The notes under the pieces were generated by a model. The model saw only the letters and a program-made list of their open reading frames with translations. It did no database searches and was not told where the DNA came from. The position numbers were made by a program, and so were the translations under genes. Source: Tetmemena sp. SeJ-2015 (Eukaryota; Ciliophora; Spirotrichea; Sporadotrichida; Oxytrichidae). Taken from it: DNA of 64,000 bases. The DNA lies in NCBI GenBank assembly GCA_027382625.1, contig JAJKFJ010022592.1:62001-126000 (forward strand), in the 5' to 3' direction. Below, one piece after another: positions 1 through 64,000 of the stretch (positions are counted from its first letter, which is position 1; every line of letters begins with the position of its first letter).

Positions 1-950
1 TGAAAAAGTTACAGAGAAAAATCCCATTGTTTAGAGTTCTTAGCTCATTAAGATCCACTCTTGAAAAACTGAAATTATCTAAATAGCTTTAGACTTTTTC
101 AAAAGACATTGAGTTTTCAAAGAAATATATCTCATTGAAAGATTCTTCACATTGAGAATGACTCATTGAATGATCAATATTCCACTGCTGCCATTTCAGG
201 AGCCTATATATTTGAATGTAAAGCAGCAAATTTAGGCAATTATAATTAAGTGAAGTTAAGGATTTACCATTGTTGTAGAGACTTGTCATTCAATATGTTT
301 TCTCGAATGTGATTTGCTGCTTCCTCTTTCACCTCTTTGATACTTTTCTTGTTGGATAGCTTCTTTGTAAGGTTTAAGATTGTCAAGTTTGTCAACTGAG
401 AATCAGCAAAAGGGCTCACCTCACCAAATTGGTAAAGTCCAAGGCCATCATAATCTTCAAAGGATATGAAAGAACTTAAGTCAATCGTATATAAATAAGC
501 ACTAGCTTAAGAAACTAAATATATTATAGATCCTTTGAAGATTTCAAACTCTCCCAGTACCTTTTCCTTAGAGGGTTGGTAAAGGGGTTCTTTAGCAAAT
601 CAGATTTGCTCTTCTAGTAGAGAATCCTCTATTTCGCTACTGCCATAGAAATTATCTCCCAAATTTTCTTAAGCTTCCTTAAAGTCTGGATGAATTTAGA
701 ATTAAAATCCATGAATTCCATGAAATAGGTTGGAGTAGATTAGCTTTTGGATAGGAAAATTCTCTGACTAGAAGGATGTAGATTCTTCGCAGAATTCTTC
801 TTTTAATCTTGAAATATTTCTTTCTATGCTGATTATGTCCGGCTGTAAAATCTCATCGAGCCCTGAAGAAATGGCGAGATTAAATTCTTTGAAGTAGATT
901 TTCTCTTCTTTCTTGCTGCTATTTATGTGTTCAGGTCTTACTTTTTGCAT
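1..950 (-). CDS. Unknown protein, partial at window edge
   Basis: The product is not recognised. Reading the minus strand with TAA/TAG as Gln, an open frame begins at an ATG at 950 (MQKVRPEHINSSKKEEK) and runs off the left edge. A 64-nt GT...AG intron at 204-267 joins a Trp codon split as TG|G and leads into a frame that is still open at base 1, so the C-terminus is missing. One in-frame TGA remains at 600-602; a 6-bp repeat (AAATCT) 63 bp apart spans it and could mark an IES, though the spanned DNA is not obviously AT-rich. No domain, signal peptide or membrane segment was recognised. The protein is polar and Lys/Glu/Ser rich. The next gene starts only 64 bp away on the same strand, so its 3' end and this 5' end nearly touch. 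Confidence 0.5.
204..267 (-). other. Spliceosomal intron (64 nt)
   Basis: On the minus strand the segment starts GTAAATCC and ends ATATAG. Removing it joins TG to G as a Trp codon and shifts reading to a frame open to the window edge. Unremoved, the frame stops at a TGA at 174-176. Confidence 0.55.
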
Positions 951-1013
951 GAATTTGATTATTATTTATTATTTATAATCTTCATTTATATTTTCCTTTT
1001 CATAGTAAATTGA

Positions 1014-1023
1014 GAGGGATATA
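1014..1023 (-). other. Inverted pointer, first copy (sorting nexin)
   Basis: TATATCCCTC on the minus strand at the end of the N-terminal block. It pairs with the same sequence on the plus strand at 2127-2136. Recombination here inverts one block and creates GLYIPPIPEKK, the canonical PX proline motif. Confidence 0.85.
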
Positions 1024-1982
1024 CAGTCCAAAAAAGCGTCTGTAAAGAACTTCTCTGAGGAGGTAAAAATGCTTGAATCTTCTAGTAACTTCTATAGGTC
1101 CAATGAAATCCATGCCAGTTAACTAATACTCGTGATGGCCACTTTTTATCTGAGGATTAGTCACATCGTAAGTAGGGCAGATTATTACTCAAAAATCATT
1201 TTTGAATTAGAATTTAAAATGGCAGTCATACTTCCTGAGATTCAAGATGTCTTTGAAGGTGCTTGCAATTCCTTGTTTGAAGTCCATTCCTAGGTCTTGT
1301 TGCGTCTACCCTCCTCCATAACCTCCGTAATCTATTTCTTCTTATAATAACTTATCTTTCTTACTGTAAGGAGTATGAGTGGTACTCTAATTGGTTTAGC
1401 TGAGGTCATCTAGAATATTTCCCTAATATTTTTCCTAATACATGTTTTAGGAAGTATAAGTGTTGCCGCCTAAGTTTTGTGCAAACTGTTAGGCATAGTC
1501 ATCTTCATGAGTCTTGGTCGCATTGGCATAGTCGTTTTATGAATAATCAAACTGAGTTCCATTACCGTACCCCATCATTGTACTATCAGAAATTTAAAAA
1601 ACTTGACACCCATAGTAAACCATTTAATGAAAAGAAAATATACAAAGCCGAATATAATAAATGAGAATCAATTTTAAAATCTTATAAAATTAATAATTTA
1701 ATTTTATATAATTAAAGATAGAAATGGTTTAATTCTGGTTGAATTAAAAATAGAACAATAATGAAGGAAATTGAGATCAAGTGAACTTACGAGTCAGCAC
1801 CGTCTTAGCCATAGTTTTAATAGTTCTGGTTCTAATATTGGCCGGCCCCATCCCATCCCTAAAGGTTATAATAAGAGTTAACTATCTTACATTGCTATCT
1901 TAATTATAGTTATAGTTTTCATCTAAAAGAAACAAGATTAGACATAGGGCAAAAAATTTTGTTTACCGTCATGAGTGTTCAT
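1014..1982 (-). CDS. Sorting nexin, N-terminal half (inverted MDS block of a scrambled gene)
   Basis: This block encodes the N-terminus and first half of the Phox-homology (PX) domain of a sorting nexin. PX domains bind phosphoinositides and target the protein to endosomes. The start at 1982 opens a 16-nt first exon, followed by introns at 1923-1966, 1859-1890 and 1583-1790, all GT...AG and frame-consistent. An Asn/Gln/Tyr/Gly-rich leader (GAGQYQNQNYQNYGQD) precedes the PX part, which holds TYDVTNPQIKSGHHEYQLTG and the phosphoinositide-contact segment VTRRFKHFYLLREVL, then GLYIP. A 45-bp IES at 1180-1224 carries an in-frame TGA and is removed through TGCC pointers. Coding ends inside the PX domain exactly at the 10-bp sequence TATATCCCTC, which recurs at 2127-2136 on the plus strand. 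The other half continues there, so this is one gene split by an inversion. Confidence 0.85.
1180..1224. other. IES, 45 bp, pointer TGCC
   Basis: The pointer copies (GGCA on the plus strand) lie at 1176-1179 and 1221-1224. The insert contains an in-frame TGA at 1189-1191 and no GT...AG ends. Removal joins LRKYDC to PTYDVTNPQ in frame inside the PX domain. Confidence 0.75.
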
Positions 1983-2126
1983 TTTTAGGATATATCTTTA
2001 ATAGTATTATAATAAGTTCACTCCCCTCTGGAGTTAATCTATCTTGGACCTATCTTGTTTCTTTATTACTTTTATATGTATTTACTTTAATAAAGATGAA
2101 AATCGTCTTCTCTATACATCATTTGT

Positions 2127-2136
2127 TATATCCCTC
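2127..2136 (+). other. Inverted pointer, second copy (sorting nexin)
   Basis: TATATCCCTC on the plus strand at the start of the C-terminal block, matching 1014-1023 in opposite orientation. Confidence 0.85.
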
Positions 2137-3244
2137 CAATTCCAGAGAAGAAAAACATTGTAAGTACTCTCGTAATAAGGACTATCCATTGATTAATATT
2201 TTTATCAGGGAAACAAAGACAAGAATTTTGTTCACGTCAGGATGGCGTTTCTGGATAGATTCATGAAAGAGATTTCCAAATTACTTTATTCGCATTTAAT
2301 GAACTATCCACATATTTATTACCATATCTGTACGAATCGAACGAGATGCAAACATTCCTGAGGCCTTAAGGAGATGTAGAGAAAGCGTTAGAAACCCTCC
2401 CCAAATTGACCACTGATGACCTATTAAAAAGACTAAGAGAGGCTATGCCAGTAAATGACGCCATGGCTAATGATGTTAAACTCAAGCAATATAATGCAGA
2501 CATCAATGATTTCAACAAAGACTGTGGCGATTTCATTGCTCATCTTCGCAAGTTTAAGAAGTAAATCAAAATGATAGTGCCCATCAAGGAACAGGAGGTC
2601 ATGCACTATAAAGGATTCATAGATTTTCTCATTAAGTACGAGGAGATCAACTCAAAAAAGTAAACTGAGAATCTTCCATTCAAGGCAAATATACTCTCAG
2701 GAGATAGCAAGGTCGATCTTAAGAGCAGATTAACTGAGACAGTAAGTAAAAATTTGGACTTAATTAATACTAGGCTCAAGATTTAAGAAACCCCTTCAAG
2801 CACATTCAGTAATGGGTTAAGGGTGAACTGATGGAGATGAATGCTCTCATCTAATGCATCTCTCGCAAAGAAGGCATAGATGCTATGCGCATGAAAGCGT
2901 AGTCTAAGTTGAAGGATGACAAAGAAACAGCGGATAAGCTGGGCACGGGCAAATTTACTTTCAAGGGTCTTTTCAAGTCCCAGTCTGGGAAGGCCACTGA
3001 GACTCAACATATTCTCCAGACTATTGATAGAACGGAGAAAGATATCCTAAACTTTGGATTTATCAGAAATTATTTGCTTGTTTATCTACATGACATCGCC
3101 ATTCCTGCATTCTAGCACTAGAAAATGGAAAACTATATCAAAGCAATGATGGCGTTTTGCAATCAAGAGATTCTTAACTCAAATAATTAGGCGCAAACCT
3201 GGACCGAATTCATAGACGTACTTAAGAAAGTCAAGCTAGATTGA
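2127..3244 (+). CDS. Sorting nexin, C-terminal half (PX end plus BAR domain)
   Basis: The block opens at the pointer TATATCCCTC and reads YIPPIPEKKNIGNKDKNFV, the PX polyproline loop and its following helix. After a 49-nt intron at 2160-2208 and a 38-bp IES it continues RMAFLDRFMKEISKLPYL and then the C-terminal BAR-type helical domain. That domain shows QWVKGELMEMNALI and later RNYLLVYLHDIAIPAFQ, ending at a TGA at 3242-3244. A second intron starts GTAAGT at 2742; its acceptor is either 2800 or 2809, both in frame. BAR domains dimerise and sense curved membranes, so the joined protein (roughly 530 residues) fits a PX-BAR sorting nexin of endosomal recycling. There is no start codon or first half of the PX domain on this strand. 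Those are supplied by the inverted block at 1014-1982. Confidence 0.85.
2280..2317. other. IES, 38 bp, pointer ATTA
   Basis: Pointer copies lie at 2280-2283 and 2318-2321. Removal turns an out-of-frame stretch into ISKLPYLYESNEMQTFL, the expected end of a PX domain. Confidence 0.8.
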
Positions 3245-3624
3245 ATTTAATTTCTGTGGATAATAACATTTAATTATTACTCCCACATTCTTTAATTATT
3301 TAATTTTTGGATTAAATATACATGATTTTAAAAAAAATCTTTGAAACAGAAAGTAAAAGAATTCAAATTTTTGTTATTAAAAGAAAGTTGGCAGAAACAG
3401 AATGAATGAAATATAGTTTATCTAGAACTTTATATATACTAAAAATATAAAAATATTAATCTTTATAACTATTTTATAGTTTTGTCTTATGTATACATAT
3501 TTGAAATTATAAATTTCGAATTTTTTCAACTACTATTTTTATATGATTGGCTAAACATGCATAAGAAGTACTATATTTGTGTATTTTTTATCTGAATAGA
3601 AAAAATATTATAGAAAGAAGAGTA
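3245..3624. other. AT-rich spacer
   Basis: About 380 bp of AT-rich DNA between the sorting nexin stop and the next start. No gene, RNA or telomeric repeat seen. It should hold the 3' end of one macronuclear chromosome and the 5' end of the next. Confidence 0.5.
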
Positions 3625-5994
3625 ATGAAATAGATAATCAATAAAATGATAGGAGATAGAGATTAGCAGCGCTAACAACAGTAGCAGCACTAGTTTTACA
3701 CCTCTCAAAATCAGCAGAACCATTCTGCTCAGAATTAAGGTACTTACCAATCATCTTCCTCGCCTAAATAATTAAATGCTCTTGCTTTTAGGAGGCGGCG
3801 GTCAGTACTCTTACTCTCATTCAAACAGCAATCATGCCAACCAGTAACACTGGCAGTCCACTTCTTAGAAGCACCATCATCAACTTTCAGCCTCGCTTTC
3901 AGCTCAAAATTCAGCCGCCTCCAACAGCAATCAGAATTAATCATCCACCTAAAATCACTCGCAACCATAGCTTGGACCAAACAACAGCTAATAACAGCTA
4001 ACAGGAAGCGGATAACCTCAGTATATTTATCGTCCAAAGCCTTAGAATCACTCAAGCAACTCAAGCTCCCAGCCCCCACATTCAAATGTGCATAATTAAG
4101 CCAAGTAATCTTCTCAAGGTAGCAGCAATAATGGCCAAGGCAGCCATTCAAATTTCACAAACCTCTCTTAAGGAAACTCAAACCAGCAAGCCACTACTCT
4201 TTCTAACTCAAAAAGCTCGCAAAATCAAAAGTTTTAGCCTCAAATGTCCTAAAATCCAGGTTCAGTACAACTTCAAAACCAACATTCATTTGGGTAATCT
4301 AAAGGCCTGGCATCCAACTAAAATCTACAGGATATCCCAAAAACTGTATCCACTCCTAGCAACTAGTGGCTTAATCAGCAAAATTAACAAGAAAGTGGCA
4401 ATCAGAGCCAAGGTAACTACAGTTTAGGAGTAGCAAACTAGAGCATGATTCATGATGCTCACAATGACACAATTAGCAGTTTTAGCGGAAGTCAGTTTGA
4501 CATGATCGAAGGACTAGGAGTGAACTCGAGTAACATGGCCAATCTAACTACAGCAGCTGGATAGCACCTGATTGTAAATGGCGTTGCAAACAATCTTGCC
4601 ATCTTCAATGCTGCTACCAATTCAAGCTAACTGCCGAACCCAGTCTTAAGCCTGAGAACAGAGCAGGATTTTAAATTGAGCTCCCTATTTACTCAGACCA
4701 GTCATACAAAAGAGCAACTACTAAATCAAGGAAGGACAAACATTTTTGACGTGGATATCAATGAATACGACTCATGCTCCATCATCAAAAGCATAATTAG
4801 CTAGCCTAATTCCCTCCAAACTCAGGAAGCTACAACAAGCAGCTAAGTTCCATAAACAGCTGAAGCCTTAAAGTCTCGTCAGGCTCCTCAGCCATAAGTA
4901 AGTGGAGTAAGCCAGAATAATTAAGGCCCTGATAACCTAGCAAAATCTTTGAACTACCTAGATGAGAGCTTCTATAGCTCTAGTGTATTCAGGTCCCCGT
5001 ACTTCCACAAACAAAGCTTTGAGGAGTAGCTGTAAATAGGTCTTATAAATACTCCTCCTTGCTACGAACTCAAGCTAGCATCGTTACGCACTTCATCCCA
5101 TTAGAACTCTTTGAGAAGGTTTAGCTCCAGTAATGTACTCTTCTACGTGTTTTACAATTTCCCTCACGATCGCCTGCAAATGGACTCATTCAATGAGCTA
5201 GTCAGTCGTGGTTGGATGTTCCATCAGCCCTCTTGCAGGTGGTATATTCTGTCTACCGATGACACAGCTACCGTAGTTTCTGTTCAAATTTTTAAGATAG
5301 CAATACTTTTATTCCTTAAAGCAGCACCAGCTCAGGAAAGCGTAAGCACAAAACGGTAACATCTACGAGCTAGACAAAGTATTGGTTCATGTTCGATCCT
5401 GAATCCTGGAAGAGAGTGAACCTTCACTTGCTCTCTCAGCAAATGGGTCAAAGTGTAGATGACCTCTTGCCACCATTGGATGAACTAATAAGCTCTGAGC
5501 AAGCACTTCAATAAATGAACTCGATAAGAAGCAGCAGCGAGTCATCGTTTGAAAACGAGGGAGAATCCAAGCGCATTAATAAAAATGAAGAGCCAGAGAG
5601 CAGAGAATAAAGAGGAGTAGGCAACTCAGTAGATAGCTCTGGAAACGCGCATGGAATCGGAAAAGGAAGCATAATCAGGAAAAAGCAAAATCAAAGAGGA
5701 CGCCCTCTGGTCATGAATGAGCTGAATGGATTCAACTCAGGAGGTGACCAAGAACAGACCCTTGCAGCAGGAGGCCTTGTAAATAGTAATAACAGCATCA
5801 ACAGGAACAACAGCAAGGGAGGGGATGGTAGCAAGTAAGCGACGGCCAGCACTCAACCCATCTCCTATCAATCGCTTGTAATTAATATTCCTTAATATAA
5901 ATTTAATACACTGATTTAATTAATTTTTTATTTAATAACTAACTAAATTTTAATCTCAAAAATGTTCAATTTGCATAATAGTTAAGACGATTGA
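3625..5994 (+). CDS. CCR4-NOT complex subunit, NOT2/NOT3/NOT5 family
   Basis: The long N-terminal part (to about 4900) is low-complexity, rich in Gln, Asn and Ser. The C-terminal part carries the NOT-box: SPYFHKQSFEEQ, then LFYVFYNFPHDRLQMDS, ELVSRGWMFH and, after an IES, KYWFMFDPESWKRVNLHLL. The NOT-box is the module by which NOT2 and NOT3/5 dimerise and dock on NOT1 in the CCR4-NOT deadenylase. The Phe-Asp-Pro-x-x-Trp end resembles NOT2 and NOT3/5, and I cannot choose between them. A 52-nt intron lies at 3740-3791. Unusually, about 180 Ser/Gly/Asn-rich residues follow the NOT-box, which normally ends the protein. The chosen stop is the first in-frame TGA, but the last 110 bp are AT-rich and may be an intron or IES, so the true C-terminus is open. 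Confidence 0.8.
3740..3791 (+). other. Spliceosomal intron (52 nt)
   Basis: Starts GTACTTAC and ends CTTTTAG. Removal joins a codon split G|GA and keeps a Gly/Gln/Ser-rich frame. Confidence 0.65.
5283..5311. other. IES, 29 bp, pointer TTC
   Basis: TTC at 5283-5285 and 5312-5314. Removal links the first half of the NOT-box to the frame that reads KYWFMFDPESW. The insert is AT-rich and has no GT...AG ends. Confidence 0.65.
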
Positions 5995-6062
5995 TCAAGC
6001 GGATGGACTAGTTGATTACTGAGCCCATCTTAAATAAGTCGGTTTAAGAATAGTCAGCAAAC

Positions 6063-6371
6063 TCATGATCTCTGCTAGTCATAATAAAATAACAGTAACC
6101 TATCTCTCTTTTCTTTTTTGTCATGAGCTTGTAATTTCTTGTACGACGTATATTCATGTTTAGCATTTGCTTGTTTAGAAGGTTTACGAACCTTCGAATT
6201 GAAAAGAGCAAAATTCTATTCTATATTCTCTGAAGAATCCTCATCATACTCATATATTCCGCGCTCGGAGAGTTTATTGTTACTTAAAGCGGAAAATCTA
6301 AATTTAATATGGTCTCTATATATAAGAAGGGTAATTGAGATAATATTTTAGAATAGTTTACTGCTTGTCAT
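6063..6371 (-). CDS. Small unknown protein, about 100 residues
   Basis: An ATG at 6371 opens a frame ending at a TGA at 6063-6065. The middle is highly charged and looks like real coding: SERGIYEYDEDSSENIEQ and then a basic stretch KVRKPSKQANAKHEY and DKKEKRDR. The hydrophobic stretch near the N-terminus (NIISITLLIYRD) is AT-rich and might instead be an IES. The gene sits convergently against the tail of the NOT-family gene, about 70 bp away, and its start is about 55 bp from the divergent start of the next gene. It matches no family I recognise. On the plus strand a 70-codon frame overlaps it but has no better features. Confidence 0.45.
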
Positions 6372-6425
6372 CTCTCAATCCAGAGAGAAGGACTTAATTT
6401 TATTATAAAATTATCTGCCGAAATC

Positions 6426-9215
6426 ATGTAGGCCACTTCATCATCTCAAATTCAGCAACCCTAACTTTTTTAATAACACTCTTATTGAAAGAGAAGAATA
6501 ATAAATCAAATATAAATACTTAAATTGCAATTATATTTGGGGGATAGCAACCATAGTTGATATAAAAATTAATCTCTACCTCTGACTTATACAACTAGCA
6601 GAGCCCAGGAGGCTTAGCTGCCAGCTCGGGATAAGTTAATCAGAGCCTGAGTATCAAGAAGACCTCGCCACAGCCTACTAACATAAGTCTAAAGCAGCCT
6701 GTCATCAACAGTAGTGGAGGAATTAATAATTCCTCTTTAGGCCAGGAGAGGGACACATCTCCCATAAATGTTCATTCTTCGGTCGTGATTATTTCTAAGA
6801 AATAGTTCACTGGGGTGGGGATGAACAATGTCATAAGCAAGAAGAAGAGAGGAAGCATTTTTAATGCGGGGAGTAGTGGAGGAACTGGGGACGATTCAGG
6901 CGACTATCAGGAGTTTCAAGAGAGATTTAAGGGGAAGACGACGCTTATGAATAAGGATGGACATCTAGGGGTTGTTCAAAGCACTACCAAACCTATCCCT
7001 AAAGACACTGCGAATGTCACTCCTATCTAGAAGTCAGTTAAATTTCTCATTTTTTTTCATATTAAAGCGAAACGAATACTTGAACCACTCGATTAGCTAA
7101 CAAGACATGACATTTACAAATGCAAGTTCAGGTGGCAAGTTGGCTAATCCAGCCATGCCTGAATTCATTACCATGGCTGCTAATTCTAAGAACTCGGCTG
7201 ATAAAACTCTCAAACCTCTCGATAGTTCAATGCAAAGTAAGTTAGTTTCATTTCATACTCAAATAGTATGAACTTTACTAATGCTTCACGTTTTCGATAT
7301 CAATGTATTTACCAGATTATTGCAAGAAGCTAAATTAGTAAGAATTATATTTCAAGTATCTAAAAATTGAGAAAAACTGTAAAGTAAATCACAATTTTTC
7401 TACAATTATTCGTGAATAAATAACAGAATATCGTACTAATTGTGAGGCTCTAATTAAATCAAGATAGCTTTAATTTACAAAATATGGATTTAAAAATGCT
7501 TAAACTTCTTATATGCTAACTTATGAAAAAAATTAAATTAAGCGATATTTAGAGAGGCACAAAAGAAATCCGCAGAGCACAATACCGACCAGTTCAACTT
7601 TAGGGTCGATGATTGATCTTTAATAAGCTAGCATGGACAAAAATTAAAGTCCCCTCAGGAGAGTTGGAAGCACAATTACATCAACTTCAATGAGTCAAAA
7701 CCATCCTGGTCATTTAATTTGCAGAATTTATTTTATTGTGTCAAAGTAATTTGAACAGCTCAATCGTTGGCTTGCCTGATATAAACACTGGGCTGATAAA
7801 TTTGAACTAGTACCAGGGCAACTAGTACGTGCAAAGTGGTCATGGAAATAGATTCGATCAGGTCAGAAGTAGTGTACAAGTTGTCAATAGAGACTTTAGT
7901 AAGACTATATCCTTTAAATCTTATCATGATTGTAGATATGCCGCCTCCCGGCTAAGGAATGTTCTATCAAAGGGCGACCTCTAATCAAATGTATCTAAGT
8001 GGCTCGCCTCTACTCATACCAATTAATCTACCAAATAACTATCAAATTTAGTATGCACAATATATTTTAAATTATGTTGTTTAAAATATATATATTCTTG
8101 CTTGAAATAACTTTAATTATGTGACGGATAATAAACGCATAAAAAATATTTTGACAGCTATTTTAATAACTTATTTAAATAAAAAAAATTATAACCTCAT
8201 TTTATGATTAGATACCCAATTTATGAACGTTAATTTATATAACTAGAATAATGTAGCAGTTTCATCATTTTACTCCCACCAGCCAATAGTAAACACTTCT
8301 GGCTATTCCAACCTAGGCCAGGTCAATAATAATCCAGCTGGAAATATAATAATACAAAATCATTTGAATAGCAGCGGAGGATTGACTCCTCTCTAGGTCT
8401 ACCCAATCTAGTAAATGGTCGGAGTTGGAGGTAGCTTCTGTATCAACCCTCAAGGCATGTAAACTGGTCAGGCCCTCCACTAAAACTCCTTTGACTTGGG
8501 TTTCGGGTCTTTTACTTCAAACTTTAGCAGAGCGCCGCACCAAATCTAATCCTAGCCACTGCAACAATCTTATTACCAGGATTCATTTGCTCATCCTAGC
8601 AATCAAGGTAGCCAGCACCCATCATCTCAGGGAGGAAGCATATACTCTCGCTCTTCCTTTCGCTCAATCTAGCCTCACCACAACCACAATAACAGCAATG
8701 GAAACTAGATCCACTCAAGAGGTAGCAACGGGGCACCTCTCTTGCAATAAACTAACTACATGCAGACAATAAGTTAAGGTGTGTCCAAGTACCAAGATTT
8801 CGTTAACCAAGTTAACAAGTAGAAACTAGATGCAATCAACAAGCAGAATAGATCATCTCCACTCAGACACTAATCCATCAGCTCTGATTTCCAACACAAT
8901 AATTAGAATGGGTAGTAGTCGGTCACGCAGTAATAACAAGCCTATTCTTATATATCTCCAATTAAAAATCAAAAATAGATAAGGCAACATATCAACCTTT
9001 CAAATACTAACTAAACTATAATTTAAGCTTAGAAGATATTTAAGTTATAGAGGTATAATTATCAGGATAATCCTCCTGCTAATGTATACGAAAATTCTCC
9101 ACAAATTAGCCAGCCTTAAGGCAGCATCAATAAGGGAAGAAGAAATGTAAAGATGGCCAGAAGCATCGAGGTCACTTCACTCAAAAGAGGAACACCTCTA
9201 CAGATACCTAATTGA
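6426..9215 (+). CDS. Asn/Gln/Ser-rich low-complexity protein
   Basis: Starts MQATSSSQIQQPQL at 6426 and ends RGTPLQIPN followed by TGA at 9213-9215. The coding blocks are dominated by Gln (mostly TAA/TAG), Asn, Ser and Gly, for example NQYQGNQYVQSGHGNRF near 7800 and PPPGQGMFYQRATSNQM near 7950. No domain is recognised. Such prion-like composition is common in ciliate RNA-binding or scaffold proteins, but function is not inferred. Blocks are separated by AT-rich inserts at about 6470-6535, 7031-7064, 7240-7560, 7700-7750, 7905-7940 and 8055-8240; only the second is resolved to its pointer. Whether the 7240-7560 insert is an intron (it starts GTAAGT) or an IES or both is unclear. Confidence 0.6.
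7031..7064. other. IES, 34 bp, pointer AAG
   Basis: AAG at 7031-7033 and 7065-7067. Removal joins NVTPIQK to RNEYLNHSISQQDM in frame. Confidence 0.6.
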
Positions 9216-9359
9216 ACTGATTTAAATTAAACGAAATCATCAAATTAAAACACAGTTTATCAAAATTTTACAATTTCGATTCAGATGCATTTACATTTCA
9301 ATAAGAATGCTGTATATTTCAAATAATTCTCTATTTATAATTGATAATTGATAGTTATC

Positions 9360-12333
9360 TCAATACTTTGAAAAATATTAGTCGTATTGGGAGGTTTAGG
9401 CCCATCCTTTGGAATATCCTGTTTCTTCTAAAAGCCTGTTGTTCTTAAAATTATTTTATACTTTCGAATTCCCAAGGTTGGTACTCTTCTCATTAGTAGT
9501 TTATACTATTATTTTTTTAAAATTCTTTTGTTAAATTGAATTTTTCCTATTTTAAACTCTTTCCTTTGTCACTTAATCTTCATATTGATTATGTTTTGTA
9601 TTAGAATTTTCAGTAGAAGTAATTTTATCTCTCAACTTACTGCTCTGGTCTTATTGATTTTTGAGAATGGGTTTCAGATTTTCAATTAGTGAATAAGGAT
9701 GCGGTTCGTATAGTAGACTTGACCTTTTCCTTTTTGAGTTTTAATTGATTCTCAGTATTTTATTGCTTTGGGTTTGCTTCATCCGTAAGATTCACCTTTA
9801 GATCTAATAGTAAGAGATTTTCAGTCTTATCTTAGTTAAAAAGTCAAAAAAATATAGCTTTTTTGATAAAATTAAATATCTTAATGCAGTTGATTTTCAT
9901 GCTTATTTAAAATTGAGTCTGCTAATTTGGGGTTAGAATTTCTTAAGATTAAGTTTTGCTAATCCTAGACCTAATATTCATAGTTGATTTAGGGTTTAAA
10001 AGTTCTTTTTCGTTAGGTTGCTTAAAATTCTGGCTTTTTAAAAAGATACTTGAAATTGGAGTTACTACTCAGTACAGTTGAAGATTCTAGCGACCTCTTT
10101 ATTGCTGAAGATCTTCTGTTGTCTATCACGAGGTCATCCTTATTAGCAACTCGTCCTTTATTTTAAATGAAATGGCTTAAATATCAAACATTACATTTAT
10201 TAACAAAAGGATCTCTAGCCAAGGTTAGGTCAAGAGATTTATTTACTCTCCTTGGTGATTTATCTAGATCATTTTCTTTTTCTCCATTGAGTTTATCCTT
10301 TTAATTCACTCGCACAGAGTCAATAACGTTTAGAGTGTGTGAAAATTAACTTATACTGTACTAAGAACTAGTATTTGAAGAAGAGTCCTAGTCAAGCTTG
10401 AGATCAAAATTTTATAGCTTACTAGGTCAATTTTAAAGATAGAAATATAAAGATTTAATAATAAATGTCTGTTCTAATATTGGTTTGTTCTCATATGGAT
10501 AGTATTCCTCTTCTTTTGATCTGTATTTACCAGGATTCTATCTTTATCATTCAAATAAAAATCAATGTCTAAATTATTCACCATTATTCCATTAAGTCAA
10601 ATCTATAAAGATAATTATCACTAGTAATAATATGAGCTTTTCTGATTTGAAGCGCCATTTAATTCATCATTACGTGTTCTTCTCTTGTCATATTTATTGA
10701 TTATGATATCTTGACTTAAATCAAACTTCAATCTCTCATTTTAAAACTAATTCAATTCCTCATTTCCCTTCTTTGTCTTTTTATCAGATTGATCGTAATG
10801 AGTATTAGGTATGATATTTTATTTTTCTTAATCTTTATCATTGAGTATAAGCTTTGGAAGTTTCAACTTTGCCCTTGCAGTAGTATTTTCCTCTAAAAGC
10901 TGCTTGACCTTTTGATTTTTAATTTTACTTCTCATCATATTCTGAGCGATTATCTAATTCCATTTATGGTTGGTGATGTTCTAGCCTCGGGTACCACTCA
11001 TAGTAGCTATACTTCCAATTGAGTTAGCTGTCTATCTTTGATTGATGCGCTAATTTAGGCTTACTGCTGCTTATTGATAGGCATTGTAATCAGCATCACC
11101 TAAGCGTTAAGTTTCATTGAGGTGCTTCATTATCACACTTGAAGAAGAGTTTTAGTTCTACTAAAAGTTAGCCACTAAGGGAAGGGGGTAATTGTGAATA
11201 TTTTAACTGAACTTTCTCATTGAGAACATAGTAGCCTTCAGTTATTCTCGTTAATCAAAGATTTAAGTTGATTACGCAAGCTCATCGACTCTTCCAACTC
11301 TGAAATCAAAGAGTTCAATTTCTTTTTCTAGACAAAATGAGCCTAATTCAAAGGATTTTATTGTCTATTGATAGTCATAACATTTTACTATTTTTGGGTC
11401 TTGTTTGCTAAAATTATGGACCCTTTTGGGGAGCTGATCACTAGAGGTCTTTATTCTGGCTGAGTTAAAATTATCTCTCCTGAAGCTATGGACACACTCT
11501 AAGCCTTTCTGTGAGCCATCAGTAAAGTTCCTTGCCTTAAGGCTGCTTAATTCTCAATTGCTGCCTAAGAATTATGGCGCTAATGTTAATTTTAATATTT
11601 TAAGATACCATTTATATGTTAGTTTTTGCTTTAAGAGGAAGCGTCGAGTGGCTAAGTTTGAATAATTGTCTGAATGTAGGGAATAAAATCGCCACTAGCA
11701 TTAAAGTAATAGGGTTTTATACTTTCGTAACGCCTTACTTAATTGCTAGATTATTAAAACCCATACGTATTCTATCTGGTATCCTCATTTAAAAATGTTT
11801 CAATCGGATTAATAGCTGATTAAAGAGATTCTCATCAACTCACTTCAGACTTTAAAATAAGATTGTAATAAATATTCTTCTTTATTTAAATTAATGTATC
11901 AGACTATTTTAGTTTCCTAATACTTTAGATTTTTCAGTTTCTATATTGGCATATTCCTCTTCTGCATCCTTATATGTGCTATTATAGATTCTCTAATTTT
12001 ATTTTTCTAGAGCTATGCTACGATAAGCAGTGCTTTAGACTTATTTTCATTGATTTTTAAATTCTAGCTTTTTTCTCTAAGCGTGAAGTTTCAACTGATT
12101 TGATATTCTTTTGCGATAATTATCCCCTTTCTGATTTAGCTCTTTTGATCTTTAGTTTCTTTGTGTGTTAATCTTGCTTTTAAATATGTTTCCTCCCTCC
12201 CTGTTGAATATTAGCTATTCTATTTATGAGCTAGTAGCTCGTTTTTAAGATTTCAAGTTTTCTTTTGCAAAGCTGGAACAGGACTGAATGACTGGATAGG
12301 CTGTTGTCTGTTTTAGAAGTTTTACTAATCCAT
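9360..12333 (-). CDS. Large unknown protein, Lys/Asn/Gln/Ser-rich
   Basis: Minus-strand coding from an ATG at 12333 (MDQQNFQNRQQPIQSFSP) to a TGA at 9360-9362 (end SQYDQYFSKY). Long blocks are open with TAA/TAG as Gln, notably about 10780-11560. That block contains KSFELGSFCLEKEIELFDF, then MFSMRKFSQ and RSKIKNQKVKQLLEEN. No domain was recognised; parts look helical. In-frame TGAs and AT-rich inserts interrupt it, for example about 9840-9890 and 10165-10200, as expected for IESs; I did not solve their pointers. The plus strand here is T-rich and has no gene. Its 5' end faces the next plus-strand gene across about 580 bp of AT-rich DNA. Confidence 0.55.
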
Positions 12334-12917
12334 ATTTTATTGCAATTAAAATCATCGCACCAATTCAGCCATAATTTAGGATGCAGATATTTAAAAATAA
12401 GAGTAAAAATGTTCGTTGGAGAGGAGAGGGTTAGAAAATTAATATTTGAAAGTTAAATATAAATAGTCATCTTAGCATTTCTCATAAGTAGAACTTTGGC
12501 ATTCTAATTTTTTAAAACCCTTTTCAAGATCTTGAGGGAAAATCTGCGTTTTTCTTTTTAAAAGTGATTAAAAAATTAAAATTTAATAACTCCTCAAACA
12601 AGAATGACAATCATATTTACTTTGGTATGTAATTTTATATGAAAAAGTTTTCTCTTATTGAGTTAGATACAATAATTCAAATATAATGTTGCCCAAAAAT
12701 AAACTTTTCTTTCCCTATTTATGATGATATTTGTTTGAAAGTTAAATTTCTAAAATAAAAAGAGAGGCATACTCACTCTAAACCGACTCTTTCAAATATC
12801 AAACCATTTCAAAATTCAAAAATATATTGAGACTCAACGAAAGTAAGTAATTTTTCTAGTCTGACTCCCTCTAAATAATTATCGCAATCTAATTCTCAAG
12901 CTATAGAGGATTTGAAA
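12334..12917. other. AT-rich divergent intergenic region
   Basis: Lies between a minus-strand start at 12333 and a plus-strand start at 12918. No domain-bearing frame seen. A stretch near 12780-12850 has some coding-like composition and could be part of an earlier exon of the downstream gene. Confidence 0.4.
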
Positions 12918-13640
12918 TGTCAACTATTAATTAGCACTACTCTGAATAGTAATCAGTTGTTAAGGAAAATCAAAATTTGGCAAACTTTCCATCAAATTAC
13001 ATTATTCAAAATCACAATGAGCTTATTATATTGTTTTGAGAAGCAAGGAGCCCCTCTGCTTTAATTAAAGAGACCCCAGACAACCTCAGCAATCGCCTAA
13101 TTCTCCCACCTGAATAGAGATCCCAGTTAGTTATCTCATTAGAGCAGTAATCCATAAATAAACCAAACATTCAACGCGGCAGAAGCATAGAACACAAAAG
13201 CAGGCATAGGGGCAGCACAGGCAATCAATCTTATGAATTAATCACTGCTAGATTCAAGCAAGAACATAGCCACGCCTCAATTAAACTAAGACAGTCAAAT
13301 TTATTAGCAAACTTAGAGGTAAAACAGAACCACCAAGCATTAGCGAGAGTAAAAAAAGGAATTTAAATTTTTATAGAAGAGTAATCTGGAAATGAGGAAG
13401 TTTTCAGGGAAATTTAGAATCAAATTCCTTCCAATAATCATGAATTTTATGGAAATAAGAGTAAACTTATTTAACTATGAGGGTTTGAGAGTTGGGGGCA
13501 GCAGAGAAAACTCTTAAATGGTATAAGGGCATTAAACTCTCAGTAGTTGATAGTAGAGATAGATATAAACAGCTGCAAGACAGGCTCAAAATATAATTTA
13601 AAATCTATTTAATCAAATAATTAGCTATAAACTTAAGGAT
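12918..13640 (+). CDS. Unknown protein blocks (possible N-terminal part of the following gene)
   Basis: An ATG at 12918 gives MSTINQHYSEQQSVVKEN, then after an interruption near 13030 a frame with SPSALIKETPDNLSNRLIL and a basic, Arg/Ser/His-rich stretch IEHKSRHRGSTGNQSYELI. Coding character fades after about 13640. No family is recognised. It could be a free-standing gene or the first MDSs of the coiled-coil gene ending at 18721. The 900-bp AT-rich gap that follows leaves this open. Confidence 0.4.
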
Positions 13641-14559
13641 TACATTAGAAATAGTCCAATTAATTTTTCAAAATAAATAATTTACTAACAAATAAAAGAA
13701 CCTACCAATTTTTAATTTATTGTGAGAGAAAACTCAACAACCTGCTTTTAATAAAGAGACAAGCTTAAATTTTATTAATTTAAATCATGATTTTATAATA
13801 AATAAATTGCAAAATAATATGTAAATTCTAGCCTTCTCTTATAAATTTAAGCAAAGATTAATTTTAATTAATTTGTCAACCATAATTTACAAAATAATTC
13901 AACATATTAGCACTCGTAAAAAGAGTCTAATTTGGAAACTGTCACAATTCAAAAAGCTTTTAAAAATGTATTTTAATAAATATATTTGCTTTTAGAACAA
14001 TAGATCAACATGAGACTGCCTCTATTATTTCTTATTTTTTAATAATGACTAGATAAAATTAGAATCATAATCAATAAATGACAAGTCTTTCACCATCCCG
14101 ATAACAGTCAAATATTCTACAATCTCATGAATAATATTTATTTATTTTAAGAAGCCCCTTCTAGGATATAATAATTAAATTAACTGTCCATAATGAAAGA
14201 GAATTAGAAAATGACAAATAGTCAAGAGAATATAAGAAGTTGAAAAATTATTCTTCTTATTTATCGAAAATTTATTAGTAATTATAATATTCATGAATAA
14301 TTATCCCATTACTCAAAAAATAATAGTTTTATGAGAATGATAGGATAATTCTGTTTATAAAATTCTTAAATTAATAGGATGAATTAAGGTGAAATATTTA
14401 AGTGGATCATTTTTCTTTCAAGAGCAAAATGGATAAATGCACCTGACTCATTTGATATTCAATTCGCTAGAAAGAGTAAGAAAAGTTTTTCCCCTTGTTT
14501 GAATTTATGATCTTTAAAATTTTATTTCTTGTCAGATAAATAATATAATTAATTTTCGA
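13641..14559. other. AT-rich non-coding stretch
   Basis: About 900 bp of very AT-rich DNA with frequent in-frame TGA in all plus frames and no recognisable protein. It may be an intergenic spacer or a long germline-limited segment. Confidence 0.45.
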
Positions 14560-15139
14560 AGCATCAAACGAATACAGGTACTTCTCAACCATCGCAACTA
14601 TACTATGTAACTGGCCATTATAACGATTTATTTAATTATGAAAATTTGTAAAGCCAAGGAAAAGATTGTAACCTAAATAAAAGCGTTTTAAGCAGTTAGA
14701 CTGATCTAAGCAATAACTTAGGATCTTTTAGCTCAAGTCAAATGTAAGACTGCAAATAAGCTAAAAACTAGCTTGGCAAAGCACCACTAATAAAAGATAG
14801 AGAGTACTCAGCAACAAAAGGCAGAATAAGATTCGCTTGCTTCATCTCATAGCTCTCTCATTTTTAAGGAGAAGTAGACATCGGCTTTAAGCGAGTGAGC
14901 CATCAACTGCGCCAAATACACACAAGTCAAACTTTGGTTACTCAACTCTGGAAGGCATGCAACAGAATCAGGATTCCGCAAGCACGCCCTCAATTAATAC
15001 TTAAAATAACAGTCCATGAAGTCAGTATATAGATACCTCACTCCATCAATCTAATCGTCTAGTGCTCACATAACGACATTAAGTATGAAACTTAGAAGAG
15101 GAGGAAAATAAACCAAGCAACTGGCAAAGTAGATTTTTC
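14560..15139 (+). CDS. Unknown protein blocks, Ser/Gln/Asn-rich
   Basis: Open plus-strand blocks with Gln-rich, polar composition: QPSQLYYVTGHYNDLFNYEN, then SSQTDLSNNLGSFSSSQM, and in another frame EPSTAPNTHKSNFGYSTLEG and NQDSASTPSINTQNNSP. The frame changes between blocks imply unresolved IESs or introns. No start codon or stop is assigned. Adjacent to the C2-like and coiled-coil segment downstream and probably part of the same gene. Confidence 0.4.
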
Positions 15140-18100
15140 AGATTAAGAAGTATATCTAGTTATTGATTTAATTACGATATTTAAAAATGAAGTGGTCGTC
15201 AATTTATTAAGCAGTTCCTCAAAAGATTAAGTTTCAAAATCTTCGGCTCAACCTCAAACTTCATCAAACTTAAGGGATAACTAAACAGTGAGTGTGAAGC
15301 TTCTTGCAGTTAGTGATACTAAATCAAAGCTCATAGGACTCTTCTAATACAAATTCAATTTGAAAAATTACTCCTAAGTTTCGTCTTAAAGATTCGGATT
15401 CGATAAGTGCATCGACAAATAAGCTTTTCTAATCCTAAGTTCAACTCTTGAAGGCAACTATGAAGATATCAAGGAAATTATTATGATATTCATTCATTCT
15501 AATTTAAAATGAGCCAGTCGAATAAAAATAGTAACTAGCTAGTTAGCTCTTCAGTTTAACTACAAGAGCTGCAGAGCATGTTTAATGAAAGTGGAGTAGG
15601 AAAGCAGCAGTTAGTGATGATAAACTAAAGAACTTTGAGCAATAATAACGTCCACTCTGTGCAATTGTCTGAAGAATTCAAACCCCCAAGCAGCAGAAAT
15701 GAAAGATAGAACAGTCTACCAGCCTAGTAAAATATTCTAACCACAAAGTCTTACATTCAGGTATATTAAGAAATTATTCTCTTAAATGTCTTACTCAGCC
15801 ATTGAAAATAACAAGTCTCTGTAGTAAACTTAAGCATTATAACTGAGAGGAGTCCCAAGATACTAAGGTGGTTCTAATCTTCATACTCCGCTTCCAGACA
15901 GACATTCTTCAGCTAGTGAATTTTTCATGAGTGCGGTCAAGCTGAATTAAAACTTTACATTTTTATTTAATAATAGTATTTTTACTGTTAAATGGCAGAT
16001 CTGGGATGATAAGACTTGGAAATCATGCCCCTAATTAAAGCTAATTGAGAGTAAATGATTCTTGCTCTATAGACAGAGATGGATTCGGTGGAATAGATGA
16101 GGATGAATGTAATCTTATCAATAATTAAAATATTTCATAAAATTTACTTGAATATCATAGCTGCTTTTATTGTTAACTAAATATATTTTTTATTTTTAAT
16201 AACACCGATTTTGAGGAAGGTAAATCTAAGGATATAGTTACAGCCAGAGCGACTCCTATTAAGTCGAATGCTCTTGCTCGAAAGAATCTTTCTAATAAAA
16301 ATTTAACTTCTTAAAATTAATTTTCAACTGCAAGAAAGCTATCTCACAATTTATAATCGCCTAATCTGCATCTGAGAGCAAATGGAGCTGTGAGTAATTT
16401 CCAAGGAGCCGCCGTGACACAGTCTACCTCAAAGGCTGGTGAAGTGTATATGCAGATCTTAAATGGAGCAGTAGGATTGGGTTAGAAGCTAATGAGTTAG
16501 ACTTACAACCTCGCAGGCTAGGGCAATCCCGGCTAAGAAGCATCATTTGCAAGCAACTCAAATAATTAGAGCAACCTTCTAATTATTCATTAAATACGAT
16601 ATACATATTTGAGCAAGTTACAAATGAAACAGAGAAGTACTTTTGAAACAAGAGACGAACAGTTTGTGATCCCACCAGCTCCTATTGCTCGAAAACACAA
16701 CTCTGTTGTGTGCGGAGAAAATAGAGATCAATGCAACGATAAAACTTTTGAAGAGTACCGTACAGAGGGATAAATTGATTAGGATGCTATGGTAACTGAG
16801 AGAAGAGATAACTCGAGTGTTTATAATGAAACTGCAAATAGTGCTGCCTAAGCTCCGGGTCTATAAACTAGTATGTAAGCATATACCGCAGCTCAAGCGC
16901 AACTAATGCAGAACTAGCAGTAATAGAGCTGCACTAGCTCTGTGTCAAGAGCCAGTAACATAAGCGGCCATCCTATCGTATTTCTCAGATAGACACCGGT
17001 TAAAAACAATCGTCAAGTTCTCAAGATGAATAAATAATAGCACCAGCAGAAGTCTAATAGCATTGGAAGCAACTTCCTCTTCAGTAATGTTCTTGGGGGA
17101 AAGATGGGAGGAAATGAGGAATCAAATAGAGATCCAAACTAGCAGAAACATTAGCTAATTTTTATGTTTAATAATATAAACCTCCTTAAACTCCAAGTTC
17201 CTTTTAGTAGATTTGTGAGAGCATCTATTCTTTAAGATTAGGAGGCTTGCAGTTCACTAGCGAGTCTCGTGCAACTAGAGATTTGGATATAAATGATAAG
17301 AAGACGCATCAATTTATACAAAATTGTTAAACTTTTATAGCAAAGGGAAAAAGGAGGAGATACTGAAGATTAAAGCAGGAAGTTAGAAGAAATGGAGAGA
17401 AAGTTAGCTCTTTAGGATTCTCAAATGAGTCAGCTTAAATTATTTGACTCTCTAAATTAACTCCTCATTTTATAAACTTCAATCTGAGATGTAATTACTG
17501 AGATAAGAAAAGAATTTTCTATAAGAGCGTGAACAGCAATAGAGGGAAGAGACTTTGAAGTAATTAAGAATCGAATAAGACCGAGCTCAGATGTGCTTGA
17601 GATAAAAGGAGCAAGTAGAACAAGATTACATCGTTCTTTAATAGCAAATGGACCAACAGAGAATTAGACATGCCTAAGAATAAAATAGCTTGAACAATCA
17701 GAAATTTGCACATTTAAATTCAAACTTTCTATAATTGATGAACAATCAACTTCATTCTAATAACTCTGTACAAATGAAGACTCTAAACGCACAGATCTTA
17801 GTTTTATAACAGCAAAATGAACAATTGCTAAGTTAAAACGATGACTATCAAATAAAGTTCAATAGACAGAAGTAAATCTCTGACCTCTTCGAGTAGAAAT
17901 ACTAGCAAGCCATGGATGAAATAGAATCCCTTAAGTTATAAACCCAGCAAGCACACCGCGCTACTTCTCAAAAGCAAGATGATTTTGAACTGATAAGCAG
18001 ATAGCGAGATGAGCTGCGACTGAGACAAGAACAGCATGACAAGGAGATGGAATCTCTGAGAGATGATTAGAGCAGAAAGCGCAGGGAACTTCAAAAATAG

Positions 18101-18721
18101 GTAGACTATCTAGTTCAAGAATAGAACACTAGAGAATTAGAGCTCAGTGATGCAAGAGAAAAATTGAAAAAGAGAGAGGATGAAGTAAGAGAGTTGAAAT
18201 AAAGCCTCAACTCTCAGCTCAAGGCAGTCAGTGATTCTTACTTCCAATAAATTGAAGATCTCTAAAAGGAGAAAGACATCATAGAAACCTAGAGGAATGA
18301 ATTAGAGAAAAGAGTTAAGGAGGAAACTTAAAAGAGGAAACTAGCTTAGGAAGAAAAGCAAGATTTGCAAGAGAGATATGACAGATAGAGAGAGATGATG
18401 AAGGATAACTCTAAAGAGCTGATTGACATATAATCTCAATTAGCAAATTTAGAGGAGCGCCTGGTTATGACTGAGTAGTAATTAATTCAAGCTAAGGCTG
18501 CTTGGGCAGAGTGCGAACATGAAAAGGCGTAGTTATATAATGAGTGCCAAGAACTCCTGGAAAGATTGTAAGACTATGAAGAGGTTGGATAATCCTCTCG
18601 AGAGTAGTCTGCTAAGAAAGGAGATATAATTTTGCAAGAAATGAGAAAAGATCAAAATAATTAAAGAGACAGAAGACAGTCTAGTGTTGCAACTACCAAA
18701 ACAGGAAGTTCAACAAATTGA
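15140..18721 (+). CDS. Long coiled-coil protein, possible N-terminal C2-like domain
   Basis: The first block (about 15190-15480) reads VSVKLLAVSDTKSKLIGLFQ, then KFNLKNYSQVSSQRFGFDKC. This resembles the N-terminal C2-type domain found ahead of coiled coils in EEIG1/EHBP1-like proteins; I hold that loosely. An ATG at 15509 (MSQSNKNSNQLVSSSVQLQE) overlaps the TGA of the previous frame, so either a second gene starts there or an IES joins the frames. After polar Ser/Asn-rich blocks, 17340-18600 encodes a long heptad-rich coiled coil (DELRLRQEQHDKEMESL, KRVKEETQKRKLAQEEKQ), consistent with a cytoskeletal or basal-body scaffold. It ends TTKTGSSTN then TGA at 18719-18721. An intron-like GTATAT...TCAG lies near 15760-15800, and AT-rich inserts near 15950-15990 and 16120-16200. 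Confidence 0.55.
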
Positions 18722-19126
18722 AATTAAATATTACTTGAATAATTTATGCAGTTTAAAATTTTCGATATTAGAGATTTTGCAGTGCAAGATAGATTAAGTT
18801 ATTTACAATTTTCTCTTTGTTAAAGTTTATATAAGAAAGGGAGACCCAATTTTATTATGATTTAAGGACTTTTGTAAGGATATTGCCACTTTGAAATAAA
18901 AACGATATCAATAAAGACTTTTTACAATATTTTCAATTACAATTTAATCCTTTTAAAATACTTCTTTTCTTAAATAGCTTTCAATAATTTTTATTTTGCA
19001 TGTATTAAAATTTGAACTCAGGATGAGTTGATTTAATAAGATTTAAAGTTAGGTTAGAGTAAGTAATTATAAGTTAACAAAAGGCCACTAATTAATTTAA
19101 ACCCATTATTAAAAGCTATAATAAAC

Positions 19127-20784
19127 ATGGTAGAGAGTGTTTAGAGTCCTATAGATTGGCCAGCAAAGGCGATATCCTACAAGCTCGTTATCCCCATTGG
19201 TATGGGTTCATTCGGTCTCGTTTGGAAAGCAGAAGTGATCAAGCCTGAATTCTAAAATAGGAGCGTCGCAATTAAAATCATTGACCTGGAACAATTCTAG
19301 GATAACAGCATTGACGAAATCAGAAAGGAAATCAGCATTATGAGTACGTGCCTGCATAAAAATGTTGTGAGCTGCTATGTGTCGTTCATCGAGGGATCTG
19401 ACTTGTGGCTCGTCATGCCCATAAACTTTTATAAGTCTATTTTAGATGATAAGAATATCTAAATGTAGGAAAATAATTTTTCAATTGATAATGAATGAAT
19501 AATTATAAAGTATACTAAGTGCAGGATCGTGTAGTGATATATTGAAATGCAACTACCCTCAAGGAATAAAGGATGAGGCAGTAATTGCGACAATTTTGAG
19601 AGAGACTATGCTCGGACTGCAGTATTTCCACGAAAATAGACAAATCCACAGAGACATTAAAGCTGGTAACATACTACTAGATATGGACGGAAATTAATAC
19701 AGTCAATGAGAGTTTATTAAATGTGTTCATATCTGACTTCGGGGTGTCAGCATCTCTAAAGAAGGGACAGAAAAGAAAGACATTTGTAGGTTCTCCATGC
19801 TGGATGGCTCCCGAAGTGATGGAGCAAACTGGCCACGACTTCGCTGCAGATATATGGTCACTCGGAATAACAGCAATTGAATTGGCTTATGGAGAGGCAC
19901 CCTATCAATAACTACCAGCTATGAATAATAATTATATCACACATTAAAAAATACACTTTTTAATCATTGTATGAAGGTAATTCTGTAAATCATGAATAAC
20001 GCACCACCAACTCTGAATAGAAATGATAGATGGGACTAGTGCTTCTAGGACTTCGTGAGTGATTGTCTGCAGAAAGACCCATCTAATAGGCCCTCCATAG
20101 ATTAAATCTTCAAGACACACAAAAAGTTTACTACTATCTCTTCTATTAAATTTGTTAGTTCTTCTAGAAGGCGAGAAACGCAGAATATTTAAGACAGAAC
20201 TTTTTAATGGACTTGCCTGAGGTATACCATCGCAAGGACTCATCTCTGATTTACCAGGCAGAAGATTATCTATCTTAAAAAGTAAAGCAGAAGGTGAAAA
20301 GAGTGGAGGCTGATATGAAAAACCCTATTTAGTGGGATCTAGAAAGTGGGGATCACTCAGCAGCAGTCTCAAAGGCAAAGGGTAAATAAACAAGCAATAA
20401 AAGAGACCAAGAATAGGTACCTATTAGCTCAAAGGCATAAGCTAAGCAATTAATTTTATCTTTATTATATAACTTTTCAATAACCATAACCACAAGTATT
20501 AGAAGGAGGCCATCAAGTTAATATTGGCATAATTTAATTTAAACTTTGATAAATAAATAGCTCAAAGTTTACAAATTAAACAGGTTACGGTATTATTTCT
20601 GAGGCTTATTAAGAAATATAATAATTAATGAAAGCTGTAACTAAGAAAATTAATACTTGCTTTATGTTGAATTTAAAAGTGCACTCTATTTATAATAAAT
20701 TTAGTGAATAATATTAGTAAAAACTAGGCAAGGAAAGGTGATACAGATGACTTATTCGATGATTTGGGAGAGGAAGAGTATTGA
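19127..20784 (+). CDS. STE20-family Ser/Thr kinase, OSR1/SPAK-like
   Basis: Starts [20 protein letters not shown]. Kinase motifs appear in order: Gly-rich loop [12 protein letters not shown], Lys in [10 protein letters not shown], catalytic loop [19 protein letters not shown] segment [11 protein letters not shown], and [24 protein letters not shown] and the region around KDPSNRP place it in the STE20 group. The whole layout resembles OSR1/SPAK/Fray kinases, which in animals act under WNK in ion and volume control. The C-terminal tail is basic and then acidic ([18 protein letters not shown] at 20782-20784). I did not see a clear second conserved domain. Four IESs interrupt the kinase domain, one between the catalytic-loop Asn region and the DFG motif, so the germline copy cannot encode an active enzyme. 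The tail between about 20440 and 20725 contains further unresolved inserts. Confidence 0.85.
19421..19511. other. IES, 91 bp, pointer ATA
   Basis: ATA at 19421-19423 and 19512-19514. Removal joins DLWLVMPI to [11 protein letters not shown], the hinge of the kinase. The insert contains TGA stops. Confidence 0.8.
19691..19718. other. IES, 28 bp, pointer AAAT
   Basis: AAAT at 19691-19694 and 19719-19722. Removal restores [18 protein letters not shown], the strand leading into the DFG motif. Confidence 0.9.
19920..19969. other. IES, 50 bp, pointer TATGAA
   Basis: TATGAA at 19920-19925 and 19970-19975. Removal gives [20 protein letters not shown], as expected in STE20 kinases. Confidence 0.9.
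20125..20156. other. IES, 32 bp, pointer AGTT
   Basis: AGTT at 20125-20128 and 20157-20160. Removal joins FKTHKKF to [14 protein letters not shown] in frame at the end of the kinase domain. Confidence 0.85.
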
Positions 20785-21108
20785 AGAGTCAGCTCGCATT
20801 CTGTAGTACAATATATGAAATAGCCACACTTCTTATTAATTGACTATGGACGCACGCATTAATATTTAAAGTGCCGGAAACTAATTAGTATCATCAATTG
20901 TTTTAAATATTAATCCACACTCGATTCTTTCATGGATGTGCTTATTTTATTTCACCATGGTTAAAGACAAACAAAAAAGGGATGTTTTATCTATAAATAT
21001 GAATAGGTAAACACCGATAGATAAAAATAGGCGAGCTATCCTGAGTTCTATCTCATATTTTTATAATGTGAATGCTTTAATATAAATCAGCTTTTTAAAA
21101 GAGACTGC
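20785..21108. other. Convergent intergenic region
   Basis: Between two converging genes. AT-rich, no gene or structural RNA seen. Confidence 0.5.
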
Positions 21109-21566
21109 TCAAAGCATTGTGAAGTCATTAACGAAATAGTATTTGCATTTCCCATAAGTATCAGAGCCGTCATTCAAAAGAATTATCCCGTACCAGCCCC
21201 AAGTTAGGCACATAAAATCTATTAGATTCCAGAACAAGAAATTTTTCAAGTTTTCAAAGTATGTTGCAGTTGTCAAATTCTCTTGGACCTTTAAGCTCTT
21301 GGGAAGTTTAGAATTAAAATTCTCTTTTATAGTACTTATTAAAGATAGATTTGGTAAGTTGAATCTCAAAAAATATTTGAAATCTAATTAATTTGAATCC
21401 ATTAGTTTTGCTCTTTAGTTGTTAATTTGATGGGCTACTTGTATGCATTTCCTCTGAGAATATTCCTTTTGGGAAGAGAAATAGCAATAAGGATTAGGAT
21501 TGTTATTGCTTTGAGCTATTACCTTTTCATTATTTAATTATAATAATTCTGATCATCTCTGGTCAT
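21109..21566 (-). CDS. Unknown protein, about 140 residues
   Basis: Ends at a TGA at 21109-21111. The C-terminal frame is clearly protein-like: STIKENFNSKLPKSLKVQ, NLKNFLFWNLIDFMCLTWGW and NDGSDTYGKCKYYFVNDF. Upstream the frame reads SNNNPNPYCYFSSQKEYSQR. The ATG at 21566 (MTRDDQNYYNQ) is in another frame, so an IES or intron of about 20-60 bp should lie near 21500; boundaries were not solved. No family recognised. A short hydrophobic run rich in Trp and Phe could be a membrane-associated helix. Confidence 0.45.
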
Positions 21567-21715
21567 AGCTTTATTTAACTTAATTCAATTATTTATCCAG
21601 TATAGATACATGAAATTACACAGTCCCTGAGAATAGAGATATATTGAATGATCAAGAAATCTTAATAAATCTTTAAGGCGGTGAATTTTTTTTTCCTTTA
21701 AAAAAAAAATTAGCA

Positions 21716-22680
21716 TCAGCAGAGTGAGTAGAATCCCCTGAGTTCCTTGAGTTGCTTGTGGTTTCTTTCATTTTCTTGAATGAGTTTCTTCTTGCCAACA
21801 ATCTTCTTCACACTCATTAGTTTCTCAAACTGGGCAGCTATTCTACTAGGATCCATTATTCCCGATTTATACTCCTACATAAAAAAGAATAGCAAAATAT
21901 AATAAATAGCTATTATCCTTTTAGACTTCAAGTGCGTTATCTTCATTTTCATAGCGAGATAAGAGTTTGTATTGGTAGAGAACTTTGAGGGTGTTAGAAT
22001 CTGCAAATTCTATTTCCTTCAAGACCTCACTCAGATTCTAGAAGGTCTTAAACTGTAAATTACCTATCAACTGCTTGAACCTTATAGAAGTAGAGGATGA
22101 AATTTTTACTAAATAAGAGAATGAGAATTGGTAATCAAAAGCAAGTCATCAATTTCAGAGAACTGTATAATGCTAAAAACTCAGAGCATTTCTCTTATAA
22201 TTGTCCTTACTACTCATCATTTGAAAGATGAGATTTCATTGCTGTCTGCAAATAATCTAAAGCCTATTCAGAGTATAAGCTCATCAAATTCTAAGAATTT
22301 GAACTTATCATTTCTACAGTTTAATTTTATTGAAGGTATGCATCAAGGGTTTGAAACGCATCACTTATTTTCTCAGATATATTTTATATAAGTAAAATAG
22401 CATGATCAAAGAATAGCTACCCAAAGTTTTAGACTATAAGATTATTAAATGATGTTTGCATATCTATTTTCTAAGAAGAGTTTTATCTTCCTTGTGATGA
22501 ATTCTCACTAAATTTCTGTTCAGAGTTAGCAAAGATTTGATTCTCATCAATGAAATAATAAAAATGGCAAAATTAAATTTCAATTGAGGTATCATCAACT
22601 ATTTAAGAGTCTTGATCGACTATTTTGATGTCTTCTTACTTTTAAAAAGAAAATGTAAAAACAATACTACGGTGAGTCAT
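21716..22680 (-). CDS. Unknown helical protein, about 280 residues
   Basis: Starts MTHRSIVFTFSFQKQED at 22680 and ends KELRGFYSLC then TGA at 21716-21718. The middle is helical and Gln-rich (EKISDAFQTLDAYLQQN, SEQALDYLQTAMKSHLS), followed after an IES by KTFQNLSEVLKEIEFADSN and LYQYKLLSRYENED. The C-terminus is basic: MDPSRIAAQFEKLMSVKK, VGKKKLIQENERNHKQ. A further insert lies near 21875-21920, where an intron acceptor TAG precedes EYKSGIMDPS. No family is recognised. The predicted all-helical make-up would fit an intraflagellar or vesicle adaptor, but this is only a guess from composition. Confidence 0.55.
22076..22147. other. IES, 72 bp, pointer TTGAT
   Basis: Pointer (ATCAA on the plus strand) at 22076-22080 and 22148-22152. 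Removal joins LYSSLKLI to GNLQFKTFQNLSEVL in frame and eliminates a TGA. Confidence 0.65.
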
Positions 22681-22882
22681 CTTAATCCAATATTTAAACA
22701 TTAAGTAGGTTCTGAGTTTATTTTATCACATCACTTTATTACTCATGAATACGTGAAGATTAGCTCTCTTGATATTTGCTCATATTAAAATTTAGTTAGT
22801 CATATGAAATACTTTTAAGTCATAAAAGAAAAAATTGAAACGTAAAGAGCTTGAGTTAAAATAAAAAAGTATTCTTGAAATA

Positions 22883-25028
22883 TCAAAGAGATTAATTATT
22901 ATCTATGCTAGAATACTAACTTAAAAATTATTAAGATAAAATTATGCTGATCTTTAACTATTCTCTATTAGGATGAAATATTTCTGACTGATGGCGCAAC
23001 AGTATGTTATTTATTTGATTGCTGACATTTCCTAACATTTCATTTAACTATTACTCTCTAGTGTCTTGCCTGTATTCATGTATTCTAGAGGAAATTTAGT
23101 TCTAGCATAATTCTTAATAATTTGATTTTCCCTTTTGTTATTTCAACTGTTAGTTTTGCTTTTTTTAAAACTAATAAAAATTTTTTTTAATTTAAGCTTG
23201 TCATTTAAAAAAAATTTAAATTTTTCCCTTTCTACTCAAAAGAGTGCTCATTTTATTGAGAATATATTGCTTCAGAGTTCTTATACTTCTATGATTCAGG
23301 CTTTTTTTAATGAGATTCAGGTTATTATGAACTTTATTTTAAAGAGTCTTGCTTGGGTTTTAAATTGTTCTAAGAAAATGAGCCTTTTTGCTATTTTCGT
23401 TTGATCTCTGCCATCTAATAAAATTAAATTTTAAATAGATTTGAAGCCATCATCTCCTTCATTCTTTGTTCCTTTTATTTGCTCTCTTATTCCAGAGCTC
23501 TCAAATTATCATATTCAAGCATATAAGTTATAGTAATAATATTCAGCACTTTTAAGTCCAGAAGATTTTTATGAAAAGTTCTAGGGTATTAAATAAGAGT
23601 CAAAGGTCTATTTAGCATGATGGTATTAGATGCTTACTTTAGGAACACTATCAACCTAAACAACTTACTTCTACCTTAGAGAGATTTAGCTTTGTTGAAT
23701 TTAAAATGGGTGAAGATAACCTGAAGATTAGCTATCCTCAAAATTCAAACTTTCCTAGAGAGACTCCTATGCCTCACTTATGTAACTAAGAGGCTTCTGA
23801 ATATTTTAGGAATTTTAAGCATCTTTGAATTTAGGCACGAACGAGTTCCTAATGTATTCAATCTTTTGAAGTGATTAGTCCAGCTTTGAAATCCTCCTTC
23901 TTCCCTCAGGGGATTTAAGCATGCTAATTCGAAGTTTTGAATTGTTTACGTCATAACTATCATCTTCCCTTCGGCTGTCCTCGCAATTAGAGGCATTTTA
24001 GAAAATTTAAATGTCCTCTTACTAGTTCATTTGTTCTATGTTGTCCGGTTGAAGACCCTCTTGCATCTCCTATTTATTAATTTCTTCATCTTTAAACTCT
24101 TCCCAGAACTCTTGCTCGAATTCTTCTTCAGTGAGGAATTTTTTAATTCTAGAATTAATTATAGGAGTCTTTAATAGTGCTCTGATGTCAGGTCTTTATT
24201 CTGGCTCTTGCTAAAGAATCATGGAAATCAAATTCTGTAACTCTGTGCTAAATTTTGAAGGGATAGGATCATACTTGCCCATGCAAATTCTCATAGCTAA
24301 TTGCATGTAGCCTTCATAATATATTTTAACGCTTTTTAAAAATTATTTTCAGACTTAAAAGGAGGTTCGAGAGCACAAATCTCGTATAATAGGATTCCTA
24401 AGGACCAGATATCACTCTTGAATGAATAAGGCCTGGCTTCAATAATTTCTGGAGAGAGATAGTAGGGGGTCCCTACCATAGATCTCGCAACATCAATAGT
24501 TTGTTATAAGACCCTTGCTATGCCAAAATCACCAAGCTTAATCTCATCTTTAGAAGTTAGGAAAATATTTTGAAGCTTTAAGTCTCTATGCAGGATCTTG
24601 CGATCATGGACATGCTTCATAGCCAAGCATATTTAAGTGAACCAATCTAAAATTTGCTCCTCTTCGAAATAGGCCTTCATTTTTCTCTATCCCTCAATTC
24701 GCTTTAGCATGTCGCCTCCATCTGCATAATCCATGACTATGTGCAGCTTTTCAACTTTGGTCTTATAAACTTCCCTGAATCTTATAATGTAGGGATGATT
24801 CAAGACTTCAAGAATTTTGGCTTCTCTAATTTACTTAATTTTCTCATCTTCAGATGCTTGTGAGAGATCTATCTGCTTGATTACTGCCAAAGTTTAATCG
24901 CTCTGGCATCTTACTAAAAATGCTATCCCATAAGAGCCTTTGCCTAACTTCTAAACCTTTTTGTAGGTCTCATTAGTTTGCATTAGCCTCGAGGAAGCAG
25001 AGCCCTATAGTTGAATCAAAGGATCCAT
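22883..25028 (-). CDS. NEK-family Ser/Thr kinase with long C-terminal tail
   Basis: Starts [20 protein letters not shown] at 25028. Kinase motifs in order: [82 protein letters not shown] and [10 protein letters not shown]. The DLKLQNIF and GTPYYLSPE signatures are those of NIMA-related kinases, which act in mitosis and in cilia, where ciliates have large NEK families. The kinase domain (about 270 residues) is followed by some 400 residues, acidic then Gln/Ser/Lys-rich, with a helical segment [18 protein letters not shown] near 23500. In-frame TGAs near 23520, 23200 and 23110 probably lie within IESs. The first stop accepted is TGA at 22883-22885. The tail is AT-rich, so the exact end is uncertain. 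On the plus strand it leaves T-rich spurious frames. Confidence 0.85.
24313..24347. other. IES, 35 bp, pointer TGAA
   Basis: Pointer (TTCA on the plus strand) at 24313-24316 and 24348-24351. Removal restores [20 protein letters not shown], the expected helix before the PIP motif of NEK kinases. Confidence 0.9.
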
Positions 25029-25339
25029 TAAATGCTCTTTTTAATTTCTATTTGAATTTAAATTCATCATTTCAATGTAAATTATAACTTTTCTGAGGAT
25101 ATAATTTAAAACAGACGAAATCACATTTTAGCTGGTTTCTTTTTAAAAAAAATAAGAACTGAATGATACTGTAAGACCTTATTATAGTAAATTAAATCAA
25201 TAATTTTCATATTTTAATAATTAAACAATTTTGATTTTAAGTGCAGTAAATAATAAAATTATAAGATATATAAAATGATAAAGCTTGCAGACTAAGCTGA
25301 TAAAAAGGGTAATTAATTATATAAGAATTATCTAAAATC
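25029..25339. other. AT-rich divergent intergenic region
   Basis: Between the NEK start (minus) and the next start (plus). No gene seen; presumably holds both 5' ends. Confidence 0.5.
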
Positions 25340-28300
25340 ATGCAATAAATAAAACAAGAAACAACAACACCAGCAACAGATAAACGCTTTGACTATCAGT
25401 CATAATCCAATTCTAATCTCAATAATCATCAGCTACGGGAAAAATGAGTTCTTTAAAACGGTAGTGAATCAAACACAAACATCTAATTTACAACTAAAGA
25501 GTAAGAGCAATTATAAATTAATGTGCCTCACTAGGTTAACACCGAACTAAAAGCTTCTTTCAAAAGTTAAAGAAGCAAGAAAAAAATAAAAAAATCTGAG
25601 GAAGAAAAACTTGAGCAAGCACAGACAGATGAAATGTCTTTGTTCAATAGAGAGCATAAAATTGAATATATATCTTTTAGCTAAACTAGTCATCAATATC
25701 CTTGTATGCGCAGGAAGAACAAAAACAAGAGGAGATAAATGAACAAGCTGAGATTAGGTAAGCCATACATAAGATTCTCAAAAAGGGAGGTACTGAAGGT
25801 TAAGAAAATGGATCTGGATCCCAGAATAAAAATGGGAACCCAGAGGCAAAGGCCAAACGAGCAAGAAAACATTCCGAGGGCTTAGGAAAATTAAAAGACC
25901 TTAAAAAGGGAGAGCAATTTCAATACAAAGTCCCTGAATCACCCTCGGTAGCGGTCAAGAAGAAGAAAGAGCATGAAATGCATATTCGAAGGCAATAGTT
26001 GGGAGGAAATAATTTCATAAGAAAATTGATAGGTTGAGGATTTTATATTTCGATGAAGAGTAGTAAATGCTGCAACGTGAACACAACAAAACTCATAACT
26101 ACGCTGTAATCGATGAGATAGTTCACTCAGAAATGACTAAGTGCCAAATCGAATTGCAAGACGCCTCTGAAACTTTAAATTAAAATCCAAAGCAAGTGAA
26201 CTACCTTGAAATTAATACGCGACACTTAGTAAAGGCACTCAAAGCAAGAGAGGAACATCTAAAGAACCTAAATAAAATGGAAGAGGCAACTAATACAATC
26301 CTTATTAAGCTCAAAGATTCACCAGATGGCCGTCTACCTGATGAAAAAGATGAGGACTTGAGTAAGATTCCATTCTCCGAAATGACTGTATTGCAATAAC
26401 TAAGATTTCTAAGAGAGAAATATAATATCCCTGATCGCTCTAAGAAAAAGGAAGCTCATTATTTTATCTAAGATAATGAATTTATCAATTTAAGCTTTGA
26501 AAGTGCAAGTGAATGCCACTCCAAATGTAAAAGGTATCATATCTAATTAAAAGAACGGCAATAAGAGCTTCTCTACATTTTAAAATTAACCTGAGAAATA
26601 ATAAGTACCCTCTAACTAAAATTTTGTGTTGAGCGAGAGCGTTCTCAGCAATCAAAACCTCTTCATGAGTTATAAAAAGAGGAAATTAGTTGAAGGTTAG
26701 TACAGTACATAGACAAAGAGAGAAAATCAATATCTACTTTTGAAGGAGCGGCTAATTTAAGAGTAGAAACAGATCCAGGAATAAAAGTAAAAGGCTAAGA
26801 AGAAGTCAAGCCAATTAAATTATGATAACTCATCGATCAATGAACTGAAACTGTTTGAGGGCTAAGATGAGACAGTGGTACTTAATAAACACGAGAGTAC
26901 AAGAAGGTCGAATGCCTCAAGTAAACTCAGAATGATAATGGAAGAGAAGGCTCGAATTTCATCTGCTTATCATTCATAAAAGAACTCTATAGATGAAAAT
27001 TAAAAGGCAGTACGAGTGCGAAGTCAACAAATCAATAGAGAGAAATTCAAAGGGTCAATGCGAACATCATAATCTTAAAATGGTATATCTCCTAACAGAT
27101 CTCATGATTCTTCTATAAATCGTGAAATTCAGATCATGAAGCTGATAATGGTTTCTCTATTGACCAAAAATAATAAATTGATTACTAATTCAAATACTGA
27201 TCTAAATAAAAATCCTAATCAATAAGAAAGAGATAATTAAAATACCAGAAATAAGTATAAATATAGCATGTATTTTATCAATGATACACTTGAACTGTTA
27301 GAGGAATTTTAATTTTTAAATGATTTAGACATTATATTTTATGTCCCTCATATTGGAATTCCTTTTGGAGAATTTATGTCAAAGATGATCTGAGACATAT
27401 TTTTATTAGAGACTACCTATTTCCAATTTTGCGAGTCGCAAAATGTTTCCAAAAAATAAATAATTTTTTTACTAATTTTTAACAAGCAGAGCATTGATTA
27501 TTTAATCACTTTTAAATGACACAGATTTTTCTTTAGCCTCCAACTTTAATTGCGAGCCCAAATTAAATAAGCTAGTATCAGATAGCTAAGTGATGGAATG
27601 TAAGCATTTTAAAATTCAAAGCAATCTCAGCATTAGCTAAATCTTAACATATAAATTCAGAACCGGAAAAGAAAGCTAACTGAGGGCTCACTACCAAGTC
27701 AGAATATTATAAGGCACATAAATGACAGCATTGACAAATTAGAGACCAATATTGACACAGTTTAGAGCACTGATCATCATTACAATCGAGAATTTATGAA
27801 ATCACAGAGTTCTTAGAACTAATACAAGAACTAAATCAGATCAATCATATATAGATTCTATTTATCAGATCTCATACAGTCTAAGGAAAAGATACTAGGG
27901 GATATCTTAACTCATTAACATTTAGGAGTATCAAGGTACAAATGAAATTACAGCAGCTGTAAATAAACCTTCTCAAATGAAGATCACGCAGCTAAATAAT
28001 AATTAGGTCACCTCAAGAAATGTAGAAACAGCTTTCTTTAAATAGAGACAACAAACTTAGAAACATATTATAAACCAATAAAATTCTCTTCTTTATTAGA
28101 ACTCAGCTTTGAGTGCCAGTATGATGAATGCAGCCGCAGATCAAAGTAAGATTTTGGATTAATACTCCAATTTAATTAAAAACATGAAAGGACTACCTGA
28201 AAATTAAGAAAGCTAAGAGATAAAGAATTTTGAAATTAATAGAGAAGTCCTTTAAAGGAAATCTTTACAGAAGTATCTACAACACTTTAAGGAGAGAGCC

Positions 28301-28429
28301 CCTAATTTTTCAGTAAATATGGATATCATAGAAGATAACATTACATCTTATAATTAATCAATATTTAATTAAAGACATCTTAAAGAAAGCATTAGCGACA
28401 CAATTTATATGGTAGCGCTTCCAATATGA
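25340..28429 (+). CDS. Coiled-coil protein, unknown function
   Basis: Starts MQQIKQETTTPATDKRFDYQ and ends SISDTIYMVALPI then TGA at 28427-28429. Blocks include a basic linker (EAKAKRARKHSEGLGKL), a helical region (YLEINTRHLVKALKAREEHL, KNLNKMEEATNTILIKLKD), a Gln/Lys coiled coil near 26700-26820 (LKERLIQEQKQIQEQKQ), and a Ser/Arg/Asn-rich stretch. Near the C-terminus is another helical stretch (SLQKYLQHFKERAPNF). No domain recognised. Interruptions by TGA and AT-rich DNA occur near 25440, 25690, 26035, 26590 and 27330-27500. One of these restores the frame carrying EEQKQEEINEQAEIRQ, but pointers were not fixed. Could be a centrosome or axoneme structural protein by composition only. Confidence 0.5.
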
Positions 28430-28479
28430 GCGATTTATAATTAAATTGAAGTTTATGTTAAATTGTTTTTAAATTTAAG

Positions 28480-29417
28480 ATGGCCCTAGATTTTTAGGAA
28501 GACTTAGATTTAATTAATTGATTTAATGCAATAATCTGTAGTGTAGAAGAAATTTATTTTTAATAATTTTACTAAAAAAAATATTTTGAATAGGCAAAAA
28601 TCCTACTAACTTAAGATGACTTTAAGAGTAAGATGTATTTATAAACTAAGATTTTCTAGCTTGATAAATTATTTGAAGCCTTATTATGATTTGATATTTT
28701 AAGAATAACAGTTTTAACTGTAATATATCAGTGGCAACTAGATCTTCTCCTCTTAAACTTGAAACCTAAAAGGCGGATGGCTTTTCTCCAAATGTGCAAA
28801 AAAGAAAAGGAAAGCATATTAACAAAGCCTCCTAATTTTATAAAATATTATTCACTTCTCATTTTTATGATGGATAATAATTTTAAAAATGTAATAAGAA
28901 TTCTTTTGAGTATATCTTACTAAAACTCTTAATTAAAACAAGTAAAACATTTCTTTTTAATAAAGATTAATTTTCACTTAATTTTCTTCTATTTTGTTGT
29001 TCCTCCTATTACTAAAACGTGACTCAAACTCTGAGAGACCAACCGTCGTAATCTACACTTGGCGGTTTGGGGACTCAAAACTCCCTGAGAAAGAATGGAA
29101 ATTTTAAAGGACGTACTCCTTCCATTTTGAATGATCAAGATTTCAGAGAACATATTAGAGCGCACCCTCTAAGATGGCAAATCAACTTGAATTAGAAATT
29201 AGTGGATGATAAGAGAGAAGAAAGGAGAGAGTTAGTCGAAAAAATTATTGACAGGTGCTTAGAGATGCAGCAAGATGGAGAACTCCAACTCAAAGATTGT
29301 GAGTTCAAGCAATTCACATGCTTTATTAGCATTTTAAGAATACATAACAATAGTTTGTATAAATTGATGGATTTATTCAAACCTAAATTTATTGAATTAA
29401 GCGCAATCTTTATTTAA
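28480..29417 (+). CDS. Unknown protein blocks, basic
   Basis: An ATG at 28480 gives MALDFQEDLDLIN before a TGA. After AT-rich DNA a block at 28732-28840 reads TRSSPLKLETQKADGFSP and VQKRKGKHINKAS. A third block at 29005-29410 reads TLRDQPSQSTLGGLGTQN, FKGRTPSILNDQDFREHI and then DDKREERRELVEKIIDRCLE. These would form one protein once two inserts (about 28520-28730 and 28845-29000) are removed. No family recognised. The final 40 codons become AT-rich, so the C-terminus may lie past another insert. Confidence 0.4.
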
Positions 29418-29809
29418 AATATTTTATAAAAAATAAAATGAATTGTAGAGTTGATAGTGTTTAGTTAAAGATAGAATTAAATTAAATACTGAATTATTGA
29501 TTTTTACATATAGATGAGGATATTTATTAATTTTAAGTAATGGAAAATACACTCTTCTAAGAATGCAAACTAGTCAGATAAATAAACTATTGATGTCAAT
29601 TATTTATATTCTTATTTATAAATAAGTTTTCTTAGTTTGGAAATAAAGGAAATTAAGAGCTAATGGTTTAATAAAAATAAAAATTGTTTTAAATCGAATT
29701 GGAAATTTATTTCCAATTTCCAACCATTCTATTAATTACAAATTAGAATTGATTAGTACTCTCTATCATTTATTTTTTTTATCAGTATTAAGAGAGCTGA
29801 TAATTCATA
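29418..29809. other. AT-rich spacer
   Basis: About 390 bp, no supported gene. An 8-bp repeat ATTAAGAG at 29652-29659 and 29787-29794 is noted but its significance is unknown. Confidence 0.4.
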
Positions 29810-32800
29810 TTGACTTTTCTGTGGTTTCTTCTTGCCACAATAAGCAGTACAAATACTTAAGATTAGCCATAAACCTTCTAGTATGCTGAAGATTTAGCTA
29901 TTGACGATGAGTTTGGTTAAGAGAAGGGTTTTTAGAGAATTATTACACAGCCCAATTAGAATTTTAGGCTAGAAATAGATTCGTATTTCTAAAAAACAAC
30001 ATACTTTCTCTTCTCTCTTGATTTAATGTATTTTAGAGGATAATTCTTAAGCTACAATCTAACAGGTCAAACAGCAATTGAGTAATCTCTAATTTAGCAA
30101 GGTGTAATATCTATTAACTCAGCAGTGGAAGAAACAGCTAGATTCACGCTTTCCTAAAGTCCCAATCCCCTCGCCTCCTTTTTTACAGAAAATGTTTTTT
30201 ATCTGGATCAATAAGATGGCAATCCAGAGCTCAATTACTTCTTCTACATCGACTAAAATTAATATATTGTGCAATTATGAAATTTAAAATCTGAATTTGA
30301 TAGCCTATGACATTACAAACTATGCGACTCAATTTGTAGATATCAATCGCAAGCCAGTTGTGTAAATTAATTTGTATGACCAAAAGTAATTGTCAAGCTT
30401 CAAATCCTGCTCTCATCTACTGCAGATCGGAATAAACTACGCTGTAACTATTTGCCAAGCGGCAAGTGACAAAACTGGAACAGTTGTTTTTACGCAATTT
30501 GGAACTGGAAAATCTTCGGGAAGTGTGTAGTATCTAAGCACAACCATCAATATTTTATTTCAAGTTTGATAAGTAATTTAAAATGGATCAATTACAAAGA
30601 AATCCTTAATGGGAGACTTCGACTCTTTGAGTATGACTTGAAGAATTAAACTTAAATTTGATTCTCCTGCGTAATAAGACCAACTCCTTTTTTGAAATAA
30701 TCTCCTTGGACATCAAGAACAGGAAAGTTGCTATCAAGACTACTATTTCAAATCTTACTTACCCAAACTTCTCTTTCTAGCAAGATTAACTAGAGTACAT
30801 CACTGTTTAAAATCCTTAAATATAAGACGTGCTAGTAATCACTTAGAAAAGAGGGATGGTTCTTCTAAGTGAATATCAACATGGAGTTTTTATAATGGAA
30901 ATCCAATGTGACTAAGTAAGTTGCAACGCCTCCACAAAGTCAATAGTTAGCTATCAGTACTCTGGTGGTATCTAACTTCTCAAAATTAAGGTTAATGATG
31001 TTCTTCCTAATGCATTAGTTTCAATAGTTCAGCCGCCTATCATTCTTGAATTAAATGTAAACATTAATTAAATTAAGGATTATCAATATTTATTAACTTT
31101 TAAATTTACAAGACCAATTCAACCCTTACATATCTAGAAAATTCACTATTAAAGAAGATCAGAAAGATTACCTAGGGTTGAACATTTTAGATGCTGATGA
31201 GCGCTTCATAGTCTTTGCTATTCTTAGGATAGATGATTTTAAACCCTTTCTGAGAGTCTACGATAGATAGGAAACTTTTTCCTCTTTTGCAATAGCTTAA
31301 TTTGAAATCTAAAACTTCTACTTTAAATTGTATTCACGTTGAAACTTATTTACTTTAACGATATCTTTGTGACATTTTTGTAGCTCAACTATTTTATAGT
31401 GAGGACCTCTGAGTACTTACAAATCTTCAGAATTTAGCCTCCAAGTATTATAGTTGACACCTAGTCTATCCAAGATCTGATAAATAATGGGACTTTAGCA
31501 CAACCCTTTGAATAACTACTGCTCTTTGATATGAGCATATCGAATAATAAGGGATCATAGTTAAAAAGAACTTTTGAAATGCTCATTTTACCAGATGATG
31601 CTAACTATACAGTATCTACAGATCTTATATTTTATCGTATGCATCTGATATTTGTATATAGTTCCGAACCAAAGAGAAAATTAAACACTCAAGTCAGATC
31701 GAATCCTCATAAACTATAACTGTGGAAAACTCAGAGGTCAAATTGGCAAAAATTCTACACGCTTAAAGTACTTTACTATAATGAGACTCGACCCCTACTT
31801 TAGCGGACCAGTAGAGTCAATTAAAGTAATTAACCTAGATTAAAACAGCTCCATTAATCTCTCCACTAAATTGCCAGGACTCATTAGCACTCCAATGATT
31901 TAAAAGTCTGAAACTAATATCCTGTGCAAAAAGAACAGCATCATTTCTTACAAAATCTAAAGCGACATTCATTACTGTTTGATATGCTTTCAACTGGAGT
32001 ATTTCACTTTATTCATGAGAGATATTATAGAGGACCCGTCCTATTACTACAATAATAAAAGTGTACAAGAACTTATGCGACCTTTCTAAATACCTGCTTT
32101 GAATATCTCTGAATTCCTAGTTGATTAAAATAACTCAAACGTGTTTGCTTTCTCAGAGAGGAATAGATACGGCTATCTTAAGCTAACTTTGCACATCCTG
32201 AGATTAGGTAATTAATTATAATGGATGACTATAATTCGTATTGGAGAGGATTATGAGGATTTATTTAAGGACTTTTAGTTTAGTGATGTGAATCCAATTT
32301 CTTTTAACACCAGAATCCAAATGGGAGTATTGAAATCCATAATTATGAAAAAAAGCAACTCAATAAGAATTTTCACATACAAGATTTATTCGGAAGGCGA
32401 TGATTATGACTTTGAGCTGAGGGCATGCTTGGACATAAAATTAAGTTCAAGCCAACCATAAGTAGATATAATGAACATATAGATAACTGATTCTCAAAAG
32501 TTTTGGCTATAGTTTTCAAACAATACAATCGTTGTTTATCAATAAGAAAAAAACTATTCACTCTACGGGTCTGTCCTTGGCTAAAATTAAACCCTTTAAT
32601 ATCAGCTTACAAAGCTAACTACATTTCAACTTGAAACAAGTGGGTTGAATCTGCAAAGGATGGAAATATCTGAGGATCAAGTTATAACATTTCTCGATAC
32701 GAATACAATTAGAGTATCCAATATTATTGATCAGACCAATGAGTTTACAAGCAATATGACTCTATAATTGAGTTACGAGAATATTAGCTATGCAAAGGAT

Positions 32801-35800
32801 AATTATGTATTCACATATGATACAGATGGAAAGTTGTTTTATACAAGACACAAGAATTTTCTGTTGGTTCTATTCTATGATTTGACTTCCGACATTTATT
32901 TTGTGAACTGCTACAATACCAAAACCACAAGATTGAATTTCTCTTATTTTTTTAATAGACATAATTCTCTGTATCTCTAGCTTAATTTAGACCCTGGATT
33001 TACGTTGAAAGACGCGTAATTTGTAAATATGTATCACATAGAACTATCAGCAACAAAGCTTCAATTGGTCTTGATTATTCATTAGAATTCTTTTATGTAT
33101 GAATTTAAATTATTTTTTAAGGCTTTTAAATAATTATTTTTAGGCAAATTTAAATAATCCATTCTCTAAGATCTTTAAATCCCTCGATTATTAATCATAC
33201 TTATTCTATTTTATTTAAGTTTATATCTTGATAAAACTTAAATATAATTTGACGATAATGAGAACATAACCTTGCTGTACGAGCTTGATCTTTCTTACAA
33301 ACTTGTAATTGATTCCTAAAACGCAGAGATGTTAGACAATCAATGTAAATTTGAGGTAGATGGATTGAGTCTAGAGTTTTAAGCCTTTCCTAGTGAAAAC
33401 TAGGATTAAGCAGTTAAAATTGAAATTAGAGCTAAGAATAATGGACTTGTAGTAACTACTGAAGAACAGCAATATCAAATTATATTTTAAAATTGGATGG
33501 GTGCTTGGATTTATAAGCACTAATCATCATGTTTTTATAAATGCATTTGCAAAAGTTTAATCTTTTGTCTAAGTTCTATTTTATAATTTGCTTAAAGATT
33601 TGTAATCAAATTGCAGTATAGATGACTAATTCACCAATGGTATATGGAAACTCTAAGGTTGATGGATCCATAAATCTCAACAACTTCTTTTAAGGTTTTA
33701 ATATGTGGTACAACATAACTTCGGATGATTAATTTCAAACACTTTCTTCAGAGTTCATGATTGAAACCATTGTATAGCAGTAGCCAGAGGTGCCTCTAGA
33801 ATTTCTCACCAATAGAAACAAGCTAAAAGATATGACAACAATAGGTGCTTACATTTTGATTCTAGATATGGATGGCTATTTCATAGTCACTAAGTAAATT
33901 TCGGCTAGCTATTATGAAAGGATACTAGCACAAACCATCATAGGTTGTCATCCCTCACTCTTTACGATGTTCTATGACAACTATTTTCTATTCTAGTGCA
34001 ATAAAAAATGCTAATTTATAGTCATAATTTTGTGTTCAATGAAACAGAAGGTGAAGTTAATAAAATCAAATTTGGAGTAACCGTGATATCAGACATTCCT
34101 GACGAAAAAACCCTGGATGAATCTCTCTATTAATCTTTCTTTAATGGTGAGCTATTCATTAAGAAAGTAAGCACTCAAATGCAGTTGACTAAGAAAATTG
34201 ATCAATGCCAAATTTACCTTATTGATGAGAACAATTTGTTTGTTACCTAAGTCTTTGATATACCAGAATAAAGTTTTGTTTCTATTGTCGAGTTTTACAG
34301 TGTTGCTTTTAATGATTCATCAACAGCAGTAAATATTTAATACTTCTAGGACACTATACTCACTGCAACATTATTTGGGTTCGACCAGTTAAAGATAAAT
34401 AGCATCTAGATAGTACCTTAAACTAGCTTACTGACTATAGGATACTTTAGTTTTTATATTTTAAGGAGTATAGAATTATGGAATCATAGTGTATGACATT
34501 ATTAGACACACCCTTATTCAATCAATAAACTTGAACAGAATCATGCGTTACCAAGACTTTAAAGTATAGCAAATAGTGGAGGATGGAACTCAATCTCTTT
34601 ACTTGATTATGGATATTCTGGGTATAATAGAGATCAGAATCAATAACTTGACTAACTTTGAGTCAGAAGTCATCGAGGATACGGGCTTTCATGTTCATCC
34701 CTACTTTAATTATCTTGAAGGGGAGTAATATCTAGGAAAGCAATTTGCAAAAGAGCCTGAAGGCTTCACTTTTATAACTAAGTAAGAAAGCTAAGTAGAA
34801 GATGCAACATCCTTAAGCTATGTCTATAATTTAAGATACTTCTCTTTTAACAATGATGATAACACAAAGCTTTTGGCTTATCGCTAATTTGATTAGGGGC
34901 TTAACTGCCAAGCGATAAGGTATTATCCCTATCAGTATGCCTTACAGTATTTTAAAGTAAGGCTGCCTCACACTAACTATGCTTTCTTCGGGCTTCAGTG
35001 CGATACTGAGCTTAACTTTTACCTGTTCACACGCACTTTTTCTCTATATTTTCTCCATGACGGGACAGGAAAGCTAACTGGAGGATAAGTAGGCAAAGAT
35101 TTCAATCTCTAAGTTGTCAATTAATGTATATTCCATATTTTTAGTAAAAGTAGTAGCTTATAATGATTACACCTAGGAATAAACCAAGCTTCAAGTCTAA
35201 GTGATGAGCTAATAAAACAATAATGTCCCACCTGCTTTTTACTACCTGTTCGTAGCGGTAATGGCAGGAGCACTCTTGGTTTTCTAGTTAGTGTTCAAGG
35301 CTCATGCAAAATCTTAAATGGCAAAAAAAGAGATAGCGGAATTGAGCAAGAGAGTCCTCCAAAAAAATGAAGAAGCTCGCAAAAAGAATCAGTATTACGA
35401 AAACATTAAGAGTATTTATAAAGATTAGTTTATCATAAAGAGCAGCTTTAACGCTCCATCATTTATGTCATTAGTCAGAGGGAAAGCTTCTGCTTCAAAT
35501 TTAAAAATAAGAATTGGTCATGAAAGTAGACCAAATGAATTAAATTTGAGAGAGCATTATCTAGGGAGATCATAATAAGCAAGCTTTAAGGAGAGCGAAG
35601 AAGGAGAGCTCATCTTAACATAAGAGGAAATGAAAGGATGGGAGAATACTAAATTCTAACTATCAGAATAAAAGAGTAGAAAGAATAGTGAAGCAATTGA
35701 GGTATTGGATTCCTAGGGGAATGAATCAGGGAGATTGTTATATAATTAGCTATTCTCAACTGAATAGCTTATATTTGTATGTCAAATAAATATTTAGCTC

Positions 35801-35921
35801 TAATTTTCAGATACAAACGATATCAATTATCAATGGAAAATAAAAGTCAGTTAATGGGATCGTGAATGAATTGTAAACTTTCTTTTTTATTACATCAAAA
35901 CTAATAATTTAAAACTTATGA
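29810..35921 (+). CDS. Giant single-pass (type I) membrane protein, unknown
   Basis: The coding run begins with a hydrophobic segment LTFLWFLLATISS that looks like a signal peptide. No ATG is in frame directly upstream, so the start lies beyond an IES or intron. About 5 kb of ectodomain follows, rich in Tyr, Phe, Asn, Thr and Gln (PLASFFTENVFYLDQQDGN, ENISYAKDNYVFTYDTDGK), with no recognised repeat or domain. A single transmembrane helix FYYLFVAVMAGALLVFQLVF sits near 35240-35300, then a cytoplasmic tail of about 200 residues that is basic at the membrane (KAHAKSQMAKKEIAELSKR). A 34-nt intron GTATGT...TTTCAG at about 35778-35811 near the end gives a stop at 35919-35921; without it the stop would be 35867-35869. 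Many AT-rich inserts break the ectodomain. Roughly 1,800 residues. Probably a ciliate-specific surface protein. Confidence 0.55.
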
Positions 35922-36063
35922 AACTGATAAAAATATTACTATAGAATTTGAAAACTATTAATTGTCTAATTTTTAATAGACCTTAATTTTTATGAAAGTA
36001 AATATCGAGCATAGTTGTTTATAAATCTTTTAATGGATGATTCTCCTGTCTTTATGAGTTGCA

Positions 36064-37226
36064 TCATAAATATTTTGCCTTGATATTGTGTATGAAATTA
36101 TCAAATCTCCTTGAGTAAGTTTACATAGCTCTTTGAATTTCCTTTTTAAACTTATTGCTAGCCTCTTGTTCACTAATTCCAAGATCTAATCTATTAACCA
36201 TGAATTGAATGTCATCATCTTTTTTAAGTTCTGGCATTCCAGCTGACAGCATGATAAGAAACATGTTAATTAGTTGATGCCCTTCCTTTCTGAGAATATT
36301 ATAAGCCTGACAACACTTTTCCTCAAACTGTTTGAAACTCTTAGACTTCATGGACTCATCGATGTCACTTCCCTTTGAAACAATTGAAAGCTAGTCTTCA
36401 TCAATAGACATAACTGACTCACTCAAATCCCTAATATCATCCTCCGAAAGTGGCTTACGCAACTTAACTTTAGCCTACTACTTGTTCAGAGGACCTCCAT
36501 TCACAAAATAGGCTAGCTCTTTAGAAAAGACAAAAGGATCGCGTTCTCTCTTAACTCCGAATTTCTTCTTCACATTTCCCAGGAAATGGCCAAAATCGAT
36601 ATGAAGAAAGTTTCCCTCCTCACGGTTTATCATTATGTTATCAGGATGGCGATCTCCCAAACCTAGCACATAAGAAGCTACACAATAGCCTGCTGTTGAA
36701 GAAATAAAACGGTCCCTCATTTTGCGCAGTCTTTCTTCCCACTCTTTGGGATATCTCTTCTTCAGATAGTGCTCCATATATCTCTCAATCGAGTCGTCCG
36801 AGAAAGTATTGAAAACGGAGCGCTTGTATTAAATATACGCCTTCAAAAACTAAAAATTAAGACAATTTTGCCAAAGTTTTGCAGTTTCCGACGAATTAAA
36901 ATAATTTAATTTATTTTTAATTCTATATGTCCTTGCTCACAATCTGTTCCCACCACCTTATAGGGAGTCATTGCCAGGTCAAGATTATTAGCCAGCCATA
37001 TCTTGTCCATGATGTAGATTCATTCAAATTACACATCAGAATTTATAGAACTATATAAGATAATCTAAAGAGTCAAAATATCCTATCTGAGATCATCTCC
37101 ATTTTTAAATAGAGCAGTCATAGGATCTCCACCCGGCTACATATTCTGGCAGGTGACAAACAAGGGGACCTTTTTAGAAGAAAACACAGTCATCTTCTCA
37201 TACATGAAATCCTTAACGATGATCTT
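36064..37226 (-). CDS. Phosphoinositide 3-kinase, kinase-domain half (inverted block of a scrambled gene)
   Basis: Minus-strand MDSs encode the catalytic domain of a class I-type PI3K, which phosphorylates the 3-position of phosphoinositides at membranes. After the pointer AAGATCATC come [20 protein letters not shown], the ATP-site Lys segment [18 protein letters not shown] and [20 protein letters not shown]. The catalytic loop follows, [14 protein letters not shown], then the DFG-like [20 protein letters not shown] of the activation loop. The C-lobe shows [20 protein letters not shown] sequence (here [18 protein letters not shown]), and the end is [19 protein letters not shown] at 36064-36066. 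This is the expected C-terminus of the family. Three IESs interrupt it. There is no helical, C2 or Ras-binding part on this strand; those lie on the plus strand at 37451-42302, ending at the same pointer inverted. Confidence 0.9.
36844..36862. other. IES, 19 bp, pointer TTG
   Basis: Pointer (CAA on the plus strand) at 36844-36846 and 36863-36865. Removal joins CKTLAKL to [15 protein letters not shown] in frame. Confidence 0.75.
36894..36918. other. IES, 25 bp, pointer AATT
   Basis: AATT at 36894-36897 and 36919-36922. Removal gives [15 protein letters not shown], matching the conserved Gly-x-Ile-Glu segment of PI3K followed by the Asn...Thr motif. Confidence 0.85.
37011..37058. other. IES, 48 bp, pointer ATC
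   Basis: Pointer (GAT on the plus strand) at 37011-37013 and 37059-37061. Removal gives DILTLQIIMDKIW, the family consensus, and removes in-frame TGAs. Confidence 0.85.
37218..37226 (-). other. Inverted pointer, first copy (PI3K)
   Basis: AAGATCATC on the minus strand at the start of the kinase-domain block. The same 9 bp stand on the plus strand at 42294-42302. Confidence 0.9.
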
Positions 37227-37450
37227 ACAAAATTTATGATCAAACAAATAAAACTATAAGAACAGCGCAAGATAAATTAATTTAGATAGATCTGACATAA
37301 AATGGATCGTTCAAAGAATTAACGTGGAAATCCTAATTCATAAACGCAGAATAATACTTAGATGAATTAAGTAAGTCATTAACTTATACACTTTTTATTT
37401 TTTCATCACTATACCTATGCTTATAATAGTAATTTGGGAAGAGAAAAGCG
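37227..37450. other. Spacer between the two divergent PI3K blocks
   Basis: About 220 bp separating the kinase-domain block (minus) from the PI3K N-terminal block (plus). A minus-strand frame here happens to read on from the kinase block (NSSKYYSAFMNQDFHVN) but is bypassed when the pointers are joined. It should hold the 5' end of the gene and germline-limited DNA. Confidence 0.5.
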
Positions 37451-40400
37451 ATGGGATAAAATCAAATGGGAAACTAATATTCCTATTCTTAGTAGCAGCA
37501 GTTTTACTAGGAGTTTACCCTAGCATTACACGATTCAAGATCCCTCTGTCATGACTTTTGCAGGAAAGGTAAATACATAAATGCATCAACAGCAGCAGTA
37601 GCAGATGTTTTATGGAGTTGGTTAAAATTAAGGACAGCAGTAATTCAACATTAACAACTCTGTTATTTAGGAGGTGCAATCATCTCAAATGGAATAATCT
37701 TCGCGTATGTACACTTCCCGACGAACAACCATGATAGATCTCAACAAAGACATATTACGTTTTATTAGAAAATTTAATAAAATATATTTTACATAGAGTA
37801 TTAAGAAAAGTAAACAAAGAATGGCAAAAGACAGCAACAGTAGACATAAGATGTCTAGCAATAGCAGAGGAGAAATTAATAGCAAAACATTTAGAGTTAT
37901 CAAACAGTCAGTAAAGATGCACAAAAAGCTATGGCTAGTAGAGAAAGAAATAACAACAGTCAACAGCAGTAAAATCTTTAAATCATGAACAATAATAGTA
38001 ATTCTGCCTAAGCTTTAACAATCCCAAGACTCAATTTCATGAACTTTTCTTCTCAAGGATAAAAAGGGTAGACTTCTAATAATAATTAATATTAGAAACA
38101 ATTCTATTTTTGATTTTATCAACAATGTAAATTTATGTTCTCTTCTTCAATTAATTCAATAATACTAGTCTATTACTAGCTCATAAAATAATTTCAAATA
38201 ATCGATGTTGACTTAAATTAATGGACAAAAAGGAGGAGGATTAGATAGCCATAGAGGCTTGGCAGAGAGGAGCAATTTTAATAGTAACAATCCTCTTAAA
38301 AGTACTACAAGTGCTAAGACTATTATAAGTAACAGTCATTATTAACAATTAAATTCTTGTTGATAGATATCTTATATGACAGATACTACTATTTAAATTT
38401 TTAAATAATTATTTTAGTCAGTTGAAATCTGCAAGATTGCGAGGCCATTAAGCCGATTCAGAAATGACTCATACTGACTTCACAGAGACTTAAAATGATG
38501 AGGATGATCATGATTTTAACCAAGGCGGGTTTATTGGGCTATCAGCTGCTGTAAGTATGGGCGGAGGTATTGGTTTAGGAGGTCCTATAATAGATGGAAA
38601 TGACACTGGCTCAGATCAGTCTTCATAGGATATGGATGACACAACTTACACAAACATCACTCATCATCACATCAACCTTGGAGATCATTATTCAAATCTT
38701 GGCTCAGGTCCAAACCAGTTTTAGCACCTATGGGGCCATTATGTGTTATTCCTTGATCCAGAAAGCTTTATTTACTACCGCAAAGATTTGAAGAGAGATG
38801 ATTACATAGTACTCGAGCCTCAGATGGATGATAGCCTAAGGGAAAAGTTTCAATAAGCAAATAAGATTCATCTCTATAAGATAAGAAAGCTGCTAGTTCT
38901 AGATGGATTTTCTTGGAATTTTAAAGGTGAAGCAGATCTCTATCGTAGAAGACCTTTCCCTCGTTAGTTTTTGCAAAACGAAGCCAGTGATTATCCATGT
39001 TACGTCTTCTAATCAGAGTTATCGAAAGCTTTTAATCATAAAGGAGAAATTGAAGCGATTATAGAGCTCATGGAGTATAAGACTCAAATGTATTATGAAT
39101 CTGGCGGCTAGATAAATCTGGATGAAGATTTTGTCATTCAGTTCAATGAGTCCCTTGTGAACTCAACCAAAGAATTCATTAAGAATATTCTTAGAAAAGT
39201 TTATGCAAAGTTCAAATTCAAAATCAAGCCCCGTCCTCACCATCAGCTTATTCTAAAAGCCGACGGTTATAGAGAGTACTTTGAGGGTAACTATCAGCTT
39301 TTATAATATGAAAGAGTACGTGCATGCCTTAGAAAGAATGAAAAAATGCGTCTCATACTAACTGAAATTCCCGTTAATTACAGAGACAAGCGCTTTCCTC
39401 CTATTTTCAAAATAGCTCTAGATGTTCCACCCGCAAATTAGGTAAACCAATACCAAATACAATAGTAGAACTAATATGCTTAGCCAAATATAACTGGATA
39501 GCCAATTAATTTCGGAGATGATTAGAGTAACATACTAGCTCAGCAACAAGCTAATCTGTAATTGCAAAATAATAACGAAGACGACAACTTTAACTTCAAT
39601 TTCATCTCTAACTCTTCTCCTTACTTTTGGTATCCTCCTGTTTAAAATATCCGATTGCATTATGAAAAAATGATGAATAAGAGATAATAAAATCCTTCAG
39701 GAGGAGTTGGCTTGAGCTCATATAACTTTGGAACTAATGGAAGTGGCGCTATTGGAGGAGGCTTTGGTACATAAGCTTCTATAATGGGATAATTTAATTA
39801 GCAGCAAGAAAAGTTTTTGCGAAAAGTTGTCTATGTAGCCCCTGAAAAAGATAAGGTTAGCTTGACTGAGCATCGTCACCTTACAGGGGGTAAACTAAAA
39901 TCACTTTTAAATTAATATTTTTAATTTTTAAAGCAGATAAACTAAAACTGAAAATAGTTTACAACTCTCTCTAAATAAAACGAGTAAATTATCTTACTAA
40001 GTGGTGAATGCAATTGGAGATTCAAATTCAAATTAGTGGGAATAGAAAGACTGAATGTGCTTTTCAATGAGATTAAGTAAAGAGTGGCTACTGAAAATTT
40101 AAATACAGAACCTAGAAATGTCACTCTTAAGCCTTCTAAGTTGGTTAACAGGATTTTTTAAAGCATAAATTTCGATTTTTTTTAGGAAATAGTAGACAGC
40201 AACAGGCACTAAGCCAGATTCAAGTCAAAGTGAGGGATACGGATCTGTGTAAAATTCAAGTACAGTGATTAGTGGTGGTGATTTCTCAGGATCAAGCTCT
40301 TCTTCGACTGGCCATTCCGCATCAGAACGATCAGCGTTGGGTGATTCAAATAGCCGAACAAGTTCTCGAAAACAAGGCAATGGCAATTTCTTGAAATGGT

Positions 40401-42302
40401 TTAAAAGAAATGCTAAGGCACTTGAAAAGCAAGAGGAGGAAAAGCGTGCAGCTACTGCAGTTAAAAAGCTCAAAGCAGAGGAAGAAAGTAACGTAGTTAC
40501 AGGCAAGAGTGATGTACTACCATATTTACTCAAGAAAACTATGAAAGCATATCAATAAACCAAAGAGAAAGAGGAAAGAGAGAGAGGCAAAAGCAAAGGC
40601 AAGAAGGGAGAGGAGAAGGCTGAATTCTAATTCAAGAAAAAGAAAGGAAAGCACGGACATGATGCTAAGCATACATTTACGGAAGAAGAGGAAAATTATC
40701 TTTGTAAAGAACTAGCTATTATTGAAACACCTTATTGCAATTTCAGCAATAATTTTGACACAATCAATCATTACTAGAATATACTTTCGTAAGCTTATAT
40801 TCTTTGTCAATCATATTTTAGGAGCACTTATCCTAGAGTCACTCCTTTAAAGCTCATCGTGGAATGTACATTATTTCATGGATGTGAGACCTTAACTCAA
40901 ACTGTTTACTCAGAGGAGGCCTATTTCAATAGTACTGTCAGATTTAATTAATGGATTAATTTTGGCAATCTAAGAGTAATCATAACTTCCTTGCTTTAAA
41001 TTTTTTTAGTACTGCCAAATCCCAATGAAGACAAGACTCTCTTTCAACATAATTTTGCTGACCAAAGAGGGTCATCAACTCACAATAGGATGTGTATCAA
41101 TAAATCTATTCGATGAGAAAGGACGGTTTAGAAACGGCTTGAGGGAACTAAATGTGTGGCCTTTTTACGAGCTTGATGAGAGATTAGGTTGTATGAAAGA
41201 ATACAATGGAATGACAGTACTTTAGGCGTAGGCCAAAGATTTTCATAAGCTCATAGATTCTCTATTCACAAAGCTGGTCATTGAATTTGAAAACTTTAAT
41301 TTTCCATTCTACTACAGCAGTAGAGATGAGAAAAAGATTGACTTTTACAAACTCTCAACTAACAAAGAGGATAGAGATGATAAAACTAATCTCATCAATG
41401 TTTATAAATTTTAAGTTAAATTGAAGTACTATAAAATTTATGTATAAGTCAAAAATTAAGATTTGGCGAAGCTCAAAAGATATCTTAACTAAAATCCACT
41501 AACAAAATTCGATGAATCTTATTATAAAAGTTGAAAATTTTTACATGACACGATAAAGAGGGATCTATTTAAGTGCAGAGAACATTATTAAACCCATCCT
41601 TAGGGACTCCCAATATTTCTGAGAAGTGTGTAATGGAATCGTCCCATTCAAGTTAACGAAGTTTATAAGATGCTTCAAAATTGGGCTCCTATGAAACCTG
41701 AGGAGGCCATATCTCTACTTGATGCAAAATTTCCCGATGAAAGAGTGAGACAATATGCAGTTACTAGAATTTCATAACTCTCTGATGATGATCTAGCAAT
41801 TTCTTTTCCTATTAATTTTTAGCACTATACATGCTTTAGTTTGCCTAGGCGCTACTTTTTGAAGAATAGCATCTCTCACCTCTTGCAGAGATGCTTATAG
41901 AACGTTCTTTGAGAAACCCTTATGTTGTTGGTCATGCCTTTTATTGGTCTCTGAAAAGTAACTCAATTAAATTTACTTTAATCCTTGCAAATATAAACTT
42001 GTATCTTAAACCATCATATGAGAGATACTATAACAGTATTGAGAAAATAACTAAATCTTAAACTTAAATACTATGTGCTGCTTGAGCAATTTCTGATGTT
42101 GTGTGGTAAGTTCAAAGAAGAGATTTGGATTCAGCAAAAGGTCAATACCTCACTTAAAGCTGTGAGTGAAAACGTTGTTCATAATAGATATAAAGAAAAG
42201 ATCCCTTTCTCTGACGTTAAGGAAAGGGCAAGATATGATCTGAGGCAACAAAGAAAGAAACTACCTTTTCTCTTTACAATGACAATAGATCCAAAGATCA
42301 TC
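37451..42302 (+). CDS. Phosphoinositide 3-kinase, N-terminal half (RBD, C2, helical domain)
   Basis: Starts MGQNQMGNQYSYSQQQQFYQ with Gln-rich low-complexity blocks to about 38450. Domains in order: N-terminal region about 38720-39180 (HYVLFLDPESFIYYRKDLKR); Ras-binding-like domain about 39200-39400 (LKADGYREYFEGNYQLLQYE); Ser/Gly/Lys-rich linker; C2 domain about 40000-41330 (SGECNWRFKFKLVGIERLNV, INLFDEKGRFRNGLRELNVW); helical domain about 41570-42200 (NWAPMKPEEAISLLDAKFPD, SPLAEMLIERSLRNPYVVGH). The segment LRQQRKKLPFLFTMTIDPKI equals the linker before the kinase domain. Coding ends at pointer AAGATCATC (42294-42302) and should continue at 37226 on the minus strand, giving [17 protein letters not shown] 34-nt intron and several IESs interrupt it; those at 37750-38450 and 39900-40230 are only partly understood. 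Confidence 0.88.
40976..41009 (+). other. Spliceosomal intron (34 nt) in PI3K C2 domain
   Basis: Starts GTAATCAT and ends TTTTTAG. Removal joins NQWINFGNLR to YCQIPMKTRLSFNI, as expected in C2 domains of PI3K. Confidence 0.8.
41794..41819. other. IES, 26 bp, pointer TAGCA
   Basis: TAGCA at 41794-41798 and 41820-41824. Removal gives LSDDDLALYLM-type sequence, here DDDLALYMLQFAQALLFEEQ, the helical-domain consensus. Confidence 0.9.
42025..42067. other. IES, 43 bp, pointer ATACTA
   Basis: ATACTA at 42025-42030 and 42068-42073. Removal gives PSYERYYVLLEQFLMLCG in frame. Confidence 0.9.
42294..42302 (+). other. Inverted pointer, second copy (PI3K)
   Basis: AAGATCATC on the plus strand where the N-terminal block ends; matches 37218-37226 in opposite orientation. 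Joining preserves the frame. Confidence 0.9.
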
Positions 42303-42337
42303 AAAATAGAGTAATTAAGGTTAGGATAGGGAATAAC

Positions 42338-45300
42338 ATGGTGAAATATTATAATATTTGTGAATATATAAACGATGCAATCTCAATAATGTAAGAAACC
42401 CCTTTTATTGACAAGGTACTTATTTACACTTATGTTTTAGATAATGGTCTTATAAGCAAGGATAAATTTGCTTACAGATCGATTCTTGCTAATGAAAACA
42501 TGATTCTCAACAAATATGCTTCTAGTACTCCAGCTAATCATTATATTGTATTGTTATCTTATTTAATTTGACTCATTTTTTAAATGAAGGCCCAGTTAAT
42601 GGAGATCATTATTTACCAAAATAGAGAAAAACTGATGCTTTAGGCTTTGGATAACTCCATAATTTAGGAAGCTAGCAGTCTTAAAATCACGTGATTTCTT
42701 TTGATCAAAATTACATCATTTAAAACATAGATAAATTAAATGAGAAAATTCAGAAGACTACCAATCTTAGTTACAAGGATAGGGAAAGAGAAAGTCAATT
42801 AAAAATGGAAATAGCAATTCATTAACCTTTAGTTTAAAGTTTGAGTCTTTCATTATTTTAAACCCATCATAAAAGCCAGTAACTTAATTCGCAATAGCTT
42901 TAGGCTCAGGGAAGTAATCTAAATGGCGGTGTCAAATCTAGAATAAGCACAAAGGTAAATCCGCTAATGGCAGGAATGGACTTCTTTAGACAGCGAACTC
43001 TAATGAAAGGTGAGATGAGTCCATATATGGGAGTTGCCCAGGTAAATCAATCTCATTTAGTTGGAAGTAATGGTAGCAATCAAGCACCAAACTCTCCAGC
43101 CCCAATTTCGCCAATGCTTCCTCCATCAGATAGAACATCATAAGAACTTATATATTATGATAAAATTACTTTCATCTTCTCCTTATCACAAAAGAATGAC
43201 AATAGATCGTAGAGCGCTTGGAGGAGGACCTAATATTCATGATCTGCTGGGGGTTTCTGCTCCTCACCATCACGGCAGTAGCAATAATGCAAAGTCTCTT
43301 GGACTTTCTCCTTTAGTTGCGCCTTAAATATAAACTGCAAATGGAAATAAAAAGAATAGTATGAGTCTAGGTATCCCTATACCAAATATAAACTCCACCC
43401 ATGCGCACGAAATTCTTATGAGTGGAGACAGGAATCTAGTCCCTCCTTCAAAAAGTAAAAGAAATACAAATAGAACCAATAAAAATGGAGATAAGAGAGT
43501 CAGAAATTCGTAACTAGGAATAAATTCAAGAGCGAGTGTTGCGAGTCATTAAAGCAAAACTAGTAAGAGATCGGCAGTATCTGCTAATTGGAATGAAGGG
43601 ATAAGCTTGCCTCAAGAGCTATAAAGAGGGAGTATAGAATATGAATCCTCTTCTTCTCAAGAAGAATATTCAAGCAGGAGACCTTCCAACGCCTCTGCTT
43701 AATTTTTTTTAATTTGCAAGACCTAGAGTATCAGTGAGAAAAGAAAGAGTCATTCCTAATTTTAGGCATAATTGGTATAACCTTGAAATTAATTTTGATT
43801 GACCTAGAGTAGCCAGGCTTAAAGCATGTAGAAACTTTCAAGTCGATGTAAAATGATGCAAGATCAGGGTTCTAAAATAAACTGGCTAAACTCCTCCCTC
43901 TTAAGGACTAAAAGCAAGGTGGAAATGAAGATTATTTAGGTGTTGCAAATAGAGTATCCTTATAGGATAAGATGTTAGAGCTATCACCAGCAATTCTGAA
44001 GAAGAACAATACTTATCGACATAGATTCGATGGTCCATAGGTAGACATTATGAATTCTGAAAACTTTGACGATGAGTATCAGAGTGGAGGGGATTCTAAT
44101 AGTAGTGGGTTTAAATCTGATAGTGTTGACAGTGACTCTGTCAGTGCATCATCAGATAGCGAGGAACAAGAAAATGAAAGTCAGAAAGAAGATAATGATG
44201 AGGATTTTGTTGTGCCTGGAAAAGCATTTAAGAAGAAGAAACTTAATGGGAAATATATCTATGCTTTTTAGATTATAATGAGATTGATGTGGCAAAGTAA
44301 TTTCTAATAGGGAGCGCCTTTGGAGGTGGTAACGGGGGAGATTAATCTAACGGAAACTCAAATGCTGCATCAGGAGGAGGATTATAGAAGAAGTGATTAA
44401 GCAAAGATGACCCAAGAACAATGAAAAAGAACAAAACCTTTAAAACGGATATCGGGAAAGATGAGCAAAGAGGGAAGAATAAGTAGTTGCTAGGATTAGA
44501 TAGTGAGGATTAAGATAGTGACTAAGATGATGAAAGTGATTAACAAAGTGAGGACAGCTTGAAAAGTGATATAAACACAGTCGATCTGAATAGAGAAGAT
44601 GGTGATAGCGGTGGAAATATGGCTATCACAGAGAGAGCTGAATTTGGAGACACTTCGAGGCAAAAAACGTTTGGAAGAGGATCTACATAATTCCAAAGAT
44701 AGCAAATTCATATGACAAAGAAATCTCCAGATGTAGAGAACAAAAAGGGAAAGAAAAGTAAGAAAGAAAAGAAAAAAGATGAGAATAGAAAGAAGGGGAA
44801 AAGTAAGAAAAGAAGTAAAAAGGAAGACCTGTTAAGGAAAAAGAGTCGAGTGCTCAAGAGAAAGTAGATATTATCAAATTATAGAGCATCTTTCTGTATT
44901 ATGCATAGTCCTTCATTTAATACTCTTTAAAGGCGATAACGACTTGGGAGATGGAGATTCAAATAAAATTCTAGACGAGCAAATCTAAAAGGATAGCTTG
45001 AGACTTAGAGACATCTATAAATTCAAGAAGTTTTTAATATTACCTGACGATCCTTTCAAAGAGAGGTGGGAAATCTTAATTATACTGGTACTTCTATTTA
45101 CTGCTGGCGCAACCCCATATCGAATTGCATTTATAGAGAATGATGACATAGTATGGAGTTCACTTGATAATGTAGTAGACTGCATTTAAAAACAGATCTT
45201 TTGTTTTATATATATTTTTAATGGATTTTCTTTCTAGATATTATTCTGAACTTTCTCACTGCTTTCTAAGATAAGAATGACGAACTAATAACTGATAGGT

Positions 45301-48300
45301 GCAAAATAGCAAAAGCTTATCTAAAGAGCTGGTTCTTCATTGATATAGCCTCCATAATACCAATTTCGTAATTCATTGAAGTAGACGATTATGCTTTATT
45401 ATAATTAAAGCTATTAGTTATTGAAATAGCTTCCTTGGCAAGGATCACCAGGCTTCCTAAACTTTACAGACTAATCAAGATTACTAAGCTCTCTCGATTA
45501 CTTAAAGTTATAAAGGAGAGAAACACCCTCTCTAAGTATCTAAATGAGGTGTTGAAACTCTCAGTAGGATTTGAGAGACTCAGTTTGAATTTATTTAAAT
45601 TATAATCATTAATAAAGTTTCTTTGCTTTGATTTTCATTATCTCAGTCCATATCGTTTCTTGTTTTTGGGTGATTCTAGCTAACTTAGAGGAGGAATCTT
45701 TCAATACCTGGATCTATAGAGCAAATATGCAGGACGCTCCCAATGAAGAGTTGTACCTAGCTGCGTTTTATTACACTATTGTAATAGTTACCACAATAGG
45801 TTATGGAGATATTACTGTACGTACACCTCTAGAGCAACTTTTCTGTAATTTCCTCTTAATTATTGGAGTGGTGTCTTTCTCTTTTGCAATTGGCTCCCTC
45901 TCTTCAATTCTCTCTAGTTTGGATGCGAAGGCTGCAAAACTAAAGGATAAGCTTCAAACTCTAAATGAGATCTAAACATTCTTCATTTATCAATTCACTT
46001 TGAATCTCAAATATTTTGAATTATGGCAATAGAGTATAAGATACCTTATGATCTATTTCGTAGACTGCGTTTAGCTCTAAGATATGACCACTCTAAGAAT
46101 TCTCAAGAAGAAATTAATTTCTTGAATGAACTTCCTCAGAATTTGAAAGTCGAGCTGGCACTTGTAATGCATCAAGAAATCATAAAGCAAGTTAAGTTTT
46201 TCAAGAAGAGGTAGCCCCATTTCATTGCTTTTGTTGGCCCTATGCTTAAAAAGATAAAGGTGGAAAAGGAGTAATATATTTACAAAGAGGGAGATCCAAT
46301 CGATGAAATTTACTTTTTAGTCTCAGGATAGGCCGGGTATTCACTAGATCAACACGGAGATCAAGTTTACGTAATTATCGTAAAATATAGGTTTAAATAG
46401 AGTTAGTTTAAAGAAATTTATTTATCATTTAAATTTTCTTATTCATAAATACACTTTTTCTAATGATATTGACTAGGGTATTAAACTAAATCCTTATCAA
46501 ATAAAGTTTCATAAGTTAAGAATTAGTTTACTTTGGAGAGATAGACTTCATATTCATGGATGACAACGGAGAGAATGATGGCAAACGAAAATTCTCGGCT
46601 AAAGCTCTTGAGGACTGCGATTTGCTAGTCCTTAACAAACAAGACTTGCTACTCGCTGATTAAGAATTTGAAGATGTGGTGAGCGATCTATTTAAAAATG
46701 CTATGCACAGATTAAAGCGAACTCTCAAAATCAAAAAAGAAAAAAATTTATCCAAGCTATTTATAAAGAGTCGATTAAGTTTTACGAGAAAAGGCAGAGA
46801 TTCCTACAGCACACTGGCTAGGCAAATTAAGATGGAGAGGAATCAGGAACTATAGGAGGGGGGTTCAAAGCTCGTCTTTCTTAAGCTCCTGTGACGAGAT
46901 CCGATTTCACGTTTGCTAGTATTTAAATTTAATATGTTTTCGTATTTTGTAGGATAACAGGCATAAGAACTCTTTGGGTGGAAGTGGAAGTATTATTTTA
47001 TAATTTGAAAACACTCCTCAAGTAACTCATTGTAGTTAGAGCACTCTAAGTCACTGATGCCAAATATGCAGCAAATAGATGATGGAGAATTAGATGGAGC
47101 GTTGGAGAGCAGTGGGGATGAGATTCAAAGGAATCGAAGGGAAACTATCATACTGGAGAGGAGCCACTAACTGCAGTAGTCCTTTCAAAACCAAGGTGGA
47201 TTCAGTTTGAGTGAAAAAGTAAGTAATGAGATACTAATCTAAAATTAAAATGAAAGTGTTTAAAATATTTAAAAACTGTGAGCATGTTATTGAATGAGGA
47301 CGACAGGATGATGCTAAAATAAAATTCAAACTAGCTAACAAATGTTGGAGAGTCGCAAGACGTTTGAGGAAGATAAAGAGCAAAATGCAAGCCAAGGTAA
47401 TCACCAAATCAATTATAAGGGGAAAGGTGGTCTCAGTCAGAAAATTTCAGAACTAAGTATAAATAGGAGAGGAACTGAAAGCATTAATTCCACTCAGAGA
47501 TAAGTTGGCAGATATAAAGACAACATTTAAGTTCAATTTTTAAAAATATTATATTCTAAAAGAGGAGAAAAGATAAAAGGACCAAAAGCTAAGTTTAGTT
47601 AAGGATGAGATAAAGTTAAATGAAGAGAAAGGTTTGAATGAAGACTTGGGAAATAAAAATAAAGAAATTTCTTCAGAGTCCATTTGCCTAACTGAGGAAG
47701 AAAAGCTAACCAAGAATTATTATTTTTAAGAAGTAGCAATCAACTCCATTAATTTAATAAAAAGGTGAATTAGGATAACTTTCAGCACAAAAGCAACATC
47801 ATTCATTGATAATTAATGAGCCATAAAATTTTGAAAAAGAATTAAACAGGTTAAAATCTAAATAGACATTTGAAGTGCCAGCTTTATAATCTGAATCTAA
47901 ATTTTTGTGTTAAAAATAAATAAAGCTAAAGTAGTGAATTTTAAAATTATAGAATTAAAGTGAGCTGAATTGATTCACAAATACAATTTGTCATTCTGCA
48001 ACAGGACTTTTATTTAGTTTAAACCAGTTTAATTTTAGTACAAAAGCATAAAAATTGCAATATATCTATTTCTAAATGAGTTATCATACTTTAAAAATGA
48101 GGCCAGTTTAATCAGAATTTATTAAAATTTATTAATTTAAATCTATTGCTCACAAATCCACTAGCTGTTTCAATTGTTATTTAAATCATTTTAAATCTAA
48201 ATTAGGCTTGAGTATTCCAAACTCAAATCTTAAAAATAACCAAGCAAACTGAAGACTTAGTGCAGCTCCTTCAGACGGGGAAAATAACAGTGGTCAAAAT

Positions 48301-50146
48301 CCCCAAGTGACAAAAGGGATTAATTACTATCAAAAGAGAAGAAGTAGTTTCATGGCACCAGGTTTTGGCTCCAATATACTTGGTGGATCTTTATTATGTA
48401 TTCTATCTTCTTTAAATGCAGTAGCAGCTGCAGCTAGCTTGATACACAAGACTAAAAAGCAACCCGCAGTTAATTTATTGCTTATTTAATTTTCAGGTTT
48501 TGCCTCTATGGTAGGAGGTACATCCACAAATATCGCAGTTGAGAGCCTTGGAACAGCAAACCTTTTTCATGGAAAGAAGCCTGTTGAGGTGAGCAAGTCA
48601 AACTAAATCAGAACTGCTTTTGCCTAAAAAATTATAGGGTAAACTTCAGGTGCGAAGTAAGGAGAAGGGAATTCTCCCCCTGCAGGCTCTAACTTGAATT
48701 AAAATTTAGCAAATGGAATTTCAGCAGCAAGTTCGACTAACCTAAGTCTGACCCCTAATTTATTAGGAACTCAAGCAGCTAATGTCATAGAAAAAGGGAA
48801 ACGCTTTGTCTGGATTATCTCAAGCTGGAGAAGAGGTTCTGTCATGCAATAACTCTAGACATCAATTCTCTCTATCGCAAAAGCAATCAAACCCTCCCTG
48901 GTTCTAAATGTTATAGAAACATCAGAGTCAAGAACTATCAATAAAGCAATCGAAGATTTTTAAAAGGAGAAATCTGAGAAACCTAAAGCGATGACAGCTG
49001 AAGAGGAGTGCAAAGAAGATGAAAAGCTGGGTGAACAGAGATGGAAGATGCTTAAAATGAGTTTGACTAAAAAGGTTTAGGCAGCCAGAAATAACTAATT
49101 TTAAGTGCCTGTGTCGGCTTTATCTAGTCAGAGAAACAATGCATCAGGATAAAATTCTCCTCATTAAGCTAGAATTGGGAGTTAGAACAGTAAGCAATCA
49201 GTTATAAGTTGAATAGACAAACAAAAGTAATTTCTTGAGTTTCACTTCAGCTACCAATCAAGCTGCTAACAAAATGAAACTTGGCGGAATAAGACAGTCA
49301 AGCCACAGAAATCTTTCATATGATATATGTTATCTATTCAAAGATGGAGAAGCCTTGCAAACGCCTTCTCTTAGGCATCAAAATTCTCTAACTTCATCCA
49401 TGTCTCCTTCAAATAAAGGAAAAGGAGGAAGTGAAGCTAAGCCAGTGAGTCCAAATAGCAGAACTGCAAGGAAAAACTCACATTTACAAGATTTAAATTT
49501 CGCTTCTGCGGCTTAAAATCAGATCTAAAATTAAACTTAGGAGGCTGCTCAGTTTCCGCTTTTGTTCGATGAATCAGTATTCATGAAGTAGACTTTGATG
49601 CAGTATAAATTGAGTGAGAAGATCAAAGAGTAAAATGATCAACTTAATAAGAAAATAGACAAAGTTGAGGGAACTTTAGCCTAGATAAGTAGACTCATGG
49701 CTATCCTGACAGATGATTTTGGACCTCCAGCAGAGGGAGTGGAAGAATAAAAACAGCAATAGAACGATATTAACAGATCAAACTTAATAAATTACTAACC
49801 GTAGAATCAAAATAATGCAAACAATGAGTCTGGATCGGCTGCATCCGGCTTAGACATATTTAATGGAATGAATATGGATAATAATTAAATGAAAGAAATG
49901 TTCAGAAAGATGATCCGTGATGCATACTAATCTAGGATAGGCTAATTTTAAATTTCCTAACTAAAACGTATAGTCTTAGAATGTATCTATTTAATCAGAA
50001 AATTAATAGAATGCCAATTCTAATACCCTTAATCCTTAGAGTTGATATTTTAAGAGACTTATATTTATTTTAAGATTAAAACATGTTCCTAATTTTCTCA
50101 CCATTTAAATTATAATTATGTTAAAATTATGACCTTTAAATAATGA
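42338..50146 (+). CDS. Cyclic-nucleotide-binding, voltage-gated cation channel (CNG/EAG type)
   Basis: Starts MVKYYNICEYINDAISIMQE. About 850 residues of cytoplasmic, Ser/Asn-rich then acidic and Lys-rich sequence precede the channel core at 44990-46000. S1 is WEILIILVLLFTAGATPYRI. S2 is VVDCIFFLDIILNFLTAF after an IES. S3 is SWFFIDIASIIPI, S4 is a basic helix LARITRLPKLYRLIKITKLS, and S5 is FFALIFIISVHIVSCFW. The pore TIVIVTTIGYGDI has the Gly-Tyr-Gly K+-selectivity filter, and S6 is FLLIIGVVSFSFAIGSL. A C-linker and cyclic-nucleotide-binding fold follow (KVEKEQYIYKEGDPIDEIYF), then about 1,000 low-complexity residues with a coiled coil near 49560-49680. The filter suggests K+ selectivity. 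Ligand binding is not proved. The stop at 50144-50146 is the first in-frame TGA and the last 200 bp are AT-rich. Unresolved inserts lie near 45970-46020, 46380-46530 and 47220-47290. Confidence 0.85.
42537..42604. other. IES, 68 bp, pointer ATCATTAT
   Basis: ATCATTAT at 42537-42544 and 42605-42612. Removal joins SSTPANHY to LPKQRKTDALGFGQ and removes a TGA. Confidence 0.8.
45184..45234. other. IES, 51 bp, pointer ATTT
   Basis: ATTT at 45184-45187 and 45235-45238. Removal gives DNVVDCIFFLDIILNFLTAF, a continuous S2 helix. Confidence 0.9.
45582..45615. other. IES, 34 bp, pointer AGTTT
   Basis: AGTTT at 45582-45586 and 45616-45620. Removal joins GFERLSF to FALIFIISVHIVSCFW, the start of S5. 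Confidence 0.9.
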
Positions 50147-50328
50147 ATAAATTTGCTTCTTGAAATAAAATGATGAAGGTTAGAATTGGATATCAAACTT
50201 AGTCATTCATAAACAAGATAAATGTACTTAAGAAATGATATAAACATATTAAGTCTTCATGTGCAAATGAAAATTAGATTAGATAATTTTTTGAAAGGTC
50301 TAGCTCATATGAGAAAGAAATAATTCTT

Positions 50329-53300
50329 TCAATCCAAAGGCTAATCTTTCTTTTCTTCATTCTAATTAACTATTTTTCCAACTCGCTTTTACTTGCTTTT
50401 TAGAAACTAAAATTCTAAATTATTAAGACTATAAAGATTATAAAGAAACATTTCTATTTCTAAATTCCTTTATCGATGTTAAAGCATTACTAATTGAATT
50501 TGTGTTATCCATGTTTAGTATAATTGAGTTGGTTTCATCTTGGTATCTTTTGACTTTAACCTTTCTGTCTTTGACATTATAACAGAACTTTGATCTGACT
50601 TTAATTGGTTTTAAGTATTACTCTTTGGCTTTACTTCTACTCTCTTGATTCCGCATATCTACTAGTAGCTCCCACATATTTTCCTCATCTTAATATCCAG
50701 CTACTGGAATTCCTTGTAACTCCTATTCCTCCATTATTTGAGAGTAGAGTTTGTGTTTGAGTTCAAATTTTGTGTAGGAAGACTCTTTATTTCTTTAATT
50801 TTAACGTGAATTGGATTTATGATCTTAACAATTATCTGGCTAGGGGTTTAGCAGGTAATGATTAGATTTCTCAAACCTTTTGGGATCTTCAATATTGTCA
50901 AGATTACTTTAAGCTAACTTATAGTGATATATTACCAATCAATATAGCTGATATTAAAGCTTCTTGTATCTAGGAGTTGGATTTTTAATTAGGATTCTCT
51001 TATGAGGTTTCTTTATAAAAATTAAAGACTTTTTAAAAGCACAAGACTTTATTCTTCGTAGTAAGGCAAAAGCGTATTCTTGAAATATTAATCCACTGAT
51101 AGCTTCAGCATATCATCAATCATTCGAGGGAGATAAACTTAGAGCAAGCGAGAGCTCTCTTCAATGCATGGGTTAGTGTTTACCTCTATCAGCCACACAT
51201 TCAAGTCCTCGTCTAGAATAAAGTCATACCCAAATAATTCAAAGCACCCTTTACGCTAAAGTTAATAATTTAACATGCTGATTAGGGTCTAGGCTTGATT
51301 TAGTTGCAAACATCGTTTTAACTATCAGCTACTTGAATTTAAAAACCATTTCATCTCTAACACTCACTTCATATCCTCTCTCATCAAGATAACTTTAGAA
51401 AGCGTTATAAGACATCTAGTTAAAAATTAAACTATAATTATCTTTTAAAGTTGCCATCTTCAAAATGTCCATAGTTCTAAGAAAACTTTTAAATTGCATT
51501 ATTAGTCAAATGCACAAACTGATCATCGGGATTTTAAGGATCTATATTAAATTTGGAGCTTGAAGTTCTCAAGTACCCTTCTTTGAACATATATACACAG
51601 CCATCAAAGTTTACTAAGACCCAAACTCTGACGTCAAATTAAATATTAACTATTATAAGTTGTAAATTTTCTCTCATGAATGAGGAGTGGTCTTTCTATG
51701 TATTTTTGAAGAATAAACGAGTTATGCTTAATTTTAATCTACTGCTTTGATATTACTCTAGTCCTATTTTGATTTTACAGTTAGTTCCTTGGGTCTATTA
51801 CATTTAAAGGCTTATCAATTATGGAGTTGTTGTTCGGGGCTTCAAAAGCAGTTATTTGTTCTAAGGAATCTCTAAGTTTATCCTAACTATTTTTATGGAG
51901 AATCATTCTTATCTATTATTCCTTCTTATGTTTGATTTGCTTAAAGTAAATGAGCAATTACATTTTATTAACATTTATAAAGTCTTGGATCTAGTCTTTA
52001 GAAATCTTTTGTCGCTAATATACTTTACTCTTTTTAGTCTTCAACCTACTTAGTTTATTTCTCAATAATTGCTTCAGCATAATAAAGATAAATAGAGATT
52101 TAATTAAATTAAGCAGTCTTCTTGAAACCTTCGCAATATTGATTTATAAGAGATTTTATTGTTGAAAGATTATTGCAGACATGTATACCCCTACCTCTAT
52201 TAAGTTTAGTTGGTTTCAAAAGCCAAAAATTATGTCCAGAAAAATGGCAAAGAGGGAATTCATATTTTTACTGTTGCAGGAACAAATAAGGTGATTGAAT
52301 ATTCTATTTAGGTATTTGATTAGCGAAAGACTGAAGCATGGGAGTTGCTTTAATTTGAGTGATTTTTCTTTTCAATGGAGAAAACTATGCACTTGTTTCT
52401 AACTAGTCCTTCACCTCCAAGTTTAAGAGTGAAATTTTATTAAGTTCGAGAAAATAAGTTTTCCTAGTCATTTTAAAGATTGGAGCTCTCTAAATCAACT
52501 TCATGATCCTCTTCTTCATTAATATTTCTGAGATCGTTAGTAGTTATATCTTAGACTTCTTAATGAAGCAGGTTTTTAAATATTTCATTTTTGTCCTACT
52601 TAAATTACCAACTTTTGGGGAAAGCTTTTGCTATAAGATTTTCGTAAAGTCTTGCTTAGTGTTGATTACTTCCGATATATTATTTTGATGATAACTCCAT
52701 AAATTTAGAGTAAAACTTAGCTGCTTTATATTTGAATAAATACACAATAAATCCTTTTTTGGCTTTCTTCTTATTATCTTCGAGTGCATAGAAAAATTGA
52801 ATAAAAGGGGCAATGGCCGCATTAAAAAATTTAGCTCCAAGAGTATTATCAATTTCTAAGAAGAAGGTTATTGGCATGTAGTTAAAAACATTCTCCTTTG
52901 CAACATTTTCAGTCTGAAGATTTTAAAACTTGACCATATTTTAGAAAAGCTTGCTTTTCTCAGTAATTTGTTAATGACCTTCAAGATGATTTATAAGTTG
53001 CTTTTAGCAAATAGCATATTAATTTAAAAACATTAAAACTTTAATGTTAAGCATCTCCTGAAAGTGTAAACTGATAGCTTTGATTGTTGTGCTAGTCATA
53101 CCTCAAACCTTGTGAAGTTGGTTGCCACTTAAAATGATAGTTAATGTCTTTATAAGAAATCTCCTTCCAAATAAGACTCCTTCTATTTAGTGCTTATCTG
53201 ATTAACTGAGAATTATTTCCATTTACGATACTGTATCTCAGCTTGTAGGATCTCTATTGTATTTACCCTAAGATATGATTATGCACGAATGAAGGATCAT

Positions 53301-54130
53301 CCCATTTGAAATCAAATTTAGTAGATTCACCTCCTGCTGAAGGCCTCTTTTATGAGAAGTTATAACTCCTTGGTATTTTTAATTTTGATAGAGCCTCCTG
53401 GTACTCTGGCAGATTTATGAAATATAGCTCTTCTGATGAAAAGCTAGTACTTTAATTCTACTTATTAATGAGATCCGGGGTCTGAGAAATACTTCCCTTT
53501 TTTTAAAGATTTAGCTAAGACTTTTGTAATATTTCTGAGAGAAGAAACAACAAAAAGATCTCTCTTGTTAAGGAAAGGCTTATTTGGAGCCAAGGGAGTT
53601 GGGTCTTTGTTCAAAGGGCCTTTGTTTTTTAGAACTGAGTCTGTAAATTATAGAGCTTTATTAATCTCACCTTAGTACATTTTAGCAGATGCGGAAAGAT
53701 AGAATTGTGGATTAACTGCATTCAAGAATAATTTTTCATTCTAGCTTTCCATGCTCTCTTAAGATCTATCTATATTTTTAGATGGAAGCGATTGAATAAC
53801 CTCAGTAGTTTATTTCTAATTCTCTTATCTCGAGTTTGCCATGAATTGATTTTGTTTAATTGGTTATTACACACTATCTTTAGAGTTTCTTTTAGAATTG
53901 AATAGCTTCAGTTTCTTACTATTGCTTTATTTTTGAATTGCTTATTCTTGATTTTCCTCTTATTGCGGATTAGAATTTGACTACTCAGTGAATTATTTTA
54001 AGGAAGAGTTTAAGCTTTTAATATATCTCTGATTATTTTTGGACTTCAAAATTTTCCTAGCATCTGTATTCTTAGTCTTACTATAAGCCTTATATAGGGA
54101 CTAACTGGAAGTATTTAGGTTCTTTGTCAT
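50329..54130 (-). CDS. Tubulin tyrosine ligase-like (TTLL) enzyme
   Basis: Starts MTKNLNTSSQSLYKAYSKTK at 54130 and ends VNQNEEKKDQPLD then TGA at 50329-50331. TTLL enzymes are ATP-grasp ligases that add Glu, Gly or Tyr to tubulin tails, usually in cilia. Signatures seen: FDVRVWVLVNFDG and KEGYLRTSSSKFN (about 51540-51650), FVHLTNNAIQKFSQNYGHFE (about 51470-51530), and the metal/ATP end GYDFILDEDLNVWLIEVNTN then PCIEESSRLL (about 51150-51230). A Lys/Ser/Gln-rich N-terminal extension of about 300 residues precedes the catalytic part, and a Gln/Lys-rich tail follows. Whether it is a glutamylase, glycylase or ligase of another kind cannot be read from these motifs. Several AT-rich inserts with TGA interrupt 51250-53350; their pointers were not worked out. 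Confidence 0.85.
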
Positions 54131-54232
54131 AGTATTTTGAATTAGTGAGTCTCTAATTGCCAATAAGAATAAGAATCGACAATTTATGAAATAAAATCAA
54201 TAACTAACTTGATCACACTATTTAAATCGTTC

Positions 54233-56923
54233 TCATTCTTCTCTTGGCACTCTAAGGAGCTCTCTCGTCTTGCTCCATTCGCCCAAAATAGTATCAATGA
54301 GTTCCTGGGAGCTGCCGTATCTGTCAATATAGGAATTGATGATGCTCTCGAAAGACTCCTCATAGAAGCTAACTTGAATATCTGACTCAGAGTTTCTAAC
54401 TAGATTGTTGTTGAGTTCAATTCTGCGAGGCTTCTTCCTCAAAATCACGATGTCTCTGATCTGTAGGAAGAATTCATTCACTGCAGAGTAATGGTCCCAG
54501 AACTTTTGAGCTCTCTCGATGCAGCCTGTGCTCTTGTAGGTCTGCAAAATGAGCAAGAACTTGCGGATCAGTTCTTGACCCTCGGTGAAAAGAAGTTCCT
54601 TATCCAAATGAATCACGAAATCTTCACCAGGCTTAGTGATCTCGAAGTCAACAATCTTTGATTAATTTACACACATAAATGAAATATTCTACTTATGCTA
54701 TGAATCAATTATTGATTGTTGATTTTGGTAGATGAATTGGGAGAAAACATAAGCACCCCATGTATGAGCTTGACCCCATTTCTTGTTTTCAGCATTGAAA
54801 AGTTGAAGTCCAAGGATACCCTTTCTGAATTGGTTCATGACATTAGTCCAGAGAAGATCCTTGATTTCATGTTCTTCAAAACCGAACAAGGTATAAACCT
54901 CTGGTCTTGTGCAAAGATAGAAACCGCATGTGTCAGCTCTGCACTCTTCATAGGCAGCAGAGATGGGGCCGAACTGTGTGTTCCACTCTCCTCCATCAGG
55001 GTAATGGTGAGAAAACTCTTCTCCATTTACTGGGTCGGTGAAGCTTTGTACCTCCTCCATTAGGGTCCCTTGTAGATAAGTTTACCAACTCCGTGTCCTA
55101 GGAGTTCATGGCAAGCAACATGTACTTCGTAGCATCTAGTGGTATTATTCACCAACATCTTAGTTTGATCCTCAGTTGCGAATTTAAGTATAGCTTTAGT
55201 AAAATAAGAATTACATGGCAGAAATGGCATAAGAAGGCATAGAGTTGTTCAAGAACACATTTTTGAATCCTTCATTATCTCTGATATCAGAGAATCGCAA
55301 ATTTAATCTTATAAATTTCTTAAAACATACAAATAAATAACTTAACATAAGGATTATCTATAAAAGGCATAACTATTTAAGTAAATAAAAATTTATGGTT
55401 TACCTGAAAATATTTTAGAGCGTGTTTTTTCTGAAATTTGTTTGATGAGGAGGATAATTTTGTTGCTTCTATAATCCAATTTTTTAATTTTCTTTTAAAT
55501 CCTTGTTTATATTTCGAGAACAATTTCCTTTTTAATGATATCGTCATAGTTGGGGATATTGATACCTAAGGGGCAGCTGTTTGTGGCGAATGCAATGATG
55601 TCCAAAGTAGTGAAATCAGGAGCAAGGAAGTTGTCCTTTTCCATTTCCTTGGGCCATGGGAGTAGAGGGATAACGGACTCGGAGTTCTCAACCAACTTTT
55701 GGAACTTCACTGACTTCTCCTTATCTACGACTGCGACCCATCCCTCAAAGTATGCGCGAATGTTTTCAGGATCGGTGTACACCTCAATCCAGCCAAGATT
55801 GCTCTCAACAACTGGGCCCTTATCTTTGATCCAAGCTCTCTGTGAGTCCTTGTGCAAATCGATGGAGCCAGAAATGAAGTGCTTGATATAAAGATCCAAC
55901 ATCTCTCTTTGATTATCATTGGCAGCGTATTTCTTGGCTTCTTCAAGATATCCGATCACAGGCTTTAAATAATCAGAGAACAATAAATAAACAGTTCCCT
56001 ATGTTAAAATTATGAACTCTCCGTAGGTAACCTTGAATCTGTTATCCTTGTACTCAAAGTCTTGCTCTGACTTCTCTATAGATCCCACGGTTATTTGATA
56101 CACACCATTGCTGTGCTTGAAAGCGCGGGTGTTCAATTTATTATGGTAAATCAAATAAGCATTGAATTACATTTGAATTTTAATGAATGGGTTGATACTC
56201 TGATGGTTCATGAAATCTCTCACTAACTCCAAGTCAGCTTACTTCATTTAAGGACTGAAGTATGCTGTAACACCGCCTTGTTCGGGGAATCCAAGAGTAG
56301 TGTAGGGCTTTCCAATTTCAAAGATTTCATGCTCCACATGAGGCAAGACTTCTTTGAGGACTCTGTTGTACAAAGAATCTTCAACCTGTTTGTGAGGATG
56401 TGAATTCAAAATGGCGTGGAATGTCTCAACTGAGATCTAAGGAACGAACTTGTGATCTCCGAAAGAGTGGTAGTTGCTTATACAAAAGTTAAATTAGGAT
56501 AAATGCTCAAAAATTGCTCATGTTAGCATAGAATCCAGCCACATAAACCAAAGTTATGCAATTCAATTTTAAATAAGATGTTGTTCAAGTTAAGCAATGA
56601 ATTTCTTGAAATCCTCCTCACTAACTCCATTAAATAAAGATGATACAATTTTAATTAGCTAGTGCTGCCTCCTAAAGTGCTGGGATGTTCTTGTCCTAGA
56701 AGAAGACTTGGAAGAATGCAAGCAAAGCAGGAGCCTCATATGAGATTTAGTGAGGTACCATGAGAGCTCCAGCCCAAGAAGCCTTGTAGATGTAGTAGGC
56801 ATAGTTCTTCTCTTGATCTGAGAGAAGCTTCCAAGGTTTTAGGAAGTCAAGATTTTGGACTCTAGTGTCGAGTTAGATGTGTTGCTTTTAGATATAGTAT
56901 AAACATTGTATTTTAAATTGCAT
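54233..56923 (-). CDS. dpp3: Dipeptidyl peptidase III (M49 zinc metallopeptidase)
   Basis: Cleaves dipeptides from the N-terminus of oligopeptides in the cytosol. Starts MQFKIQCLYYIQKQHIQ at 56923; ends GEWSKTRELLRVPREE, TGA at 54233-54235. Family landmarks in order: NYAYYIYKASWAGAMV, VYVAGFYANMSN, SFGDHKFVPQ, AWIKDKGPVVESNLGWIEVY, PDFTTLDIIAFATNSCPLGI, the zinc motif HELLGHGVGKL (about 55085-55110, His-Glu-x-x-Gly-His), and the third zinc ligand in SAAYEECRADTCGFYL. The length, near 720 residues, matches the family. Inserts interrupt it near 56470-56550, 56580-56680, 55320-55500, about 55195-55220 (pointer probably GC) and 54665-54700. Just after the zinc motif, at about 55060-55075, reading shifts by one base without room for an IES; this looks like a single-base loss or sequencing error. 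Confidence 0.9.
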
Positions 56924-57800
56924 TGAAAACTTGGTTAAGGTGGATGAATTTTAGAAATCTATTATCAAATTTATCAAAGAAGCCAAAGATATGCACACGG
57001 TTTGAACAATCCAACCAGTATTTTGTAAATTTATGAGCTGTCTATTCTCACGAAATCCTGCCTTATTAAGCTTGGAATTAAAAACATTTTTTTATTAAAG
57101 ATAATCATAGATATTGTATATATCAAAGCTTTTGAAATTGGACTCTAGTTCATTTTATGATAATTTTTTTAAATGCATAGCTTTTAATTTTATAACAATT
57201 TAACGAACCTTCTAATTTTTATTTAAAAATGCAAATTAGATTAGTTAAATAAGGTTTAAAAAATAATTTTGATGATCTTCCAAAGATTAAAGTCTCAAAT
57301 AATAGAAAATTTAAAAGGTTACATAACTTTTTCTTTGATAAAATTCTATCTATGTTAAATAAAAGAATCTTCCCCGTTCACATATTATTCTTAGTGAACT
57401 AATTAACTCAATTAATATCATTAAATTTCATTTGATTGATTGATTGATTGCTTGATTTATATTTATTAAATTGAAGAGAAATAATTATTTGATGTTATTT
57501 ATTGATTTTATTTAAATTTCTATTTGTTGCAATATTTAATTTAATAATTTTTAATATAAATAAATGATATGACTTGCTGCTGAGTGTATAAGTGTAAATG
57601 AGTAGTAGAATTAAATTGAGATAATTATATAAACAATAACAAAAGGGATAGTTATAATCTGTAAACCCTTCCACAAATTATTACTCACTATCTTTCTAAT
57701 CCATATCAGTATTTTAAAATCACTCACAATTTATTAAAAATAGAAGCAGCATTTTTAAATTATATTCAAATTTAGTATTTTTTTAAAAAAGTATAAGGTA
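56924..57800. other. AT-rich intergenic region
   Basis: About 880 bp, strongly AT-rich with poly-A/T runs. No gene supported. Contains a short tandem repeat at 57431-57456. Confidence 0.55.
57431..57456. repeat. TTGA/TGAT tetranucleotide microsatellite
   Basis: Four to five near-perfect TTGA units, the last interrupted by a C. Simple sequence in a non-coding stretch. Confidence 0.8.
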
Positions 57801-58561
57801 ATGTTCAAGTCAGAGTTAAAGATCAAAGATAAACAGCAAGATGTAAGAAAGAGAAACCATCTTTAAAGAGTCTTGAGATAGAAATCATCTTCATAGATCG
57901 ATTCAATTTATTTATATATCGAAGATGATACCAATATTGAAAATAAAACGAATAAAAACAATAAAACGGGTCTATCAAATCTATCAAACATGACAAAAGA
58001 AATAATCAATCCAAACACACAAATCTAAAGTTAAATTTTATGGCCATAGCAAATTATTTTAAGTTAAGTTGCAAGCAATTAAAGTGATTAGGAAAGACCT
58101 CAATTGAAAACAAAGAATGTAAACTCTTATATTATTTAAATGTGGATTCTTTATTTAAAATTTATAATTTAGATTATCAAAATAAATGTAATTTCATTGA
58201 TCAAATAAATATTAGTGAGTAAAATGGACTGATATTGATAGATCACATTCCTCACGCGAAATTAAATAAGAGGGACGTTCCTTAGAGTGCACAATTTCAA
58301 CGATTTGGTGTTTCAAAAGATCGTTTTGATTCGTAAAATTAAATGTAGAAAGAAAGCAATCATCCCATTTCACTATTGAAAGAAATAAGTACCTAAATTC
58401 ATCCCTCTTAGAAACCTTTTCATTTATTTATACTAACCTCCAATAAATTCAAACGCATCATAGTAACCATCTAGAGCTGTGATTAATTGAATTATTTCTC
58501 TTTTACTTATTATAAGCTAGCATCTCTCTTCCTATTAATAGATTTGATTAAAATTAAGTGA
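57801..58561 (+). CDS. Possible small unknown gene
   Basis: An ATG at 57801 opens 143 codons to a TGA at 58230-58232 (MFKSELKIKDKQQDVRKRN, then TNIENKTNKNNKTGLSNLSN). A second frame right after it reads IPHAKLNKRDVPQSAQFQRF and GVSKDRFDSQ with higher GC than its surroundings, ending at 58559-58561. An IES near 58210-58240 could link them. No family recognised. With only one stop codon in AT-rich DNA, open frames of this size arise fairly often by chance, so confidence is limited. Confidence 0.35.
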
Positions 58562-58978
58562 AATGTGAAGTCTTAAAAACTTTTGATGGTTTGAATCAAA
58601 TCATATCATTATATCTTACTAGAGAATGCTTCCTTTAATACTTTAATATATTTTATTTCAGTTAATTTTAATTATTTATGAGAAGTCATTTATCAAATTT
58701 GAAATAACATTTATATTTCATTCATAACTAAAACACAAACAAAATATTCAAAAGTAATTAATCAAGCTAAATAATTAATATTCCATTTTTTAAATATAAA
58801 TTATTGTTAGATATCTTACATTTTTGAATTAATTTACTTATTTATCTTGGCGAAGATTATTTAAGAAAATCACAATATTATTAAATGATTGCAAAATAAT
58901 AAAAATATCATAATTAAACTATTGAATATAAAGAGTAGAGGGGTTTAAGATAAACTGAAGAGGCTGAACATAAGCAAC
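58562..58978. other. AT-rich spacer
   Basis: About 420 bp of AT-rich DNA with no supported gene. Confidence 0.5.
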
Positions 58979-60180
58979 ATGCAGTAGATGGAAATAGCAC
59001 ATCTCAAAACTTCAGACTTAGCTGACTTGCTCTGCCTTGAAAATTAGAAATCTAAGGCAGCACATTAAAAATTTACTTATAACAACTAAGTGAATACAGG
59101 AAAGCAAAGTGGGGGAGCACTTTTACTCCAAGACAATAAAATTAGAAACTCTTCGATCATGAAACGTATCTCAAATTCCAATCAACCAGATAAGCAAAAT
59201 ATATAAAATTCATCGCCTCTCAGGAGATTTCAAAACTAAAAGCTAATTAAAAGTATAATAAGCTTCATATAAATGTTTGCTTGATAAATATAAGCTAGAA
59301 ATGTCTCTAAAAACTAGCTAAGAAAGTCCATCATAGAATAATAAGCAGATTAACACTCTAATTCAGTAAGGATAATTACTCAAAGTTAAATTGAAAATTG
59401 CGACTCATCGATTGTAACAACAATACTATAGGAGTAACATTCATAAAAGAAAAGCAGAGAGGAGAGAGCAACTATTCAACAAGATATTTGAGAGAGCCAG
59501 TCCTTTGAAGCTACAAGCACATGACTCATTAGTCATAATATCAAACTCAATTCAATTCTCTTGGCTAAAGCTTCACTGATAAACGAAAAGTAAGTAACTT
59601 CCGATATTCTAAATCCTTAATATAAACAAAATTTTTCCGTCAAAGTTGAAAACAAGTCCTCTTTATAATGAATTTCTACTCAAATAAGAATTTCTTTAAA
59701 TTATTTGGCTTATAAAATTTCATCTAAACATTATAATAATGTTCTTATATATTGACATAAACTTACTATTAGAATGGGAACTCTTCAAGTTACGATCTTA
59801 ATGATGGGTTTATATCGAAGACTACACTTTACAATAACATTTAGAAGAGTAAGTACATTTAATATTCCTCTACTCTAATGAATTAAATTTTGATTCGCTC
59901 TATAATTTTCATAAATCCTCAAATTTAATAACTTAAATACAGTGAACATATTGAACTAGTCTAAAAACAGCAGTAGCAATTGGTATATAGTCCCTTAGTA
60001 GAATTTTATGAGCCCCTAAAATCTTTCTCAATTAAGCGTTATTCCATCAAATGCACAGTTTCAAAGTAGAATTGATTTGTTTAGTCGAAAAAATAGTGCT
60101 GACCACAAGCCCTCTTAATAAAGCCCAATCAGAGCTAACAGCAATATTTCTTATGCGAAAAACATAAGAGGAAACTAATT
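58979..60180 (+). CDS. Unknown Ser/Asn/Gln-rich protein, broken into blocks
   Basis: ATG at 58979 gives MQQMEIAHLKTSDLADLLCL, then NTGKQSGGALLLQDNKIRN and later LAKASLINEK before an intron donor GTAAGTAAC near 59590. Further blocks near 59790 (SSSYDLNDGFISKTTLYNN) and 59940-60180 (NLSQLSVIPSNAQFQSRIDL, FSRKNSADHKPSQQ) carry on. No domain. AT-rich inserts separate the blocks, and no stop was assigned with confidence. The combined product would be around 300 residues. Confidence 0.45.
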
Positions 60181-60780
60181 TATAAACTAGGTTGAGTTGA
60201 TCTCTGTTCAAAATACTATCAAATATTTCGCTTTTATTATTTTGCTTAGTAATTTGAGTTTATTTCATTTTTTGCAATAATTGCATAAGGATTTTATCTT
60301 GATCATTTCTGAGAGTCGAAATATAAATATCTCCTTGGCTATTTAATTTTGGAATCAATTAATGTTTCTTCATTAAATTTAAGGTTTAATTTTAGTAGTG
60401 GCAAAAAGTAACATAATTTTATTAACCCATAATACAAATCTAAGGAATAAATAATCCGACCACATCCTCTACTCCTTATAATTTAAAAAGCACAATGTTC
60501 GTCACCAGCTAAGGATACTAAAATTATCATTTATAGTTGAACATTTTCTTAATATCATTGTTTAAGGATTCGTGAAGCTAAATAAAAAATTCCTGTTTTA
60601 AAATAATTGGCGAGTCAAATCTGCAACTCAGTTAATTATTTATATTTTTTGGGTAAAGTTCATCTTTGAAGAGGTCTCACTTAATTTATTATAAAATTTA
60701 TGTATTCTCAACTAGCATCTTCAGTATACATCATAATTAGAATTATCTTGTAAAAATCTTTAATAATAAAGACATCTGTA
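60181..60780. other. AT-rich region, convergent 3' ends
   Basis: No clear coding on either strand. It should contain the 3' ends of the flanking plus- and minus-strand genes. Confidence 0.4.
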
Positions 60781-61074
60781 GATGAATGCAAATATTATTA
60801 TAAATAATATAAAATGCTGCTCACTGATGTCTTCACTATAACTGATGTTTCCTCTGAGAATAAAAGCCAAGTGATCTTCTCCTCAGTTGTCGTTGGAATT
60901 AAAGGCAACTATCTCCTCATTTAAAAAGCAAAATAAAATATTTAGAGCACATTTACGAAGAACAACCACTTTAGGCCAATGATGAGATAAGCCAAAAAAT
61001 CGCTGCATTTTAAATAAACATTCTAGACTCTTATCTATTAGATCTTTCTTAGGCCTCTGTTTTCCAGTAGACAT
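60781..61074 (-). CDS. Small unknown protein, possibly continuing past an in-frame TGA
   Basis: An ATG at 61074 opens MSTGKQRPKKDLIDKSLECL, then FGLSHHWPKVVVLRKCALNI and a TGA at 60883-60885. The same frame stays protein-like beyond the TGA (GEDHLAFILRGNISYSEDIS), so the TGA may lie in a very short IES or the gene may end there. The encoded segment is rich in Cys, Phe and Leu. No family recognised. Confidence 0.45.
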
Positions 61075-61263
61075 AAGCTTTCACCCTTATCCAAAATAAC
61101 TCAAATTTTTCTATGTATTTGTATTTATTATTAACAGGGGCTACCGCTTTTAATTTAAATTAAATTTACTTTAGCCTTGAGCAAAGCAATAGTAGTCTTT
61201 AAAAATGGATCTCTTTATAAATTAGTTGTCTTAATATTATTGATCTACAGACTTAAAGATTTA

Positions 61264-63104
61264 ACGATTTAACTTGGCAGTCCATCTCCCTACTTTCAAC
61301 TTAGGAAAACTATTGGGCAGGGCACAACTGCCGCCGTTTATCTAGCCAAGTCACTTGCCCCCAGATCAAATCATTCATAGAAATTAGTTCTTAAAAATAT
61401 TTTACAACTTTAAAGTAGCATTTTATTATATATTTGATTTTAAATTAGAAGTACCACCTATGAAGAATGAAAACCTTCGTAAAGGCTCTAAAAGTTTATA
61501 GCGAATAGGAGCTCCATAAATCTCTATTGAATAGCAAATATAAGCTGAGTTAGACAGCAGAAGAGGGCACAATTCCAAAAATAGTAATAAAGAAATTATT
61601 AGGAGAGAGAAACATGAGTAAATAACCAAATCGCATTCTAAATTCGCTGCCAAATTAATTTCAAAGCAATAAATTATCAATCTTAAGGGAGATAAAATTC
61701 TCTAATTAAGAATTTTAAATTTTATGGGTGAGATTTTAACGCTTTAGTTAATGAGATTAAAAATCAGAGAAAATTAAAAAATTGCAGTGGCATCTTAATT
61801 AATCTATTGAATAAGAGTTTATTTTTTTTAGATCTTGAAGTTGCATGAGATCTTTGAAACTGAAAGTCATCTTCATTTAGTTCTAGATTATGCCCAGAAG
61901 GGTTCCCTCACAGATATCTTATATGAATATAGATATTTTTGATTTGTATATGCTCAATAACTCATTAATTCTCAAAGAAGAGCAGGTTAAATTGATTATG
62001 GCTCAATTACTCCTTGCATGCGATTTTATGCATTCTCATGGCATCATTCACAGAGACTTGAAGATAGACAATTCAATAAATAAGATTTTATAATATTTAA
62101 GGTTAAAAGTATTTTTCTATAATAGATTTGATGAAATACGTGAAGTAATTTTGATTTGAATGTGTTGGTTAAATCAAGAGAAGGGAATAATTTTGAAGTT
62201 ATTATTGCAGACTTTGGGTTGTCACTGGAACTCAAAACAATATGTATTTAATTTATAATTTGTTTATATTTGCTCAAGCCAGGAGATAAGTTGACGAGAA
62301 AGTGCGGAACTCCAACTTACATAGCACCTGAAGTGCTTTCGGGAGATCTGTACGATTTCAAAGCTGATATATTTGCTATTGGCTCTATTATGTACAACAT
62401 AGTTTTAAATATGATTATATTTTATTAATTATTTATTTAAAGTTGCTAAGAAGTATCTTTTTGAGACAGATGCCTTCAGAATGCAAGATGTACTCTATCT
62501 TAACAAAAAGTGCTAATAAATAATATAAATCAAATCATTTAATCAGAAAGTGTAAAATTAAAAGTGATCAGCCTGGTTTATATTTATTTTGTTTAAAGTG
62601 ATTAGGAACCATTATAATATTTTATAAATGCGACTTAAGCCATGTTGGTAATTATATTTAGCACCTCTCGATTGAAATATTTTTTCTCTCAAGAGTAGGA
62701 TAAAGCTTTCTTCAACTTCTGCTAAACAAGGAATGATTTATATGTTTTATTATTTGAATAAGGATCCTTCTTCTAGACCTAGTGCATCTTGTAAATTATA
62801 CTTTCTATATTGTTTTTAATCTGATGCTCTTAATCACCCCTGGTTTAAAAACTTGAGGGAAGCGATTAATGCAGGTCTATACTACACTAAACTGCAGGCA
62901 AGCAAAATAAATCGAACTTAAGCGCTCAATCTACAGACTGCATTAGAATTAGAATTTGCAAAGAATCCATTGCTCCAACACAACAAGCAACTTTTAAAAC
63001 GATTAATTTAACTCAAGAATCTCATGGACAACCATTTCTTATATAAAAATTAAAAATATTTTTTAAAAATAAAATCTAGTAGTCTCTCCCAATAAATCAG
63101 CTGA
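61264..63104 (+). CDS. Ser/Thr protein kinase
   Basis: Kinase motifs in order: Gly-rich loop YFQLRKTIGQGTTAAVYLAK, Lys in KLVLKNI, an inserted polar region between N-lobe strands (about 61440-61690), HEIFETESHLHLVLDYAQKG, catalytic loop HGIIHRDLKIDN, ADFGLSLEL, and GTPTYIAPEVLSGDLYDFKA. DIFAIGSIMYN follows, and the C-lobe ends RPSASDALNHPWFKNL. A C-terminal helical region (AGLYYTKLQASKINRTQALN) resembles the segment after the kinase domain in calcium-dependent or CAMK-like kinases, but no EF-hand was seen. The stop is TGA at 63102-63104. Four IESs are solved; others remain near 61400-61440, 61690-61830 and 62400-62720. The start is unclear; 61264 is the first position with convincing coding. 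Confidence 0.8.
61912..61930. other. IES, 19 bp, pointer AGATAT
   Basis: AGATAT at 61912-61917 and 61931-61936. Removal joins GSLTDI to FDLYMLNNSLILKEEQ in frame. Confidence 0.85.
62070..62146. other. IES, 77 bp, pointer AATT
   Basis: AATT at 62070-62073 and 62147-62150. It splits the catalytic loop: removal joins HRDLKIDN to FDLNVLVKSREGNNF. Confidence 0.85.
62231..62272. other. IES, 42 bp, pointer CTCAA
   Basis: CTCAA at 62231-62235 and 62273-62277. Removal gives ADFGLSLELKPGDKLTRKCG across the activation loop. Confidence 0.9.
62786..62818. other. IES, 33 bp, pointer ATCT
   Basis: ATCT at 62786-62789 and 62819-62822. Removal gives DPSSRPSASDALNHPWF, the conserved kinase end. Confidence 0.9.
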
Positions 63105-63762
63105 ATGGACAGCCAATTGATAATAATAAAATAACATAATATGTTTAATTAATAGAATATATTAAATGCTTTTACTTTCAGAATTCTTGGTTTATAAAAG
63201 TAACAGAAATCAAAGAATACCAATATAAAAATCTGAAAACTCTCTAAACTCTCTAAACTTGGCAAAAGAAGTAGACTAAGAAGAGTATTTTTCATTCTAC
63301 GAACTATTGAACTTTAGTATTCTCAAGAGTGAATATATTCAAGATACTCCCTCTTAAAAGTTGTAATATAATTTTCTATAATTTGATCTTAAAATCTAAT
63401 TTCTTAACTACTGAATCAATAATACTATTGCAATAATTTTATTCAAATAAATGCTTAGACTAAATTATAAATGAAGACAGCTAATTTTCCTTTTAGATTT
63501 TTAGAGGATTTTTAATTGAAAATAAAACCTTATAAGAGGTTTTTTTACTATATATATATTTTACTAAGGTAAAATGCTTTTTGTAAAAAACTGGGCTGGG
63601 AATTTCACCAGAAAAAATTTTAAATATTTTTTTTTTATTTTGGAGAGAGTGTTAAATTTTTATGCTTTTTGTCTCTATAATTAAGCAATTCAACTTTTAT
63701 CTAATCTTGCTCTAAATTATAATTCTATTAGCTTATATAAAAATAAATGTTCTTGCTATAGT
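63105..63762. other. AT-rich intergenic region
   Basis: About 650 bp, with long A/T runs near 63540-63660. No gene seen. Confidence 0.5.
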
Positions 63763-64000
63763 ATGTCTCTTGCAAAGAAAATATCTGGCTTTAAAATTAA
63801 AAAGAGAGAAATAACAGCTCCAATAAGATTTATCAAAGTAGACACGAACATTACTCATTTATATTTGTATATAGTATATTTTATTATCAAAATTAAAACA
63901 AAGCCAGATGAATTAGTCTCCACTAAATATATCATCTAAAAGAGAATAGAGTGCCAATTTATAGCCTCATAAATGTAAAAGCAACCAACATTTTTCAAAG
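63763..64000 (+). CDS. Start of an unknown gene, runs off the window
   Basis: ATG at 63763 opens MSLAKKISGFKIKKREITAP then IRFIKVDTNITHLYLYIV; the frame, with TAA as Gln, is open to the last base. The basic N-terminus looks coding, while the middle is AT-rich and may hold an IES or intron. No family can be assigned. Confidence 0.35.

Follow-up and report, generated by a model that had tools for sequence, protein, structure and literature searches.

A PI3-kinase gene in two opposite-facing pieces with matching 9-bp pointers: a probable case of gene scrambling in ciliate germline DNA

Results

The window, by which we mean the whole 64-kb stretch of DNA analysed, carries a phosphatidylinositol 3-kinase (PI3K) gene in two divergent parts, with the kinase part lying to the left of the RBD, C2 and helical part and on the opposite strand. 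The 5' part (37451-42302, plus strand; the start at 37451 is tentative) covers the N-terminal region and the RBD, C2 and helical (PIK) domains, and consists of several MDSs separated by IESs. The kinase block (36064-37226, minus strand) covers the end of the linker, the N-lobe and the C-lobe, after which the reading frame ends at a TGA stop at 36064-36066. Between the two lies a spacer (37227-37450, G+C 0.26) that falls outside the joined coding sequence. The nine-base word AAGATCATC closes the helical-linker MDS on the plus strand at 42294-42302 and, as an inverted copy, opens the kinase MDS block on the minus strand at 37226-37218. The two copies are identical over exactly 9 bp, and the flanking bases differ on both sides. 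This is the inverted pointer that the sequence-only reading had described, and both copies were found where it had placed them.

An open frame on the plus strand at 42305-42568 and onwards starts about 30 bp past the pointer, and it is probably a separate gene. Its one relative, P0016, is 86% identical to it over 40% of the query and belongs to no known family, and the plus frame past 42302 gave no Pfam match. Substitutions between two contigs of the assembly in this frame (4/3/3 by codon position) are without third-position bias, which counts against coding. P0016 differs from the frame before LDNGLISKDKF, and this difference suggests that an intron or IES may lie there. Further along the window, a Peptidase M49 gene (54236-56517, minus strand) was present in two collinear frames (profile 4-252 and 315-548 of 548), in which no scrambling was seen, and a tubulin-tyrosine ligase domain (50332-51324, minus strand) had only its last part in frame (profile 229-284 of 292).

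TAA and TAG occurred in frame within conserved kinase domains, while TGA did so in 1 of 28 matches, and sequences were translated with TAA and TAG as glutamine before the Pfam search. A C4A4 28-mer matched 18 times, with 16 of the matches on a single contig and the rest on two others, but the control was uninformative because the word reads the same backwards; no C4A4 repeat was present in the 64-kb window. Judged from this code and these repeats, the DNA probably comes from a spirotrich, and within that group a hypotrich.

On the plus strand, Pfam placed PI3K_rbd (PF00794) at 39151-39369 (profile 35-104 of 106, E 6.6e-07, residues 258-330 of the ORF 38380-39948), PI3K_C2 (PF00792) at 41007-41192 (profile 45-106 of 136, E 2.2e-08, residues 155-216 of the ORF 40545-41531) and PI3Ka (PF00613) at 41559-42031, the last in two frames (E 1.3e-21 and 1.4e-12), in the order proposed from the letters alone. 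Once IESs were removed, the helical domain gave a single continuous match (E 1.8e-41, profile 31-178 of 185). On the minus strand, a PI3_PI4_kinase match lay in 36067-36936, and the 68-residue N-lobe piece gave no Pfam match by itself. A complete kinase domain had been proposed for this strand. The block that encodes it is not a single open frame: two IES-like insertions, and probably a third, interrupt it.

Six short A+T-rich insertions flanked by direct repeats of 3-7 bp, the sixth of them less certain, interrupt the helical and kinase parts, and both parts are open once the six are left out. We placed them by means of relatives, family motifs and both contigs. Three cut the helical part: 26 bp at 41799-41824 (pointer TAGCA), 36 bp at 41964-41999 (pointer AACT) and 43 bp at 42032-42074 (pointer ATACTAT, or ATACTA in the second contig). 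The first, which no relative covers, was placed by frame and family motif, and the other two are absent from P0010, P0011 and P0012; the first and second are identical in the second contig, and the third shows 14 differences between contigs. On the minus strand, the 42-bp insertion at 37016-37057 (pointer ATCT) is absent from P0001 and also from P0005 and P0007, and the 25-bp insertion at 36894-36918 (pointer AATT) is absent from P0005 and, within its reach, from P0007. Relatives thus support the second to fifth insertions (4/6), while the first and sixth are supported by frame and family motif. The sixth, a probable IES of 31 bp at 36839-36869 (minus strand; pointer GGC, or 30 bp with TGGC in the second contig), was picked from 27 candidate deletions listed because it gives the same family-like KTLAYIQ in both contigs. 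Within it the contigs differ by one base in length: in its germline form the window contig carries a frame shift at this site, while the second contig reads open even without the deletion.

None of the six insertions has GT-AG ends in any equivalent placement, which rules out GT-AG introns as the cause of the interruptions. Taken together they have a G+C of 0.18 (0.375 in the MDSs), and 33 of 203 insertion positions differ between the contigs (none in the first two insertions) as compared with 61 of 1725 coding positions. Low G+C and higher divergence both fit IESs; excerpts of a published survey put the G+C of short IESs below 0.2, against ~0.3 in MDSs (PMC7586852). IES-like insertions with direct-repeat pointers mark the DNA as germline (micronuclear).

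Other stretches of the 5' part have features of the same kind. The 10-bp direct repeat TAAACTAAAA occurs at 39891-39900 and 39938-39947 (plus strand), on either side of A+T-rich sequence that lies between the RBD part and the C2 part, and 39891-39947 is likely a further IES. Divergence between the contigs climbs sharply at 38100-38400 (18, 11 and 24 differences in three 100-bp bins), which suggests that the N-terminal part of the gene holds at least one larger IES. A dynamic-programming caller for all IESs was also tried; it removed real coding sequence, and its map was dropped.

A protein collection was searched twice, once with the opening 68 residues of the minus block and once with the closing 79 of the plus block. 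The minus-side search gave nine hits and the plus-side search seven, with one shared, for 15 distinct relatives, all of them short proteins from public contigs that may be macronuclear or micronuclear. Ten of the 15 (P0001-P0007, P0010, P0014 and P0015) align over the joined junction without a gap at it; eight of these are entirely gap-free, while P0004 and P0006 each show a single gap on the upstream side of the junction. As for the rest, P0011, P0012 and P0013 stop short of the junction, P0009 lies wholly beyond it, and in P0008, which is only distantly related, the alignment sets in at the junction itself. The contiguous gene order, with helical and kinase parts unbroken, was seen in these relatives only.

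Homology to the relatives breaks off at the pointer from both sides, as the sequence-only reading had it. In BLASTP of the plus reading against 16 proteins, alignments ended at codon 42300-42302 in 6/6 hits extending past the junction; the other four junction-spanning relatives have only a few residues upstream, so they gave no hit with the plus reading. When the minus reading was extended upstream, the match began at codon 37226-37224 in 10/10 junction-spanning relatives. Residues beyond the pointer on either side matched none of the 16 proteins compared.

The nine-base word by itself was rejected as evidence because shared nine-base words are frequent: the two blocks have 55 9-mer pairs in common in the orientation claimed, and the control, with the orientation reversed, gave 54. 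A run of at least nine identical bases at the five central bases of a fixed register was found in 323 of 2,000,000 random registers, drawn from the whole window, coding or not. The weight of AAGATCATC lies in its position at both homology breakpoints, not in the word.

Joining the halves at the pointer keeps the reading frame, as had been proposed, and the product can be aligned with structures of class I PI3Ks right through the seam. Against p110 beta, the joined helical-kinase product gave E 1.5e-89 as a whole and E 1.5e-74 for the seam-crossing stretch. The joined IES-free stretch also gave Pfam matches to the kinase (E 1.1e-51) and helical (E 1.8e-41) domains, but these flank the seam on either side and do not test it, as the structure alignment and the relatives do. 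The RBD, C2, helical and kinase domains are present in class I order, the order of the class I catalytic subunits (p110 alpha, beta, gamma and delta), and the joined product aligns with these through the linker. The locus differs from them by a Q-rich N-terminal region, recognised by eye, and, in the kinase part, by some 48 extra residues that stay unaligned (432-479 of the joined product). We call the encoded protein no more than class I-like, because class II chains score nearly as well (296.6 bits for one of them against 304.4, among the best 60 of 144 matches).

A second contig, C285, shows 95% identity across 9,155 aligned positions, and we take it as the other haplotype, though it could be a close duplicate. 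It holds both parts in the same orientation, with the same 9-mer at both places, so that the MDSs of one gene lie in different orientation (helical part plus, kinase part minus) in two contigs. Relative P0002, contiguous in its own source, had four matches in the assembly, as opposite-strand pieces (residues 1-69 and 66- or 67-119) on C3228 and C285. A 27-base pattern of the joined junction, allowing at most three mismatches, had no match in the assembly. Searches with P0002 and the junction pattern thus found no contiguous or alternative copy of the gene in the assembly. Searches of viral_contigs and genome_contigs with P0002 returned 4 and 40 pattern matches, of which none was confirmed.

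Counted by codon position, the helical part (663 bases) showed 5/1/26 substitutions between the two contigs, and the kinase part (1062 bases) 1/0/28. An earlier count that included a few IES bases gave 1/0/23 for the C-lobe, 1/1/4 for the N-lobe, 1/0/10 for the helical end and 10/2/54 for the RBD frame. Differences in both halves thus fall at third codon positions, which indicates constraint, as in a working gene.

Discussion

The layout, its exact breakpoints, the contiguous relatives, the IES-like insertions and the constraint on both halves are observed at this locus. They make it very probable that the two opposite-facing pieces, with the 9-bp matching pointers marking their join, are one scrambled PI3K gene. 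Inversion of the kinase block during development, as the sequence-only reading proposed, agrees with the breakpoints, the relatives, the second contig and the IESs; the inversion itself, its timing and the machinery that would guide it we infer from known ciliates. During macronuclear development, each short IES would be excised between its direct-repeat pointers, and the inverted pointers would recombine with each other and so flip one of the blocks, 37227-42293 for instance, with respect to the other. Inverting the 5.07 kb between the pointers would produce a contiguous gene on the minus strand, in which the AAGATCATC pair would join the last 5' MDS to the first kinase MDS, with a single copy of the pointer retained and the frame open through the junction. 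Inversion of the kinase block and inversion of the 5.07 kb are equivalent descriptions, since a single inversion gives the joined gene either way.

Other explanations of the divided gene were considered. Assemblers can be misled by inverted repeats, and the contig might hold a false inversion of a gene that is really contiguous, but a repeat of only 9 bp is not long enough to have this effect. Moreover, the same layout with both 9-mers recurs in C285, making an assembly error unlikely, and the assembly searches turned up no contiguous copy; we consider an artefact highly improbable. The arrangement could alternatively reflect a germline inversion that broke the gene and left a decayed copy, without somatic repair. 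The broken order is the sole support for this, whereas the third-position bias in both halves points to constraint, no other copy was found in the assembly, and a pointer sits exactly at the break, so that we give decay very little credence.

It might also be that nothing is inverted and that the halves serve as distinct genes in the soma, one for a PI3K-like protein that lacks the kinase and one for a kinase domain on its own. The plus frame would end at a TGA (42342-42344) 13 codons past the pointer in both contigs, and an in-frame ATG precedes the kinase block. Against this, homology ends and starts at the same pointer on the two sides, the relatives are contiguous at the junction, and the read-through residues past the pointer match 0/16 proteins; two genes are therefore a most unlikely reading. 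A variant of the scrambled-gene interpretation is that inversion is facultative, with the soma keeping both an uninverted, kinase-less version ending at that TGA and the joined kinase. We think this scarcely probable; if it were true, genome rearrangement would control PI3K signalling.

Scrambling of this kind has long been known, and the PI3K locus is a new example of it. A close parallel is actin I of Stylonychia lemnae. According to excerpts of the published study, its MDSs 1 and 2 lie inverted in the germline and are brought into the gene by inversion, six of its junctions arise through ordinary deletion of IESs, and these IESs are excised before the inversion takes place (PMC2394655). The PI3K locus shares with it inverted germline MDSs, ordinary IESs and a pointer size within the 3-19 bp reported for the genes of that study (PMC2394655). 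Actin I as described there also needs translocation (segments 1, 2 and 9), whereas a single inversion is enough for the PI3K locus as far as it is resolved.

Translocated and/or inverted genes make up 15.6% of genes in Oxytricha trifallax and 13.6% in Tetmemena, with 3613 and 3371 scrambled genes mapped, respectively, in the portions of the comparative study drawn on here, which also describe scrambled pointers in O. trifallax as typically longer than non-scrambled ones (PMC9797194). The PI3K locus resembles these genomes in its germline IESs and pointers, with a scrambled pointer of 9 bp against 3-7 bp for the non-scrambled ones, and it differs in having been worked out without a macronuclear reference. 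In a literature search on scrambled genes and phosphatidylinositol 3-kinase, the kinase term occurred among the matches listed only with autophagy proteins; we do not claim that the locus is unpublished.

With thousands of scrambled genes already mapped, going by those same portions of the study (PMC9797194), the general view of scrambling is unchanged. The locus illustrates that germline sequence together with fragments of relatives can suffice, without a macronuclear reference, to identify a scrambled, inverted gene and to dissect it with single-base precision. It also places a conserved signalling kinase among the genes that appear to need programmed inversion.
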